A program made the position numbers and the translations under genes. 64,000 nt of DNA, from the NCBI RefSeq assembly GCF_002900965.1, contig NZ_PJOM01000003.1, forward strand, positions 186,001 to 250,000, given 5' to 3'. Within the stretch, counting starts at the first letter, position 1; every line of letters starts with the position of its first letter. This stretch comes from Pseudotabrizicola formosa (GTDB taxonomy: Bacteria > Pseudomonadota > Alphaproteobacteria > Rhodobacterales > Rhodobacteraceae). This document shows, piece after piece, positions 1 to 64,000 of this stretch. The notes under the pieces were generated by a model. The model did no database searches. It was not told where the DNA came from and saw only the letters and a list, made by a program, of their open reading frames with translations.

Positions 1-1
1 T

Positions 2-2740
2 GCGCCAATCATCGTGCCGTCGCAGGATATGGTCCTTGGTCTGTACTACACGACCATGGAACGCAAAGGCATGGTCGGCGAAGGCATGATGTTCACCAAT
101 GTGGACGAAGTTGAACATGCCCTTGCCGCAGGTGCGGTGCATCTGCACGCCAAGATTCAGGCGCGCATCAAGCAGATCGACACGCATGGCAACGAAGTGT
201 GGAAACGCTACGAAACCACACCGGGCCGTCTGCGTCTGGGCAACCTGCTTCCGCTGAACGCGAAGGCACCGTTCGAACTGGTCAACCGCCTGCTCCGGAA
301 GAAAGACGTGCAGAACGTCATCGACACTGTCTACCGCTATTGCGGTCAGAAAGAGTCGGTCATCTTCTGCGATCAGATCATGGGCATGGGCTTCCGCGAG
401 GCGTTCAAGGCCGGCATCTCGTTCGGCAAGGACGACATGCTGATCCCGGAAAACAAGTGGGACATCGTGGGCGAAGTCCGCGATCAGGTGAAGGAATTCG
501 AACAACAGTACATGGACGGCCTGATCACTCAGGGCGAAAAGTACAACAAGGTTGTCGATGCCTGGTCGAAGTGCAACGACAAGCTGACCGAAGCCATGAT
601 GTCGACCATTTCGGCCCCGCGCTTCAATGAAGAGGGTGCGGAGCAGGAACCGAACTCGGTCTATATGATGGCCCACTCCGGTGCCCGGGGTTCGGTCAGC
701 CAGATGAAACAGCTGGGCGGGATGCGCGGCCTGATGTCGAAGCCAAATGGCGCGATCATCGAGACGCCGATCATCTCGAACTTCAAGGAAGGTCTGACCG
801 TTCTTGAATACTTCAACTCCACCCACGGTGCCCGCAAGGGTCTGTCGGATACGGCGTTGAAGACCGCGAACTCGGGCTACCTGACCCGCCGTCTGGTGGA
901 CGTGGCGCAGGATTGCATCGTGCGGGCCCATGATTGTGGTACCGACCGAGCGATCACGGCACAGGCCGCCGTCAACGACGGGGAAGTGATCCAGACGCTG
1001 GCAGACCGCGTCCTTGGCCGGGTCTCGGCTGATGATGTGCTGGTTCCGGGAACGGACGAGGTTCTTGTTGCTGCGGGCGAGCTGATCGACGAGCGTCGGT
1101 CCGACCTGATCGATCAGGCCGGTGTTGCCGTCATGCGTATCCGGTCCCCGCTGACCTGTGAGGCAGAGGAGGGCGTTTGCGCCATGTGCTACGGGCGCGA
1201 CCTTGCCCGTGGGACGCTGGTCAACAGCGGTGAGGCGGTCGGCATCATCGCCGCCCAGTCCATCGGTGAACCCGGCACCCAGCTGACGATGCGGACCTTC
1301 CACATCGGGGGCATTGCGCAGGGCGGCCAGCAGTCGTTCCTGGAAGCCAGCCAGGAAGGCAAGATCGAGTTCCGCAACGCGAACCTTCTGGAAAACGCGA
1401 TGGGCGAGCTGATCGTGATGGGCCGGAACATGTCGATTGCGATCATCGACGATGTGGGTCAGGAGCGGGCGGTTCACAAGATCACCTATGGCTCCAAGAT
1501 CCACGTCAAGGACGGGGCCGAGGTCAAGCGCGGTGCCAAACTGTTCGAATGGGACCCCTATACTCTGCCGATCATCGCCGAAAAGGGCGGGGTTGCGAAG
1601 TTCGTGGATCTGATCTCGGGGATTTCGGTCCGCGATGATACCGACGATGCGACTGGCATGACCCAGAAGATCGTGTCCGACTGGCGTTCCGCGCCCAAGG
1701 GCAATGATCTGAAGCCAGAGGTCATCGTGATGGATCCGGCCACGGGTGAACCGGTGCGCGGCGAAAACGGCAATCCGATTTCCTATCCGATGTCGGTGGA
1801 CGCGATCCTCTCTGTCGAAGAGGGCCAGGACATCCGGCCGGGCGACGTTGTGGCCCGGATCCCGCGCGAAGGCGCCAAGACCAAGGACATCACCGGGGGT
1901 CTCCCCCGCGTGGCGGAACTGTTCGAGGCCCGTCGCCCGAAAGATCACGCGATCATCGCGGAAATGGACGGCTACGTCCGCTTCGGCAAGGACTACAAGA
2001 ACAAGCGTCGCATCACGGTCGAACCCGTGGATGAGACGATGACGGCCGTCGAATACATGATCCCCAAGGGCAAGCACATTCCGGTTCAGGAGGGTGATTT
2101 TGTCCAGAAGGGCGACTACATCATGGACGGCAACCCGGCTCCGCACGATATTCTGCGGATCATGGGCGTCGAGGCGCTTGCAAACTACATGATCGACGAA
2201 GTGCAGGATGTGTACCGCCTGCAGGGCGTGAAGATCAACGACAAGCACATCGAGGTGATCGTTCGCCAGATGCTGGTCAAGCTGGAAGTGCTGGACGGTG
2301 GCGATACCACGCTGCTGAAAGGCGAGCAGATCGAGAAGATCGAGCTGGACGAAGAGAACGTGAAGGCACGCAATCGCGGTGGCCGTGAAGCCCGGGCAGA
2401 ACCCGTGCTCTTGGGGATCACCAAGGCGTCCTTGCAGACCCGGTCGTTCATCTCGGCAGCGTCCTTCCAGGAAACCACGCGGGTGCTGACCGAGGCTTCG
2501 GTGCAGGGCAAGCGCGACAAGCTGGTCGGTCTGAAAGAAAACGTCATCGTCGGCCGGTTGATCCCGGCTGGCACCGGCGGGGCCACAAGCAAGGTCAAGA
2601 AGATTGCGGCCGATCGGGACACCGATGTGATCGAGGCGCGTCGGGGGGAGGCTGAACAGGCCGCTGCTCTGGCCGCCCCGATGGAAGACGTGATGGTCAA
2701 GGACGCCCCCTTGTCTGACCCGTTCGACAGCCGGGATTGA
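2..2740 (+). CDS. rpoC: RNA polymerase beta' subunit, C-terminal part (5' truncated)
   Basis: Catalytic beta' subunit of RNA polymerase. The reading frame is open from the window edge, so the N-terminal third, including the catalytic DFDGD loop, lies outside. Visible are the bridge helix/trigger loop region ([44 protein letters not shown]) and the second zinc site, made by the Cys of HDCG and the C-x6-C-x2-C of [12 protein letters not shown]. The C-terminus ends in an acidic tail after the [12 protein letters not shown] motif. No internal start should be annotated; the apparent GTG at 14 is simply an in-frame codon. An intrinsic terminator follows 20 bases after the stop, closing the rpoBC operon. 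Confidence 0.99.
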
Positions 2741-2760
2741 TCTGACCCATTGAAACATCA

Positions 2761-2797
2761 ACCCCCGCCGACAGTGATGTCGGCGGGGGTTTTCTTT
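2761..2797 (+). terminator. Intrinsic terminator of the rpoBC operon
   Basis: A perfect 13-bp stem, ACCCCCGCCGACA paired with TGTCGGCGGGGGT, closes on a four-base loop and is followed by TTTCTTTT. It starts 20 bases after the rpoC stop. The next 210 bases up to aztD hold an AT-rich patch (about 2837-2905), unusual for this GC-rich sequence, and the Zur-like site, but no gene. Confidence 0.92.
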
Positions 2798-2971
2798 TGT
2801 GCGGAGTGGGCCCGGCTGCCCGAGGTGTCCCACTGTGTTACAAGATTTTATAATAAGAAAATCAATGAGTTGAAATTCTGAGTTTACCTATTTTTAACAC
2901 TCACCACAGGACGGGCCGGGGAGGGGCTGTATCTGGCTGGTTCGGGGCACTCCGCTCTGGTGTAATGCAAT

Positions 2972-2984
2972 GTTATACTGTAAC
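2972..2984. promoter_or_regulatory. Candidate Zur operator upstream of aztD
   Basis: GTTATACTGTAAC is a 13-bp dyad with a single mismatched pair. It matches the alphaproteobacterial Zur pattern GTTATAnTATAAC at all but one base. It lies 30 bases upstream of the aztD start codon, where a repressor would block transcription. Zur control of azt genes is known for the family; assignment here is inference from the motif and the gene. Confidence 0.55.
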
Positions 2985-3014
2985 TGTACCGGACTTAACA
3001 AACCGGAGGTGGGT

Positions 3015-4226
3015 ATGACCCGCATAGCATCTGTATCTTCACGACTTCTGGCCTCTGCCGCGCTGACCGTTCTGTCGGCAGCCGGTGCTTTGGCTGAAGA
3101 CGCTGAAACGCATTATCGCCTGTTCATCGGCGACCACGCTGAAGGTGTGGTTCGCGCGATTGACGCCGAAAGCGGCGAAGCCCTGGCGGCTTTTGACATC
3201 GACATGACCCCGGCCTTGACCGCCAGCGCCAGCGGGCGCTTCGTCTTTGCGGTGCAGGGCGATGCCGCCAAGGTGGCAGTGATCGATACCGGCATCGCGC
3301 TGGAGGATCACGGCGACCATGCCGATATCACGCTTGCAGATCCGGCGCTGCTGGAGATCACCCTGACCGGGACAAAGCCCGCGCATGTGGTCGAAGGGTC
3401 TGGCCGGATCGCGCTGTTTGATGATGGCACCGGCGACGTGACGGTGTTTTCAGAATTGGGGCTGCTGCAGGGTCGCCATGCCCCTGAAACGCTGTCGCCG
3501 GGTGCGGCGCATCACGGGTTGGCCGCGCCGATGGGCGATTACATGGTGGTGTCGGTTCCGCATGACGACCCCGAGCAACCGCGTGTCGGGTTGAAGGTGA
3601 TTGACAAGGCTGGCGCGCAGATCGGCGAGGTCATGCCCTGCCCCGCTGTGCATGGGCAGGCGCAATCGGCGCGGGTTTTTGCCTTTGGCTGCAAGGATGG
3701 CGTGGTCTTTGCATCGCCGGGGCAGGCGGGTGCCGCACCGGACCTGATTCATGTGCCGACCGCTGAACTGGGGGAGGGCAATGTCTCGACCCTCAAGGGC
3801 GGCACGGCGCTGCAGGTCTTTCTTGGCAATTATGGACCTGATGCCGTGGTTCTGATCGAGCCGGGCAGTGACGCCCCGTTCCGCAAGATTGACCTGCCGA
3901 CGCGGCGGGTGGATTTTGCGCTGGACCCGGTGATTGCGCGCAACGTCTATATCTTGACCGAAGACGGACAGCTGCACCTGCTGGACATCCTTTCCGGCGA
4001 GATCAAGCAGAGTGTGACAGTGACCGACCCCTATTCGATGGATGGCCACTGGCGCGACCCGCGCCCGCGTCTGGCGGTGGCGGGCGACCATATCGCGATC
4101 ACTGATCCGTTGCAGGGGATGGTGCGCATGATCTCGACCGAGACTCTGACCGAGGTGCGGCAGATCCCGGTGGAGGGCGTTCCCTATACCATAATTGCTG
4201 TCGGTGGATCTGGCGCGACGCATTGA
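3015..4226 (+). CDS. aztD: Periplasmic zinc metallochaperone AztD
   Basis: A 403-residue secreted protein resembling AztD, the beta-propeller zinc chaperone that passes zinc to the solute-binding protein AztC. A signal peptide covers about residues 1-27 (LLASAALTVL, then GALA before the cleavage site). A His/Asp stretch LEDHGDHAD at about 96-103 and the conserved TGTKPAHVVEG segment match the family. The ATG at 3015 is chosen because GGAGG sits 5 bases upstream and the signal peptide begins there; the frame is open further upstream but without a ribosome site. AztD normally follows aztABC, but here it stands alone between rpoC and unrelated genes. A Zur-like operator lies just upstream. Confidence 0.85.
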   Translation: MTRIASVSSRLLASAALTVLSAAGALAEDAETHYRLFIGDHAEGVVRAIDAESGEALAAFDIDMTPALTASASGRFVFAVQGDAAKVAVIDTGIALEDHGDHADITLADPALLEITLTGTKPAHVVEGSGRIALFDDGTGDVTVFSELGLLQGRHAPETLSPGAAHHGLAAPMGDYMVVSVPHDDPEQPRVGLKVIDKAGAQIGEVMPCPAVHGQAQSARVFAFGCKDGVVFASPGQAGAAPDLIHVPTAELGEGNVSTLKGGTALQVFLGNYGPDAVVLIEPGSDAPFRKIDLPTRRVDFALDPVIARNVYILTEDGQLHLLDILSGEIKQSVTVTDPYSMDGHWRDPRPRLAVAGDHIAITDPLQGMVRMISTETLTEVRQIPVEGVPYTIIAVGGSGATH

Positions 4227-4246
4227 GCCGCCGCTGGCAAGGGATG

Positions 4247-4270
4247 GGGGCGGGACTGTGGTCCTGCCCC
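4247..4270. terminator. Hairpin between convergent genes
   Basis: GGGGCGGGAC and GTCCTGCCCC form a 10-bp stem with one G-T pair and a TGTG loop, in the 67-base gap between aztD and the convergent gene at 4294. There is no clear T-run, so a bidirectional terminator role is only plausible. Confidence 0.45.
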
Positions 4271-4293
4271 TGTCATCGGCGCGTGGCGGGGCG

Positions 4294-4971
4294 TCAGGCG
4301 TCGTCCCCGCTACGGCTGCCTGCGCCAAGGCCCATGCCCATGCCGGCCCCGCCGCCGCCGCCGCCTCCCCCCGCACCACCGCCTGCGCGTGCCGGGTCAC
4401 CGCTCCGGCCACCGGAGCGATTGCCACTGCTCGAGGCGGGGCGGGTGGGGCCCTGGGCCGGGATGGTCACTTCGGGCGGGACCGGATCAAGATCCAGCGC
4501 CCGGCGGATATAGGTCCGCAGCGAGGTCACCAGTTCGCCGGTGTGGATCGGGCGGCCCGCCACCATATCGCGCGCGGCTTGACCGGCCAGCCGCACATGC
4601 TCTTCGGTGCCCAAGAGCAGGATGTCGGACAGCGCGCCTTCGACCGCGTCGCGGATGCGGCGGGCCCGTTCGGCGCCGGGGGAGGCGCTGTCAGAGCCCG
4701 CTTCCCCCTCTGCCTGGGACTGGCTGCGCAGATCGCGCAGGTGGGCGGGGCTGACGGTCAATTGCCCGGTGAATGAGCCGCCCAGCACCTTATAGGCCGC
4801 GATCAGGGTTTTCAGCCGTTCATTGATCTGCCGGTTCATCCGCTGCTGGCGGGCCTGCAGCGTCAGCATCATGACCACCCGGATGCCGACCCCGATCAGG
4901 GTGATCAGCGTCAGACCCAGTAATGTGGTCAGGATGCCTTGCCAGGACGAAAAATCGAAAAACCGCATCAT
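4294..4971 (-). CDS. Unknown membrane-anchored protein with glycine-rich tail
   Basis: About 225 residues, not recognised. One N-terminal transmembrane segment (ILTTLLGLTLITLIGVGIRV) follows a short MMRFFDFSSW start. A basic, probably helical region (QARQQRMNRQINERLKTLIAAYKVLGG) and a middle region with GALSDILLLGTEEHVRLAGQAARDM come next. The C-terminal 60 residues are low complexity: Pro/Ser/Arg, then a poly-glycine run and GMGMGLGAG. Two adjacent ATGs (4971, 4968) follow AGAGG, so the exact start is uncertain. The topology suggests a cytoplasmic domain after a single anchor. It is convergent with aztD and divergent from the DMT permease. Confidence 0.75.
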   Translation of the reverse strand: MMRFFDFSSWQGILTTLLGLTLITLIGVGIRVVMMLTLQARQQRMNRQINERLKTLIAAYKVLGGSFTGQLTVSPAHLRDLRSQSQAEGEAGSDSASPGAERARRIRDAVEGALSDILLLGTEEHVRLAGQAARDMVAGRPIHTGELVTSLRTYIRRALDLDPVPPEVTIPAQGPTRPASSSGNRSGGRSGDPARAGGGAGGGGGGGGAGMGMGLGAGSRSGDDA

Positions 4972-5124
4972 GCACCTCTGTTTCCATCGGGTCACAGTAG
5001 CAGGCAGACGGGGATTGACCAGCGCGAGGGGCAGGGCAGGCCTATCCATGATTGTACCCCACACATGTCTGCCCCTTTCCGGCGGGCGTCCTGCAACCTA
5101 AGCAGAAAAAAGGGGCAGGAGACG

Positions 5125-6018
5125 ATGATGCAGCTTTCCGACAATGCGCGCGGTGCAATCTATATGATGGTGGCCATGGCGGCCTTCACGCTGAATGACG
5201 CCGCGATGAAGGCCCTGACCCAAGGTGTTCCGCTGTTTCAGGCGATTGCGATGCGCGGGATGCTGATGCTGGTTGGCCTGATCGTGCTGGCGCGGGTGAT
5301 GGGGCAGTGGCAGCCGTCGCTGCCGCGGCGCGATGGCGTTATTGTCGCCGTCCGCTGCCTGGCCGAGATTGTCTCGACAGTCCTGTTTCTGGCGGCCCTG
5401 ATGCATATGCCCTTGGCCAATCTGTCGGCCATCATGCAGGCGCTGCCGCTTGCGGTGACCCTGGCGGCGGCGCTGGTGTTCAAGGACCGCGTCGGCTGGC
5501 GGCGGATGACGGCCATTCTGATTGGCTTTGTCGGGGTGCTGATCATCATTCGCCCGGGCCCGGACGGGTTTGATGTCTGGTCGCTGATGGGGCTGGTGTC
5601 GGTGGCTTTTGTCGTGGTGCGAGATCTGACCACACGGAGTCTCAGCCGCGCGGTGCCTTCGGTGATGGTGGCGGTTTATGCGTCGATTGCCGTGACGCTG
5701 GCTGCGGGGCTGGCCAGCCTGCCTGGCGGCTGGCAGCCCTTGACCCTTGCGCAGGGCGGATTGGTGGTGGCGGCGTCGATGGCGCTGGTGGTGGGCTATC
5801 TGTTTGCGGTGATGGTGATGCGGGTGGGAGACATCAGCTTTGTTGCGCCCTTCCGCTATACCGCGCTGATCTGGGCGATCTTTCTGGGCTGGCTGGTGTT
5901 CGGGTCCTGGCCCGACCCGTTGACCCTGCTGGGTGCTGCACTGGTCGTGGCGACCGGTATCTTTACCCTGTGGCGCGAACGCAAGATCAAGACCCGCCCG
6001 GCACCCTCTGCGCGGTGA
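5125..6018 (+). CDS. DMT-family permease (EamA-type)
   Basis: A 297-residue inner-membrane protein with about ten hydrophobic segments in two related halves, the pattern of EamA drug/metabolite transporters. The first half begins MVAMAAFTLNDAAMKAL and includes LANLSAIMQALPLAVTLAAALVFKDRVGWRR, the typical EamA half-repeat ending. The second half includes GDISFVAPFRYTALIWAIFLGWLVFGSWPD. The C-terminus is short and basic. The start is one of two ATGs (5125, 5128) behind GGAG. The substrate cannot be told from sequence. It is separated from rpsL by the str operon promoter. Confidence 0.9.
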   Translation: MMQLSDNARGAIYMMVAMAAFTLNDAAMKALTQGVPLFQAIAMRGMLMLVGLIVLARVMGQWQPSLPRRDGVIVAVRCLAEIVSTVLFLAALMHMPLANLSAIMQALPLAVTLAAALVFKDRVGWRRMTAILIGFVGVLIIIRPGPDGFDVWSLMGLVSVAFVVVRDLTTRSLSRAVPSVMVAVYASIAVTLAAGLASLPGGWQPLTLAQGGLVVAASMALVVGYLFAVMVMRVGDISFVAPFRYTALIWAIFLGWLVFGSWPDPLTLLGAALVVATGIFTLWRERKIKTRPAPSAR

Positions 6019-6057
6019 TCTGCCCCGGCTTTGCCTTGTGCAGCAAGGGCGCCGCTG

Positions 6058-6086
6058 TTGACAACCCGCGCGACTCCCCCTATACG
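6058..6086 (+). promoter_or_regulatory. Sigma70-type promoter of the str operon
   Basis: TTGACA (6058-6063) and TATACG (6081-6086) are separated by exactly 17 bases. This is the best housekeeping promoter in the window. It precedes rpsL by about 220 bases, so transcription should start near 6093. Confidence 0.82.
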
Positions 6087-6092
6087 CCCGCC

Positions 6093-6306
6093 TATCTGAC
6101 ATGCAGAGAGATCGGCATTTCGGAACCAGAATGCTTGATGTGGTCAAGATCCGGGCTGAAAAGCCCCGATCCTCTGGAAGTCCACCGCGTCATCCCTGCG
6201 ATGGGGATGATTGCGGTTTTGTGCTTTGCGATTCGCGCACGGCACACGTCGAGAAGCAGTGCCCCGAGGTCCGGGGCGAGTATTGACAGCAACACGAGGA
6301 ACGTGA
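6093..6306 (+). other. Long 5' leader of the str operon
   Basis: Roughly 210 bases between the predicted transcription start and the rpsL ATG. It contains GC-rich segments able to pair (around 6238-6280) and an open frame from 6101 to 6286 that I do not accept as a gene. Such a leader may carry translational or attenuation control, but no known motif was recognised. Confidence 0.4.
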
Positions 6307-6678
6307 ATGCCGACTATTCAGCAGCTCATCCGCAAACCGCGGGAGCCTAACGTGCGCAAGTCCAAGTCGCAGCACTTGGAAGGTTGCCCACAGAAGCGTG
6401 GCGTTTGCACGCGCGTCTACACCACCACCCCGAAGAAGCCGAACTCGGCTATGCGGAAAGTCGCCAAGGTGCGTCTGACCAACAGCTTTGAGGTCATCTG
6501 CTACATCCCCGGCGAAAAGCACAACCTTCAGGAGCACTCCGTGGTTCTGATCCGTGGCGGCCGTATCAAAGACCTTCCGGGTGTGCGTTATCACATCCTG
6601 CGCGGTGTTCTGGATACCCAGGGCGTTAAAGATCGTCGTCAGCGTCGTTCGAAATACGGCGCGAAGCGTCCGAAGTGA
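6307..6678 (+). CDS. rpsL: 30S ribosomal protein S12
   Basis: A 123-residue decoding-centre protein of the small subunit. The diagnostic TPKKPNSA loop is intact with lysine at position 43, and [13 protein letters not shown] carries lysine 88, so neither common streptomycin-resistance position is changed. The [11 protein letters not shown] tail is canonical. It opens the str operon, 11 bases before rpsG. An ACGAGGAA ribosome site precedes the ATG. Confidence 0.99.
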
Positions 6679-6686
6679 GGGTTTGA

Positions 6687-7160
<474 letters not shown>

Positions 7161-7169
7161 GGGGTTTAC

Positions 7170-9293
7170 ATGGCACGCGACTATCCGCTTGAGCGCTATC
7201 GTAACTTCGGCATCATCGCCCATATCGATGCCGGCAAGACCACCACGTCCGAGCGCATCCTGTATTACACAGGCAAATCCCACAAGATCGGTGAGGTGCA
7301 TGATGGCGCCGCAACGATGGACTGGATGGAGCAAGAGCAAGAGCGTGGAATCACGATCACCTCGGCTGCGACCACCACCTTCTGGGAACGCACCATTGAT
7401 CCGGGTCTGGACCACGCTGCAAAAGACAAATACCGTTTCAACATCATCGACACCCCCGGCCACGTGGACTTCACCATCGAAGTCGAACGGTCGCTTGCGG
7501 TGCTTGATGGCGCTGTCGTCCTTCTGGACGGCAACGCAGGGGTTGAGCCGCAGACCGAAACCGTGTGGCGTCAGGCTGACCGCTACAAGGTTCCGCGGAT
7601 CGTGTTCGTCAACAAGATGGACAAGACCGGCGCAGACTTCATGAAATGCGTGCGCATGATCAAGGACCGGACCGGTGCCAATGCTGTTCCGATCGTTCTT
7701 CCGATCGGCGCCGAAGACAAGCTGGAAGGCATCATCGACCTCGTGACCATGGAAGAATGGGTCTATGAGGGCGAAGATCTGGGCGCCTCCTGGAAGCGCC
7801 AGCCGATCCGTGCCGAGTTGAAGGACGAAGCCGACGAATGGCGTCTGAACCTGCTGGAAACCGCAGTGGGCCAGGACGACGAGGCGATGGAAGCCTATCT
7901 CGAAGGCAATGAGCCGTCGCCGGAAAAGCTGCGCGAGCTGATCCGCAAGGGCACGCTGGCGATCGAGTTCATCCCCGTGATGGCCGGGTCTTCGTTCAAG
8001 AACAAAGGTGTGCAGCCGCTGCTGAACGCCGTGATCGACTATCTGCCCAGCCCGCTGGACGTGCCGCCCTACATGGGCTTTGCCCCGGGTGACGAGTCGG
8101 AAACCCGTAACATCGCCCGTTCGGCCGATGACGCCCAGCCGTTCTCGGCCCTGGCGTTCAAGATCATGAACGACCCCTTCGTGGGCTCGCTGACCTTTAC
8201 CCGGATCTATTCGGGCAAGCTGGCCAAGGGCGACGGCATGCTGAACGCGACCAAGCAGCGCAAAGAGCGCGTTGGCCGCATGATGATGATGCACGCCATC
8301 GAGCGTGAGGAAATCACCGAAGCCTTTGCCGGCGACATCATCGCGCTTGGCGGTCTGAAGGAAACCACCACCGGGGACACCCTGTGTGATCCGGCGGCCC
8401 CCGTTGTTCTGGAAACCATGACCTTCCCGGTCCCGGTGATCGAGATCGCGGTGGAACCGAAAACCAAGGCCGACCAGGAAAAGATGGGCATCGCTTTGGC
8501 CCGTCTGGCGGCCGAGGACCCGTCCTTCCGTGTGGAAACCGATATTGAATCGGGCCAGACCATCATGAAGGGCATGGGCGAACTTCACCTCGACATCCTC
8601 GTTGACCGCATGCGTCGCGAGTTCAAGGTCGAGGCGAACATCGGTGCCCCACAGGTGGCCTATCGTGAGACGATTTCGCGCGAGCATGAAATCGACTACA
8701 CGCACAAGAAGCAGACCGGTGGTACGGGGCAGTTTGCCCGCGTGAAGCTGGTGATCTCGCCGACGGAGCCGGGCGAAGGCTATTCGTTCGAAACCAAGAT
8801 CGTTGGTGGTGCGGTGCCGAAGGAATACATCCCCGGTGTCGAAAAAGGCATCAAGTCGGTGATGGATTCCGGTCCGCTGGCAGGCTTCCCGGTCATCGAC
8901 TTCAAGGTTGCCCTGATCGACGGCGCTTACCACGATGTGGACTCCAGCGTTCTGGCGTTCGAAATCGCGTCGCGCGCCGCAATGCGCGAAGGGCTGAAGA
9001 AGGCCGGCGCGAAACTGCTGGAACCGATCATGAAAGTCGAAGTCGTTACCCCGGAAGAATATACCGGCGGCGTCATCGGCGACCTGACCTCGCGTCGGGG
9101 CATGGTGACCGGCCAGGACAGCCGCGGCAATGCCAACGTGATCTCTTCGATGGTCCCGCTGGCAAACATGTTCGGCTACATCAACACGCTGCGCTCGATG
9201 ACAAGCGGACGCGCCGTGTTCTCGATGGAGTTCGATCACTACGACGCGGTGCCGCAGAACATCTCGGACGAGATCCAGAAGAAATACGCTTAA
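7170..9293 (+). CDS. fusA: Translation elongation factor G
   Basis: A 707-residue GTPase that drives ribosomal translocation. The nucleotide-binding motifs are intact: [13 protein letters not shown] (G1), DTPGHVDF (G3) and NKMDK (G4). The switch I segment [18 protein letters not shown] is present. Domain IV contains the [14 protein letters not shown] region, and domain V the [21 protein letters not shown] signature. Length is standard. A REP pair begins 4 bases after the stop and separates it from tuf. Confidence 0.99.
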
Positions 9294-9296
9294 CGG

Positions 9297-9353
9297 TGCG
9301 GCGGGGTTAACCCCGCCCTACCAATCCCGTAGGGCGGGGCGATCCCCGCCGCA
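9297..9353. repeat. Inverted REP pair (BIME) between fusA and tuf
   Basis: Two REP units in opposite orientation: TGCGGCGGGG-TTAA-CCCCGCC ending in CTAC, a 6-base spacer, then GTAG followed by the mirrored hairpin with a CGAT loop. The whole element can fold into one long hairpin. It sits inside the str operon, 4 bases after the fusA stop and 28 before tuf, where it may stabilise mRNA ends or uncouple tuf expression. Confidence 0.9.
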
Positions 9354-9381
9354 TCCGACACATGAATGAGGAGTTGCCCAG

Positions 9382-10557
9382 ATGGCAAAGGCAAAGTTTG
9401 AACGGAACAAACCGCACGTCAACATTGGCACGATTGGCCACGTTGACCACGGCAAGACGACGCTGACGGCGGCGATCACGAAGTATTATGGCGAATTCCG
9501 CGCCTATGACCAGATTGACGGTGCGCCGGAAGAGCGGGCCCGTGGGATCACGATTTCGACCGCTCACGTTGAATATGAAACCCCGAACCGTCATTACGCC
9601 CACGTCGACTGCCCCGGCCACGCTGACTATGTGAAGAACATGATCACCGGTGCGGCGCAGATGGACGGTGCCATTCTGGTCTGTGCGGCCTCGGACGGCC
9701 CGATGCCGCAGACGCGCGAGCACATCCTGCTCGGCCGTCAGGTCGGCATTCCCTACATGGTCTGCTACATGAACAAGGTTGACCTTGTGGATGACGAAGA
9801 GCTGATCGAGCTGGTGGAAATGGAAATCCGCGAGCTGTTCTCGTCCTACGAATACCCGGGCGATGACATTCCGATCATCAAGGGCTCGGCCCATCAGGCG
9901 ATGATCGGTGAGCGCAAGGACATCGGCGAAGATTCGATCCACGCCCTGATGAAGGCCGTTGACGAATATATCCCGACCCCGGCGCGTGCGGTTGACCAGC
10001 CGTTCCTGATGCCGATCGAAGACGTGTTCTCGATCTCGGGCCGCGGCACGGTTGTGACCGGTCGTGTGGAGCGTGGCGTGATCAACGTTGGCGACGAAGT
10101 GGAAATCGTCGGCATCCGCGACACCAAGAAGTCAGTCTGCACCGGCGTGGAAATGTTCCGCAAGCTCTTGGATCGTGGTGAGGCTGGCGACAACGTCGGC
10201 GTGCTGCTGCGCGGCATCGACCGTGAAGGCGTGGAACGTGGCCAGGTGCTGTGCAAGCCGAAGTCGGTGAACCCGCACACCAAGTTCGAAGCCGAGGCCT
10301 ATATCCTGACCAAGGAAGAAGGCGGCCGTCACACGCCGTTCTTTGCGAACTACCGTCCGCAGTTCTACTTCCGCACCACCGACGTGACCGGGATGGTTCA
10401 GCTGCCCGAAGGCACCGAGATGGTGATGCCGGGCGACAACCTGAAGTTCAACGTCGAACTGATCGCCCCGATCGCGATGGAAGAAAAACTGCGCTTCGCC
10501 ATCCGCGAAGGCGGCCGCACCGTCGGCGCAGGCGTGGTGTCGAAAATCATCGCCTGA
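9382..10557 (+). CDS. tuf: Translation elongation factor Tu
   Basis: A 391-residue GTPase delivering aminoacyl-tRNA to the ribosome. [18 protein letters not shown] and [11 protein letters not shown] mark the GTPase domain. [16 protein letters not shown] is switch I/II, and domains 2 and 3 end in [24 protein letters not shown] ribosome site precedes the ATG. It is the last gene of the str operon. Alphaproteobacteria often carry a second tuf copy elsewhere; it is not in this window. Confidence 0.99.
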
Positions 10558-10604
10558 TCGTACCGAATCCCCTTGTTGTATGGGGGATGACAGGTTAGTG
10601 ACAC

Positions 10605-10633
10605 GCGGCGCGCCCGGAGCCCGGGCGCGCCGC
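10605..10633. terminator. Perfect 13-bp hairpin after tuf
   Basis: GCGGCGCGCCCGG and CCGGGCGCGCCGC pair perfectly over 13 bp with an AGC loop, 48 bases after the tuf stop and 69 before rpsJ. No T-run follows, so it may act as an mRNA 3'-end stabiliser or a weak terminator between the str and S10 operons. Confidence 0.6.
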
Positions 10634-10701
10634 AGACCATCCACAAATGTGAACCTATGGGCCGGGCATGTTGCCCTGTCTACGTTCCGAAGGAACAAGA
10701 A

Positions 10702-11010
10702 ATGCAAGGTCAGACCATTCGCATTCGCCTGAAGGCCTTCGATTACCGCGTGCTGGACGCCAGCACCCAGGAAATCGTCAATACGGCCAAACGCACAGGC
10801 GCACAGGTTCGCGGGCCGATCCCGCTGCCGAACAAGATTGAGAAATTCACGGTTCTCCGTGGTCCGCATATCGACAAGAAGTCGCGCGACCAGTGGGAAA
10901 TCCGCACGCACAAGCGTCTTCTTGATATCGTCGATCCGACCCCGCAGACCGTGGACGCGCTGATGAAGCTCGACCTGGCTGCCGGCGTTGACGTCGAAAT
11001 CAAAGTATAA
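10702..11010 (+). CDS. rpsJ: 30S ribosomal protein S10
   Basis: A 102-residue small-subunit protein that also works as NusE in antitermination complexes. The start at 10702 ([14 protein letters not shown]) follows AAGGA by 7 bases. An upstream extension in the same frame lacks a ribosome site and has no family support. [31 protein letters not shown] and [11 protein letters not shown] are canonical. It opens the S10 gene run, 15 bases before rplC. Confidence 0.98.
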
Positions 11011-11025
11011 GGGGGCACGAAACAG

Positions 11026-11907
11026 ATGCGCTCTGGTATTATTGCGAAGAAACTGGGCATGACCCGGTTGTTCCTCGAAGACGGCAAGCAGGTTCCGGTC
11101 ACGGTTCTGCACATGGACAATCTGCAGGTTGTAGCCCAGCGGACCGCCGACAAGGATGGCTATACGGCTGTTCAGCTTGGTGCCGGTACGGCCAAGGCCA
11201 AGCGGACTTCGGCTGCGATGCGCGGCCACTTTGCCAAGGCGAGCGTTGAGCCGAAGCGGAAAGTGGCAGAGTTCCGGGTGACCGACGACTGCATGATCGA
11301 CGTGGGTGAGGAAATCACCGCTGACCATTATTTCCCCGGTCAGTTCGTGGACATCGCCGGCACCTCGATCGGTAAAGGTTTTGCCGGTGCGATGAAGCGG
11401 CACAACTTCGGTGGTCTGCGGGCGTCGCACGGTGTGTCGGTGTCGCACCGTTCGCACGGCTCGACCGGCCAGTGCCAGGACCCCGGCAAGGTGTTCAAGG
11501 GCAAGAAAATGGCGGGCCATCTGGGTGCCGTGCGCGTGACCACGCAGAACCTGCAGGTCATCCGCACCGATGCCGACCGTGGTCTGATCATGGTCAAGGG
11601 CGCTGTCCCCGGATCGAAAGGTGGCTGGGTCACGGTCAAGGACGCGGTGAAGAAGCCGGTTCCGGATTCGGTGATCATCCCGGCAGCTCTGCGTTCCGCT
11701 GCCAAAGCCGCGCGTGAAGCCGCAGAGGCTGCAGCCGCAGCCGCAGCAGCTGAAGCCGCAGCAGCAGAAGAAGCTCGTCTGGCCGCACAGGCCGCCGAGC
11801 AGGACGCTCTGGAAGCCAAGGCAGCCGAAGAGGCGCTGAATGCAGGCAACGAGCCTGCCGAAGGCGCTGACGAGGGCACCAAGAAGTCCGAAGGCGGTGA
11901 AGCATGA
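11026..11907 (+). CDS. rplC: 50S ribosomal protein L3 with long Ala/Glu-rich tail
   Basis: A 23S rRNA-binding protein near the peptidyl-transferase centre. The core is normal: [16 protein letters not shown] at the start, then [20 protein letters not shown] and [23 protein letters not shown], and the core ends near residue 222. It is followed by about 70 residues of alanine- and glutamate-rich sequence (runs of [12 protein letters not shown] and [16 protein letters not shown]), probably a long helix, closing with a charged [14 protein letters not shown]. Total length is 293, against about 210 in E. coli. The stop overlaps the rplD start by 4 bases. Confidence 0.98.
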
Positions 11908-12524
11908 AACTTGATGTCCTGAAACTCGACGGCGGCAAGGCCGGTTCGGTCGATCTGAACGACGACCTGTTCGGTCTGGACCCGCGCGCAGACATTCTGC
12001 ATCGCGTGGTGCGTTGGCAGCGGGCGAAAGCCCAGGCTGGCACCCATTCGACGCTGACCCGCGCCGAAGTGTCCTACTCGACCAAGAAGATCTATCGCCA
12101 AAAAGGCACCGGTGGCGCACGCCACGGGTCGCGCAAGGCGCCGATCTTCCGCAAGGGTGGTGTCGTCAAGGGCCCGACCCCGCGCAGCCACGCGCATGAC
12201 CTGCCGAAAAAGGTTCGCGCCTTGGGTCTGCGTCACGCGCTGTCGGCCAAGGCCAAGGCGGGTGAACTGATCATCCTGGACACGCTGGCGATGGCGGAAG
12301 CCAAGACCGCGATCCTGGCGAAACAGGCGAAGGAACTCGGCTGGAAGCGCGTTCTGATCATCGACGGTGCGGCTGTGGATCAGGGCTTTGCTCTGGCCGC
12401 GCGCAACATCGAAGGGATCGACGTTCTGCCGACGATGGGCGCCAACGTCTATGATATCCTGAAGCGGGATCAGCTTGTGATCACCAAGGCAGGACTCGAA
12501 GCATTGGAGGCTCGTCTGAAATGA
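11904..12524 (+). CDS. rplD: 50S ribosomal protein L4
   Basis: A 206-residue large-subunit protein lining the peptide exit tunnel. The tunnel loop region ([28 protein letters not shown]) is complete, and [24 protein letters not shown] follows. In enterobacteria L4 also represses the S10 operon; no equivalent leader was recognised. It is translationally coupled on both sides by ATGA overlaps with rplC and rplW. Confidence 0.99.
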
Positions 12525-12817
12525 GCGCGAAACCCCAGCACTACGACCTGATCAAGAAGCCGATCATCACCGAGAAGGCCACCATGGCTTCGGAGCATGG
12601 CGCGGTGGTGTTTCAGGTGGATATGGACGCGACCAAGCCGATGATCAAAGAGGCCATCGAGGCTGTCTTTGGCGTCAAGGTGAAGGCGGTCAACACCACC
12701 ATCACCAAGGGCAAGACCAAGCGGTTCAAGGGTCGTCCCGGTGTCCGGTCCGACAAGAAGAAGGCCTATGTTACGCTCGAAGAGGGTAACACTATCGACG
12801 TCTCTACGGGCCTCTGA
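12521..12817 (+). CDS. rplW: 50S ribosomal protein L23
   Basis: A 98-residue protein at the exit-tunnel rim, docking site for trigger factor and [17 protein letters not shown] opens the protein and [33 protein letters not shown] is the family core. It overlaps rplD by 4 bases. A strong intrinsic terminator follows 18 bases after its stop, so read-through to rplB must be partial or rplB has its own promoter. Confidence 0.99.
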
Positions 12818-12835
12818 TAGAAGCCAGCGAATCTT

Positions 12836-12868
12836 GCGGCCCCGGTTTTCCGGGGCCGCGGGTTTTTT
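12836..12868 (+). terminator. Intrinsic terminator between rplW and rplB
   Basis: GCGGCCCCGG pairs perfectly with CCGGGGCCGC across a TTTT loop, followed by GGG and six Ts. This is a textbook terminator placed inside the S10 gene series. Confidence 0.9.
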
Positions 12869-12905
12869 GCGAAATCGGGCTGGTATATCCAGGCCGATCA
12901 CACCA

Positions 12906-12954
12906 CCGGGGACCTTCGGGGCCCTATAAACCGGGGACCTTCGGGGCCCTATAA
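12906..12954. repeat. Tandem duplication of a 25-bp unit upstream of rplB
   Basis: Two adjacent copies of CCGGGGACCTTCGGGGCCCT plus TATAA, at 12906-12930 and 12931-12954, differ only at the very end. The second copy ends in TATAAT, but no matching -35 lies 16-18 bases upstream. Each unit can fold on itself (CCGGGG...CCTTCGG). It sits between the rplW terminator and rplB. Confidence 0.9.
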
Positions 12955-12957
12955 TTC

Positions 12958-12976
12958 GGGTCTGACCATCAGACCC
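12958..12976 (+). other. Small hairpin in the rplB leader
   Basis: GGGTCTGA and TCAGACCC form a perfect 8-bp stem with a CCA loop, 24 bases upstream of the rplB start codon. A role in translation control or transcript stability is possible but unproven. Confidence 0.5.
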
Positions 12977-13000
12977 TCTAGCTGACGGAAGACAGAGAGC

Positions 13001-13840
13001 ATGGCACTCAAGTCGTATAAACCGACGACGCCTGGCCAACGCGGGTTGGTTCTGATCGACCGTTCGGAGCTGTGGAAAGGACGCCCGGTCAAGGGCCTTG
13101 TAGAAGGCTTGACCAAGACGGGTGGACGGAACAACACCGGACGTATCACGATGTGGCACAAGGGCGGCGGCGCAAAGCGCCTGTACCGCATTGTGGATTT
13201 CAAACGTCGTAAATTCGATATTGCAGCGGTCGTCGAGCGGATCGAATACGATCCGAACCGCACCGCTTTCATCGCCCTCGTGAAATACGCGGACGGCGAA
13301 CTTTCCTACATCCTGGCACCACAGCGTCTGGCTGTTGGCGATTCGGTGATCGCCGGCGCAAAGACCGACGTGAAGCCGGGCAACGCCATGCCGTTTTCGG
13401 GCATGCCGATCGGTACCATTGTCCACAACGTCGAGATGAAGCCCGGCAAGGGTGGTCAGATCGCACGTGCGGCTGGCACCTATGCCCAGTTCGTCGGCCG
13501 TGATGGTGGCTATGCCCAGATCCGCCTGTCTTCGGGCGAGCTGCGTCTGGTGCGTCAGGAATGCATGGCCACCATCGGTGCCGTGTCGAACGCTGACCAT
13601 TCGAACCAGAACCTCGGCAAGGCTGGCCGCAAGCGCCACATGGGCGTGCGTCCGACCGTTCGCGGTGTCGCGATGAACCCGATCGACCACCCGCACGGTG
13701 GTGGTGAAGGCCGGACCTCCGGTGGTCGTCACCCGGTTACGCCATGGGGCAAGGGCACCAAGGGAAACCGCACCCGGTCGAACAAAGAGACGGACAAGTA
13801 CATCCTCCGCTCGCGTCACGCCAAGAAAAAGGGCCGCTAA
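13001..13840 (+). CDS. rplB: 50S ribosomal protein L2
   Basis: A 279-residue primary 23S rRNA-binding protein needed for subunit association and peptidyl transfer. [28 protein letters not shown] and the C-terminal [29 protein letters not shown], with the conserved histidine of the active-site loop, are intact. It starts 184 bases after rplW, beyond a terminator and a tandem repeat, which is unusual spacing for the S10 cluster. It lies 3 bases before rpsS. Confidence 0.99.
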
Positions 13841-13843
13841 TCC

Positions 13844-14122
13844 ATGTCACGTTCCATTTGGAAAGGCCCGTTCGTCGATGGCTATGTCCTGAAAAAGGCA
13901 GAAAAATCGCGCGAGTCGGGCAAAAGCGAAGTGATCAAGATCTGGTCGCGTCGTTCCACCATCCTGCCGCAGTTTGTCGGTCTGACCTTTGGGGTCTACA
14001 ACGGCCACAAGCACATTCCGGTTGCGATCACCGAAGAGATGATTGGTCAGAAGTTCGGTGAATATTCGCCGACGCGGACCTATTACGGTCACGCCGCCGA
14101 TAAAAAAGCCAAGAGGAAGTAA
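13844..14122 (+). CDS. rpsS: 30S ribosomal protein S19
   Basis: A 92-residue protein of the 30S head, contacting S13 and the A-site t[50 protein letters not shown] and [21 protein letters not shown] follow the family order with no gaps. It lies between rplB and rplV with 3-base gaps on both sides. Confidence 0.99.
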
Positions 14123-14125
14123 GCC

Positions 14126-14506
14126 ATGAGCAAGGAAAAGAATCCGCGCCGCGTGGCGGACAACGAAGCGATGGCGATCAGCCGGATGCTGCGCACCTCG
14201 CCGCAAAAGCTCAACCTGGTTGCCGGTCTGATCCGTGGCAAAAAGGTTGAAAAGGCCTTGGCAGACCTGACCTTCTCGAAGCGCCGCATCGCGGCTGATG
14301 TGAAGAAGTGCCTGCAGTCCGCGATTGCGAACGCTGAAAACAACCATGGCCTGGACGTCGACAGCCTGATCGTTGCCGAAGCCTGGTGTGGCAAGAACCT
14401 TGTGATGAAGCGTGGCCGTCCGCGGGCACGGGGCCGTTTCGGCAAGATCATGAAGCCGTTCTCTGAAATCACCATCAAGGTTCGTCAGTCCGGGGAGTCG
14501 GCATAA
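14126..14506 (+). CDS. rplV: 50S ribosomal protein L22
   Basis: A 126-residue exit-tunnel protein. [30 protein letters not shown] begins the globular domain; the beta-hairpin reaching into the tunnel is [28 protein letters not shown]. Its stop overlaps the rpsC start codon by one base (TAATG). Confidence 0.99.
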
Positions 14507-15222
14507 TGGGACAGAAGGTTAACCCGATCGGGATGCGCCTCCAGGTCAACCGCACCTGGGACAGCCGTTGGTTCGCCGAGTCGAAAGACTATGGCAACCT
14601 GCTGCTGGAAGATCTGCGGATGCGTGAATTCATTCACGAAGAAGCCAAGCAGGCCGGCATCAGCAAGGTGATCATCGAACGCCCGCACAAGAAGTGCCGG
14701 GTCACGATTCACGCGGCACGTCCGGGTGTGATCATCGGCAAAAAGGGTGCCGACATCGAAACGCTGCGCAAGAAATTGACGGCGTTCACGAAGTCGGAAC
14801 TGCACCTGAATATCGTCGAAGTCCGCAAGCCGGAACTCGACGCGCAGCTGGTGGCCGAGTCGATCGCGCAGCAGATGGAACGCCGGGTGTCTTTCCGTCG
14901 CGCCATGAAGCGTGGCGTGCAAAGCGCGATGCGGATCGGTGCCCTTGGCATCCGTGTGAATGTCGCCGGTCGTCTGGGTGGCGCGGAAATCGCACGGACC
15001 GAATGGTACCGTGAGGGGCGGGTGCCGCTGCACACGCTGCGCGCCGACATTGACTATGCCCTGTCCGAAGCCTCGACCCCTTACGGGATCATCGGTGTGA
15101 AGGTCTGGATCTTCAAAGGTGAAATCCTTGAGCATGATCCGCAAGCGCATGACCGCCGTCACGCAGAAGCACAGGAAGGCGCGGCTCCGCGTCAACCTCG
15201 TCGCGACCGCGAACGCGCGTAA
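14506..15222 (+). CDS. rpsC: 30S ribosomal protein S3
   Basis: A 238-residue protein at the mRNA entry tunnel. The KH domain carries the GxxG loop in [20 protein letters not shown]. The C-terminal domain includes [36 protein letters not shown]. The final stretch [24 protein letters not shown] is the basic tail seen in alphaproteobacteria. It is translationally coupled to rplV and lies 14 bases before rplP. Confidence 0.99.
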
Positions 15223-15236
15223 GGGAGTATTGAAAG

Positions 15237-15650
15237 ATGCTGCAACCAAAACGGACCAAGTTCCGCAAACAGCACAAGGGCCGTATTCACGGTGAAGCCA
15301 AAGGCGGCTTTCTGCTGAACTTCGGCTCTTATGCGCTGAAAGCCACGGAACCAGAGCGTGTGACCGCGCGTCAGATCGAAGCGGCCCGCCGCGCGATCAC
15401 CCGCCACATGAAGCGTCAGGGTCGGGTCTGGATCCGGATTTTCCCGGATGTTCCGGTCTCGTCCAAGCCGACCGAAGTGCGGATGGGTAAAGGTAAGGGC
15501 TCGGTCGATTACTGGGCAGCCAAGGTGAAACCTGGCCGCATCATGTTCGAAATCGACGGTGTCTCGGATGTCATCGCCCGCGAGGCCCTGCGCCTTGGCG
15601 CGATGAAGCTTCCGGTCCTGACCCGCGTCGTCGCCCGCGAAGACTGGTAA
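15237..15650 (+). CDS. rplP: 50S ribosomal protein L16
   Basis: A 137-residue protein near the A-site t[27 protein letters not shown] and [24 protein letters not shown] are diagnostic. The conserved arginine region hydroxylated by YcfD in E. coli L16 lies just before MGKGKGSV. Only 82 bases separate it from a 2OG-Fe(II) oxygenase gene, and a terminator fills that gap. Confidence 0.99.
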
Positions 15651-15686
15651 GGCTGCGCCGCAAGGCCCTGCCATCCCTCAGACAGG

Positions 15687-15715
15687 GCCCCTGCCGGAAA
15701 CGGTGGGGGCTTTTT
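15687..15715 (+). terminator. Intrinsic terminator after rplP
   Basis: GCCCCTGCCG and CGGTGGGGGC pair over 10 bp (two wobble pairs) around a GAAA loop, followed by five Ts. An upstream GGCCCTG (15664-15670) can pair with CAGGGCC (15683-15689), overlapping the terminator's 5' arm by three bases, so a competing fold is possible. Confidence 0.88.
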
Positions 15716-15732
15716 CAAATCCGAGGTCTGAG

Positions 15733-16464
15733 ATGCCCTCATCACCGCTGTTTGTAACCCGCCTCTATCGCGCCGCGCTGAATGATCTGGCGAAGAAAAA
15801 GGACGATTATCAGGAGCTTGCCGCGTCCTGCAACGCGATAGCCGAAGATGACGAGGCTCGGCAGGATTGGTGTGAGGCGAATGGCTATCCGGGCTTTACG
15901 TCCTATGCCTCATTGGACGATCTGCCTTGGCGCTTAACAATCTTCAAGGCACTGGAGGCCGCGCTGGACAAGCATGTGGCAGCGTTCTGCGACGATCTGG
16001 CCTTTGATCTTGATGGCAAAAAGCTGAAGCTGAACGCGCTGTGGATCAACATTCTGCCCGAAGGCGGCACGCGCGCCAGCCACATCCACCCGCATTCGGT
16101 GATTTCGGGCACCACTTATGTGCAGATGCCAGAGGGGACGAGTTCGCTCAAACTCGAAGACCCGCGCCTGCCGATGATGATGATGTCCCCCTTGCGCCGC
16201 AAGAACGCGCCGGAGGAGTTGCGGCAGTTTGTTTATGTGCAGCCAGTGGTGGGCGATGTGCTGCTGTGGGAAAGCTGGCTGCTTACTCGGCGCCATGGTT
16301 TCGTCATTGTGGAAACACATTGCCCGCCTCTTGATCCCGATGTCGATCTATGGATGGGGCTGGCTCAAGGGAGGGGCGATGTTGGACCGGAAACCTGGAC
16401 ACCTTACCCTTGCAAAGAAGCTTGCCCAGGACAGCGGGCGCCACATCAGCGAATGTTTGGGTGA
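15733..16464 (+). CDS. 2OG-Fe(II) oxygenase-like protein (TIGR02466 type), C-terminus abnormal
   Basis: About 243 residues. The N-terminal 180 match the TIGR02466 putative 2-oxoglutarate/Fe(II) oxygenases: SPLFVTRLYRA, CEANGYPGFTSYASL, LWINILPEGG, the metal-site motif SHIHPHSVISGTTYV, then VYVQPVVGDVLLWESWL. After WESWL (residue 183) the family normally continues with an RH pair and an arginine-containing final strand (RISxSFNY-like) that binds 2-oxoglutarate. Here RHG appears three residues late and the final strand is missing. A trace of it (MSIYGWGW) reads in the +1 frame, and the frame runs on 86 bases into the next gene. A frameshift, sequencing error or decay is likely. It sits directly after rplP. 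Confidence 0.7.
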   Translation: MPSSPLFVTRLYRAALNDLAKKKDDYQELAASCNAIAEDDEARQDWCEANGYPGFTSYASLDDLPWRLTIFKALEAALDKHVAAFCDDLAFDLDGKKLKLNALWINILPEGGTRASHIHPHSVISGTTYVQMPEGTSSLKLEDPRLPMMMMSPLRRKNAPEELRQFVYVQPVVGDVLLWESWLLTRRHGFVIVETHCPPLDPDVDLWMGLAQGRGDVGPETWTPYPCKEACPGQRAPHQRMFG

Positions 16465-16972
16465 AGCGGCCGAAATTCTTGTCCGCTCTCAAATTGAGAC
16501 GCGGACACGCAAGTTGCGCTTGACTTACCTTGTCCTGTCGGCGGGTTTTGCGATTCTGGTTGGCCTTGGTATCGGGGAAGTCACCGGCGTTTGGCTGGGG
16601 GCTGTTCCTGCGTGGCTCAGCATTGTGGCTCTGTCGATCGGGCTGGCGGGTATATTCTGGGTGGCACCTGAACTGCCCCTGCTCAGCAATTTTTGGACAC
16701 GCTGGAATACACCTCTTTTCATCACCCTTATGTTTGCGGCGCTGTGGGTGGAGCCCAGGACGGCCGAGATTTTCGGTGGGCTCGCAAAGTGCATGTATTT
16801 CGGTGTTGCCTTGATTGCCGCTGGGACAGGTCTGATTGACCCAAAGCGTGCTCTTGACCATCGTCGCAACATGTCGCAATTGCTCTTTCACACATTGACG
16901 CCCAGAGATCAGGCGCGCCTGTTCTTTCTGGCTCCATGGATTGATCCTTTCCGCTTTCGCACCCGCCGTTGA
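16379..16972 (+). CDS. Unknown integral membrane protein
   Basis: About 197 residues starting MLDRKPGHLTLAKKL behind GGGAGGGG, which decides this start over earlier in-frame ATGs. Not recognised as a known family. A cytoplasmic N-terminal helix with RHISECLGEAAEILVRSQIETRTRKLRL precedes about four hydrophobic segments (VLSAGFAILVGLGIG, AWLSIVALSIGLAGIFWVA, LFITLMFAALWV, YFGVALIAAGTGLI). The C-terminus is soluble (LFHTLTPRDQARLFFLAPW). It overlaps the end of the oxygenase frame. It lies between the two halves of the S10/spc ribosomal series, before a fresh promoter for rpmC. Confidence 0.78.
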   Translation: MLDRKPGHLTLAKKLAQDSGRHISECLGEAAEILVRSQIETRTRKLRLTYLVLSAGFAILVGLGIGEVTGVWLGAVPAWLSIVALSIGLAGIFWVAPELPLLSNFWTRWNTPLFITLMFAALWVEPRTAEIFGGLAKCMYFGVALIAAGTGLIDPKRALDHRRNMSQLLFHTLTPRDQARLFFLAPWIDPFRFRTRR

Positions 16973-17012
16973 TGTTCCGGTTCGGTTGAGTAATTGTCTA
17001 TTACCTTTTCCC

Positions 17013-17041
17013 TTGCCTCCTACTCCCAAGCCCCCTATACG
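17013..17041 (+). promoter_or_regulatory. Promoter restarting the ribosomal series at rpmC
   Basis: TTGCCT (17013-17018) and TATACG (17036-17041) with exactly 17 bases between. The bases around the -10 (CCCCCTATACG) are the same as in the str promoter at 6076-6086. It lies 115 bases upstream of rpmC. The rest of the 183-base gap holds no gene. Confidence 0.65.
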
Positions 17042-17155
17042 GGCCCATCTGCGGTTCCCGGGCGACTCGGAATCGTTGGTTTTGCATTATCCACCGGGTT
17101 CAAGGTTACCCTGCATCTGCCGGGGCTTTCTGGTGATTGAGAAAAGGAACACGGC

Positions 17156-17356
17156 ATGAAAGCCGACGAACTCCGGGGCAAGTCCCCCGATCAGCTGCGC
17201 GACCAGCTCGTTGCACTGAAGAAGGAAGCCTTCAACCTGCGCTTCCAGGCCGCCACGAACCAGCTTGAGAACACCGCGCGTATGCGTGTTGTCCGTCGGG
17301 ACGCAGCACGCGTGCTGACCATTCTCAACCAAAAAGCCGCCGAAGCGGCGAAGTAA
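17156..17356 (+). CDS. rpmC: 50S ribosomal protein L29
   Basis: A 66-residue, mostly helical protein at the tunnel exit, next to L23. [56 protein letters not shown] is the full family pattern. AAAGGA precedes the ATG. In most bacteria rpmC follows rplP directly; here 1.5 kb with two unrelated genes, a terminator and a promoter intervene. Confidence 0.98.
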
Positions 17357-17366
17357 GAGGTTTATC

Positions 17367-17600
17367 ATGCCCAAGCGTATCCTTTCAGGCGTCGTGACCT
17401 CGGACAAGAACGAACAGACCATCACGGTTCTGGTCGAGCGTCGCTTCAAGCACCCGCTGCTGCAAAAGACTGTGCGTAAGTCGAAGAAGTACCGCGCACA
17501 TGATGCAGAGAACAAATTCAAGATTGGCGATACTGTCCGCATCGAGGAATGTGCGCCGATTTCGAAAACCAAGCGTTGGACGGTGGTTGTTTCGGCCTGA
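17367..17600 (+). CDS. rpsQ: 30S ribosomal protein S17
   Basis: A 77-residue OB-fold protein binding 16S rRNA helix 11. [45 protein letters not shown] and [21 protein letters not shown] are typical. It lies 10 bases after rpmC. An 81-base gap precedes rplN, without recognised signal. Confidence 0.99.
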
Positions 17601-17681
17601 GGCCGACAGCAAACGTTCTGCGATAATCGAAACCCTGGGGCGTCATCTGCATGACCGTCCCCAAAGGTCGGGAGAAACCAA

Positions 17682-18050
17682 ATGATCCAGATGCAGACCA
17701 ATCTGGATGTTGCTGATAACTCCGGCGCTCGCCGAGTTCAGTGCATCAAGGTTCTGGGCGGTTCACACCGCCGCTATGCATCCGTGGGCGACATCATCGT
17801 GGTGTCGGTCAAGGAAGCTATTCCAAAAGGCCGTGTCAAGAAGGGCGACGTGCGCAAGGCCGTTGTCGTTCGCACCGCCAAAGAGGTTCGTCGTGAAGAC
17901 GGCACCGCCATCCGTTTTGACCGCAACGCCGCTGTCATCCTGAACAACCAGGGTGAACCAGTGGGCACGCGTATCTTCGGGCCGGTTGTCCGCGAATTGC
18001 GCGCCAAGAACTTCATGAAGATCATCTCGCTGGCTCCGGAGGTGCTCTGA
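17682..18050 (+). CDS. rplN: 50S ribosomal protein L14
   Basis: A 122-residue protein at the subunit interface and binding site of the silencing factor Rsf[27 protein letters not shown] and [28 protein letters not shown] are diagnostic. CGGGAG lies upstream of the ATG. It overlaps the rplX start by one base. Confidence 0.99.
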
Positions 18051-18355
18051 TGGCTGCGAAACTCAAAAAGGGTGACACCGTCATCGTTCTGACCGGCAAG
18101 GACAAGGGCAAGAAGGGCGAAATCGCCTCTGTCAACCCGACTGCCAACAAGGCCGTTGTCGAGAACATCAACGTCGCCATCCGCCACACCAAGCAGTCTG
18201 CGGGCTCGCAGGGTGGTCGCGTGGCCAAGTCCATGCCGATCGATCTGTCGAACCTGGCGATCGTGGACAAGAACGGCAAACCCACCCGCGTCGGCTTCCG
18301 TATGGACGGCGACAAGAAGGTGCGTTTCGCCAAGACCACGGGGGATGCAATCTGA
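18050..18355 (+). CDS. rplX: 50S ribosomal protein L24
   Basis: A 101-residue assembly-initiator protein of the large subunit. The KOW motif is visible ([23 protein letters not shown]). [28 protein letters not shown] follows. It shares single bases with rplN and rplE, giving tight translational coupling. Confidence 0.99.
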
Positions 18356-18915
18356 TGCTCGACCAAGCCACATATACCCCGCGCCTGAAAGGCGAATACA
18401 CCTCCAAGATTCGCACCGCGATGAAGGAAGAGTTTTCGTACAAGAACGACATGCAGATCCCGCGTCTGGACAAGATCGTCCTGAACATGGGCGTCGGCGA
18501 GGCGGTCAAGGACACCAAGAAGGTGAAACAGGCCGCTGAAGAACTGTCGCTGATTGCCGGTCAGAAAGCGGTCATCACCCATGCCAAGAAGTCGATCGCC
18601 GGCTTCCGCGTGCGGGAGCTGATGCCTTTGGGCTGCAAGGTCACCCTGCGCGGTGACAAGATGTACGAATTCCTGGACCGTCTGATCAACGTGGCCCTGC
18701 CGCGCGTCCGCGATTTTCGTGGCGTCAAGGGCACGTCCTTCGACGGACATGGCAATTATGCCATGGGCCTGAAAGAGCACATCGTGTTCCCGGAAATCAA
18801 CTTCGACAAGGTTGATGAAGTTCTGGGTATGGACATCATCATCTGCACGAACGCGAGATCCGATGCGGAAGCCAAGGCGCTGTTGAAGCATTTCAACATG
18901 CCCTTCACGTCGTAA
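18355..18915 (+). CDS. rplE: 50S ribosomal protein L5
   Basis: A 186-residue protein binding 5S rRNA and contacting the P-site t[52 protein letters not shown] and [29 protein letters not shown] are canonical. The start codon overlaps the rplX stop by one base. Next is rpsN, 18 bases on. Confidence 0.99.
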
Positions 18916-18933
18916 GCGCGAGGAACCAGAGTA

Positions 18934-19239
18934 ATGGCAAAGAAATCCATGGTGAACCGCGAAGTGAAGCGCGCCAAGCTGGTGAAGCAGTATGCTTCCA
19001 AGCGTGCGACGCTCAAAGCGGTGATCGAAGACCAATCCAAGCCGATGGAAGAGCGTTTCGGCGCGACCCTGAAGCTGGCACAACTGCCCCGCAATTCGTC
19101 TGCTGTCCGGTTGCACAACCGCTGCCAGCTGACGGGTCGTCCACATGCTTACTACCGTAAGCTGAAACTGTCGCGGATCATGCTGCGTGAACTGGCCTCG
19201 TTTGGTCAGATCCCGGGCATGGTCAAGTCCAGCTGGTAA
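18934..19239 (+). CDS. rpsN: 30S ribosomal protein S14 (zinc-free form)
   Basis: A 101-residue protein of the 30S head. The length and the motifs [22 protein letters not shown] and [27 protein letters not shown] identify the long form without the four-cysteine zinc knuckle. Only one cysteine is present. GAGGAACCAGAG precedes the start. It lies 12 bases before rpsH. Confidence 0.99.
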
Positions 19240-19251
19240 GGGAGAGCAGAT

Positions 19252-19650
19252 ATGCCTGTGAATGATCCTATCGGCGATATGCTGACCCGCATCCGCAACT
19301 CTCAGATGCGCGGCAAATCCACTGTCTCGACGCCGGCGTCCACGCTGCGCGGCCGGGTTCTGGATGTGCTGCTGTCGGAAGGTTACATCCGCGGTTACGA
19401 AAAGAACCCGACCGACAACGGTCAGGGCGAATTCGTGATCTCGCTCAAGTACTACGAAGGCACCCCGGTGATCCGCGAAATCAAGCGCGTGTCCAAGCCG
19501 GGTCGCCGTGTGTACATGGGCGTCAAGGACATCCCGTCGGTCCGCAATGGCCTGGGTGTCTCGATTGTGTCGACGCCGAAAGGCGTCATGTCCGATGCAG
19601 CTGCACGCTCCGCCAATGTTGGTGGCGAAGTGCTCTGCACCGTATTCTGA
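19252..19650 (+). CDS. rpsH: 30S ribosomal protein S8
   Basis: A 132-residue 16S rRNA-binding protein of the central domain. [36 protein letters not shown] and the C-terminal [31 protein letters not shown] are typical. S8 represses the spc operon in E. coli by binding a site near rplE; no such site was assigned here. Confidence 0.99.
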
Positions 19651-19660
19651 GGAGGGTGCA

Positions 19661-20194
19661 ATGTCTCGTATCGGCAAGAAACCCGTCTCTCTGGTCAAGG
19701 GCGTCTCGGCGTCGGTGTCCGGCCAGACTGTCGAAGTGAAAGGGCCGAAAGGCACCCGCAGCTTTACCGCAACCGACGATGTGACCATCACGATCGACGG
19801 CGACGAAATCAAGGTGACGCCACGCGGCACCTCGAAGCGCGCGCGTCAGCAGTGGGGCATGGCGCGGTCGATGGTGGACAACCTGGTTCAGGGCGTCTCG
19901 ACCGGCTTCAAGAAAGAGCTTGAGATTCAGGGCGTTGGTTACCGTGCTGCGGTCGCCGGCAATGTTCTGAAGCTGTCGCTTGGCTATAGCCACGAAGTCA
20001 ACTTCGCCGTTCCGGCTGGCGTGACCGTCACGTCGCCGAAGCAGACCGAAATCGTTGTGGAAGGGATCGACCAGCAGCTTGTTGGCCAGGTCGCCGCGAA
20101 CATCCGCGAATGGCGCAAGCCCGAGCCGTACAAGGGCAAGGGCATCCGCTATAAGGGTGAGTTCATCTTCCGCAAAGAAGGTAAGAAGAAGTAA
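19661..20194 (+). CDS. rplF: 50S ribosomal protein L6
   Basis: A 177-residue protein near the GTPase centre, built from two repeated domains. [30 protein letters not shown] starts the protein and the C-terminal [30 protein letters not shown] is diagnostic. The ATG at 19661 follows GAGGAGG; the longer upstream frame overlaps rpsH and is not coding. It lies 10 bases after rpsH. Confidence 0.99.
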
Positions 20195-20204
20195 GGGTGG
20201 CAAA

Positions 20205-20564
20205 ATGGCTTTGAACAAAAGAGAGCTGTTCCTCAAGCGCCGCCTGCGCGTCCGGAACAAAATCAAGGCGATGTCGAACGGGCGCCTGCGCCTGTCCGTG
20301 CATCGGTCGTCCAAGAACATCAGCGTCCAGTTGATCGACGACGTGAAGGGCGTGACCGTTGCGTCCGCCTCCACGTTGGAGAAAGATCTGGGTCTGATCG
20401 GCAAGAACAACGTCGAGGCTGCGGCCAAGATCGGCGCTGCGATTGCAGAGCGGGCGAAGAAGGCCGGGGTTGAAGAAGTGTTCTTCGATCGTGGTGGTTT
20501 CCTCTTTCACGGTAAGATCAAGGCTTTGGCCGACGCTGCCCGTGAAGGCGGCCTGAAGTTCTGA
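20205..20564 (+). CDS. rplR: 50S ribosomal protein L18
   Basis: A 119-residue 5S rRNA-binding protein of the central protuberance. [39 protein letters not shown] and the C-terminal [26 protein letters not shown] match the family. The start at 20205 gives the standard length and follows the rplF stop by 10 bases with AAGGGTGG upstream. Confidence 0.99.
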
Positions 20565-20575
20565 GGAGTTTGGAT

Positions 20576-21145
20576 ATGGCAGAACGTGAAAATCGGGGCC
20601 GCGGCGGCGATCGTCGTCAGGACTCCCGTGAGGAAACGCCCGAATTCGCTGACCGTCTGGTCGCGATCAACCGTGTTTCGAAAACCGTCAAGGGCGGCAA
20701 GCGCTTTGGCTTTGCAGCACTCGTCGTCGTCGGTGATCAGCGTGGTCGCGTCGGCTTCGGCAAGGGCAAGGCCAAAGAGGTGCCGGAGGCGATCCGCAAG
20801 GCAACCGAACAGGCCAAGCGCCAGATGATCCGGGTGCCGCTGAAGGACAGCCGCACCCTGCACCACGACATGGAAGGCCGCCACGGCGCCGGAAAAGTCG
20901 TGATGCGCACCGCCGTTGCGGGTACCGGGATCATCGCCGGTGGTCCAATGCGCGCCGTGTTCGAGATGCTGGGGATCCAGGACGTTGTTGCGAAGTCGAT
21001 CGGCTCGCAGAACCCCTACAACATGATCCGCGCCACCATCGACGGTCTGAAAGCAGAGACTTCGCCCCGCCAGGTGGCCGCACGTCGCGGCAAGAAGGTG
21101 GCCGAGATCCTGAAAAAGCCCGAAGCTGAAGTGCAGGAGGCCTGA
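20576..21145 (+). CDS. rpsE: 30S ribosomal protein S5
   Basis: A 189-residue protein involved in mRNA unwinding and decoding fidelity. The double-stranded RNA-binding fold shows as [29 protein letters not shown] and [55 protein letters not shown] follows. MAERENRG at 20576 is preferred over an in-frame TTG six bases earlier because GAGGAG lies at the right distance. It is followed closely by rpmD. Confidence 0.99.
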
Positions 21146-21147
21146 TC

Positions 21148-21345
21148 ATGACCGAAGCAAAGAAAACCATCGTCGTGCAGCAGGTGGCCTCCGCCGCCCG
21201 CCGCCCGGCCATCCAGACCGCGACCCTCAAGGGTCTGGGCCTGAACAAGATGAACCGCACCCGCGAGTTGGAAGACACACCTTCCGTCCGCGGCATGGTC
21301 AACAAGATCTCGCATCTTGTGAAGATCATCGAAGAGCGCGGATAA
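21148..21345 (+). CDS. rpmD: 50S ribosomal protein L30
   Basis: A 65-residue protein. [56 protein letters not shown] is the full L30 pattern. Only 2 bases separate it from rpsE. It ends this part of the spc gene run: a REP unit and an intrinsic terminator follow at once, and rplO is displaced by 1 kb. Confidence 0.98.
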
Positions 21346-21347
21346 GG

Positions 21348-21372
21348 TGCGGCGGGGTGAACCCCGCCCTAC
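21348..21372. repeat. Single REP unit after rpmD
   Basis: GGCGGGG-TGAA-CCCCGCC followed by CTAC, which is GTAG plus hairpin on the minus strand. It begins 2 bases after the rpmD stop and 11 bases before an intrinsic terminator. Confidence 0.88.
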
Positions 21373-21383
21373 CGCAGGACTTG

Positions 21384-21412
21384 CGCCCCGGGGGAAACCT
21401 CGGGGCGTTTTC
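21384..21412 (+). terminator. Intrinsic terminator after rpmD
   Basis: CGCCCCG and CGGGGCG form the stem, extended by inner G-rich pairing around a GAAA-containing loop, followed by TTTTC. It ends the rpmC-rpmD transcript before the accessory genes. Confidence 0.82.
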
Positions 21413-21480
21413 ATTAGGCGATGGCCCGCATGTTTGTTAACGCTTGTTCATACTCGTTAACATTTATTCAGGATTTTCTC

Positions 21481-21630
21481 ATGCGCCCTTTGTTTGCAGC
21501 CCTTGTTCTTCTTGGTGTTGCCACTTTCGGTCTGCAAGCGCAGGCCCATGGTGGAGGGTGCCGGAAAAGCTCGCCGCCCGGTCAGTGCTGCCACATGGAT
21601 AACGCGCAAGGCCGGGTGCATTGCCACTGA
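21481..21630 (+). CDS. Small secreted His/Cys-rich protein (YHYH-like)
   Basis: A 49-residue protein starting MRPLFAALVLLGVATFG, a signal peptide ending near QAQA. The mature part is only about 28 residues, with the pattern HGGGC-x7-GQCCHMDNAQGRVHCH. This resembles the short GCHxDxxTGxxHCH segments of YHYH/excalibur-like secreted proteins. Four cysteines and four histidines suggest disulphides or metal binding. The function is unknown. An earlier in-frame ATG at 21421 would place a non-signal-like stretch in front and is not favoured. It lies 61 bases before ectC. Confidence 0.6.
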   Translation: MRPLFAALVLLGVATFGLQAQAHGGGCRKSSPPGQCCHMDNAQGRVHCH

Positions 21631-21691
21631 TGTCTTGACGCAAGGCCATCTGTCACAGCACCATCAGGCGTTCACCGCGCCAGAGGTTTTC

Positions 21692-22078
21692 ATGATTGTC
21701 CGTTCCCTCGCCTCCATCCTGAACACCGCAGCCCATGTGACGGGCGACAGCTTTGAAAGCCGCCGGATTTTGCTGGCTGCTGACGGGCTTGGCTATTCCC
21801 TGCATGACACGATCTGCAAGGAAGGCACCGAGCAGGTGTTGCAGTACAAGAACCACATCGAAACGAATTACGTCATCGAAGGTGAAGGCGAGGTGGAGAA
21901 TGTGGCGACCGGCGAGGTGTTTGCGCTGACCCCCGGCACGGTCTATGTGCTGGACCGGCACGAGGCGCACATCCTGCGCGCGCAACGCGGCGACATGCGG
22001 ATCATCTGCGTGTTCACGCCCGCCCTGACCGGACAAGAGGCGCATGACGCCGACGGGAGTTATCCGGCGGCGGGGTAG
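21692..22078 (+). CDS. ectC: Orphan ectoine synthase EctC
   Basis: A 128-residue cupin resembling EctC, which cyclises N-gamma-acetyl-diaminobutyrate to the compatible solute ectoine. MIVRSLASILNTAAHV opens as in EctC. SRRILLAADGLGYSLHDT, YKNHIETNYVIEGEGEVEN, GTVYVLDRHEAHILRA and VFTPALTGQEAHDADGSYP follow the family in order, including the metal-site region. Length matches (about 130). No ectA, ectB or ask gene is adjacent, so it cannot make ectoine from aspartate semialdehyde by itself. Solitary ectC genes are known in other bacteria. It is inserted between rpmD and rplO. Confidence 0.9.
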   Translation: MIVRSLASILNTAAHVTGDSFESRRILLAADGLGYSLHDTICKEGTEQVLQYKNHIETNYVIEGEGEVENVATGEVFALTPGTVYVLDRHEAHILRAQRGDMRIICVFTPALTGQEAHDADGSYPAAG

Positions 22079-22090
22079 GGGGGCAAGGGA

Positions 22091-22165
22091 TGGCGGGGTG
22101 AACCCCGCCCTACCGCGAGACTATAGCGCCATGGATGATCCGGTAGGGCGGGGTTCACCCCGCCA
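22091..22165. repeat. Inverted REP pair (BIME) after ectC
   Basis: A left unit, GGCGGGG-TGAA-CCCCGCC-CTACC, and a right unit, GGTAG plus GGCGGGG-TTCA-CCCCGCC, are exact mirror images around a 28-base centre. The element starts 13 bases after the ectC stop. Confidence 0.92.
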
Positions 22166-22227
22166 CCCGCAGTCCGCCAATCCGCTTGCCTAACACCCCC
22201 GCAGCCATTATACGCCCACGGTGGACC

Positions 22228-22279
22228 CTTGCGGGCCACAGAATCAAAACCTGTGGCCGCTTGCGGTCCACAAAATCAA
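22228..22279. repeat. Direct repeats and hairpin upstream of rplO
   Basis: Two 20-base copies, CTTGCGGGCCACAGAATCAA (22228-22247) and CTTGCGGTCCACAAAATCAA (22260-22279), differ at two positions. Between them GGCCACAG can pair with CTGTGGCC. They lie 65 bases upstream of rplO in a 178-base gap otherwise without features; a role as operator or leader structure is possible. Confidence 0.7.
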
Positions 22280-22343
22280 CAAGAAATGCCGTGTTGTCCC
22301 CTCCCGTCGCAGGCGGGGACGTTCCGGCGATGGAGAGTGCGAC

Positions 22344-22814
22344 ATGAAACTGAATGAACTTCGTGACAATGACGGCGCGTCGAAAAAGCAAAAGCGCGTT
22401 GCCCGTGGCCCCGGTTCGGGCAAGGGCAAGACCGCTGGCCGTGGTATCAAGGGCCAGAAATCGCGTTCCGGCGTGGCCATCGGTGGCTATGAAGGCGGCC
22501 AGATGCCGCTGTACCGTCGCTTGCCAAAGCGCGGCTTCACCAAGCCGAACCGCAAGGAATACGCGGTCATCAACCTGGGCCTGATCGAGAAATTCGTCGA
22601 AGCCGGCAAGTTGGACATCAAGGTGGACCTGACCGAGGACGTGCTGGTTGCCGCTGGCCTGACCAATCACAAGCGTGACGGTATCCGCATCCTGAACAAG
22701 GGCGAGATCAAATCGGCCGTCAAACTGGTGGTTTCGGGCGCTTCCGCTGCGGCGGTAGAGGCCATCAAGGCAGCTGGTGGGTCGATCACTCTTCCGGCGG
22801 CAGCGGCTGAGTAA
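22344..22814 (+). CDS. rplO: 50S ribosomal protein L15
   Basis: A 156-residue late-assembly protein. [43 protein letters not shown] and [16 protein letters not shown] are diagnostic. The ATG at 22344 follows GGAGAG. In typical spc operons it directly follows rpmD; here ectC and a REP pair separate them, so a promoter of its own is expected in 22166-22343. Confidence 0.99.
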
Positions 22815-22933
22815 GCCACTTGGGGCCAATTGGGTGTTGTGAGCGGCCCCAAGGTCGCTTACATCAGCTTTAGTTTTCCCGCGCCGCCGACCGGAGAACG
22901 GTCCGGCGGCGCTGTCTTTGAAAGAGACCGGAC

Positions 22934-24292
<1,359 letters not shown>

Positions 24293-24295
24293 CCC

Positions 24296-24880
24296 ATGGC
24301 AAACATCATTCTTCTGGGGCCTCCCGGGGCCGGTAAGGGCACGCAGGCCAAACGTCTGGTGGAAGAGCGTGGCATGGTGCAGCTGTCCACCGGGGACATG
24401 CTTCGTGCGGCCAAGACCAGTGGCACCGACATGGGCCGCCGGGTTGCCGAGGTGATGGAACGGGGGGCCCTGGTCACCGATGAGATCGTGATTGGTCTGA
24501 TCGACGAGCAACTGACCAAAGGGGCTGCCGGGGGGTTCATCTTTGACGGCTTCCCCCGTACGCTGAAACAGGCGGACGCTCTGTCTGCCTTGCTGGCGGA
24601 CAAGGGCTTGGCTCTGGACGCGGTGATCGAGCTTTCGGTCGACGATGCGGCCCTTGTCGGTCGTATCGTGAAGCGCGCCGAAGAGGCGCGGCTGAACGGT
24701 GAGCCTGTTCGCCGCGACGACACGCCCGAAGTCTTCGAAGTGCGCCTGCGCGAGTATTACAAGAACACCGCACCGCTGATCGGCTATTACTATGCCAAGG
24801 GCGCCCTCGTCTCCGTTGACGGGCTGGCAGAGATGGACGCGGTCAGTGCGGACATCGCGAAAATTCTTGACAAGGCCTGA
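24296..24880 (+). CDS. adk: Adenylate kinase
   Basis: A 194-residue enzyme converting AMP and ATP to two ADP. The P-loop is [19 protein letters not shown] binds AMP, and [14 protein letters not shown] is the signature. The lid region ([21 protein letters not shown]) is the short form without the extended zinc-binding lid, which explains the length below the 214 of E. coli. It lies 3 bases after secY. A 177-base gap follows, with a hairpin (CCGCCCT/AGGGCGG near 24892-24910) but no certain promoter. Confidence 0.99.
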
Positions 24881-25057
24881 AAAACCGGTCGCCGCCCTTG
24901 ACGAGGGCGGTGTTTGCCCATAAAGCACAGCGTCCCGGCACGGAATCGTGCCGAGGTTTCCCATTTCCGGGAAGAGCATCATCCGGGTCATGCCCTGATG
25001 GAGTTGTGAAAAAAGGTTCTGGCACCACGGAACCGCAACATTGAAAAGGACACACGT

Positions 25058-25426
25058 TTGGCACGTATTGCTGGCGTAAACATCCCGACCCAGAAACGGG
25101 TTCCGATCGCCCTCACCTACATCACCGGTATTGGCCCCGCCAATGCTGAAACTGTCTGCGCTTCGCTCAACATCGACCGCGCCCGTCGCGTCAACGAATT
25201 GTCTGATGCCGAAGTGCTGGCGATCCGCGAATTCATCGATGCGAACTTCACCGTTGAAGGTGATCTGCGTCGGGAAGTCTCGATGAACATCAAGCGTTTG
25301 ATGGACCTTGGCTGCTATCGCGGCCTGCGTCACCGCAAGGGCCTGCCGGTCCGCGGTCAGCGCACCCATACCAATGCTCGCACCCGCAAGGGCCCCGCAA
25401 AAGCCATCGCTGGCAAGAAGAAATAA
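25058..25426 (+). CDS. rpsM: 30S ribosomal protein S13 (TTG start)
   Basis: A 122-residue protein of the 30S head, contacting the P-site t[28 protein letters not shown] and [36 protein letters not shown] are canonical. The start is TTG: family length and an AAAGGA ribosome site 8 bases upstream place it at 25058, and no ATG or GTG fits. It opens the alpha operon, which must have a promoter in the adk-rpsM gap. Confidence 0.97.
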
Positions 25427-25441
25427 GGGGAGCAGACAGTT

Positions 25442-25837
25442 ATGGCACGCGATACCAAAGCATCCCGCACCAAGAAAAAAGAGCGCAAGAATATCGCCGC
25501 TGGCGTTGTTCATGTGAACTCTTCGTTCAACAACACCAAGATCCTGATTTCTGACGTTCAGGGCAACGCAATTTCTTGGTCGTCCTCGGGCACCATGGGC
25601 TTCAAGGGCTCGCGCAAGTCGACGCCTTATGCCGCCCAGATGGCCGCCGAAGATGCGGCACGCAAGGCTCAGGAACATGGCATGAAGACCGTAGAGGTTG
25701 AAGTGCAGGGTCCGGGTTCGGGCCGTGAATCGGCGCTTCGCGCTCTGGCCGCTGTTGGCCTGAACATCACCTCGATCCGCGACGTGACCCCGCTGGCGCA
25801 CAACGGTTGCCGCCCGCCAAAGCGTCGTCGCGTCTGA
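25442..25837 (+). CDS. rpsK: 30S ribosomal protein S11
   Basis: A 131-residue protein of the 30S platform. [51 protein letters not shown] and the C-terminal [23 protein letters not shown] match the family completely. It lies 15 bases after rpsM. A strong hairpin follows before rpoA. Confidence 0.99.
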
Positions 25838-25853
25838 TTGACAGATATACTGT

Positions 25854-25883
25854 CGGGCCGTGCGACCTCGCACGGCCCGATTT
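25854..25883 (+). terminator. Hairpin between rpsK and rpoA
   Basis: CGGGCCGTGCG and CGCACGGCCCG form a perfect 11-bp stem with an ACCT loop, followed only by ATTTC. The weak T-run suggests attenuation rather than full termination within the alpha operon. Confidence 0.6.
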
Positions 25884-25956
25884 CGGCATTTAAGGACCCT
25901 CGGGCGTCCCACCGCTTGCTGGACATGGGCAATGGGACAAGAATGGAGGCGACAGC

Positions 25957-26973
25957 ATGATCCATAAGAACTGGCAAGAACTGATCAAACCGACGCAACT
26001 GGTTGTGAAACCGGGCGCGGATGCGGCGCGCGTGGCGACTGTGATCGCCGAACCGCTGGAGCGTGGCTTCGGCCTGACGCTGGGCAACGCCCTGCGCCGC
26101 GTGCTGATGTCGTCGCTGCAAGGCGCGGCCATCACATCCGTCCAGATCGACAACGTGCTGCATGAATTTTCCAGCGTCGCTGGCGTGCGCGAAGACGTGA
26201 CCGACATCGTGCTCAACCTCAAAGGCGTGTCCATCAAGATGGACGTCGAGGGGCCGAAGCGCCTGTCGATCTCGGCCAAGGGTCCGGGCGTGGTGACGGC
26301 GGCGGATATCTCGGAATCGAACGGCATCGAGATTCTGAACCGCGAACATGTGATCTGCCATCTGGATGATGGGGCCGACGTGTTCATGGAACTCACCGTG
26401 AACACCGGCAAAGGCTATGTTTCGGCCGACAAGAACCGCCCGGAAGACGCGCCGATCGGGTTGATCCCGATTGATGCGATCTATTCGCCGGTGAAGAAGG
26501 TCAGCTACGAAGTGCAGCCCACCCGTGAGGGCCAGGTGCTGGACTATGACAAGCTGACCATGAAAGTCGAAACCGACGGCAGCCTGACGCCGGATGACGC
26601 CGTGGCCTATGCCGCGCGCATCCTGCAGGACCAGCTGTCGATCTTCGTCAACTTCGACGAGCCGGAATCGGCGAAGCTGGGCGAAGTCGATGCAGGGCTG
26701 GAATTCAACCCGCTGCTGCTGAAGAAAGTTGATGAGCTGGAGCTTTCTGTCCGCTCGGCCAACTGCCTGAAGAACGACAACATCGTCTATATCGGCGATC
26801 TGATCCAGAAAACCGAAGCCGAGATGCTCCGCACCCCGAACTTTGGCCGCAAGTCCTTGAACGAGATCAAGGAAGTGCTGTCGGGCATGGGCCTGCACCT
26901 GGGCATGGAAGTCGAAGACTGGCCGCCAGAGAACATCGAAGATCTGGCCAAGCGCTTCGAAGATCAATTCTGA
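25957..26973 (+). CDS. rpoA: RNA polymerase alpha subunit
   Basis: A 338-residue subunit that dimerises to nucleate RNA polymerase assembly. The N-terminal domain shows [25 protein letters not shown] and [10 protein letters not shown]. The C-terminal domain that binds promoter UP elements and activators is [21 protein letters not shown] through [21 protein letters not shown]. It starts behind GGAGGCGACAGC. A single REP unit follows its stop before rplQ. Confidence 0.99.
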
Positions 26974-26978
26974 TAGCG

Positions 26979-27003
26979 GAGGGCGGGGTTAACCCCGCCC
27001 TAC
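26979..27003. repeat. Single REP unit between rpoA and rplQ
   Basis: GGCGGGG-TTAA-CCCCGCC flanked by GGAG on the left and CTAC (GTAG on the minus strand) on the right, so both known REP tetranucleotide variants border one hairpin. It starts 6 bases after the rpoA stop. Confidence 0.88.
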
Positions 27004-27109
27004 CCAAAATGCCCGGAGTGCCGGGGAAAACTGGCGAAAGCCCAAGGTGAGTGCAGCCGCACGTAGGCCGCACCGGACAAAGCAAAACACGCGTCTTTAG
27101 GAGATTTCC

Positions 27110-27523
27110 ATGCGTCACTCGAACGGCTACCGCAAACTGAACCGGACCCATGAACACCGCAAAGCGATGTTCGCAAACATGGCCGGTTCGCTGATTGAAC
27201 ATGAACAGATCAAGACCACCTTGCCGAAGGCCAAGGAACTGCGCCCGATCATCGAAAAGCTGATCACCCTGGCCAAGCGCGGCGACCTGCACGCCCGTCG
27301 TCAGGCACATTCGCAGCTCAAGCAGGACATGCACACCGCGCGCCTGTTCGAAATCCTGGGCCCGCGCTACAAGGACCGTCAGGGCGGTTATGTGCGCGTG
27401 CTGAAGGCGGGTTTCCGCTACGGTGACATGGCGCCGATGGCGATCATCGAATTCGTCGATCGTGACCCGAATGCCAAAGGCGCTGCCGACCACGCCCGCA
27501 CCGAAGCGTTCGAGGCAGAATAA
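27110..27523 (+). CDS. rplQ: 50S ribosomal protein L17
   Basis: A 137-residue protein of the exit-tunnel rim. [46 protein letters not shown] is the classic start, followed by [39 protein letters not shown]. It ends the alpha operon, with an intrinsic terminator 30 bases downstream. Confidence 0.99.
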
Positions 27524-27552
27524 GCCACCCGGCCACCCGGCCAGAGTTTCGC

Positions 27553-27589
27553 AAAGCCCGCCCCGGCAACGGTGGCGGGCTTTGTCGTT
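27553..27589 (+). terminator. Intrinsic terminator of the alpha operon
   Basis: AAAGCCCGCC and GGCGGGCTTT pair perfectly over 10 bp around an 11-base loop, followed by a T-rich tail (TTTGTCGTT). It begins 30 bases after rplQ. Confidence 0.82.
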
Positions 27590-27672
27590 CCAAGTGGTCG
27601 TTGGATCTGCGCAAGCGGTTGAAATTGCGCAGCCCCTTGCCATATCGCTGTCACAACCGCGAAGGGATGCCC

Positions 27673-29049
<1,377 letters not shown>

Positions 29050-29081
29050 CGAAGCCGGGCGCGGGGCGGTATCGTCACCTG

Positions 29082-30395
29082 ATGGCAGATCTTTTTGACA
29101 CCGCCGCCGCAACCCCCAAAGCCGAAGGCCCCCGGCCTTTGGCCGATCGTCTGCGCCCGCAAACGCTGACCGAGGTGATCGGGCAAGCGCATGTGCTGGG
29201 CCCCGAGGGGCCACTGGGGGCAATGCTGGCCGCCAGATCACTGTCGTCGCTGATCCTGTGGGGGCCGCCGGGGGTGGGCAAGACCACGATCGCGCGTCTG
29301 TTGGCGCAAGAGACGGATCTGGCCTTTGTCCAGATCTCGGCGATTTTTACCGGCGTGCCGGATCTGCGCAAAGTGTTCGAATCCGCCAAGATCCGGCGGC
29401 AAAACGGACAAGGGACATTGCTTTTTGTCGATGAAATCCATCGCTTCAACAAGGCACAGCAGGACGGCTTCCTGCCCTATATGGAGGATGGCACGATCCT
29501 TCTTGTCGGGGCCACCACCGAAAACCCCAGTTTCGAGCTGAATGCCGCCCTGATGTCGCGCGCGCAGGTCATCGTTCTTGAACGCCTGAGCCTTGCCGAT
29601 CTGGAACGCATGATGCAGCGCGCCGAAAAGGAGCTTGCGCGCGTGCTGCCTCTCACCGGGGAGGCCCGCGAAACGCTGCTGGAAATGGCCGATGGCGACG
29701 GGCGGGCGCTGCTTAATTTGGTCGAGCAGGTGGCGGCGTGGCGGATCGACAAACCCATGGACCGCGATCAGCTGGCCACCCGCCTGATGCGTCGTGCCGC
29801 CAAATACGACAAGTCCGGCGAAGAGCATTACAACCTGATCAGTGCCCTGCACAAATCGGTGCGCGGGTCAGACCCGGATGCAGCGCTGTACTGGTTTGCC
29901 CGGATGCTGGAAGGCGGCGAAGATCCGCGCTTTCTGGCCCGCCGCCTGACCCGGATGGCGGTGGAGGATATCGGTCTGGCCGAACCGCAGGCCCATTCGA
30001 TCTGTCTGGACGCCTGGAACACCTATGAACGGCTTGGCAGCCCGGAGGGCGAGCTGGCCTTGGCCAATGCGGTGGTCTACCTTGCCCTCGCCCCGAAATC
30101 GAACGCGGTCTATGTGGCTTACAAGGCCGCGCGGGCAACTGCGCGCGAGACCGGCAGCCAGATGCCGCCGCGCCATATCCTGAACGCACCGACGAAGATG
30201 ATGAAGGACATCGGCTATGGCGCGGGTTACGCCTATGACCATGAGGCCGAGGATGGCTTTTCCGGGCAGGATTATTTTCCCGAAGGCATGAAGCGCCCGG
30301 TGTTCTATCTGCCCCCCGAACGCGGATATGAGCGTGAGCTGAAAAAGCGGGTGGAGTATTTTGCCAAGCTGCGGGCCAAACGTCAGGGCGGCTAG
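29082..30395 (+). CDS. rarA: Replication-associated recombination protein A (AAA+ ATPase)
   Basis: A 437-residue AAA+ ATPase of the RarA/MgsA/WRNIP1 family acting at stalled forks. ADRLRPQTLTEVIGQAHVLG opens the protein. Walker A is GPPGVGKTT, Walker B LLFVDEIHRFNKAQQD, sensor 1 GATTENPSFELNAALMSRAQ. The C-terminal tetramerisation part shows YNLISALHKSVRGSDPDAALYWFARML and PKSNAVYVAYKAA. Length is standard. It lies between the Deg protease and crcB. Confidence 0.97.
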   Translation: MADLFDTAAATPKAEGPRPLADRLRPQTLTEVIGQAHVLGPEGPLGAMLAARSLSSLILWGPPGVGKTTIARLLAQETDLAFVQISAIFTGVPDLRKVFESAKIRRQNGQGTLLFVDEIHRFNKAQQDGFLPYMEDGTILLVGATTENPSFELNAALMSRAQVIVLERLSLADLERMMQRAEKELARVLPLTGEARETLLEMADGDGRALLNLVEQVAAWRIDKPMDRDQLATRLMRRAAKYDKSGEEHYNLISALHKSVRGSDPDAALYWFARMLEGGEDPRFLARRLTRMAVEDIGLAEPQAHSICLDAWNTYERLGSPEGELALANAVVYLALAPKSNAVYVAYKAARATARETGSQMPPRHILNAPTKMMKDIGYGAGYAYDHEAEDGFSGQDYFPEGMKRPVFYLPPERGYERELKKRVEYFAKLRAKRQGG

Positions 30396-30522
30396 GGCGC
30401 GGCGGTGGAAGGGGGCAGACAGGCGCGTGCGGGCTTGGATCTTCCGGCGAAGACGGCACAGCGGGCGGGTCGGATACGGCGCGCACGTTGACAAATCCGT
30501 CCATCCGCCGCAAAGACCGCCT

Positions 30523-30897
30523 ATGATCCTGACCCTGTCTCATGTCGCCCTTGGTGGGGCCATTGGTGCATGCCTGCGCTATCTGGTTAATCTTGCCAGC
30601 CTGCGTGTGTTTGGCCCGGGCTTTCCCTATGGGACGCTGCTGGTCAATGTGGCGGGGTCCTTCCTGATGGGGGTGCTGGTGGTGATGCTTGCGGAAAAGG
30701 GCGGACTGCGACTGGCGCCGTTTCTGATGACCGGCATCCTTGGCGGCTTCACCACATTTTCGGCCTTTTCGCTCGACACCGTTACCCTGTGGGAGCGCGG
30801 GCAAAGCTGGCTTTCGCTGGGCTATGTCGGGGCCTCGGTCTTTCTCTCGCTTGCTGCACTTGTGGCCGGCCTCCAACTTGCAAGGTCCATGATATGA
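30523..30897 (+). CDS. crcB: Fluoride ion channel CrcB/FluC
   Basis: A 124-residue, four-helix membrane protein exporting fluoride as a dual-topology dimer. GGAIGACLRYLVNL, GTLLVNVAGSFLMG and GGFTTFSAFSLDTV, which carries the TTFS pore motif, are diagnostic. MILTLSHVALGG at 30523 fits the family; the frame extends upstream without homology. I saw no fluoride-riboswitch consensus in the 127 bases upstream. The stop overlaps the rluC start (ATGA). Confidence 0.95.
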   Translation: MILTLSHVALGGAIGACLRYLVNLASLRVFGPGFPYGTLLVNVAGSFLMGVLVVMLAEKGGLRLAPFLMTGILGGFTTFSAFSLDTVTLWERGQSWLSLGYVGASVFLSLAALVAGLQLARSMI

Positions 30898-31940
30898 GCG
30901 GCGTGTTAAACCTGACGGTGTCCGAAGATGAAGGCGAACAGCGGCTGGACAGGTGGTTCAAGCGCCGCTTTCCGCAGCTGACCCAGGGCCATGTCGAAAA
31001 GATGTGCCGCACCGGGCAGATCCGGGTCGATGGCGCCCGGGCCAAGGCGGCCGATCGTATTGCCCCCGGCCAGACCATCCGCGTGCCGCCCTTGCCAGAT
31101 ACCGAGGCCCCAAGCCGCTCACCCGAAAGCCGGATTTCGGCGGCCGATACCAAGCTGATCCAGAACGCCGTGCTGTGGAAGGATGAGCATATCATCATTC
31201 TCAACAAGCCTGCCGGCCTGCCGTCGCAAGGCGGATCGGGGCAGGGCGACCGGCATGTTGACGGCTTGGCCGAAGCCTTGAAATTCGGCTACAAGGAAAA
31301 GCCCAAACTGGTCCACCGGCTGGACAAGGACACTTCGGGCCTTCTGATGCTGGCCCGCACCGACCGGGTGGCGCGCGCCCTGTCCGAGGCGCTGCGCCAC
31401 CGCAACACCCGCAAGATCTATTGGGCGCTGGTCGCGGGCGTGCCGCATCCGCGTCAGGGCAGCATCAAATACGGGCTGATGAAGGCCCCCGGTGGCGGGC
31501 GTGGCGGCGAGGGCGAAAAGATGCTGTGCATCCACCCCGCCAAGATGGCCGAATTCCCCGATGCCAAACGCGCCCACACCGACTTTTTCACGCTCTGGTT
31601 CCTCGGCACCCGGATGAGCTGGATGGCGCTGGAGCCGGTCACCGGCCGCACCCACCAGCTGCGCGCACATCTGGCCGAACTCGGCCACCCCATCATCGGC
31701 GATGGCAAATACGGCAGCTCCGCGCAGGAAAATATGGGCGATGGCTGGGGCGCGCAGGCGGGCGGCGAGATGTCCAAGAAAATGCACCTGCACGCCCGGA
31801 GTCTGTCAGTCCAGCACCCGATCACCAAGGAAATGATGACCTTTACCGCACCCTTGCCCGAACACATGGCACGGACCTGGAAGCTGCTGGACTGGAACGA
31901 GAAAGACGTGCCCGCCGACCCGTTCGAGAGTCTGCGGTGA
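30894..31940 (+). CDS. rluC: RluC/RluD-type 23S rRNA pseudouridine synthase
   Basis: A 348-residue enzyme. An N-terminal S4 RNA-binding domain (QRLDRWFKRRFPQLTQGHVEKMCRTGQIRVDG) precedes the RluA-family catalytic domain. The active-site aspartate is in HRLDKDTSGLLM, and GRTHQLRAHLAELGHPIIGDGKYG is the second signature. RluC is favoured over RluD from overall resemblance, but substrate positions cannot be read from sequence. It is coupled to crcB upstream and to the ATP12 gene downstream by 4-base overlaps. Confidence 0.93.
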   Translation: MSGVLNLTVSEDEGEQRLDRWFKRRFPQLTQGHVEKMCRTGQIRVDGARAKAADRIAPGQTIRVPPLPDTEAPSRSPESRISAADTKLIQNAVLWKDEHIIILNKPAGLPSQGGSGQGDRHVDGLAEALKFGYKEKPKLVHRLDKDTSGLLMLARTDRVARALSEALRHRNTRKIYWALVAGVPHPRQGSIKYGLMKAPGGGRGGEGEKMLCIHPAKMAEFPDAKRAHTDFFTLWFLGTRMSWMALEPVTGRTHQLRAHLAELGHPIIGDGKYGSSAQENMGDGWGAQAGGEMSKKMHLHARSLSVQHPITKEMMTFTAPLPEHMARTWKLLDWNEKDVPADPFESLR

Positions 31941-32644
31941 GCACCTGGGCGGCAAAACGCTTCTGGGCTGCAACAGCCGCCGAACCCTGTGACGGCGGCT
32001 TCACCGTCCGGCTGGATGCGCGTCCGGTCAAGACCCCGGCCAAACAGCCGTTGGTCTTGCCGACCCTTGCCATGGCGCAGGCCATCGCCGCCGAATGGGA
32101 TCAGCAACAGGGCCTGATCCGCCCCGACACCATGCCGCTGACGCGCGCGGCCAATTCGGCCCTCGACAAGGTCGCCCCGCACCCGGGCGGCGTGGTGGAT
32201 GAAATTGCCAATTACGGCAGCACTGATCTGCTGTGTTATCGCGCGACGGCACCGCAGCCCTTGATCGACCGCCAGGCCGCAGGCTGGGACCCGGAGCTGG
32301 ACTGGGCCCGCACGGCCCTTGGCGCGCCGCTGGCCGTCACCCAGGGCGTGATTCCGGTGCCGCAGCCCGAGCCCAGTCTGGCGCGCCTGCGCGCCCATGT
32401 GGCGGCGCTCGGACCCTTTCAGCTGGCAGCGTTGCACGACCTTGTGGCGATCTCGGGCTCGCTGATTCTGGGCCTTGCCGTCACCCAAGGCCGGCTCACC
32501 GGCGATCAGGCCTTTGCCCTCAGCCGAATCGACGAAACCTGGCAGAATGAGCTCTGGGGCACAGATGAAGAGGCCGCCGCGATGGAGGTCCTGCGCCGCG
32601 ACGCCTTGCTCAACGCAGAGCGATTCTTGGCATTGTGCGGGTAA
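31937..32644 (+). CDS. ATP12-family F1-ATPase assembly chaperone
   Basis: A 235-residue homologue of mitochondrial ATP12, which chaperones the F1 alpha subunit. KRFWAATAAEPCDGGFTVRLDARPVKTPAKQPLVLPT and the AAEWDQQQGLIRPDTMPLTRAANSALD motif are family hallmarks. TDLLCYRA and SLILGLAVTQGRL follow. The start is GTG at 31937, overlapping the rluC stop as GTGA. This family is largely restricted to alphaproteobacteria and mitochondria. Confidence 0.93.
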   Translation: MSTWAAKRFWAATAAEPCDGGFTVRLDARPVKTPAKQPLVLPTLAMAQAIAAEWDQQQGLIRPDTMPLTRAANSALDKVAPHPGGVVDEIANYGSTDLLCYRATAPQPLIDRQAAGWDPELDWARTALGAPLAVTQGVIPVPQPEPSLARLRAHVAALGPFQLAALHDLVAISGSLILGLAVTQGRLTGDQAFALSRIDETWQNELWGTDEEAAAMEVLRRDALLNAERFLALCG

Positions 32645-32648
32645 CAAT

Positions 32649-32865
32649 CCTGCCTAAAAGGCAGGCACAGCGGCGCAGGCCTGCCTGTAACAGCCTCTAA
32701 ATCGTTAATTTGCAAAGATTTTAGGCAAATATCCGCGACACGCTTGACCTTTCAAACCGCTTCGGAGGAAACTGCTTCCACTGGGAGAGGCTCACCTCCA
32801 CTAGTTTCGCCCCCGTCCGCCCATCAACCGGCCTCGGGGCATAAAAACGTCGGCACAATGCCGAC
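32649..32865. other. Intergenic region with two hairpins before bztA
   Basis: The 240-base gap holds CCTGCCT-AAA-AGGCAGG (32649-32665), right after the ATP12 gene and possibly a weak terminator. A second stem, GTCGGCA-CAA-TGCCGAC (32849-32865), lies just upstream of the bztA ribosome site. A bzt promoter must lie here, but I could not single out a convincing -35/-10 pair. Confidence 0.5.
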
Positions 32866-32884
32866 AACTCAGGATGAGGTAAGA

Positions 32885-33910
32885 ATGAAACAATCCGTAT
32901 TCCTCGGCACCCTCGCGGCCACCACCCTGCTTGCAGGCGCGGCACTGGCGCAGGGCACCTCGACGCTTCAAACCGTCAAGGACCGTGGCGAACTGAACTG
33001 TGGCGTCAACACCGGTCTGGTCGGCTTTGCCGCCCCGGATGCAAGCGGCAACTGGCAGGGCTTTGACGTCGCCCTGTGCAAGGCCGTTGCCGGCGCGATT
33101 TTCGGCGATGCCTCGAAAGTGGTCTACATCCCGACCACATCGTCCGACCGCTTTGAACAGCTCACATCGGGCCGGATCGACCTGCTGATCCGCAACACCA
33201 CCTGGACCTTCTCGCGCGACACGGACCTGAAAATGGATTTCGTCGGCGTGAACTACTATGACGGTCAGGGCTTCATGGTCCGCAATGATCTGGGCGTGTC
33301 TTCGGCCAAAGAGCTGAACGGCGCCACGATCTGCATCCAGACCGGCACCACCACGGAACTGAACCTGGCTGATTACTTCAAAGCCAACAACATGACCTAT
33401 ACGGCGGTTCCGATCGAAACCAATGCCGAGGGTGAACAGCAGTACCTGGCAGGTGCCTGCGATGCCTACACCACCGATGCCTCCGGCCTTGCGGCGACCC
33501 GTGCTGCGTTCGCAGACCCGGAAAACCATGTCATCCTGCCGGAAATCATCTCCAAGGAACCGCTTGGGCCTGCAGTGCGCCATGGCGACAGCGAATGGGG
33601 TGACGTGGTTCGCTGGACGATGAATGCTCTGGTCGCTGCCGAAGAATTCGGCATCACCTCGGCCAACATCGACGAACTGGCAACCTCGTCGCAGAATCCG
33701 GAAGTTCAGCGCTTGCTGGGCACCTCGGACAATCTGGGGGCGATGATCGGTCTGGAGGCCAACTGGGCTCTGAACGCGATCAAGGCAGGTGGCAACTATG
33801 GCGAAATCTTCGCGGCCACCATTGGCGAATCGACCCCGATCGGTCTGGCGCGTGGTCTGAACGCGCAGTGGACCCAGGGCGGCCTGCTCTACACCCCGCC
33901 GTTCCGTTGA
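32885..33910 (+). CDS. bztA: Amino-acid ABC transporter, periplasmic binding protein
   Basis: A 341-residue solute-binding protein of the BztA/AapJ type, for glutamate, glutamine, aspartate and asparagine. The signal peptide is about 22 residues (LLAGAALA before the cleavage site). The mature protein shows GELNCGVNTGLVGFAAPDASGNWQGFDVALCKAVAGAIFG, SSDRFEQLTSGRIDLLIRNTTWTFSRD and QTGTTTELNLADYF. AGGATGAGG precedes the ATG. A hairpin follows its stop, which would favour high expression relative to the permease genes. Confidence 0.96.
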   Translation: MKQSVFLGTLAATTLLAGAALAQGTSTLQTVKDRGELNCGVNTGLVGFAAPDASGNWQGFDVALCKAVAGAIFGDASKVVYIPTTSSDRFEQLTSGRIDLLIRNTTWTFSRDTDLKMDFVGVNYYDGQGFMVRNDLGVSSAKELNGATICIQTGTTTELNLADYFKANNMTYTAVPIETNAEGEQQYLAGACDAYTTDASGLAATRAAFADPENHVILPEIISKEPLGPAVRHGDSEWGDVVRWTMNALVAAEEFGITSANIDELATSSQNPEVQRLLGTSDNLGAMIGLEANWALNAIKAGGNYGEIFAATIGESTPIGLARGLNAQWTQGGLLYTPPFR

Positions 33911-33924
33911 TCGGCTAAGACCTT

Positions 33925-33949
33925 GGGGCGCGCCTGCCCGGTGCGCCCC
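33925..33949 (+). terminator. Hairpin between bztA and bztB
   Basis: GGGGCGC and GCGCCCC form a 7-bp stem with an 11-base loop and no T-run. Such stems between binding-protein and permease genes usually act as partial terminators or mRNA stabilisers. Confidence 0.55.
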
Positions 33950-34061
33950 TTGCCAAACCGGACCTTTCCAAAAGCAAGAACAGGGTAATCCGCAGCGTCG
34001 GGGGAGCATCCCCACACACAAGGGCAAAGCCCGGGACCGCGCGGACTTCAGGGGAACATAA

Positions 34062-35315
34062 ATGGCCGTAGTCACGGAAGAACCGAAAGCTGGCTTTCGG
34101 CTCGGGATGCTCATCTACGACACCCGCTATCGCTCTATTACCATCCAGATCGTCGTGCTGATGCTGGTCATGCTCGGCGCGGCCTGGCTGATCGACAACC
34201 TGCTGAGCAATCTGGCCGCGCTGGGGCGGGGGATCGATTTTGGTTTCCTGTGGAACCGCGCAGGCTATGACATCAACCAGACACTGGTGGAATACACCAA
34301 TGACAGCACCCATGCCCGCGCCACACTGGTCGGGCTGCTCAACACCCTGCTGATCGCCTTTCTGGGCTGTATCGCTGCAACCGTTGTGGGTGTCATCGCC
34401 GGGGTGCTGCGCCTGTCCAACAACTGGGTGATTGCGCGGCTGATGACGGTCTATGTGGAAATCTTCCGCAACATTCCGCTCCTGCTGTGGATCCTGATGA
34501 TCTACACCATCTTTACCGAGGCATTTCCGGCCCCAAACGCCTTCCGGGGTGAGACGCCGGCGGCGTCGATGGTGATGTTCGACACGGTGGCCTTCACCAA
34601 CCGCTACACCGCCATTCCCTGGCTGATGTTTGACCGTTCGCTGGGCTGGCTGCCCCTTGGGCCGTTGTGGCTGAACCTTGATCTGACGGCGATCGTTGCG
34701 GCGCTGGTCGGGGGCTTTTTGCTCAACCGTTACATCCTGCGCCGCGCAACCCGCATCCAGGAAGCAACCGGCCTGCGGCCCACCACCTGGTGGCAGTGCA
34801 TGCTTGCGCTGTTCGGGCCGATCATCCTTGTGCTGCTGGCCCTTGGCACCCATCTCGACAGCCCCAGCCTGCAAGGTTTCAACTTCACCGGCGGTCTGCA
34901 GGTGTCAAACTCGCTGGTGGCCCTCTGGCTGGCGCTGACCCTCTATACCGCCGCCTTCATTGCCGAAATCGTCCGCGCCGGGATCAATGCCATCTCGCGC
35001 GGCCAGTCCGAAGCCGCCTTTGCCCTTGGCCTGCGCCCGGGCCGCACGATGAACCTGATCATCCTGCCACAGGCGCTGCGGGTCATCATCCCGCCGCTGA
35101 TCTCGCAATACCTCAACCTCACCAAGAACTCGTCGCTGGCCATTGCGGTCGGCTACATGGACCTGCGCGGCACGCTGGGCGGCATCACGCTGAACCAGAC
35201 CGGCCGCGGGCTGGAGGCGATGATGCTCTTGATGCTGATCTACCTGATCGTCAGCCTGCTGATCTCGTCGGCCATGAACGTCTACAACAACCGCGTCAAG
35301 CTGAAGGAGCGCTGA
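34062..35315 (+). CDS. bztB: Amino-acid ABC transporter permease BztB/AapQ
   Basis: A 417-residue inner-membrane permease. N-terminal helices with RYRSITIQIVVLMLVMLGAAWLIDNLLSNL precede the conserved permease domain. The EAA loop that contacts the ATPase is AEIVRAGINAISRGQSEAAFALGLRPGRTMNLIILPQALRVIIPPL. The large extra loop between helices is typical for Aap/Bzt permeases. It lies 1 base before bztC. Confidence 0.95.
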   Translation: MAVVTEEPKAGFRLGMLIYDTRYRSITIQIVVLMLVMLGAAWLIDNLLSNLAALGRGIDFGFLWNRAGYDINQTLVEYTNDSTHARATLVGLLNTLLIAFLGCIAATVVGVIAGVLRLSNNWVIARLMTVYVEIFRNIPLLLWILMIYTIFTEAFPAPNAFRGETPAASMVMFDTVAFTNRYTAIPWLMFDRSLGWLPLGPLWLNLDLTAIVAALVGGFLLNRYILRRATRIQEATGLRPTTWWQCMLALFGPIILVLLALGTHLDSPSLQGFNFTGGLQVSNSLVALWLALTLYTAAFIAEIVRAGINAISRGQSEAAFALGLRPGRTMNLIILPQALRVIIPPLISQYLNLTKNSSLAIAVGYMDLRGTLGGITLNQTGRGLEAMMLLMLIYLIVSLLISSAMNVYNNRVKLKER

Positions 35316-35316
35316 G

Positions 35317-36627
35317 ATGAACACCAGCACAAGCACCTTCGTCCGCACCGAAATGCTGCCCGAACAGGCCCCGCCGCTGACCGAGTCAGGGGCTGTCAAA
35401 TGGGTGCGCGAAAACCTGTTTTCCTCTGTCCTCAACGGCATCCTGACGGTGCTGGGCGTGGTGATCGTGGCCTATCTTGTCATCGGCATTGCGCCTTGGC
35501 TGTCACGCTCGGTCTGGAACGCGGGCAGCCTGTCCGAATGCCGTCAGATCATCGCCGAACGCTGGGGTGAGGGCGTCACCGGCGCCTGCTGGGCGGTGAT
35601 CCGCGAACGCTGGCCGCAATACCTGTTCGGCTTTTACCCGTCGCATCTGTACTGGCGCCCGGTGCTGGCCTTCGTCCTGCTCTGCGTCGCCGTCGCCCCG
35701 GTGTTGTTTGACAAACTGCCGCGCAAGATGCTGTGGTTTTCGCTGGTCTACCCCGCCGTCGGCTTCTGGCTGCTGTGGGGCGGGTCGGTCTGGGTTCCGG
35801 TCATGGCGGTCGCGGGCTTTGCCATCGGCTATGCCGCCGCCAAATTTCTGCAACCCGTCGCAGGCACCATCATCGCCGCCATCGCGGCCGTGCTCGCCCC
35901 GGTCCTGTGGTGGCTGTTCCTCGCCGGTCCCGCTGCCGATGCCCTGCAATCGCTCCTCCCCATTGCGCTGGAGAGCGTGCGCTCGCGCGAATTCGGCGGC
36001 TTCATCCTTGCCTTCACCATCGGCTTCACCGGCATCGCGTTTTCACTGCCGCTTGGCGTGATGCTGGCGCTTGGCCGTCAGTCCGACATGTTCATCGTCA
36101 ACAAGCTGTCGGTCGGGTTCATCGAGTTCATCCGGGGCGTGCCGCTGATCACCCTGCTGTTCACGGCCTCCTTGCTGCTCAACTACTTCCTGCCGCCGGG
36201 CACCGATTTTGACATCATCCTGCGCGTCATCATCATGGTGGTGCTCTTCGCCGCCGCCTATATTGCCGAGGTCGTCCGGGGCGGTCTCGCCGCCCTGCCG
36301 CGCGGCCAGTATGAAGCCGCCGACGCTCTGGGGCTGGATTACTGGAAAGCGCAGCGCCTGATCATCATGCCGCAGGCGCTGAAAATCTCGATCCCCGGCA
36401 TCGTGTCGACCTTTATCGGACTGTTCAAGGACACCACCCTGGTGGTCTTCGTGGGGCTTCTTGATCCGCTCAAGGGCATCACCGACGCGGTCCGCGCCTC
36501 CACCGACTGGAAAGGGATCTATTGGGAGCCCTACATCTTCGTCGGTGCCATCTTCTTCCTGTTCTGCTTCGGCATGTCCCGGTACTCGATGTATCTGGAA
36601 TCCAAGCTCAAAACCGATCATCGCTAA
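35317..36627 (+). CDS. bztC: Amino-acid ABC transporter permease BztC/AapM
   Basis: A 436-residue permease partner of BztB. KWVRENLFSSVLNGILTVLG begins the membrane part, and CWAVIRERWPQYLFGFYP is the family-specific loop. The EAA motif is AEVVRGGLAALPRGQYEAADALGLDYWKAQRLIIMPQALKISIPGI, and the C-terminus MSRYSMYLESKLKTDHR is typical. Its ATG follows the bztB stop by one base. Confidence 0.95.
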   Translation: MNTSTSTFVRTEMLPEQAPPLTESGAVKWVRENLFSSVLNGILTVLGVVIVAYLVIGIAPWLSRSVWNAGSLSECRQIIAERWGEGVTGACWAVIRERWPQYLFGFYPSHLYWRPVLAFVLLCVAVAPVLFDKLPRKMLWFSLVYPAVGFWLLWGGSVWVPVMAVAGFAIGYAAAKFLQPVAGTIIAAIAAVLAPVLWWLFLAGPAADALQSLLPIALESVRSREFGGFILAFTIGFTGIAFSLPLGVMLALGRQSDMFIVNKLSVGFIEFIRGVPLITLLFTASLLLNYFLPPGTDFDIILRVIIMVVLFAAAYIAEVVRGGLAALPRGQYEAADALGLDYWKAQRLIIMPQALKISIPGIVSTFIGLFKDTTLVVFVGLLDPLKGITDAVRASTDWKGIYWEPYIFVGAIFFLFCFGMSRYSMYLESKLKTDHR

Positions 36628-36639
36628 GGGAGCCGGAAC

Positions 36640-37443
36640 ATGTCCGAAGCCACAGCCCTCGACTTGACTGCCCGCCAGATTGACCCGAGCCAGATGAAGG
36701 TCAGCGACGAAGTCGCCATCCAGATCACCCAGATGAACAAGTGGTACGGCACTTTCCACGTGCTGCGCGACATCAACATGACCGTCAACCGGGGCGAGCG
36801 GATCGTGATCTGCGGCCCGTCCGGCTCGGGCAAGTCCACCCTGATCCGCTGCATCAACCGGCTGGAAGAGCATCAGCAGGGCCAGATCATCGTGGATGGC
36901 ACCGAACTGACCTCAGACCTCAAGAACATCGACAAGGTCCGGTCCGAGGTTGGGATGGTGTTCCAGCACTTCAACCTGTTCCCGCATCTGACCATTCTGG
37001 AAAACCTGACGCTTGCGCCGATCTGGGTCCGCAAGACCCCGAAGGCAGAGGCGGTAGAGGTGGCCATGCACTATCTGCGCAAGGTGAAAATTCCGGAACA
37101 GGCGAACAAATACCCTGGCCAGTTGTCGGGCGGCCAGCAACAACGTGTGGCCATCGCGCGGTCCTTGTGCATGAAACCGCGCATCATGCTGTTTGACGAA
37201 CCCACCTCTGCCCTCGACCCCGAGATGATCAAAGAGGTGCTCGACACCATGATCGAACTGGCCGAGGAAGGCATGACCATGCTCTGCGTCACCCATGAAA
37301 TGGGCTTTGCGCAGGCCGTCGCCAACCGGGTGATCTTCATGGATCAGGGTCAGATCGTGGAACAGAACAACCCGAAAGAGTTCTTTAACAACCCGCAATC
37401 GGACCGGACCAAACTCTTCCTGTCGCAGATTCTGGGGCACTGA
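36640..37443 (+). CDS. bztD: Amino-acid ABC transporter ATP-binding protein BztD/AapP
   Basis: A 267-residue ATPase powering the transporter. Walker A is GPSGSGKST, the Q-loop [18 protein letters not shown], the ABC signature [15 protein letters not shown] and Walker [16 protein letters not shown]; the H-loop is VTHEMGF. All catalytic positions are intact. It lies 12 bases after bztC and is followed by a strong terminator that ends the operon. Confidence 0.97.
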
Positions 37444-37473
37444 ACCCGGCCGGGCGGGGGGCACATCGGTCAG

Positions 37474-37499
37474 AAAAGGGCCCTCCGGGGCCCTTTTTT
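37474..37499 (+). terminator. Intrinsic terminator of the bzt operon
   Basis: AAAAGGGCCC and GGGCCCTTTT pair perfectly over 10 bp with a TCCG loop; six Ts end the element. It lies 30 bases after the bztD stop. Confidence 0.92.
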
Positions 37500-37569
37500 C
37501 ATCTTGTCTCCCGCCACGGCCTGTCCGAAAAGCGGCAAGGGCGGCCAATGACAGACCCGCCGGGAAAGC

Positions 37570-38313
37570 ATGACCACCATGGCCAAACCCCCGACCTCGC
37601 GCGTTGACAAGCTTCTGTCGTCAATGGGTTATGGCTCGCGCAACGAAATGCTGCAACTGGCCAAGGCGGGGCGCATCACGCTGGATGGCACCGTGCTGTC
37701 AGACGCCTCCATCCGCATTCCGGTGACACCCGATTTGCCCAACCGCATGAAGATCGACGGCCAGCCGCTTGATCCGGTGGCGGGGCTGGTCATCCTGCTG
37801 CACAAGCCGCTGGGCATGACCTGTTCACACAAAGAGGCGGGGCCGCTGGTCTATGACAGTCTGCCGCCCCGCTGGCGTCAGCGCAGCCCGGCGATTTCCA
37901 CCATCGGGCGGCTCGACAAGCAGACAACCGGCCTGTTGCTGCTGACCGATGACGGCGCGCTGCTGCACCGGGTGATCAGCCCGAAGCGCCATGTCGCAAA
38001 GACCTATCACGCCCGGCTCGCCCGCCCGCTGACGGGCAGCGAGGCCGCGCTTTTTGCCTCAGGGGATATGATGCTGGAAGGTGAGGCAAAGCCTCTGGCC
38101 CCGGCGCAGTTGCAGGTGCTCTCGGAGACCGAGGCTTTGCTCACGGTGACCGAAGGCCGCTACCATCAGGTGCGCCGCATGTTTGCCGCCACCGGCAACC
38201 ATGTCGAAGACCTGCACCGAGTCCGCCTGGGCGGTCTGTCCCTGCCAAAGAGCCTGTCACCCGGTCAGTGGGTGCTGCTGGACGAAGATCAGATCGCACA
38301 GATCTTCTCATGA
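37570..38313 (+). CDS. rsuA: RsuA-type 16S rRNA pseudouridine synthase
   Basis: A 247-residue enzyme of the RsuA/RluB/E/F class. A short S4-like domain (RVDKLLSSMGYGSRNEMLQLAKAGRITLDG) precedes the catalytic domain. HKPLGMTCSHKE, the active-site IGRLDKQTTGLLLLTDDG and EGRYHQVRRMFAATGNHV follow. RsuA modifies 16S U516 in E. coli; target assignment here is by resemblance. Two ATGs (37570, 37579) are possible. Confidence 0.88.
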   Translation: MTTMAKPPTSRVDKLLSSMGYGSRNEMLQLAKAGRITLDGTVLSDASIRIPVTPDLPNRMKIDGQPLDPVAGLVILLHKPLGMTCSHKEAGPLVYDSLPPRWRQRSPAISTIGRLDKQTTGLLLLTDDGALLHRVISPKRHVAKTYHARLARPLTGSEAALFASGDMMLEGEAKPLAPAQLQVLSETEALLTVTEGRYHQVRRMFAATGNHVEDLHRVRLGGLSLPKSLSPGQWVLLDEDQIAQIFS

Positions 38314-38350
38314 TCAAAGGCTGACCGGCTCTGTGCCGGGGCCGATCGCC

Positions 38351-38536
38351 TTATTCCGCGCTCTTGCCCGTTGCCTTGGCCTTCATCCGCTCCAGCAGCT
38401 CTTCCTTGCTGGGCCGCAGGTTCGGAATCTTGGTCGGGGCCTTGGCCTTGAGTTCCTTGCCCGGCTTGGCGCTGGGGTCCTTCTGGCGGCCCTGATCCTT
38501 GCTCAGTTTCGGGTTGCCTGATTTTGCGTAATCCAT
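38351..38536 (-). CDS. Small basic protein of unknown function
   Basis: A 61-residue protein, MDYAKSGNPKLSKDQGRQK at the start and RPSKEELLERMKAKATGKSAE at the end, strongly lysine-rich and without cysteine or membrane segments. AAGG lies upstream of the ATG at a usable distance. It resembles short KxGxPK-type proteins seen next to housekeeping genes in alphaproteobacteria, but I cannot name a family. It is convergent with rsuA, 37 bases apart. The alternative frames in this stretch look non-coding. Confidence 0.55.
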   Translation of the reverse strand: MDYAKSGNPKLSKDQGRQKDPSAKPGKELKAKAPTKIPNLRPSKEELLERMKAKATGKSAE

Positions 38537-38717
38537 GGGCTGTCGCCTTGTTCCAGAGTCTGATCATGCGTCATGCCTGAAACCGGTCACCGCCGCAAGC
38601 GGTGCGCCAGGGGCTGTATCCGGTGGCAATCGTTAAGATTTCATGAAGATCAGAAGGTCAACCTATTGATTTTGCTACATTTTACACCCTGTAACACAGG
38701 GGGAAGCCCGCGGAGCC

Positions 38718-39221
38718 TCAGGCCATGATCTCCCGCGGAACGATGAAATCATCCACCACCCCTTGGCCAAGACCGACATCCTCCCAGGAGTCCGCCACAA
38801 AATCCACCACCAGCGTCGCGCCGGTCGGATAGCGGGCAAATTCCGGATTGACCGGGGCATGCGCCACCAGCCGGGCCGCAAATTCCGCAATCCCGGGGTT
38901 ATGCCCGATCATCATCACCGTATCGGCAGACGCGTGGCGCAGCACCGCCAGCATCACATCCGGCCCGGCATGATAGAGCGACGGCTTGAGTTCCAGAACT
39001 GGCGTGGCGGGCAGGGCGGGCGCAATTCCCTCCCAGGTCTTGCGGGTCCGCGCCGCATCCGAGCACAGAACCTGCCCGGGCACATACCCCCGGCTGGCCA
39101 GCCATTGCCCCAGATCCGCCGCCGCCCCCCGCCCGCGTTCGTTCAGCGGCCGGTCATGGTCTGGAGTCAAAGGATCGTCCCAGCTCGATTTCGCATGCCG
39201 CGTCAAGATCAGGCGCTTCAT
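38718..39221 (-). CDS. SixA-like histidine phosphatase
   Basis: A 167-residue phosphohistidine phosphatase-like protein. MKRLILTRHAKSSWDDP carries the RHG-type catalytic histidine (here RHA, as in SixA). DHDRPLNERGRGAAADLGQWL, CSDAARTRKTWE and MIGHNPGIAEFA, with the second histidine, complete the active site. The start is set by GGGGGAG and by the family; the frame extends 36 codons upstream without support. Targets could be phosphotransfer proteins, but this is not shown here. Confidence 0.9.
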   Translation of the reverse strand: MKRLILTRHAKSSWDDPLTPDHDRPLNERGRGAAADLGQWLASRGYVPGQVLCSDAARTRKTWEGIAPALPATPVLELKPSLYHAGPDVMLAVLRHASADTVMMIGHNPGIAEFAARLVAHAPVNPEFARYPTGATLVVDFVADSWEDVGLGQGVVDDFIVPREIMA

Positions 39222-39246
39222 TCCACTCTCCCCCCGATACAGACGG

Positions 39247-39900
39247 TTACCCCGCCCTGTGGAATCGGCCCATGTGATAGGCCGACTGTTCTGCAAGTCT
39301 TGCATAGCCTTGCGACACCGGGCAAGCACGGCGAACCCGGCAGCCCCCCGACAGACAGTCCGCGCCCTCAGGCTGGTTCAAAAAGGCGTGGCAGGCGGCC
39401 ACGTCATACCCATGCGCGCCCAAAGCGCCAACGGGGCAGGCCGTCACGCAAGGTTGGGCGCAGCCGTCGCAAGGTTTGGCTGGAGGGGGCAGCTCCAGCC
39501 TGTCACGCAGAACCAGGGCCCCCCGGATGCTGACCATCAATCCTTGCGTCCCATGCACCAGCAGCCTCACCGGGCTGGCCCAGAGACGCCCCGTCCGCAA
39601 CGCCCATTGATAGAACGGATGATACGGCGGGCCCCCAAAGGGAAAGCGCGCCTTGCCCCCCAGATCGCAGGCCAGCCGCCCGATCACCCGCCGCGACCAG
39701 TGGTCGACCGGATCATCCCCGCCCCATTCCGGCTGTGCCTTCAGATGTGGCCAGAACCCCGGCTCACGCGGGCCCAGCAGCACCACTGTGCGCGCCCAGG
39801 TCGGAAAGCTTGTCTCATGCGTGCAGTCAAACGCACCCAGCACCTCCAGAAACTGGGGCTCCAGCAGCGCGTTCAGACGGTCGAGGCTCAGCTCTGCCAT
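39247..39900 (-). CDS. Ferredoxin-like 4Fe-4S protein (QueG-related)
   Basis: A 217-residue protein with a partial cluster motif, CDGCAQPCVTACPVGAL, followed by CLSGGCRVRRACPVSQGYARL. This is the spacing of the iron-sulphur domain in epoxyqueuosine reductase-like proteins. The N-terminal part (FDCTHETSFPTWARTVVLLGPREPGFWP) lacks the cobalamin-binding features of full QueG and is shorter than QueG (about 380). It may be a stand-alone electron carrier. AAGGGTGCAA precedes the ATG at 39900. It lies 25 bases upstream of the SixA-like gene and probably shares its transcript. Confidence 0.8.
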   Translation of the reverse strand: MAELSLDRLNALLEPQFLEVLGAFDCTHETSFPTWARTVVLLGPREPGFWPHLKAQPEWGGDDPVDHWSRRVIGRLACDLGGKARFPFGGPPYHPFYQWALRTGRLWASPVRLLVHGTQGLMVSIRGALVLRDRLELPPPAKPCDGCAQPCVTACPVGALGAHGYDVAACHAFLNQPEGADCLSGGCRVRRACPVSQGYARLAEQSAYHMGRFHRAG

Positions 39901-39963
39901 TTGCACCCTTCCCAAAACCGCCAGACGGAGGCTCTGCCCTTGGCCCCGAAAGCCGTGGTCAGA

Positions 39964-40863
39964 TCACCGCCGCACCAGCGGTTTCACCCGCGGTTCGGTC
40001 GATCGGATCTGGCTGCCCGCACCATGGTCGGTGAACAGTTCCAGCAGGCAGGCATTTGGAATGCGGCCATCCAGAATGGTCACTGCCCGCGTGCCCTGTT
40101 CAATCGCCAGCAGCGCGGTTTCGGTCTTGGGGATCATCCCGCCCGAGATCACCCCATCGCGCGTCATCTGGCGAATTTCATCGGGGGTGATCTGGGTCAT
40201 CACCTCTCCGGCCGCGTTCTTGACACCGGCCACATCGGTCAGAAGCAAAAGCCGGTCAGCCTGCAAAGCGCCGGCAATTGCCCCGGCCGCCGTGTCTCCG
40301 TTGACGTTGAACGTCTCGTTATCCGCCATCCCGGTTCCCACGGGGGCAATCACCGGGATGATACCGGCCTTGTACAGATCGCGCAGCACCTGCACGTTCA
40401 TCTCGACCGGGCGGCCGACGAAGCCCAGCTCGGGATCATCTGCCTCGCATACCATCAGATCGTCGTCCTTGCCGGAAATGCCCACCGCGCGGCCCCCGGC
40501 ATCCATGATCGCCTGCACGATCCGTTTGTTCACCAGACCCGACAGGATCATTTCCACCACCTGCACCGTGGCCTTGTCGGTCACCCGTTTGCCGCGCACA
40601 AATTCGGAGGTGATGCCCAGCTTGTTCAGCATGTCATTGATCATCGGCCCGCCGCCATGCACGACGACCGGGTTCACGCCCACCTGACGCATCAACACAA
40701 TGTCGCGGGCAAATTCCGCCATGGCGGCATCGTCGCCCATGGCATTGCCGCCGAACTTCACCACGACAACCGAGTCGGCATAGCGTTGCAGGTAAGGCAG
40801 GGCCTCAGAGAGCATCTTGGCGGTGTTCAGGGCATCTTGCATGGTCAGGGTCTGCTGTTTCAT
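39964..40863 (-). CDS. argB: Acetylglutamate kinase
   Basis: A 299-residue enzyme for the second step of arginine synthesis, phosphorylating N-acetylglutamate. [12 protein letters not shown] and [19 protein letters not shown] bind ATP and substrate. [15 protein letters not shown] and [44 protein letters not shown] close the active site. The ATG at 40863 follows GGAGG; the frame extends upstream without homology. It is divergent from the SDR gene, sharing a 128-base control region. Confidence 0.97.
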
Positions 40864-40991
40864 GGGGCCTCCGGGTTGGGGTGGTTGGTAAACCCTTTGC
40901 CGCAGCCTGCCAAGCACAGTGTCCGCTCTCGGGTCTGGCTTGTCTTTTCCGACCATAAGCGTAGGGTTTGGCCAGGCTCAAGGAGTAGGTC

Positions 40992-41723
40992 ATGACCGAG
41001 CAGAAAACCATCGTCCTGACAGGGGCATCGCGTGGGATAGGCCATGCCACGGTCAAGCGGTTTTCAGCCGAGGGTTGGCGCGTGCTGACCTGTTCGCGCC
41101 AGCCGTTCGATCCGCGTTGCCCTTGGCCGGGGGGCGAGGACAACCATATCCAGATCGATCTGGCTGACCCGAACAAGACCATCGCGGCGATCGAGACGAT
41201 CAAGAGCAGGATCAACGGCCGTCTGGATGCGCTGGTCAACAATGCCGGGATCAGCCCGAAGGGTCCGGATGGTGCCCGGTTGAACACGCTGGACACCGAT
41301 CTGCGTACCTGGGGGCAAGTGTTTCACGTCAATTTCTTTGCCTCGGTGATCATGGCGCGCGGCCTGAAGGATGAGCTGGCGGCGGCCAAGGGATCGGTGG
41401 TCAACGTGACCTCGATTGCCGGGGTCAAGGTGCATCCGTTCGCAGGGGCGGCCTATGCCACGTCCAAGGCGGCACTTGCCGCGCTGACGCGCGAGATGGC
41501 GCATGATTTCGGGCCCTTGGGGGTGCGGGTCAATGCGATTGCGCCGGGTGAGGTGGAAACCGCCATTCTCTCGCCGGGCACCGACAAGATTGTGGAAAAG
41601 CTGCCGATGCAGCGGCTGGGGCAGCCAAAAGAGGTGGCGGATGTGATCTGGTTTTTGTGTTCCGACCAGTCCAGCTACATTTCGGGCGCCGAAATCGAGG
41701 TGAACGGCGCGCAGCATGTCTGA
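40992..41723 (+). CDS. Short-chain dehydrogenase/reductase
   Basis: A 243-residue Rossmann-fold oxidoreductase. TGASRGIGHATV binds NAD(P), NNAGISP is the structural motif, and the catalytic Ser-Tyr-Lys is present (VNVTSIAGV, then AAYATSKAAL). The C-terminus GAEIEVNGAQHV is typical for the FabG-like classical group. The substrate cannot be read from sequence. AAGGAG precedes the ATG. It lies 94 bases before ttcA. Confidence 0.92.
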   Translation: MTEQKTIVLTGASRGIGHATVKRFSAEGWRVLTCSRQPFDPRCPWPGGEDNHIQIDLADPNKTIAAIETIKSRINGRLDALVNNAGISPKGPDGARLNTLDTDLRTWGQVFHVNFFASVIMARGLKDELAAAKGSVVNVTSIAGVKVHPFAGAAYATSKAALAALTREMAHDFGPLGVRVNAIAPGEVETAILSPGTDKIVEKLPMQRLGQPKEVADVIWFLCSDQSSYISGAEIEVNGAQHV

Positions 41724-41817
41724 CCGGCCGCGGCCTGCGTTTGCGGGCGGCACAGGCAGCACCGCTTGACGCGCGCGTCCCCGACCCGCATATCCGGGCA
41801 TCCCCGCGGAGGTTCCA

Positions 41818-42687
41818 ATGCTTGATGACGCCGACGACATTCACCCGCTGTTTCACGGCGCGCCCAAAGGGCTGGAGTTTCGCAAGCTGCGCAAACGGCT
41901 GGTGCAGCAAGCGCGCGAGGCGATTGACACCTATGGCATGGCAAAGCCAGGTGAGCGGTGGCTTGTCTGCCTGTCGGGTGGCAAGGACAGTTACACACTG
42001 CTCGCTGTCTTGCAGGAGTTGAAATGGCGCGGCCTGCTGCCGGTGGATCTGCTGGCCTGCAACCTCGATCAGGGCCAACCCGGCTTTCCCGCCACCGTGC
42101 TGCCCGAGTTTCTGACCCGCATGGGGGTAGACCATCGGATCGAGTATCAGGACACCTATTCGGTCGTGATCGACAAGATCAAACCGGGGGGCACGATGTG
42201 CAGCCTGTGTTCGCGGCTTCGGCGCGGCAACCTGTACCGTATCGCGCGCGAGGAAGGGTGCTCGACAGTGGTTCTGGGCCATCACCGCGATGATATTCTC
42301 GAGACCTTTTTCATGAATCTGTTCCATGGCGGCCGCCTGGCCTCGATGCCGCCGCGCCTGCTCAATGAAGATGGCGATCTGTTTGTCGCCCGGCCGCTGG
42401 CCTTTGTGGCCGAAGCGGATTGTGACCGGTTTGCCCGGGCCATGGGCTATCCGATCATCCCATGTGACCTGTGTGGCAGCCAGGAGGGCTTGCAGCGCGC
42501 ACAGGTGAAAAAGCTGCTGGATGAGTGGGAGGCACGGGTGCCCGGTCGACGGCAGGTGATGTTCCGCGCTCTGATGAATGTACGTCCGTCGCATCTTGCC
42601 GACCCCGGCCTGTTCGACTTTGCGGGACTGATGCAGACCATGCGGGCCGATGCAGAAAATCCTCCTCACCTGCGGGATGCGGATTAA
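41818..42687 (+). CDS. ttcA: tRNA 2-thiocytidine(32) synthetase
   Basis: A 289-residue enzyme thiolating C32 of certain tRNAs. The PP-loop ATPase motif is [12 protein letters not shown]. The iron-sulphur and catalytic cysteine pair lies in [16 protein letters not shown], and [19 protein letters not shown] is the TtcA signature. A further cysteine pair is in [19 protein letters not shown] precedes the ATG. Confidence 0.96.
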
Positions 42688-42756
42688 GGGTTCCGATACC
42701 CCCTCGTTCTAGGTTTGCCGGCCAGGAGGATGGGCCTCCGCGTCCGGGGGGCGGGC

Positions 42757-44292
42757 ATGCACCGAATTGCGTTCAAAACATCTGCGGTCGGGGCGCTGCT
42801 GTGCAAACAGTCCAAGAGGCTTGGGGTGATCCTGTTGCCTGCCACGGCAGTCCTGGCGGTCTGGCTTGGCGGCGCGGCGGGATTTCTGGCCGGCGCGATC
42901 GCTGCCACCGCGGGTTTTGCCCTGATCGTCAACCGCAGGCGCGGGGTGGCCCCGCCTGCGGATGGCGGCCGACCTGAAGCGCTGGCCAACGAAACGTGGT
43001 TTGTGGCCAATCTGGATCGTGTGCTTGAGGGCGGCATGGCGCAGGGCAGGACGACCGTCTGCTTTGTGCTGATGTTTGATGACCTGACCGGGCTTGCGGG
43101 CCGCACTGGGCGGCTTGCGCTTGACCGGGCGATGTCGCGCACAGGCGAACGGCTGGGCCGGGCCTTGCGTGACGGCGATGTGGTGGCAGCGCTGCCCGGC
43201 AACGGCTTTGCCGTCAGCCTTGCGCCGATGCGACGGTTTGATCTGGAAAGCGCTGTGCAGATGGCTGCGCGTCTGCAGGCAGCGGTCACGGCCCCGCTGG
43301 TCATTGATGATTTGACCGTGCATCCATCGCTATCGGTGGGATTTTGTCTGGCTGACCGGGCACCGGGCGTGCTGGGCGCGCCGCTGCTGGATGCCGCCCG
43401 GACCGCGGCGGAGGAGGCGCTGCGCCATGGTCCCGGCGCAATGCGCGCCTTTCAACCGGAACTGGCCCAGCGTCGTGCCGACCGGGCAGATTTGCGCGCG
43501 GGATTGGAAGAAGCCTTGGACAAGGGGCAGATCTGCCCCTTTTTTCAGCCTCAGCTGTCCACCGACACCGGTGAAATCACTGGGTTTGAAGCTTTGGCCC
43601 GCTGGCACCACCCGGAACGCGGGGGCATTCCACCGTCAGAGTTTCTGCCGCTTGCCGAGGAGACCGGCCTGTCAGAGCGTTTGGGGGAGCTGATCCTTCA
43701 TGGGGCGCTGTCAGCCCTGACCCGGTGGGACAAGGCCGGCCATAGCATCGCGCGGGTTACGGTCAACTTTTCCGGGGCCGAATTGCGCAATCCGCGCCTG
43801 CCTGACCGGCTCCTCTGGGCGCTGGACCGCTTCGCGCTGATGCCGGAACGGCTGACGGTCGAAGTGCTCGAAACCGTGGCGGCGCGGTCTGACGATGATG
43901 TGATCGTGCACAATCTGGCGCGGATCGCCGAACTGGGCTGCGGTATTGATCTGGATGATTTCGGCACCGGGCAGGCGTCCATCGTCAACATCCGGCGTTT
44001 TGCCGTCCGGCGGATCAAGGTTGACCGCTGCTTTGTCACCCGATGCGACACCGACCCGGATCAGAAGCGCATGGTCGCGGCGATTTTGTCGCTGTGTGAG
44101 CATCTGGGGTTGGAAACGGTCGCCGAAGGGGTCGAAACGCCCGGAGAGCATGTGACTGTGGCGCAACTGGGGTGCGGGCATGTTCAGGGGTTCGGCATTG
44201 CCCGTCCGATGGCGATGGAGGAAACCTTTGACTGGATCGCCTGGCATGAACTGGCGCGGCAGCATGCGATGCCGTTCGGGCAAAGGGGGTGA
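42757..44292 (+). CDS. EAL-domain c-di-GMP phosphodiesterase with degenerate GGDEF
   Basis: About 511 residues. Two N-terminal hydrophobic segments (VILLPATAVLAVWLGGAAGFLAGAIAATAGFALIV) anchor it in the membrane. A diguanylate-cyclase-like domain follows in which the GGDEF position reads LPGNGF, so it cannot be a cyclase. The EAL domain looks complete: GFEALARWHHP, VNFSGAELRNP, VEVLET, DLDDFGTGQAS, KVDRCFV, VAEGVET and VQGFGIARP. It should degrade c-di-GMP, with the GGDEF-like part perhaps a GTP sensor. Starts at 42730 and 42715 are possible; 42757 is preferred for the ribosome-site distance. Confidence 0.9.
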   Translation: MHRIAFKTSAVGALLCKQSKRLGVILLPATAVLAVWLGGAAGFLAGAIAATAGFALIVNRRRGVAPPADGGRPEALANETWFVANLDRVLEGGMAQGRTTVCFVLMFDDLTGLAGRTGRLALDRAMSRTGERLGRALRDGDVVAALPGNGFAVSLAPMRRFDLESAVQMAARLQAAVTAPLVIDDLTVHPSLSVGFCLADRAPGVLGAPLLDAARTAAEEALRHGPGAMRAFQPELAQRRADRADLRAGLEEALDKGQICPFFQPQLSTDTGEITGFEALARWHHPERGGIPPSEFLPLAEETGLSERLGELILHGALSALTRWDKAGHSIARVTVNFSGAELRNPRLPDRLLWALDRFALMPERLTVEVLETVAARSDDDVIVHNLARIAELGCGIDLDDFGTGQASIVNIRRFAVRRIKVDRCFVTRCDTDPDQKRMVAAILSLCEHLGLETVAEGVETPGEHVTVAQLGCGHVQGFGIARPMAMEETFDWIAWHELARQHAMPFGQRG

Positions 44293-44402
44293 CCACCAGG
44301 CGGCACAAGGGGGAGGGCGCCACAGGGCTTTGTCACGGTTGTGCGCACTGCGCCAACGGCGGTCCAGCGGGATCAATACTGATGGCCAAACAGGAAAACC
44401 GC

Positions 44403-44431
44403 TTGACCTTTCCCGCCCCCTTCTGTTGAAC
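44403..44431 (+). promoter_or_regulatory. Possible promoter of yidC
   Basis: TTGACC (44403-44408) and TTGAAC (44426-44431) with a 17-base spacer, 36 bases upstream of yidC. The -10 is imperfect, so this is tentative. Confidence 0.35.
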
Positions 44432-44466
44432 GACCGCTGACCTGAACAATGGCGGCGGAAGTCCCG

Positions 44467-46317
44467 ATGGACGATCAAAACAAGAACCTCATCCTCGCAA
44501 CTGTGCTGTCCTTCGTGGTCATCATGGTCTGGTTCGTGCTGTTTCCACCGCCCGAACCGGTGATTGACCCGAACGCGCCGGCAGTGACCGCGGTGGATGG
44601 CACCACGCCCCCCGCAGCGTCGCAGCCAGCGGCAACGGCCACCGCAGATGGCGCTGCCCCGGCCGCTGAAGCCCCGCGGCTGACCATCGACACGCCCGAG
44701 CTGACCGGCTCGATCTCGCTGCTGGGCGGACGGATCGACGATCTGGAGCTGAAGGCCTATCAGCAGACGCTGGATGACGACTCTGGCATCGTGCGCCTGC
44801 TTGCGCCGGTGGGGCAGGCAAATGCCTATTATGCGCTGTTCGGCTGGGGCCCTGCCGGAGCGCTGGGATTTGAGGATGTTCCCGGTGCCAATACCGAATG
44901 GACACCTGCCGGCGGTGGCACGCTGTCGCCCGGGCAGCCGGTCACCCTGCGCTGGGACAATGGCAATGGCCTGAGCTTCACCCGTGAAATCGCGGTGGAT
45001 CAGCATTTCATGTTCACGGTGACCGAGAGCGTGCAGAACACCGGCACGGCAGAGGCGCGGCTGTTTCCCTATGGCATCGTCGCCCGTCACGGAAAACCCA
45101 CCAACCTTGAGAACTTCTTTGTCAGCCATGAAGGCGTTGTGGCCCGTGCCGATGGCCAGCTGACCGAGACCGATTATGACGATGTGGCTGACCTGCCGCT
45201 GGTGGCGCGCGAAGGTGCGCAGGCAACGGTGGTCGAGGCGCAGACCGATGGTTATGTCGGGTTCACCGACAAATACTGGATGACGGTTCTGGTGCCGGAG
45301 CAGGGCACGCCCTTTACGTCGGTCACCAAATACGTGCCCCAGGCCGATATTTACCAGACCGAAACGCGCCAGCCGGTGGTTGCTGTTGCGCCGGGTGAGA
45401 CGGTCACCTCGACGCAGCGCCTGTTTGCCGGTGCCAAGCGGTGGGAAACCCTGCGCGCCTATCAGAACGAAGGTGCGGTAGAGGGTGCGGGCCAGCCGAT
45501 TCCGGGGTTCATCGACACGATTGACTGGGGCTGGTTCTTTTTCCTGACCAAGCCGATCTTTGCCGTTCTGCACTGGCTCAACGCCAATATCGGCAACATG
45601 GGTCTGGCGATCATCGGGCTGACCTTCATCCTCAAGCTGCTGGTGTTGCCGCTGGCCTACAAATCCTATGTCAGCATGGCGCGGATGAAAGAGCTGCAGC
45701 CCGAGATGGAGGCGCTCAAAGAGCGTGCGGGTGACGACAAGCAGATGATGCAGCGCGAGATGATGAAGCTGTACAAGGACAAGAAGGTGAACCCGGCCGC
45801 GGGCTGCCTGCCGATCCTGATCCAGATTCCGATCTTCTTTGCGCTGTACAAGGTGATCTTCGTCACCATCGAACTGCGTCATGCGCCGTTCTTTGGCTGG
45901 CTGCAGGATCTGTCGGCGCCGGATACCTCGTCGATCTTCAACCTCTTCGGTCTGCTTCCCTGGGCCGCGCCCGAGCCGGGGACGATCCTGGCGCTGATCT
46001 TCATTGGCATCCTGCCGATCCTCTTGGGCATCTCGATGTGGTTGCAGCAAAAGCTGAATCCAGCCCCCACCGATCCGACCCAGCAGATGATCTTTGCCTG
46101 GATGCCTTGGGTCTTCATGTTCATGCTGGGTGGCTTTGCCAGCGGGTTGGTGGTGTACTGGATCACCAACAACGTGATCACTTTCGTTCAGCAATACGCC
46201 ATCATGCGCAGCCACGGGCACAAGCCGGATCTGTTTGGCAACATCAAATCGGGTTTCAAGAAGAAGCCCGCGGTTGTTCCGGTGGCTGACAAGAGCGCGA
46301 AGCCGAAGAAGAAATGA
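44467..46317 (+). CDS. yidC: Membrane protein insertase YidC
   Basis: A 616-residue inner-membrane insertase working alone or with SecYEG. One N-terminal helix (MDDQNKNLILATVLSFVVIMVWFVLFPPPEP) is followed by an Ala/Pro/Thr-rich linker and the periplasmic P1 domain. The conserved five-helix core includes FLTKPIFAVLHWL, MGLAIIGLTFILKLLVLPLAYKSYVSMARMKELQPEM and GCLPILIQIPIFFALYKVI. The basic C-terminal tail KPKKK binds ribosomes. The start at 44467 has GGAAG at 5 bases; an ATG 18 bases upstream is less likely. It overlaps the MOSC gene by 4 bases. Confidence 0.98.
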   Translation: MDDQNKNLILATVLSFVVIMVWFVLFPPPEPVIDPNAPAVTAVDGTTPPAASQPAATATADGAAPAAEAPRLTIDTPELTGSISLLGGRIDDLELKAYQQTLDDDSGIVRLLAPVGQANAYYALFGWGPAGALGFEDVPGANTEWTPAGGGTLSPGQPVTLRWDNGNGLSFTREIAVDQHFMFTVTESVQNTGTAEARLFPYGIVARHGKPTNLENFFVSHEGVVARADGQLTETDYDDVADLPLVAREGAQATVVEAQTDGYVGFTDKYWMTVLVPEQGTPFTSVTKYVPQADIYQTETRQPVVAVAPGETVTSTQRLFAGAKRWETLRAYQNEGAVEGAGQPIPGFIDTIDWGWFFFLTKPIFAVLHWLNANIGNMGLAIIGLTFILKLLVLPLAYKSYVSMARMKELQPEMEALKERAGDDKQMMQREMMKLYKDKKVNPAAGCLPILIQIPIFFALYKVIFVTIELRHAPFFGWLQDLSAPDTSSIFNLFGLLPWAAPEPGTILALIFIGILPILLGISMWLQQKLNPAPTDPTQQMIFAWMPWVFMFMLGGFASGLVVYWITNNVITFVQQYAIMRSHGHKPDLFGNIKSGFKKKPAVVPVADKSAKPKKK

Positions 46318-47060
46318 TGCGGCTGGCCCAGATCTGCCGCCACCCGATCAAATCCATCGGCTTTGAGGAACTGGCAAGCGCGTCCCTGACAGAGGGGCGC
46401 GTTTTGCCGTTTGACCGGGAATGGGCGGTGCTTCATGACGCGGCCAAGGTCGGCGCGCTGAGCGAATGGGTTCACAAGATGAACTTTCTGCGCGGCGTGG
46501 CGGGGCCGGAGCTGATGGCCATTCGCGCCGTGCTGGATGAGGGCGCGCGCCGGGTAACACTGACCCATCCGGTGGCCGGCGAGATCACGGTCGCGCCCGA
46601 CACTGACGGGGATCGGCTGCTGGAGTGGCTGCGCCCGCTGTGGCCCGCCGACAAGCCCGCGCCGGTGCGTGTGGATCATGTGCCCGGGCAAGCGATGACC
46701 GACGTGCCCCAACCGTTCCTGGCGGTGCTCAACGCTGCCTCCAACGCCGATCTGGGCGCGCGGATGGGGCAGGATCTGTCCATCCATCGCTGGCGTGGCA
46801 ATCTTTGGGTGGACGGGTTGGAGCCTTGGGCCGAATGGGATCTGATGGGCCGTACCCTGCGCATCGGCGGGGCACAGGTTCGTATCGAGGAGCGGATCAC
46901 CCGCTGCAAGGCCACCACCGTCAATCCCGACACCGGGGCAGAAGATGCTGACACTCTTGGCGCATTGCGGGCGGCGTTTGGCCATCAGGACTTTGGCACC
47001 TATGCTTTGGTCATCAAATCCGGTCCCATCGCGATTGGTGACCCAGTGGAGGTGCTATGA
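46314..47060 (+). CDS. MOSC-domain protein
   Basis: A 248-residue protein of the molybdenum-cofactor sulfurase C-terminal family. The N-terminal beta-barrel part starts LAQICRHPIKSIGFEELASASLTEGRVLPFDREWAVL. The MOSC part contains NLWVDGLEPWAEWDLMGRTLRIGG and the conserved cysteine in ITRCKATTVNPDTGA. Such proteins are proposed to carry sulphur or reduce N-hydroxylated compounds with Mo cofactor; the substrate here is unknown. It overlaps yidC and engB by 4 bases each. Confidence 0.92.
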   Translation: MMRLAQICRHPIKSIGFEELASASLTEGRVLPFDREWAVLHDAAKVGALSEWVHKMNFLRGVAGPELMAIRAVLDEGARRVTLTHPVAGEITVAPDTDGDRLLEWLRPLWPADKPAPVRVDHVPGQAMTDVPQPFLAVLNAASNADLGARMGQDLSIHRWRGNLWVDGLEPWAEWDLMGRTLRIGGAQVRIEERITRCKATTVNPDTGAEDADTLGALRAAFGHQDFGTYALVIKSGPIAIGDPVEVL

Positions 47061-47710
47061 GCGCTGAACGCTTTCCCCTTGCGGACCTGCCGGAGATCGA
47101 ACCGCGCGAAAAGGGCCGCCTGCTGTTTGCCGGGCCGGTCGATTTTGTCAAAGGCGTGGTCGCGATGTCTGGCCTGCCGCCTGCCGACAGGGTCGAGGTG
47201 TGTTTTGCCGGACGCTCCAACGTCGGCAAATCCAGCCTGATCAACGCGCTGACCGGGCGCAAGACGCTGGCGCGCGCGTCGAACACGCCGGGGCGCACGC
47301 AAGAGATCAACTATTTCGCGCTTGGCGATCAGCGCTACATGGTCGACCTTCCCGGCTATGGCTATGCCGAGGCCCCGCTGGCGGTGGTCGAGAAATGGCA
47401 GGCGTTGCTGCGGTCCTACCTGCAGGGCCGCCAGACGCTGCGCCGGGCCTTTGTGCTGGTGGACATGCGGCACGGGGTCAAGGCGGTGGACCAGGAGATC
47501 CTGTCGCTGCTGGACAAGTCTGCCGTGACGTTTCAGGTGGTCTTGACCAAGGCCGACAAGGTGAATGCTGCGACACGGGAAGAGACGATTGCGCAGGTGC
47601 AGGCGTCTTTGACCAAACACCCGGCGGCCTACCCGGAAATCGTGGTGACCAGTTCGGAAAAGGGTGAGGGGATCGAGACCCTACGTGCGATCATCGCCAC
47701 GCTGGAGTGA
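47057..47710 (+). CDS. engB: Ribosome biogenesis GTPase EngB/YihA
   Basis: A 217-residue GTPase needed for large-subunit assembly. G1 is CFAGRSNVGKSSLINALTG, G2 lies in NTPGRTQEI, G3 is VDLPGYGYAEAP, G4 LTKADKVN and G5 VVTSSEKGEG. The last 30 bases overlap the 3' end of the convergent yidD gene. Confidence 0.97.
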   Translation: MSAERFPLADLPEIEPREKGRLLFAGPVDFVKGVVAMSGLPPADRVEVCFAGRSNVGKSSLINALTGRKTLARASNTPGRTQEINYFALGDQRYMVDLPGYGYAEAPLAVVEKWQALLRSYLQGRQTLRRAFVLVDMRHGVKAVDQEILSLLDKSAVTFQVVLTKADKVNAATREETIAQVQASLTKHPAAYPEIVVTSSEKGEGIETLRAIIATLE

Positions 47711-47950
47711 GGCGTCATGGGCGGGGTCCGCGCCTGGCACCGGGTCATAGCCATGGCCGCCCCAGGGGTGGCAGCGGCACAGGCGGTTGACTGTCAGACA
47801 ACCGCCCCTGAGGCCACCATGGCGCTGCAAAGCGTCCAACGCATAGGCCGAACAGGTGGGCTGGAAGCGGCAGCCATGGCCGACCCAAGGCGACAGCAGC
47901 AGACGATAGGCGCGCACCGGCAGGGCCAACAGCTGCGCCAGCGGGGTCAT
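47681..47950 (-). CDS. yidD: Membrane protein insertion efficiency factor YidD
   Basis: An 89-residue amphipathic protein helping YidC-dependent insertion. LLALPVRAYRLLLSPWVGHGCRFQPTCSAYALDALQRHGGLRGG and RLCRCHPWGGHGYDPVP, with three conserved cysteines, are diagnostic. The ATG at 47950 overlaps rnpA by 4 bases. It converges with engB, sharing 30 bases of coding sequence on opposite strands. Confidence 0.93.
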   Translation of the reverse strand: MTPLAQLLALPVRAYRLLLSPWVGHGCRFQPTCSAYALDALQRHGGLRGGCLTVNRLCRCHPWGGHGYDPVPGADPAHDASLQRGDDRT

Positions 47951-48375
47951 GCACGGGGGCCGTGGATGGCGCGCAGTGCGGTTTCCAGATCGATCACCAG
48001 CTGGGCAAAAGGGCGGTCCACCGTGACACCGGGGCGCGCCACCAGCACATAATCCCATCCGGGTTGCGCCAGATGCGGCAGCACGGCACGCGCCACTTCG
48101 CGCAGCCGGCGTTTGGCACGGTTACGAAACACCGCATTGCCGATTTTCTTGGAAGCGGTAAAGCCGACCTGCACGCCCGGCTTGTCATCACCCCGAAACC
48201 GCGCCTGCACCAGAAAGCCACCGGCCCCCTGCCTGCGCGCCGAAGCGGTGCGCAGAAATTCGGGGCGGTGGCGCATGGTGGTGATGCAAAAGGAAACCGC
48301 CGGTGGCGCAACGGGCGCTTCGGCAGTTATGCCTTGGCCCATTTCCTCCGGCGGCGTCATGTCTTGCCTGTTCAT
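47947..48375 (-). CDS. rnpA: Ribonuclease P protein component
   Basis: A 142-residue protein partner of the RNase P ribozyme. FLVQARFRGD, VGFTASKKIGNAVFRNRAKRRLREVAR, which is the RNR motif, and WDYVLVARPGVTVDRPFAQL are diagnostic. The N-terminus is about 30 residues longer than usual; a downstream ATG at 48276 (MRHRPEFLRTA) could be the true start. It lies between rpmH and yidD. Confidence 0.93.
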   Translation of the reverse strand: MNRQDMTPPEEMGQGITAEAPVAPPAVSFCITTMRHRPEFLRTASARRQGAGGFLVQARFRGDDKPGVQVGFTASKKIGNAVFRNRAKRRLREVARAVLPHLAQPGWDYVLVARPGVTVDRPFAQLVIDLETALRAIHGPRA

Positions 48376-48402
48376 AAGCGGCCCTGACCGGGGCCGGAAA
48401 CC

Positions 48403-48537
48403 TTATGCGGACAGCTTGTGACGGCCCTTGGCGCGGCGGGCAGCCAGCACCAGACGACCACCTTTGGTGGCCATGCGGGCGCGGAAACCATGGCGGCGCT
48501 TGCGGACCAGGTTGGACGGTTGGTATGTGCGCTTCAT
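48403..48537 (-). CDS. rpmH: 50S ribosomal protein L34
   Basis: A 44-residue protein with the invariant pattern [20 protein letters not shown], then [20 protein letters not shown]. Length is standard. GGAGAG lies 7 bases upstream of the ATG. It heads the rpmH-rnpA-yidD operon, 27 bases before rnpA. In many alphaproteobacteria this operon reads toward yidC; here it reads in the opposite direction and lies beyond engB. Confidence 0.97.
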
Positions 48538-48603
48538 CGCGGCTCTCCATCAGACGGCTTGCCCGAACCTCAAGGATTCGAGGGCAGGGAACTTGAAGCC
48601 CGT

Positions 48604-48632
48604 CCTTTACGCAGGCTTGCGCCCCAAGTCAA
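48604..48632 (-). promoter_or_regulatory. Promoter of rpmH-rnpA-yidD
   Basis: On the minus strand TTGACT (48632-48627) and TAAAGG (48609-48604) are exactly 17 bases apart, 66 bases upstream of the rpmH start. The rest of the 281-base divergent gap holds no gene. Confidence 0.6.
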
Positions 48633-48818
48633 CGCAACGTCGCCGGAATTTGCACAACAATCGCAGATCTGCTTGCACTGGGGGGTGCAGGGCCGATCCT
48701 GTGTCAAACCCTGACCCCTTGATCAAGGCGGCGTGATGGGGCTGACGCATTTGGGCTTTGCGGAAACAAGTTCCGGTCGGTTCGCGTAACAGACCCTGTA
48801 ACCCAGAATGAGGATGCC

Positions 48819-49544
48819 ATGCCCCCCCCTGCCAAAGACGCCGCCAATCCATGGCTGAAACGCCTGCCCTTTCTTGTCATCCTTGGCGTGGCGGTGCTGG
48901 GGGCGGTCTTGCTGCGCGATCAGATCAGCTTTGAGGCTCTGGCCCGGCACCGCGACTCTTTGCTGGCGTTTCGGGACAGCAATTTGGCCCTGGCCAGCCT
49001 TGGCTTTGTCGCAGCCTATGTCGTCATCGTGGCCTTCAGCCTGCCGGGGGCAACGATTGCCACGCTGACGGGGGGCTTTCTGTTCGGGCTGTTTCCGGGC
49101 GTGGTTTATAATGTTGGCGGGGCCACCCTTGGCGCGGCGGCTGTGTTTCTGGCGGCGCGGGCCGGGTTCGGGGCTGATGTGGCGGCAAAGATCACCGAAC
49201 GCGGCGGCGCAGCGGCGCGGTTGCAACAGGGGTTGCGCGACAACGAATGGTCGGCACTGCTGATCATGCGACTGGTGCCTGCGGTACCGTTCTTCATCGC
49301 CAATCTGCTGCCCGCCTTTGTTGGTACATCGCTGTTGCGCTTCACGGTGACCACCTTTCTGGGGATCATTCCGGGGACGTTCGTATTCACCTCCGTGGGT
49401 GCTGGTCTGGGAGAGGTATTTGCCCGCGGCGAGACCCCCGATCTGTCGATCCTTTTTGCACCGCATATCCTTGGACCGATTCTGGGGCTGGCGGCGTTGT
49501 CAGCGGTGCCTATCGTGCTGAAACGTTTTCAAAAGGGGGTCTGA
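48819..49544 (+). CDS. TVP38/TMEM64-family membrane protein (VTT domain)
   Basis: A 241-residue inner-membrane protein with a VTT/DedA-like core. VIVAFSLPGATIATLTGGFLFGLFPGVVYNVGGATLGAAAVFLAARAGFG contains the re-entrant motif, and LLIMRLVPAVPFFIANLLPAFVG the FxxxN-like second half. Related proteins act in lipid scrambling or membrane homeostasis. The next gene starts 1 base after its stop and encodes a flavin disulphide reductase, a pairing also seen as fusions in other bacteria. Confidence 0.9.
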   Translation: MPPPAKDAANPWLKRLPFLVILGVAVLGAVLLRDQISFEALARHRDSLLAFRDSNLALASLGFVAAYVVIVAFSLPGATIATLTGGFLFGLFPGVVYNVGGATLGAAAVFLAARAGFGADVAAKITERGGAAARLQQGLRDNEWSALLIMRLVPAVPFFIANLLPAFVGTSLLRFTVTTFLGIIPGTFVFTSVGAGLGEVFARGETPDLSILFAPHILGPILGLAALSAVPIVLKRFQKGV

Positions 49545-49545
49545 G

Positions 49546-50964
49546 ATGAACCGGATCACAACCGACATCTGCATCATCGGCGCGGGCTCGGGCGGCTTGT
49601 CCATCGCAGCCGGAGCGGTGCAGATGGGCGCGCGCGTGGTGTTGATCGAGGGCGGCGAGATGGGCGGCGATTGCCTGAACGCGGGCTGCATCCCCTCAAA
49701 GGCGCTGATCGCGGCGGCCAAGGCGGCGCAGGCCATGCGTGACGGCGCGCGCTTTGGCATCACGCCCACAGAGCCGGAGGTCGATTTCGCTGCGGTCAAG
49801 GACCACGTGGCGAGCGTCATTGAAACCATCGCCCCGGTGGACAGCCAAGAGCGGTTCGAGGGGCTGGGTGTGCGCGTCATCCGCGACTGGGCCCGCTTTA
49901 CCGGGCCGGATGAGGTGGCGGCGGGGGAATATCTGATCAAGGCGCGCCGCTTTGTCATCGCCACTGGCAGCCGGCCACTGGTGCCACCGATTCCGGGCCT
50001 CGACTCGGTGCCCTCCCTGACGAATGAAACGATCTTTGCTCTGCGCGACCGGCCGGGCCATCTGCTGATCATCGGCGGTGGCCCGATCGGGATGGAAATG
50101 GCGCAGGCGCATCGCCGTCTGGGGTGCCAGGTCACGGTCATCGAGGGTGGCCGGGCCTTTGGCCGCGACGACCCCGAGATGGCGGCCATCGTCTTGGAAA
50201 ACCTGCGGGCCGAGGGGGTGGAGATTCTGGAAGGCGCAGAGGTGACCGGGCTGTCCGGCCAGGCGGGGGACATCACCTTGGCACTCAAGGACGGGCGCAG
50301 TGTGCAGGGCACGCATCTGTTGCTGGCGGTGGGGCGGAAGGTGCATCTGGAAGGGTTGAACCTTGAGGCTGCGGGCGTGAAACATGACCGCAAGGGGGTG
50401 ACAGTTGGGGCCGATCTGCGCAGCTCCAACCGCCGGGTCTATGCGGTCGGGGATGCGGCGGGGGGGCTGCAATTCACCCATGTGGCGGGCTATCATGCCG
50501 GCGTCGTGGTCCGGCAGATCGTGCTGGGCCTGCCGGCGAAATCCACCACCCGCCACATCCCCTGGGTGACCTATACCGACCCGGAACTGGCGCAGGTGGG
50601 CCTGACCGAAGCCGAGGCGCGCAAGGCCCATGGCAGCGCGGTGACGGTGCTGCGGCAGGCGTTTGCCCATAACGACCGCGCCCAGGCCGAGGGCAAGCCC
50701 AAGGGCCTGCTGAAGGTGATGGTGGTCAAGGGCCGCCCGGTTGGGGCGTCGATCGTGGGGCTGCAGGCGGGCGAGCTGATCGGGCTTTGGGCCTTTGCCA
50801 TTGCTTCGCGCGCGAAACTTTCTGCCATCGCGGGAATGGTGGCCCCTTACCCGACTTTGGGCGAAATCTCGAAACGCGCGGCAGGAGCCTATTTTTCCCC
50901 CAAACTCTTTGATAATCCTATGCTCAAGGGGTTCGTGCGGCTGGTGCAGAAGATTTTGCCCTGA
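49546..50964 (+). CDS. FAD-dependent pyridine nucleotide-disulphide oxidoreductase
   Basis: A 472-residue flavoprotein resembling mercuric reductase and lipoamide dehydrogenase. FAD binding is IIGAGSGGLSIAAGA, the redox-active disulphide GGDCLNAGCIPSKAL, NAD(P) binding IIGGGPIGMEMAQAH and the second FAD motif VYAVGDAAGG. In the dimerisation domain the active-site His-Glu region (HPTLSE in relatives) reads PYPTLGE, so the catalytic histidine is replaced by tyrosine. This argues against a lipoamide dehydrogenase role. No metal-binding N-terminal domain is present, so mercury reduction is unlikely. Its partner is probably the upstream membrane protein. Confidence 0.88.
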   Translation: MNRITTDICIIGAGSGGLSIAAGAVQMGARVVLIEGGEMGGDCLNAGCIPSKALIAAAKAAQAMRDGARFGITPTEPEVDFAAVKDHVASVIETIAPVDSQERFEGLGVRVIRDWARFTGPDEVAAGEYLIKARRFVIATGSRPLVPPIPGLDSVPSLTNETIFALRDRPGHLLIIGGGPIGMEMAQAHRRLGCQVTVIEGGRAFGRDDPEMAAIVLENLRAEGVEILEGAEVTGLSGQAGDITLALKDGRSVQGTHLLLAVGRKVHLEGLNLEAAGVKHDRKGVTVGADLRSSNRRVYAVGDAAGGLQFTHVAGYHAGVVVRQIVLGLPAKSTTRHIPWVTYTDPELAQVGLTEAEARKAHGSAVTVLRQAFAHNDRAQAEGKPKGLLKVMVVKGRPVGASIVGLQAGELIGLWAFAIASRAKLSAIAGMVAPYPTLGEISKRAAGAYFSPKLFDNPMLKGFVRLVQKILP

Positions 50965-50990
50965 GCCGGCTGGCAGGAGGATGAAGCAGG

Positions 50991-52412
50991 GTGAAGGCGG
51001 CGCGCGGCGGGTTTTTCAAGACGCTCTCGGGGCGGTTCCTGCTGCTGACGGTTGCCTTTGTCATGCTGGCCGAAGTGCTGATCCTTGTGCCGTCCATCGC
51101 GCGGTTCCGGGCCGATTATCTGTTGTTGCGGCTGGAAAAGGCGCAGATTGCCTCGCTGGCCCTGTTGACCACCGATGAGGTGATTGCCCCCGATCTGGAA
51201 GCAGAGCTGCTGGTGAATGCGGGCGTGTTCAACGTGGTGTTGCGGCGTGACGAAGTGCGGCAGCTGGCGCTGTCATCGCCGATTCCGGCCGCGATATCAG
51301 GGACCTACGATCTGCGCATGTCTGGCCCCTGGGAACTGATCCGCGATGCTTTCGTGGTGATGCGCGATCCGGTGAACCGGGTGATACGGGTGATCGGCAA
51401 TCCGGTGCAACAGGCGGGCCTGCTGATCGAGGTCACGATGGAGACCGGGCCCCTGCGGGCCGCCATGGTGGAATACGGGTTGCGCATTCTGGTGCTGTCG
51501 GTGCTAATCTCTGCGGTGACGGCGGTTTTGCTGTTCATCTCGGTGCAGCGGATGATCGTGACCCCGATCCAGCGGGTGGTGCGCCATATGCAAGCCTATG
51601 CCGAGGCCCCCGAAGACGCCCGCCGGGTGATTGCGCCGACATCGCCGGTGGTGGAGCTGCGCGCCGCCGAGGATGCGCTGGAAAGCATGCAAAAGCAGCT
51701 GACAGGGGCGTTGCGCCAGAAGGAGCGGCTGGCGCAACTGGGGGGTGCTGTGGCCAAGATCAGCCATGATCTGCGCAACATCCTGACAACTGCGCAACTT
51801 TTCGCCGACCGGATCGAGGGCAGCGCCGACCCGATGGTGGCCCGTGCGGCCCCCAAGCTGGTGGGGTCCATCAGTCGTGCGGTCAGCCTGTGCGAGTCGA
51901 CCCTGGCCTTTGGCAAGGCCGAAGAGCCGCCGCCGCGGCTGGAACGGCTGCCGCTGCGCCCCCTGGTCGAAGAAGTGGTCGAGGCCGAAGGTCTGCTGGG
52001 CGAAAGCCAGGTCACCGCGCTGATTGACATTCCGGCAGGCTTTACCCTGCGCGCGGACAGTGAACAGCTGTACCGGGTGCTATCCAATCTGGTGCGCAAC
52101 GCGCGGCAGGCGATGGAGGCTGTGGGGCAAGGCGGGGTGGTGGAAGTCTCTGCCGCCGAGGATGAGAGTGAATGGCGGCTGCGGGTCGGGGATACCGGGC
52201 CGGGGCTGCCGGCCAAGGCCCGCGAGCATTTGTTTGCGGCGTTCCAGGGCGGCGCGCGCAAGGGCGGGGCGGGGCTTGGGCTGGCGATCTCGGCCGAGCT
52301 GGTGCGGGGGCATGGCGGGCGGCTGGAGCTGGCGCGCAGCGATGCCGAGGGCACGCAGTTCCTGATTCACCTGCCCAAGCAGGTTTCGGAAAACAGTCTG
52401 CCCTTCCGGTGA
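50991..52412 (+). CDS. Membrane sensor histidine kinase (orphan)
   Basis: A 473-residue kinase. Two transmembrane segments (FLLLTVAFVMLAEVLILV; ILVLSVLISAVTAVLLFI) flank a periplasmic sensor of about 130 residues. A HAMP-like linker follows, then the phospho-acceptor in AVAKISHDLRNILTTAQ, the N-box LVRNARQAM, and the G boxes VGDTGPGLP and GGAGLGLAIS. The start is GTG at 50991; the nearby ATG is out of frame. No response regulator gene lies beside it. It runs toward the tRNA-Arg gene. Confidence 0.92.
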   Translation: MKAARGGFFKTLSGRFLLLTVAFVMLAEVLILVPSIARFRADYLLLRLEKAQIASLALLTTDEVIAPDLEAELLVNAGVFNVVLRRDEVRQLALSSPIPAAISGTYDLRMSGPWELIRDAFVVMRDPVNRVIRVIGNPVQQAGLLIEVTMETGPLRAAMVEYGLRILVLSVLISAVTAVLLFISVQRMIVTPIQRVVRHMQAYAEAPEDARRVIAPTSPVVELRAAEDALESMQKQLTGALRQKERLAQLGGAVAKISHDLRNILTTAQLFADRIEGSADPMVARAAPKLVGSISRAVSLCESTLAFGKAEEPPPRLERLPLRPLVEEVVEAEGLLGESQVTALIDIPAGFTLRADSEQLYRVLSNLVRNARQAMEAVGQGGVVEVSAAEDESEWRLRVGDTGPGLPAKAREHLFAAFQGGARKGGAGLGLAISAELVRGHGGRLELARSDAEGTQFLIHLPKQVSENSLPFR

Positions 52413-52462
52413 CTTTTGCCCTTGCAAACCCCGGCGGGGGTCGCTAAATCCGCCCTCATAGT

Positions 52463-52539
52463 GGACCCGTAGCTCAGCTGGATAGAGCATCAGACTACGA
52501 ATCTGAGGGTCGGGCGTTCGAATCGCTCCGGGTTCACCA
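52463..52539 (+). tRNA. tRNA-Arg (anticodon ACG)
   Basis: A complete 77-base cloverleaf. The acceptor stem is GGACCCG with CGGGTTC, the D arm GCTC/GAGC, and the anticodon stem TCAGA/TCTGA around CTACGAA, giving ACG. The T arm is GGGCG-TTCGAAT-CGCTC and the CCA end is encoded. ACG reads the CGU/CGC/CGA family after deamination to inosine. Confidence 0.97.
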
Positions 52540-52653
52540 TTCCTCTCCTGATCGGCTTCCCCTTGTGTTACAGGCTTGCGTGTCCTTTGTTTTCAAAGGC
52601 TTGGCCTTGCGGAATTTACCAGATTTTAACGGCGGAGCGGGCCCGGAAATGCG

Positions 52654-52683
52654 AAAACCCCCCGCCTCGGGCAAGGCGGGGGG
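52654..52683 (-). terminator. Terminator for the 25-residue microprotein gene
   Basis: Read on the minus strand, CCCCCCGCCT pairs perfectly with AGGCGGGGGG and is followed by TTTT. It lies 42 bases downstream of the small gene at 52725-52802. Confidence 0.78.
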
Positions 52684-52724
52684 CGTCCGGCGGCGGTGCC
52701 GCCTTCGGGCCGGTTGCGGCCCGA

Positions 52725-52802
52725 TCAGAACACGTCGATCAGGTACAAGATGATGATGATCGGGATCGGAATGCCGATCAGCCAGGCCAATGCGCCTTTC
52801 AT
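52725..52802 (-). CDS. 25-residue hydrophobic microprotein
   Basis: The frame starts MKGALAWLIGIPIP and ends LYLIDVF, a single transmembrane segment of almost pure Ile/Leu/Ala/Pro with one lysine at the N-terminus and one Asp near the end. AAAGGA lies 6 bases upstream of the ATG and an intrinsic terminator lies downstream, so it has the full layout of a gene. Very similar one-helix proteins of unknown function occur widely in proteobacteria; no name can be given. It is divergent from the RAYT gene. Confidence 0.7.
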   Translation of the reverse strand: MKGALAWLIGIPIPIIIILYLIDVF

Positions 52803-53019
52803 GGAGGGTCCTTTCCTTGGGTCTGGGGGAGCAACGCGCAAAGCCGCGGCATGGTTCCGCGCTGGGATCTGGGCGTGACAAGAGTCTGAAAGTGTGGCGT
52901 TTTTCAGGTATGCGACGCGTCTGGCGGGCGTATGGCCGGCGTATGGCTTTGGTCATGACAGCTGTGCGCAACGCCGGGGCGGTAACGCGTCGTTAAGCAC
53001 GTCCTGTCAGACTGATGGC

Positions 53020-53580
53020 ATGCCGCAGTATCAGCGCCCCAGAGTGACCGGTGCGCGGGTGTTTTTCACCCTGTGCCTTGCTGTGCGTGGCAGTGACCTG
53101 CTGCTGCGCGAAGTGGGCAGGTTGCGCCAGGCAGTGGCGCAGACCCGGGCGGAACGACCCTTCGGGATCGAGGCCTGGGTGGTGCTGCCGGACCATCTGC
53201 ATTGCGTGTGGCAGCTGCCTGTGGGGGACGGGGATTTTGGGGTGAGGTGGGGGGCGATCAAGGCGCGTTTCTCGATGGGGATGCGTAGGGCGGGGTTCAC
53301 CCCGCCGCCCCCGGTGGGTCGCAGGAATGGCGGGGTGAACCCCGCCCTACGGCGCAAGGGAGAGGTTGGGCTCTGGCAACCGAGGTTTTGGGAACACCAT
53401 ATCCGCGATGAGGCGGATTACGCTGCCCATGTCCGGTATTGTTGGGGCGATCCGGTAAAGCATGGTTTGGTTGCGCGGCCCGTCGACTGGCCGCACTCGT
53501 CGATCCACAGGGATATCCGGGTGGGGTTGGTGGCGCCGGATTGGGGCGGATCGTGCGAGGTGGGGGAGTTCGGGGAGTAG
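53020..53580 (+). CDS. REP-associated tyrosine transposase (RAYT) with in-frame REP insert
   Basis: A 186-residue single-domain transposase of the Y1/HUH class (IS200-like, TnpA-REP). It opens MPQYQRPRVTGARVFFTLCL. The metal-binding HUH motif is LPDHLH (His59, His61). The C-terminal helix with the candidate nucleophile is RDEADYAAHVRYCW (Tyr134 or Tyr140), followed by DPVKHGLVARPVDWPHSSIHRDIR, all family-typical. Residues 89-111 (RRAGFTPPPPVGRRNGGVNP and on) are encoded by an inverted REP pair of exactly 22 codons. Without it the protein would read FSMGMRRKGEVGLWQ, as relatives do. The stop codon lies in the GTAG of the next REP unit. The ribosome site is weak. Confidence 0.93.
   Translation: MPQYQRPRVTGARVFFTLCLAVRGSDLLLREVGRLRQAVAQTRAERPFGIEAWVVLPDHLHCVWQLPVGDGDFGVRWGAIKARFSMGMRRAGFTPPPPVGRRNGGVNPALRRKGEVGLWQPRFWEHHIRDEADYAAHVRYCWGDPVKHGLVARPVDWPHSSIHRDIRVGLVAPDWGGSCEVGEFGE
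53285..53350. repeat. Inverted REP pair inside the RAYT coding sequence
   Basis: GTAG plus GGCGGGG-TTCA-CCCCGCC, a 21-base centre, then the mirror image ending CTAC; 66 bp in all, a multiple of three. The reading frame passes through without a stop. The same 66-bp length recurs at 53740-53805. Confidence 0.95.
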
Positions 53581-53653
53581 GGCGGGGTTCACCCCGCCGA
53601 TGGAGGTGCGTGTGGCGGTTGGTGCCGGAGTGGCGGGGTGAACCCCGCCCTAC
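53577..53653. repeat. Inverted REP pair at the RAYT stop codon
   Basis: 77 bp. The left GTAG provides the TAG stop of the RAYT gene at 53578-53580. The two mirrored hairpin units flank a 33-base centre. Confidence 0.93.
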
Positions 53654-53743
53654 GGAAAAGCCTTGAAGCGCGGATTGGTACAGCAGCCCGTCGATTCGGC
53701 GCATTCGACGCGCCACCGGAATATCCGGTTGAGTTTGGTGTAG
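53654..53743 (+). pseudogene. Remnant of a second RAYT gene (3' end)
   Basis: Read from 53666 this encodes KRGLVQQPVDSAHSTRHRN and on to IRLSLV-stop, aligning with KHGLVARPVDWPHSSIHRD and IRVGLV of the intact transposase at 53474-53548. No start, HUH motif or tyrosine remains. Its TAG also lies in the GTAG of the following REP pair. Divergence is substantial, so it is an old duplicate or a relic of a related copy. Confidence 0.82.
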
Positions 53744-53805
53744 GGCGGGGTTCACCCCGCCACCACCGGGTGGTCGAAAGAAAGGCGGGGTGAACCCCGC
53801 CCTAC
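53740..53805. repeat. Inverted REP pair between RAYT remnant and ettA
   Basis: 66 bp, the same length and arm sequence as the pair inside the RAYT gene but with a different centre. It ends 4 bases before the ettA stop codon on the opposite strand. Confidence 0.93.
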
Positions 53806-53809
53806 ACGT

Positions 53810-55465
53810 TCACCGGCTGAACCGCTTGTACTTCACCCGCTTCGGCTCCAGCGCATCCGGGCCAAGGCGGCGGATCTTGTCTTCTTCATAGGCCTGGAAG
53901 TTGCCTTCGAACCATTCCACATGCGCGTCGCCTTCAAAGGCCAGCATATGGGTGCAGAGGCGGTCGAGGAAGAAGCGGTCGTGGCTGATGATCACGGCGC
54001 AGCCGGCGAAGTCTTCGATGGCCGATTCAAGCGCCTGCAGGGTTTCCACATCCAGATCGTTGGTCGGCTCGTCGAGCAGCAGCACGTTGCCGCCGGAACG
54101 GAGCAGCTTGGCCATGTGGACGCGGTTGCGTTCGCCGCCCGACAACAGGCCGACTTTCTTCTGCTGGTCGGTGCCCTTGAAGTTGAAGGCCCCGGTGTAG
54201 ACGCGGCTGTTCATCTGCATGTCGCCGAGCTGGATGATTTCCGACCCGCCCGAGATTTCCTCCCAGACGTTCTTGTTGGGGTCGAGCGCGTCGCGCGACT
54301 GATCGACGTAGGAGAGTTTCACCGTGTCGCCCAGCGTGACGGTGCCTTCATCGGGCTGTTCCTGCCCGGTCAGCATGCGGAACAGGGTGGATTTGCCGGC
54401 CCCGTTGGGGCCGATGACGCCGACGATGGCGCCTGGCGGGATGGTGAAGGTCAGATCCTCGATCAGCAGCTTGTCGCCCATGGCCTTTTTCAGGCCCACA
54501 ACCTCGATCACCTTGTTGCCCAGGCGTTCGCCGTTGGGAATGATGATCTGCGCGGTGGAGGCGCGTTCGGTGACGGTCTGGCTGGCCATTTCGTTGTAGC
54601 GCGACAGGCGGGCCTTGCCCTTGGCCTGACGGGCCTTGGCCCCGGAGCGGATCCACTCCAGTTCCTTTTCCAGCGCCTTTTGCTTGGATTTATCCTCGCG
54701 CGCTTCCTGCTGCATCCGCTTGGCCTTCTGATCGAGCCAGGCGGAATAGTTGCCCTCATACGGGATGCCGCGGCCGCGATCGAGTTCGAGAATCCAGGAG
54801 GTGATGTCGTCGAGGAAGTAGCGGTCGTGGGTGACGATCAGGATGGTGCCCTTGTAGGCGATCAGGTGCTTTTGCAGCCAGGCGATCGATTCGGCGTCAA
54901 GGTGGTTGGTCGGTTCGTCCAAGAGCAGCATGTCGGGCGCTTCCAGTAGCAGCTTGCAGAGCGCCACGCGGCGACGCTCCCCCCCGGACAGGTCTTCGAC
55001 ATTGGCGTCATCGGGCGGGCAGCGCAGCGCGTCCATGGCCACGCCGACGGTGGCTTCCAACTCCCACAGGTTGCCGGCGTCGATCTGGTCTTGCAGGGCG
55101 GCCATCTCATCCGCGGTTTCGTCCGAGTAGTTCATCGCCAGTTCGTTGTAGCGCTCCAGAATGGCGGTCTGCTTGGCGACGCCGAGCATGACGTTTTGCT
55201 TCACGGTCAGCGCGGGGTCGAGATAGGGTTCCTGCGCAAGGTAGCCGACCTTGGCCCCCTTGGCGGCCCAGGCCTCGCCTTTGAAATCCTTGTCCATGCC
55301 GGCCATGATCTTCAGCAGCGTGGATTTGCCTGCGCCGTTGACGCCGACAACGCCGATCTTGACGCCGGGCAGGAAGTTCAGGTGAATGTTTTCAAAGCAT
55401 TTCTTGCCACCGGGGTAGGTTTTGGAAACGCCTTCCATGTGATAGACATATTGATAGCTGGCCAT
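53810..55465 (-). CDS. ettA: Energy-dependent translational throttle protein EttA
   Basis: A 551-residue ABC-F protein that binds the ribosomal E site and gates entry into elongation. It has two ABC domains: GVNGAGKSTLL with LSGGERRRVAL, and GPNGAGKSTLF with LSGGERNRVHM. The linker contains the Arm/P-site-tRNA interaction region (KGKARLSRYNEMASQ). It starts MASYQYVYHMEGVSKTYPGGKKC, as in EttA. The frame extends upstream of 55465 without homology. It has no membrane segments, so it is not a transporter. Confidence 0.97.
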   Translation of the reverse strand: MASYQYVYHMEGVSKTYPGGKKCFENIHLNFLPGVKIGVVGVNGAGKSTLLKIMAGMDKDFKGEAWAAKGAKVGYLAQEPYLDPALTVKQNVMLGVAKQTAILERYNELAMNYSDETADEMAALQDQIDAGNLWELEATVGVAMDALRCPPDDANVEDLSGGERRRVALCKLLLEAPDMLLLDEPTNHLDAESIAWLQKHLIAYKGTILIVTHDRYFLDDITSWILELDRGRGIPYEGNYSAWLDQKAKRMQQEAREDKSKQKALEKELEWIRSGAKARQAKGKARLSRYNEMASQTVTERASTAQIIIPNGERLGNKVIEVVGLKKAMGDKLLIEDLTFTIPPGAIVGVIGPNGAGKSTLFRMLTGQEQPDEGTVTLGDTVKLSYVDQSRDALDPNKNVWEEISGGSEIIQLGDMQMNSRVYTGAFNFKGTDQQKKVGLLSGGERNRVHMAKLLRSGGNVLLLDEPTNDLDVETLQALESAIEDFAGCAVIISHDRFFLDRLCTHMLAFEGDAHVEWFEGNFQAYEEDKIRRLGPDALEPKRVKYKRFSR

Positions 55466-55592
55466 GTGTACTCTCCGGTCTGCGGGGCGGCGGGTGCGCG
55501 CTTGTGTTCTTGGGTTGCCCCTGATGTAGCGATATTGCTGGACAAGGGCAACGCGGCAGGGGCAGTTTGGCCCGCCAAATGGGGGGCTATGG

Positions 55593-56201
55593 ATGCGGGT
55601 CGGGTTTCCGATGGCGGCGCGCGGGATGGTGGTGGGGCTCTTGGGCGGGTCGTTTGACCCGGCGCATGAGGGGCATGCCCATATCACGCGGGAGGCGATG
55701 AAGCGGCTGGGGTTGGATCAGGTGTGGTGGCTGGTCACACCCGGCAATCCGCTGAAGGCGCGGCAGCCGGCGCCGATGGCGGAGCGGATCGCGCGCGGGC
55801 GGGCGGTGATGCGGCATCCGCGGGTGAAGATCACCGATCTGGAGGCGCGGCTGGGCACGCGCTACACCTATGAGACTGTGGTGCGGTTGCAGGCGATCTA
55901 TCCGGGGGTGCGCTTTGTCTGGCTGATGGGGGCGGATAATCTGGTGCAGTTTCACCGCTGGGACCGGTGGCGCGATATTCTGCGCGTGGTGCCAGTGGCG
56001 GTGCTGGCGCGGCCCGGGGCAGGGGTGAAGGCGCGGTTGAGCCGTGCGGCGCAGGCGTTCCGGGCCGAGCAGCTGGACCGGGGGGAATGGCTTGGCGGGC
56101 GACGGCAGCCCCCGGTCTGGGCCTTCATCAACCTGCCGATGATGGATGCCAGCAGCAGCGAGATCCGGGCGCGGGGCGCGTGGCGCGGCGCGGGAACGTG
56201 A
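55593..56201 (+). CDS. nadD: Nicotinate-nucleotide adenylyltransferase
   Basis: A 202-residue enzyme of NAD synthesis. [20 protein letters not shown] carries the nucleotidyl-transferase GSFDPxHxGH motif. [27 protein letters not shown] and the C-terminal [12 protein letters not shown] (SSTxIR-like) complete it. An alternative ATG lies six codons in. It is divergent from ettA, 127 bases apart. Confidence 0.95.
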
Positions 56202-56265
56202 ACGGGCGGGCGGTTGATTGCGGGCGGGCGCATCGCCTAGGGTGAGCGGGGCAGCGGATGGGGCG

Positions 56266-57750
56266 ATGATGATTTCACGGCGGCAGATCTTGGGCGGGGC
56301 GCTGGGCGGCCTGGCGGCGGGGGTGGCCTGGCCGGTGCTGGCCGATGCGCCGGCCCGGTCGGTGCGGCCGATGCCGCGCGGCGTGCCGGTCGCCAGCCTG
56401 CCTGCCACCTCGGCCGAGGTGCTGATCGCCGATGCGCGGCTGGGGGATGCGGCGGTGGCCAGCTATGTGGTGATGGAGGCCGCGACCGGCACCGTGCTGG
56501 AACAGCGCGAGCCAGAGGCCCCGATGCCGCCCGCGAGCGTGGCCAAGTCGGTCACGGCGCTTTATGCGCTGGACCGGCTGGGGCCGGAGTTCCGCTTCCG
56601 CACAAGGGTGCTGGCGACGGGGCCGGTGGTAGAGGGCGTGGTGCAGGGCGATCTGGTGCTGGCGGGGGCGGGTGATCCGACCTTGCAGACCGATCAGCTG
56701 GGCGATCTGGCGGCGGCGCTGGCGGCGCGGGGCGTGACGGCGGTGACCGGGCGCTTCCTGACCTGGGACCGGGCCTTGCCGCCGGTGGCGCAGATCAGCG
56801 CCGAACAGCCGGTGCAGGTGGGCTATAACCCCTCGATCAGCGGGTTGAACCTGAATTTCAACCGGGTGCATTTCGAATGGAAGCGGGCCAGTGACGGCTG
56901 GGCCACGGCGATGGATGCGCGGGGCAACCGCTTTGTGCCCGCGGTGAAGATGGCGCGGATGCAGGTGGTGGCGCGCGAGGCCCCGGTGTTCACCTATGAG
57001 GCGGCGGGCGCGGCAGAGCAATGGACCGTGGCCGCAGGCGCGCTGGGCAAGGGCGGCAGTCGCTGGCTGCCGGTGCGGCGGCCTGCGGTCTATGTCGGCG
57101 AGGTGTTCCACACGCTGGCCCGGGCACAAGGGGTGACCCTGCCGGAGCCGCAAGCGCTGCAGGGCGCGCCGGACGGGCAGGAGCTTGCGTCGGTGGACAG
57201 CGCGCCGCTGACCACGATCTTGCGCGACATGCTGCGGTTTTCCACCAATATCACCGCCGAGGCGCTGGGCCTGCGGGCCTCGGGCGCGGCGGATCTTGCG
57301 GCCTCGGCTGCGGCGATGTCGGACTGGGCGGCGGCGACCTATGGGGTCGGCTGCCGCTTTGTCGATCATTCAGGGCTGGGGTCGGCCTCGCGCGTGACCG
57401 CGTTGGATATGGCGCGGATCATGCGAGCGGCGGGGCAGGCGGGTGCGGGGGTGCAGCCCTTGCTGCGCGATCTGGGGCTGCGCGATGCGAAGGGGCGCGA
57501 GATCGCCAATTCCCCGGTGCGGGTGACGGCGAAAAGCGGGACGCTGAATTTCGTCTCGGCCCTGTCGGGGCATATCCTCGACCCGCAGGGCAAAGAGCTG
57601 GTCTTTGCGATCTTCCTGGGCGACACTGCCCGCCGCGATGCCCTGCCCGAGGCAGAACGCGAGGCCCCGGCAGGGGGCGCGGCCTGGCTGGCGCGGGCGC
57701 GCAGCCTGCAATGGCAGTTGCTGGCGCGCTGGTCGCAGACTTACAGCTGA
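56266..57750 (+). CDS. dacB: D-alanyl-D-alanine carboxypeptidase/endopeptidase (PBP4, DacB type)
   Basis: About 494 residues. The N-terminus MMISRRQILGGALGGLAAGVAWPVLADA looks like a twin-arginine signal. The penicillin-binding motifs are SVAK (in PPASVAKSVTALYAL), STN (in FSTNITAE) and KSG (in AKSGTLNF), the PBP4 class order. The insert domains (VLAGAGDPTLQ, NLNFNRVHFEW) are typical. It trims or cleaves peptidoglycan cross-links. It lies 64 bases after nadD and is followed by a REP pair. Confidence 0.93.
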   Translation: MMISRRQILGGALGGLAAGVAWPVLADAPARSVRPMPRGVPVASLPATSAEVLIADARLGDAAVASYVVMEAATGTVLEQREPEAPMPPASVAKSVTALYALDRLGPEFRFRTRVLATGPVVEGVVQGDLVLAGAGDPTLQTDQLGDLAAALAARGVTAVTGRFLTWDRALPPVAQISAEQPVQVGYNPSISGLNLNFNRVHFEWKRASDGWATAMDARGNRFVPAVKMARMQVVAREAPVFTYEAAGAAEQWTVAAGALGKGGSRWLPVRRPAVYVGEVFHTLARAQGVTLPEPQALQGAPDGQELASVDSAPLTTILRDMLRFSTNITAEALGLRASGAADLAASAAAMSDWAAATYGVGCRFVDHSGLGSASRVTALDMARIMRAAGQAGAGVQPLLRDLGLRDAKGREIANSPVRVTAKSGTLNFVSALSGHILDPQGKELVFAIFLGDTARRDALPEAEREAPAGGAAWLARARSLQWQLLARWSQTYS

Positions 57751-57764
57751 GAGCGGTGCGAGCG

Positions 57765-57823
57765 GTAGGGCGGGGTTCACCCCGCCTTTTTTGAGGGGCA
57801 AGGCGGGGTGAACCCCGCCCTAC
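57765..57823. repeat. Inverted REP pair after dacB
   Basis: 59 bp: GTAG plus GGCGGGG-TTCA-CCCCGCC, a short TTTTTTGAGGGGCAA centre, and the mirror unit ending CTAC. It begins 14 bases after the dacB stop and lies in the convergent gap before the TerB-like gene. The T-run inside the centre may let the left half act as a terminator. Confidence 0.93.
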
Positions 57824-57870
57824 GGATGGTGGATGCGGCGCGCAAAGCGTGTCGGCCTGCGCGGCGTCGC

Positions 57871-58293
57871 TCAGGCCTTCATGTGCCGCACCCGGGCGCC
57901 CCATTCGATGGCGGCGGCGTGCAGGCGGTCAATCGCCAGTTCTTCGCGCACCTCTTCGAGCATCCGCAGCTCCATATCGGGCAGGCGGCCGTCTGCCGCC
58001 ACCACATCGCAGGCCAGGGCATAGGCGGTTTCGCGCAGGCGTTCGGGCAAGGCATCGCGGATCAGGCCGAACAGCGCATCCAGCCCGTCTTCCTCTTCAA
58101 ACAGGTCATAGACCGTCTGGCTGACCGTGCGGATGCGGTCACTGTCATAGCCGGCAAACACCGGCATGTGATTGACCATGCGCTGGATGGCGACCAGTTC
58201 CGAGGTGCGCATTTGTTCATCCGCCGCCGACACGGCCACCATCACGGCGACAAGCGCATCGGGCGCAGACAGGGATGGGGGGGTATCGGGCAT
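57871..58293 (-). CDS. TerB-like protein
   Basis: A 140-residue helical protein of the tellurite-resistance TerB/DjlA-type family. DALVAVMVAVSAADEQMRTSELVAIQRMVNHMP and ALACDVVAADGRLPDMELRMLEEVREELAIDR are the two acidic, metal-binding helical repeats. The function in isolation is unclear and resistance to tellurite should not be assumed. The ATG at 58293 fits the family; ten more codons upstream are possible. It is divergent from lysS. Confidence 0.85.
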   Translation of the reverse strand: MPDTPPSLSAPDALVAVMVAVSAADEQMRTSELVAIQRMVNHMPVFAGYDSDRIRTVSQTVYDLFEEEDGLDALFGLIRDALPERLRETAYALACDVVAADGRLPDMELRMLEEVREELAIDRLHAAAIEWGARVRHMKA

Positions 58294-58404
58294 GGCGCAA
58301 TCCTTTTGCAATCGGGCGCACAATATTGACGCGCCGGGGTTGGGGCAATAGAGGAAGGGGCTTCCCCGCGCATGGGGCGTGGGGGCGGTTCAAGGATGTA
58401 AGCA

Positions 58405-59988
58405 ATGTCTGCTTTGCGTGATGCGGCGATGAAATCGAAGGCCTGGCCCTTTGAAGAGGCGCGCGCCATCCTGAAACGCTATGAAAAACAGGCCCCCGAG
58501 AAGGGGTATGTGCTGTTCGAGACCGGCTATGGCCCATCGGGCCTGCCCCATATCGGCACCTTTGGCGAGGTGGCGCGGACCACGATGATCCGCCGCGCGT
58601 TTGAGGTGATCAGCGACATTCCGACGCGGCTGATCTGCTTTTCCGACGATGTGGACGGCATGCGCAAGGTGCCGGAAAACGTGCCGCAGCAGGACATGCT
58701 GCGCCAGCACATGCAAAAGCCGCTCACCAGCGTCCCCGACCCTTACGGCGAATATGAAAGTTTCGGGCATCATAACAATGCCATGCTGCGCCGGTTTCTG
58801 GATACGTTCGGCTTCGAGTATGAGTTCATCAGCGCGACCGAGTTCTACAAATCGGGCCGGTTTGATGACACGCTGCGGTTGTGCGCGGAACGCTATGAGG
58901 CGATCATGGCGATCATGCTGAAAAGCTTGCGCGAAGAGCGGCAGCAGACCTATTCCGCCTTCCTGCCGATCCATCCGGAAACCGGCCGCGTGCTCTATGT
59001 GCCGATGAAGCATGTCGATGCCGTGCGGGGCGAGATCACCTTTGACGATGAGGACGGGCGGGAATGGACCCTGCCGGTGACGGGGGGCCACGTCAAGCTG
59101 CAGTGGAAACCCGATTTCGGCGCGCGCTGGGCGGCGCTGGGGGTGGATTTCGAGATGTATGGCAAGGACCATTCCACCAATACCCCGATCTATGACGGCA
59201 TCTGCGAGGTTCTGGGCGGCCGCAAACCCAACCACATGACCTATGAGCTGTTCCTTGACGATCAGGGGCAGAAGATCAGCAAATCCAAGGGCAATGGCCT
59301 GACGATCGATGAATGGCTGACCTATGCGGCGACGGAATCGCTGTCTTATTTCATGTATCAAAAGCCGAAAACCGCCAAGCGGATGCATTTCGACGTGATC
59401 CCGCGCGCGGTGGATGAGTATCATCAACAGCTGCGGGCTTATGGCGATCAGGATGTGGAGAGCCGCGTGAACAACCCGGTCTGGCACATCCATGGCGGCC
59501 AGCCGCCCGGGTCGCGGATGGTGGTGCCGTTCTCGATGCTGCTGAACCTGGCTTCCGTGGCTGGGGCCAAGGATGCCAAGGGGTTGTGGGGCTATATCCG
59601 CGCCTATGCGCCAGACGCCTCGCCCGAGACCCACCCCGATCTGGATGCCGCCGCAGGCTATGCCGTGCGCTACTTTGCCGACAAGATCGCCCCCAACCGG
59701 GTGTTCCGCCTGCCCGATGACCGCGAGCGGGCGGCAATGAAGGATCTGCGCGACCGGCTGGCCGCCTGGGACGGTGGGGCGGATGCCGATGCCTTGCAGA
59801 GCATGGTCTTCGCTGTCGGCAAGGACCATGGGTTCGAGCCGCTGCGCGACTGGTTCAAGGCGCTCTACGAGGTGCTGCTGGGCGCGTCGGATGGCCCGCG
59901 GTTTGGGGGCTTCATCGCGCTTTATGGTGTGCCGGAAAGCATCGCGCTGATCGACCGGGGGCTGGCAGGCGCATTTGTGACGGCCTGA
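58405..59988 (+). CDS. lysS: Lysyl-tRNA synthetase, class I
   Basis: A 527-residue synthetase of the class I (archaeal-type) fold, not the class II enzyme of E. coli. The HIGH-like motif is [13 protein letters not shown] and the KMSKS-like motif [28 protein letters not shown] and [21 protein letters not shown] are family hallmarks. Alphaproteobacteria commonly use this form. A short triple repeat of GGCCTGA-(C/G)-A-(A/G)-G units overlaps its stop. Confidence 0.96.
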
Positions 59989-60012
59989 CAAGGGCCTGAC
60001 GAGGGCCTGAGA
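59982..60012. repeat. Short tandem repeat at the lysS 3' end
   Basis: Three near-copies of an 11-base unit (GGCCTGACAAG, GGCCTGACGAG, GGCCTGAGAC). The first contains the lysS TGA stop, so repeated in-frame-like stops follow one another. Confidence 0.6.
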
Positions 60013-60094
60013 CAAAGCTCACCCCATGGCATTGACCGGGCCTGCGCCCGGTCTATCCTTTTGTGCGGGGATGTTTCGGACAAGGATCACAGCC

Positions 60095-60499
60095 ATGCGC
60101 CTGCTGACCGCCGCTTTCGTGACTGCCGTTCTTGCGGCCACCCTGCCCGCCGCTGCGCAGGAAGAGCCGATCCAGACCACCATCCGCAACCAGCTCACCG
60201 CGCTGGGGCAGGATGATTTCGCCACCGCCTTCAGCTTCGCCAGCCCGACCATCAAGAGCCTGTTCGGCACAGCGGATAATTTCGGCATGATGGTGCGCCA
60301 GGGCTATCCGATGGTGCACCGGTCCGGTGAGGTCAGGATGCTGGAGCTGCGCGAGGTGGCGGGCAACCTGTGGCAAAGGGTGATGATCACCGACCAGCAA
60401 GGCCGCACCCATTTGCTCGACTACCAGATGGTCGAGACGGCGGAGGGCTGGCAGATCAACGGCGTGCAATTGCTGCCGCAACTGGGCGTGGGGGCATAG
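60095..60499 (+). CDS. Secreted DUF4864-type protein
   Basis: A 134-residue protein with a signal peptide (MRLLTAAFVTAVLAATLPAAA). The mature part reads IRNQLTALGQDDFATAFSFASPTIKSLFGTADNFGMMVRQGYPMV and DQQGRTHLLDYQMVETAEGWQINGVQLLP, the DUF4864 pattern. The function is unknown; the fold is probably a small alpha+beta (NTF2-like) domain in the periplasm. AAGGA precedes the ATG at 60095. It is convergent with purK. Confidence 0.82.
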   Translation: MRLLTAAFVTAVLAATLPAAAQEEPIQTTIRNQLTALGQDDFATAFSFASPTIKSLFGTADNFGMMVRQGYPMVHRSGEVRMLELREVAGNLWQRVMITDQQGRTHLLDYQMVETAEGWQINGVQLLPQLGVGA

Positions 60500-60562
60500 C
60501 GCCGGTCGCTCTGCCCCCGGACCCCCGGAATAGTCAAAGATTGAAAAGGCTCCTTACCTGTT

Positions 60563-60584
60563 CTTAAATATCCCCGCCGGAGGC
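60563..60584. repeat. Rhodobacteral intergenic motif
   Basis: On the minus strand this reads GCCTCCGGCGGGG then ATATTTAAG. I recall CCTCCGGCGGGGATATTT as a frequent intergenic sequence near gene ends in Rhodobacteraceae genomes. Only one copy occurs in this window, so repeat status rests on memory, not on the sequence. Confidence 0.4.
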
Positions 60585-60631
60585 TCCAACCTCTCCGCAG
60601 CTCAGGGATATCAGAACGATCCCATGGCAAT

Positions 60632-60666
60632 GCCGCCCAGGGGGGCTCGATGCCCCCTTGGGCGGC
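60632..60666. terminator. Strong hairpin between convergent DUF4864 gene and purK
   Basis: GCCGCCCAGGGGGGC and GCCCCCTTGGGCGGC pair over 15 bp with one G-T pair and a five-base loop. It lies 9 bases beyond the purK stop. There is no T-run on either side, so efficiency is uncertain. Confidence 0.6.
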
Positions 60667-60674
60667 CCCTGGGC

Positions 60675-61751
60675 TCAGGTCAGGCCGCGGATCACGCGGT
60701 TGATGTGGCCCATCTTGCGGCCGGGCTTGACCTCGGCCTTGCCGTAGAGGTGGATCTGCGTGTTCCGGTCGCGGGCGAGGGCGGGGATCTTGTCCACATC
60801 GGCACCGATGAGGTTTTCCATCACCACATCGGCATAGCGGGTGCCATCGCCGAGGGGCCAGCCGGTGATGGCGCGGATGTGCTGTTCGAACTGGTCGACC
60901 GCGCAGCCGGCCTGGGTCCAGTGGCCGGAGTTGTGCACGCGGGGGGCGATCTCGTTGACGATCAGGCCGCGCGGGGTCACGAAGAGCTCGACCCCCAGCA
61001 CGCCGACGTAATCGAGCGCGTTCAGGATGCGGGCGGCGATCAGCACCGCGTCGCTGCGCTGGCTGGGCGACAGGCGGGCGGGCAGGGTAGTGCTGTGCAG
61101 GATACCATTGCGGTGCACATTCTCGCCCGGGTCATAGCAGGCGACCGAACCGTCGAGGCCGCGGGCTGCGATGACCGAAACCTCATGGCTGAAGTCGATG
61201 AAGCCTTCCAGCACCGACTCTGCCCCGTTCATCGCGGCCCATGCGGCGGCGGCGTCTTCCGGTGCCATGATCCGCGCCTGGCCTTTGCCATCATAGCCCA
61301 GGCGGGTGGTTTTCAGGATGGCCGGGGTGCCGATCCGGGCGATGGCCTCCTGCAGCGTCTCCCCGTCGGTCACCCGGGCATAGGGGGCGGTGGCAAGGCC
61401 AAGGCCGGTGAGGAAATCCTTTTCCGCGATACGCTCTTGCGACACGGCCAAAGCGCGGCGGTTGGGGCGGATCGGGCGGATCGCCTCGAGCGCGTCGAGC
61501 GAGGCGGTGGGCACGTTTTCAAATTCATAGGTGATGACATCCACGCTTTGCGCGAAGGCGCGCAGGGCGGCGAGGTCGTCATAGGGCGCGGTGGTGACGC
61601 GGGCGGCGACATGGCCTGCGGGCGGGGCGGCCCCGGGTTCATAGATGTGGCAGTGAAAGCCGAGGCGGCTGGCGGCGACCGACAGCATGCGGCCCAGTTG
61701 GCCGCCGCCCAGAATGCCGATGGTCGCGCCGGGGTGCAGCGGTTCAGTCAT
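60675..61751 (-). CDS. purK: 5-(carboxyamino)imidazole ribonucleotide synthase
   Basis: A 358-residue ATP-grasp enzyme of purine synthesis. [21 protein letters not shown] begins the protein. [14 protein letters not shown] is the ATP-grasp loop, [13 protein letters not shown] and [27 protein letters not shown] the metal and substrate site. The ATG at 61751 overlaps the end of purE by 8 bases, so the pair is coupled. Confidence 0.97.
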
Positions 61752-62229
61752 CCTTTGGCTCCTCGGGGATGCTGGCCGACAGGGCGGCGCGCCAGGCGTC
61801 CAGCCGCTCTGCCAGAGCGGCATCCGAAAGGGCCAGGATGCCCGCCGCCATCAGCCCGGCATTGGCCGCACCGGCCGCGCCGATGGCCATGGTGGCGACC
61901 GGATAGCCCTTGGGCATCTGCAGGATGGAATACAGGCTATCCACCCCCGACAGGGCCTTGGTCTGCACCGGTACGCCGATCACCGGCACCCGTGTCTTGC
62001 TGGCCATCATGCCGGGCAGATGGGCGGCCCCGCCCGCGCCTGCGATGATCACCTTGAGCCCGCGGCCCGCCGCCTCGCGCCCATAGGACCACAGCCGGTC
62101 GGGCGTGCGGTGGGCACTGACGATCCGGGCTTCATAGCGGATGCCCAGCTCGTCAAGGATCAGGGCTGCTTCTTTCATCGTGGGCCAGTCGCTTTGCGAC
62201 CCCATGATGAGTCCGACGTCAACGGCCAT
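61744..62229 (-). CDS. purE: N5-CAIR mutase, class I PurE
   Basis: A 161-residue enzyme converting N5-CAIR to [18 protein letters not shown] is the phosphate-binding start, [13 protein letters not shown] the catalytic histidine loop, and [15 protein letters not shown] and [23 protein letters not shown] the remaining signatures. It is upstream of and coupled to purK. Confidence 0.97.
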
Positions 62230-62316
62230 GCGCGTTCCCCCGATTGATCCCTGCCTTGGCGCGATTACGACAGGATGCCGCCGGGGGCAAGTGTCGGGGG
62301 GCCGGTGCCGGACGGA

Positions 62317-62535
62317 TCAGGCGATGATATCGGGGATCAGCTGATCTTCGATCTTCACCATCTGGTCTTTCAGCGACAGCTTTTGCTTTTTCAACCGGCG
62401 CAGGGTCAGCTGATCGGGGCGGCCGGTCGCTTCCAGCGCGTGGATCGCTTCGTCCAGATCCCGATGTTCACGCCGAAGCACTTCCAGCCGGATGCGGAGC
62501 ATGTCTTCGAAGTTGAGTTCGCTGGGCGCGTTCAT
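62317..62535 (-). CDS. YdcH-family (DUF465) small protein
   Basis: A 72-residue, highly charged helical protein. EVLRREHRDLDEAIHALEAT and TLRRLKKQKLSLKDQMVKIEDQLIPDIIA match the DUF465/YdcH pattern, two helices forming a coiled-coil hairpin. The function is unknown. It lies 87 bases upstream of purE on the same strand, so it may share that transcript. Confidence 0.88.
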   Translation of the reverse strand: MNAPSELNFEDMLRIRLEVLRREHRDLDEAIHALEATGRPDQLTLRRLKKQKLSLKDQMVKIEDQLIPDIIA

Positions 62536-62700
62536 GGGTCTCGCTTGCTGGGTTGCTTGCCGGAGGGGAGCTGAGTCGCGTCACATTCTGTGGATAGAAT
62601 ATAAGGTGTCTTTGGCGTTACGGCAAAGACAATGGCAGGATTGGAATGGATTTTAGGGCGGCCCCGGGCTGGGCCCGGGCCGCAGGGCCGGGCCGGGGCG
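62536..62700. other. GC-rich divergent intergenic stretch
   Basis: The left part of the 271-base gap between the YdcH gene and hsp20. From about 62655 it is extremely GC-rich with overlapping GGCCCGG/CCGGGCC palindromes that could form several hairpins. No gene is seen. Confidence 0.5.
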
Positions 62701-62707
62701 CTGCACC

Positions 62708-62736
62708 CTTGCACCCTGCCGCGGCCTTCCCCATAT
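62708..62736 (+). promoter_or_regulatory. Sigma32 (RpoH)-type heat-shock promoter of hsp20
   Basis: CTTGCAC (62708-62714) and CCCCATAT (62729-62736) are 14 bases apart. The -10 matches the sigma32 consensus CCCCATnT completely and the -35 differs from CTTGAAA at two positions. It lies 70 bases upstream of the hsp20 ATG. Confidence 0.68.
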
Positions 62737-62806
62737 TTGATCAGATGCAGGTGCCAGTGACGGGCCTGCACCGCATAATGTCGCTTTTGCAAAGGGCATC
62801 AGACAG

Positions 62807-63220
62807 ATGACGAAATTGAGTTTTGGCGCGCATCCGTTCCTGCTGGGGTTTGAACAGCTGGAGCGGCTGGTGGAGCGGACGGCAAAAACCGCGGGCGAGG
62901 GCTATCCGCCATTCAACATCGAAGCCACGGCGGACAATGCCTATCGGATCACGCTGGCGGTGGCCGGGTTCCGCGAGGAGGATCTGGCCATAACGGTCGA
63001 GGACCGGCAGCTTGTGGTGCGCGGACGGCAGCCCGAAGACACACAAGACCGTGTGTTCCTGCATCGGGGCATTGCCGCGCGCGCCTTTCAGCGCAGCTTT
63101 GTACTGGCAGATGGTGTCGAGGTGGCAGGGGCCAGCATGGACCATGGCCTGTTGCACATTGATCTGAAACGATCGGTTCCGGATGCGGTGGTCCAGACCA
63201 TCCGTATTGGCCGCGGATAA
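62807..63220 (+). CDS. Hsp20-family small heat-shock protein
   Basis: A 137-residue alpha-crystallin-type chaperone that holds unfolding proteins. The alpha-crystallin domain runs from PPFNIEATADNAYRITLAVAGFREEDL to the beta strand VVRGRQPEDTQDRVFLHRGIAARAFQRSFVLADGVEV. The C-terminal IxI/V-like motif (IRIGRG) is present. An RpoH-type promoter lies upstream. The next gene, a DUF1150 protein, starts 11 bases on, a pairing common in alphaproteobacteria. Confidence 0.93.
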   Translation: MTKLSFGAHPFLLGFEQLERLVERTAKTAGEGYPPFNIEATADNAYRITLAVAGFREEDLAITVEDRQLVVRGRQPEDTQDRVFLHRGIAARAFQRSFVLADGVEVAGASMDHGLLHIDLKRSVPDAVVQTIRIGRG

Positions 63221-63231
63221 GGAGAATGCAG

Positions 63232-63459
63232 ATGAACAGTCCTTTCAAAGGGGTTGCCGAGGCACAAAGCCCGATCGTCTACGTGCGCCCGGTCATGGTG
63301 GCCGATTTGCCCGATGACCTGCGCGAGCAGATTGGTGATGTCGAGACGGTGTATTCTGTGCACCGCCCGAATGGCGAGCGTCTGGCGCTGGTGCGCGACC
63401 GCAACCTGGCGTTTTCGCTGGCGCGGCAGAACGATCTGGCCCCGGTCAGCGCACATTAG
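63232..63459 (+). CDS. DUF1150-family protein
   Basis: A 75-residue protein with IVYVRPVMVADLPDDLREQ and VYSVHRPNGERLALVRDRNLAFSLARQNDLAPVSAH, the DUF1150 pattern. The function is unknown, but the consistent place after hsp20 suggests a stress role. GGAG lies 7 bases before the ATG at 63232; an ATG two codons earlier is too close. The stop overlaps the convergent gene by 4 bases. Confidence 0.88.
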   Translation: MNSPFKGVAEAQSPIVYVRPVMVADLPDDLREQIGDVETVYSVHRPNGERLALVRDRNLAFSLARQNDLAPVSAH

Positions 63460-64000
63460 GGGATCTGCGGCTTGGCCGTCGCAGATCTGGTCCGTTGGGC
63501 GGCCATCGGGCGGCCCGCCTTGAGAAGATCTGGCGGCAGAGCCGGGCCGATCAGCGCTGGCAGGAGGCCTGCAAGATCGACGGGGCTGAGGATGGGGCGC
63601 GGAGCCGCGCCTTTTGGCTGGGGGTCGGCGCTGCCGGTTTCGGTCAACATGTCTTCGGCAAAGATCAGTTCGGCCCGGTCAAACACCAGATGGATATAGT
63701 CGACCCCCGCGCAGGGGGAGAGCCGGACCGTGGTGCCGTTGAGCAAATGGCGCGCCTCGACCATGACCTGCGGCGTGCCGGGCAGGGCAGTGGTGCGCGG
63801 GTCTGACAGCACGATGCGCTGATCCTGTGACAGGTGCAGATCGCGGCAGGTGCCGAAAGTGCCTGCCATGATCAGGACCGGCGCTGCGGCCCCGCGCCCG
63901 CCGATGCGACGGCGCAGCAGGCGGCGCAGGACGCGCGGGCCGTGATCGGCGGTCAGCACCAGGCTGCCGGGGGTCAGATCATCAATCCATATGGGGCCAT
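63456..64000 (-). CDS. Hint-domain protein, 5' truncated by the window edge
   Basis: At least 181 residues; the frame is open to the window end, so the N-terminus lies outside. The visible start IDDLTPGSLVLTADHGPRV is the classic Hint (hedgehog/intein) strand pattern. DLHLSQDQRIVLSDPR with the conserved histidine region, HLLNGTTVRL and VDYIHLVFDRAELIFAEDMLTET complete the domain. Such proteins are common in Rhodobacteraceae and often follow repeat-rich secreted domains. The C-terminal tail is basic. The function is unknown. Confidence 0.85.
   Translation of the reverse strand, partial: GPIWIDDLTPGSLVLTADHGPRVLRRLLRRRIGGRGAAAPVLIMAGTFGTCRDLHLSQDQRIVLSDPRTTALPGTPQVMVEARHLLNGTTVRLSPCAGVDYIHLVFDRAELIFAEDMLTETGSADPQPKGAAPRPILSPVDLAGLLPALIGPALPPDLLKAGRPMAAQRTRSATAKPQIP

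Follow-up and report, generated by a model that had tools for sequence, protein, structure and literature searches.

Sequence comparison suggests that an in-frame REP pair within a Rhodobacteraceae RAYT gene is preserved as DNA

A RAYT gene of Pseudotabrizicola formosa carries, within its reading frame, an inverted pair of REPs of the type repeated across its own genome, and comparison among relatives suggests that the DNA of such inserts, and not only the encoded protein, is being preserved in many Rhodobacteraceae RAYT genes. The presumed substrates of RAYT enzymes are REPs, short DNA repeats that form hairpins; how the two stay matched, and why bacteria retain both, is the question on which this case bears. 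The gene lies in a window of 64,000 nucleotides (contig NZ_PJOM01000003.1, positions 186,001 to 250,000), to which all coordinates refer (Table 1). We consider the insert to be an old REP pair, inherited in the αC-β4 loop of an E. coli-type RAYT, that still belongs to the REP family resident in the genome (probability about 0.5). The in-gene repeat names its REP, in that reading it predicted the REP class of the genome. Its silent stem sites are frozen next to freely varying codons, a clean and testable indication that, within a protein-coding gene, the repeat matters as DNA.

Table 1. Features of the RAYT locus, in window coordinates
Feature	Position	Strand	Remarks
RAYT (TnpAREP) gene, E. coli-type	53020..53580	+	186 aa
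HUH motif H59-L60-H61	53194..53202	+	H59, H61 invariant in alignment
Helix αC, residues 73-90	53236..53289	+	AlphaFold2 model; equivalent of E. coli REP-contacting helix
REP arm 1	53285..53306	+	GTAG on coding strand; encodes (R)RAGFTPP
Inter-arm spacer	53307..53328	+	Four-fold silent divergence 0.636, like rest of gene
REP arm 2	53329..53350	-	GTAG on template strand; encodes GGVNPAL(R); hardly any silent-site change
Tyr140 codon	53437..53439	+	Aligns to 4er8 residue 115
REP pair at RAYT 3′ end	53577..53653	+	GTAG supplies stop codon TAG (53578-53580)
Apparent decayed second RAYT tail	53654..53743	+	75% DNA repeat; REP-supplied TAG (53741-53743)
Second downstream REP pair	53740..53805	+	89% identity to in-gene pair

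The window RAYT scores 150 bits against the NCBIfam profile NF047646 for REP-associated tyrosine transposases (cut-off 80) and is the sole RAYT detected with that profile in the 3.7-Mb genome (E ≤ 0.001); six of 14 control genomes gave a match, one of them above the cut-off. A sequence search of the PDB gave a single match with E ≤ 1, E. coli TnpAREP (4er8, E = 5e-42), which also ranks first in a Foldseek search with the AlphaFold2 model (mean pLDDT 82.7; E = 3e-19; TM 0.91 by target length). H59, H61 and Tyr140, the last of which we take to be the catalytic tyrosine, are invariant in a 27-row alignment. The alignment to 4er8 reaches residue 154, and the C-terminus of the window RAYT reads FGE; a C-terminal extension with GE contacts the GTAG in E. 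coli TnpAREP (PMC8266576). By sequence, fold and C-terminal tail the protein is of the E. coli type, and it probably belongs to subclass 2.2.

The insert (53285-53350, 66 bp) is composed of two 22-nt REPs (GTAGGGCGGGGTTCACCCCGCC) in inverted orientation, 22 nt apart, with arms that are 100% complementary. The preliminary description, which had reported a complete inverted REP pair lying in frame and without a stop between the HUH motif and the tyrosine, is borne out: the ORF stays open throughout, and the insert affects residues 89-111, between the strand that carries HUH and the helix that carries the tyrosine. Its proposal that joining the flanks restores the family norm fails, with 10 residues left versus mostly 19-20 in short-linker relatives. 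Allowing up to three mismatches, the window contains 15 matches to the 22-mer, versus 0 in 100 shuffles; allowing up to two, the genome contains 47, of which 36 are exact and many are arranged as inverted pairs. The insert combines three features of a GTAG-tagged REP/REPIN, namely GTAG with a palindrome, repetition across the genome and inverted pairing. Stems are perfect and 7-8 bp long in the in-gene as in the genome REPs, and a 74-nt stretch folds with z scores of -6.9 and -7.3 as DNA (two strands) and -6.4 as RNA.

In the AlphaFold2 model, the insert is placed after helix αC and before strand β4 (residues 124-127), a position at which the window RAYT has 29 residues and 4er8 has four. The 3′ end of the αC coding sequence overlaps the first codons of the in-gene REP (53285-53289), and K82 of the corresponding helix contacts the REP in E. 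coli (PMC8266576). The insert loop is poorly modelled, with a mean pLDDT of 67 for residues 91-100 and 54 for residues 101-110.

Relatives were collected through a named-genome search, which gave 42 related loci, and a profile search of 394 Rhodobacteraceae genomes, with a match in at least 141 and a match over the cut-off in at least 115. The ORF set comprises the named loci and the stronger matches of the profile search, those listed; 194 ORFs were extracted, of which 174 full-length ones were kept and 20 partial ones dropped, leaving 165 distinct RAYTs after de-duplication, with nine rows from outside Rhodobacteraceae (including Rhodanobacter, Pseudomonas and Yokenella). The KARFS-WQ linker is mostly 19-20 residues long without a REP and 23-69 with one. 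With long linkers defined as 23 residues or more and tagged hairpins as GTAG plus a stem of 7 or more, 64 of the 76 distinct long linkers carry a tagged hairpin versus 0 of the 89 short ones (70/82 versus 0/92 before de-duplication); when the same peptides were recoded with random synonymous codons, 100 runs yielded on average 0.31 and at most 2 tagged hairpins among 82. Tagged hairpins outside the linker occur in 8 of the 174 ORFs. Other Alphaproteobacteria gave a match in 57 of 337 genomes and 27 new loci, most of which resemble other transposase groups and whose linker peptides, inspected by eye as peptides, contained none that was REP-like.

The same in-frame pair is found at the same position in close relatives from the genera Pseudotabrizicola, Rhodobacter, Tateyamaria, Fluviibacterium, Planktomarina and Pseudooceanicola, with arm 1 decayed in a few of them. 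Because several genera share the insert, and silent sites in its spacer differ as much as those elsewhere in the gene, the whole insert is no recent arrival. A recent, one-off insertion of a REP pair, tolerated by chance, would explain a perfect 66-bp pair in frame, but the same distribution and spacer divergence make it highly improbable. The earlier view of a transposase hit by its own substrate thus stands as regards a cognate REP inside its own gene and falls as regards a recent, merely tolerated hit. A segment shared by close orthologues with diverged DNA had been named as the sign of an ancestral protein part rather than a REP insertion. Both sides of that alternative apply: the presence of the segment in close orthologues, with a diverged spacer, shows that the protein has inherited it, but divergence has spared the REP arms, arm 2 most of all, so that the segment is still a REP. 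Judged by its sequence, the insert is old as protein and still a cognate REP.

Hairpin-bearing genes are scattered among short-linker ones on the core tree (26 Fitch changes; 165 rows, 142 columns, FastTree, many weak supports), and REP class is clustered on it, with 48 changes versus a shuffled mean of 72.6 and minimum of 66 (200 shuffles). A single clean ancestral gain was considered and set aside, the two kinds of gene being interspersed; on so weakly supported a tree, such scatter reads equally as gain, loss, transfer or recombination.

The comparison of four-fold silent sites in 16 window-type genes, chosen by peptide, revealed a divergence of 0.064 in arm 2, 0.219 in arm 1 (a figure that includes the last proline codon, the third base of which lies outside the REP) and 0.636 in the spacer. 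In the same genes the N-terminal part reaches 0.567 and the C-terminal part 0.519, and the arginine codon right after arm 2 reaches 0.517. Arm 2 lies below all 14 invariant-residue control columns (p = 0.0003). In-gene REPs fall into at least seven classes, of which A to D are common and E, F and G rarer; with selection by peptide only, arm 2 divergence is 0.058 in class A (n = 23), 0.000 in B (n = 11), 0.058 in C (n = 12) and 0.050 in D (n = 8), and the flanks in these classes lie at 0.50-0.60. Silent sites of arm 2 are thus nearly frozen while their neighbors vary, which indicates that the hairpin is preserved as DNA.

It is improbable that the encoded peptide itself is what is needed, for example to hold the REP, with the DNA likeness following from it. 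Such a role would suit the position of the segment, immediately behind the equivalent of the REP-contacting helix of E. coli, as well as the motif G-x-[NK]-P-x-L, which recurs across classes A to D, and the invariance of the arm 2 residues in the 16 window-type genes, but it leaves the frozen silent sites unexplained, and the model is uncertain at exactly this loop. Furthermore, the loop codon swaps its amino acid in classes B and D (L, Y or C in D), whereas the silent stem sites hardly vary. The asymmetry between the arms could nonetheless reflect protein constraint near β4, since the arm 2 peptide is also invariant. The class C insert looks partly constrained as protein, to judge from a spacer peptide of approximately LPVVxSGRYAG that is kept with varied codons (L049, L050, L131, L137, L141, L173 and L214).

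Among the 64 distinct hairpin-bearing genes, 33 carry GTAG in both orientations, 25 on the template strand only and six on the coding strand only. One reading frame dominates, covering 52 of the 58 tags on the template strand and 38 of the 39 on the coding strand, and these strand and frame counts are not independent, as the genes are related by descent. TnpAREPs are reported to bind the REP strand but not the complementary one, and a group 3 RAYT of Marinomonas to select T at loop positions 1 and 2 and A at position 4 (PMC8266576); the class A loop is T-T-N-A. The better-kept arm 2 presents the recognized strand in template DNA, not in mRNA. This arrangement bears on RNA regulation, whereby an mRNA hairpin would slow translation, alter decay or bind RAYT. 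The RNA hairpin of the insert is very stable (-60.5 kcal/mol, z -6.4), yet the GUAG in the mRNA is that of arm 1, which is conserved less well than arm 2, and the reported strand preference tells against the latter; we regard this account as unlikely. The proposal of the preliminary description that RAYT might bind the mRNA hairpin is not supported, although the argument against it, with GTAG of the best-kept arm on the template strand, is a weak one.

Classes A to D were each counted in 79 genomes, and a backward-pattern control gave 0 in every genome. In 45 genomes with one assigned class, and with copies at the RAYT locus subtracted, the genome's own class was the unique top of the four tested classes elsewhere in 37, versus a mean of 11.4 and a maximum of 22 in 10,000 shuffles of the class labels. 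Any of the four classes occurs elsewhere in 41 of the 45, and the own class accounts for 793 of the 969 copies found elsewhere. The eight misses comprise five genomes with none of their own class elsewhere (G185, G144, G074, G344 and G031), one with more class D than its own C (G065), one with more C than B (G369) and one tie (G286). The rarer classes E, F and G were searched as a prediction in 27 genomes, and all nine predicted genomes were positive, with copies away from the RAYT locus in each. Counts, which include RAYT-locus copies and score a two-footed element on both strands, were 12 (G389) and 7 (G255) for class F, 38 (G121) and 18 (G077) for class E, and 8 (G328), 13 (G031), 53 (G099), 10 (G186) and 8 (G208) for class G. 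Unpredicted occurrences were class F in G328 (32), class E in G283 (5) and G391 (3), and class G in G011 (1). G018 is a counter-example, with 191 class D REPs and a short-linker RAYT without a REP (L102) as its only match among the matches listed.

Genes without an intact tagged hairpin differ in their genomic surroundings: no own-class copies lie elsewhere in G185 and G144, and 64 and 20 do in G020 and G181, respectively. Whether genomes lose their REPs as the in-gene copy decays was considered on these cases; the evidence is mixed, and no such link is claimed.

The strongest rival reading, which we hold to be doubtful but serious, is that the in-gene REP is a role-less passenger whose arms are reset by conversion or repeated re-insertion from genome REPs. 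The tracking of genome REPs by in-gene class fits it, as does the interspersion of hairpin-bearing and short-linker genes on the core tree. Conversion would also give the state of G082, where the TTTA loop of the in-gene REP is the genome majority (32 of the 39 copies listed), but G116 has no exact TTTA-loop copy other than its in-gene REP, and the persistence of this private variant argues that the in-gene REP is not simply overwritten. L046 (class B) and L050 (class C), close relatives with 91% core identity, carry different classes at one and the same site; such a change of class in situ also fits resetting. Conversion tracts, however, would need to span ~22 nt, since the spacer and the arm-adjacent codons have not been homogenized; arm 1 is more variable than arm 2, and the single dominant frame is unlike random re-insertion.

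We favor DNA-level selection of the insert as a RAYT recognition site over its upkeep by the REP population, the reason for its retention being unproven. The REP pair probably first entered through the action of a RAYT, and the αC-β4 loop probably accepted it through its flexibility. The chances are slightly short of even that it owes its retention to recognition by RAYT of single-stranded DNA of the gene, mainly of the template strand, so that the gene would carry its own substrate. Such a site could hold RAYT activity at the locus in check, or the in-gene REP could travel with its enzyme on gene transfer; the insert-encoded peptide, which adjoins the REP-binding helix, may matter too. More tentatively, the in-gene REP may be a working cis-acting part, a template-strand site matched to its enzyme, with co-transfer, joint class change and action on its own gene, in an arrangement that would have arisen at least twice and at two loops (E. 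coli-type and subclass 2.4).

In-frame REPs in tnpAREP genes were already reported in 2018, so the kind is known; that account calls them unique to subclass 2.4, which is abundant in Cyanobacteria and Bacteroidetes and scattered elsewhere (Quentin et al. 2018, PMC6006769). The window RAYT and its REP-bearing relatives resemble subclass 2.4 in a REP in frame between HUH and tyrosine, in REP shapes (three G-C pairs at the stem foot, class A here, and a 'double foot', class F here) and in perfect REP stems, not bulged as is common in subclass 2.2. In that account, the variable domain of 2.4 lies between β3 and αC and is modelled away from the DNA site, whereas the insert of the window RAYT lies between αC and β4, next to the REP-binding helix. 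The C-terminal core extension that 2.4 is said there to lack is present in the window RAYT, which argues against membership, the comparison being with the published description of 2.4 only. Subclass 2.2, to which E. coli TnpAREP/REPtron belongs (4er8; RAYT group 2), is described as having only short insertions between αC and β4 (PMC6006769). The window RAYT shares with E. coli TnpAREP its fold, HUH, tyrosine, C-terminal GE tail and flanking REPs and differs in its perfect stems, those of E. coli being bulged (PMC6006769 and PMC8266576). Since long bulged stems are a majority trait of subclass 2.2 (PMC6006769), perfect stems lower the likelihood of membership but do not exclude it. A feature called unique to subclass 2.4 thus appears to extend to an E. 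coli-type RAYT, beside its REP-reading helix. The part of the literature searched held no published description of the αC-β4 case, class matching or frozen silent sites, and the main-text sections used of the 2018 account of subclass 2.4 mention neither a match between in-gene and genome REP class nor a freezing of silent sites (PMC6006769).

Intragenic GTAG and CGTC REPs, many in DNA synthesis and repair genes and mostly at differing sites, have also been described (Di Nocera et al. 2013, PMC3733652). As here, GTAG palindromes lie in frame in genes and REP GTAG sequences serve as TAG stop codons; RAYT genes are not named as in-frame carriers in the parts of that article used, in which a figure legend mentions REPs overlapping RAYT ends, and examples of Rickettsia palindromic elements (RPEs) from R. 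conorii are given (PMC3733652). RPEs share with the present insert the placement of palindromic DNA in frame in proteins. They occur in many unrelated genes; in the window, four of the five other REP sites adjoin gene ends, leaving the RAYT insert as the clear in-gene case. These four lie 3′ of fusA-like, rpoA-like and dacB-like genes, names that we presume on reading the translations, and beside 21494-22078; the fifth, of ambiguous placement, is at 21351-21372. Short REP palindromes directly 3′ of the fusA-like and rpoA-like genes (9296-9321 and 26978-27003) are readable on both strands.

A REP also supplies the stop codon in 61 of 152 RAYTs, namely 35 of the 63 that bear a hairpin and 26 of the 89 with a short linker. 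A REP lies within 500 bp downstream in 39 of the 89 RAYTs without an in-gene REP, so RAYTs of this kind adjoin REPs as well, and the in-gene copy is optional, not required. Downstream of the window RAYT, the remnant between the two REP pairs encodes GKALKRGLVQQPVDSAHSTRHRNIRLSLV, followed by its REP-supplied stop, which suggests a former second RAYT copy removed by deletion.

In three loci (L071, L073 and L063, around bases 3255-3350), the RAYT is broken at or near the in-gene REP, and two of the three are missing most of the pair; the in-gene REP site may be a deletion hot spot. The linkers of L109 and L115 hold 'double foot' in-gene REPs with GTAG at one end and CTAC at the other, and GCAG replaces GTAG in L115.
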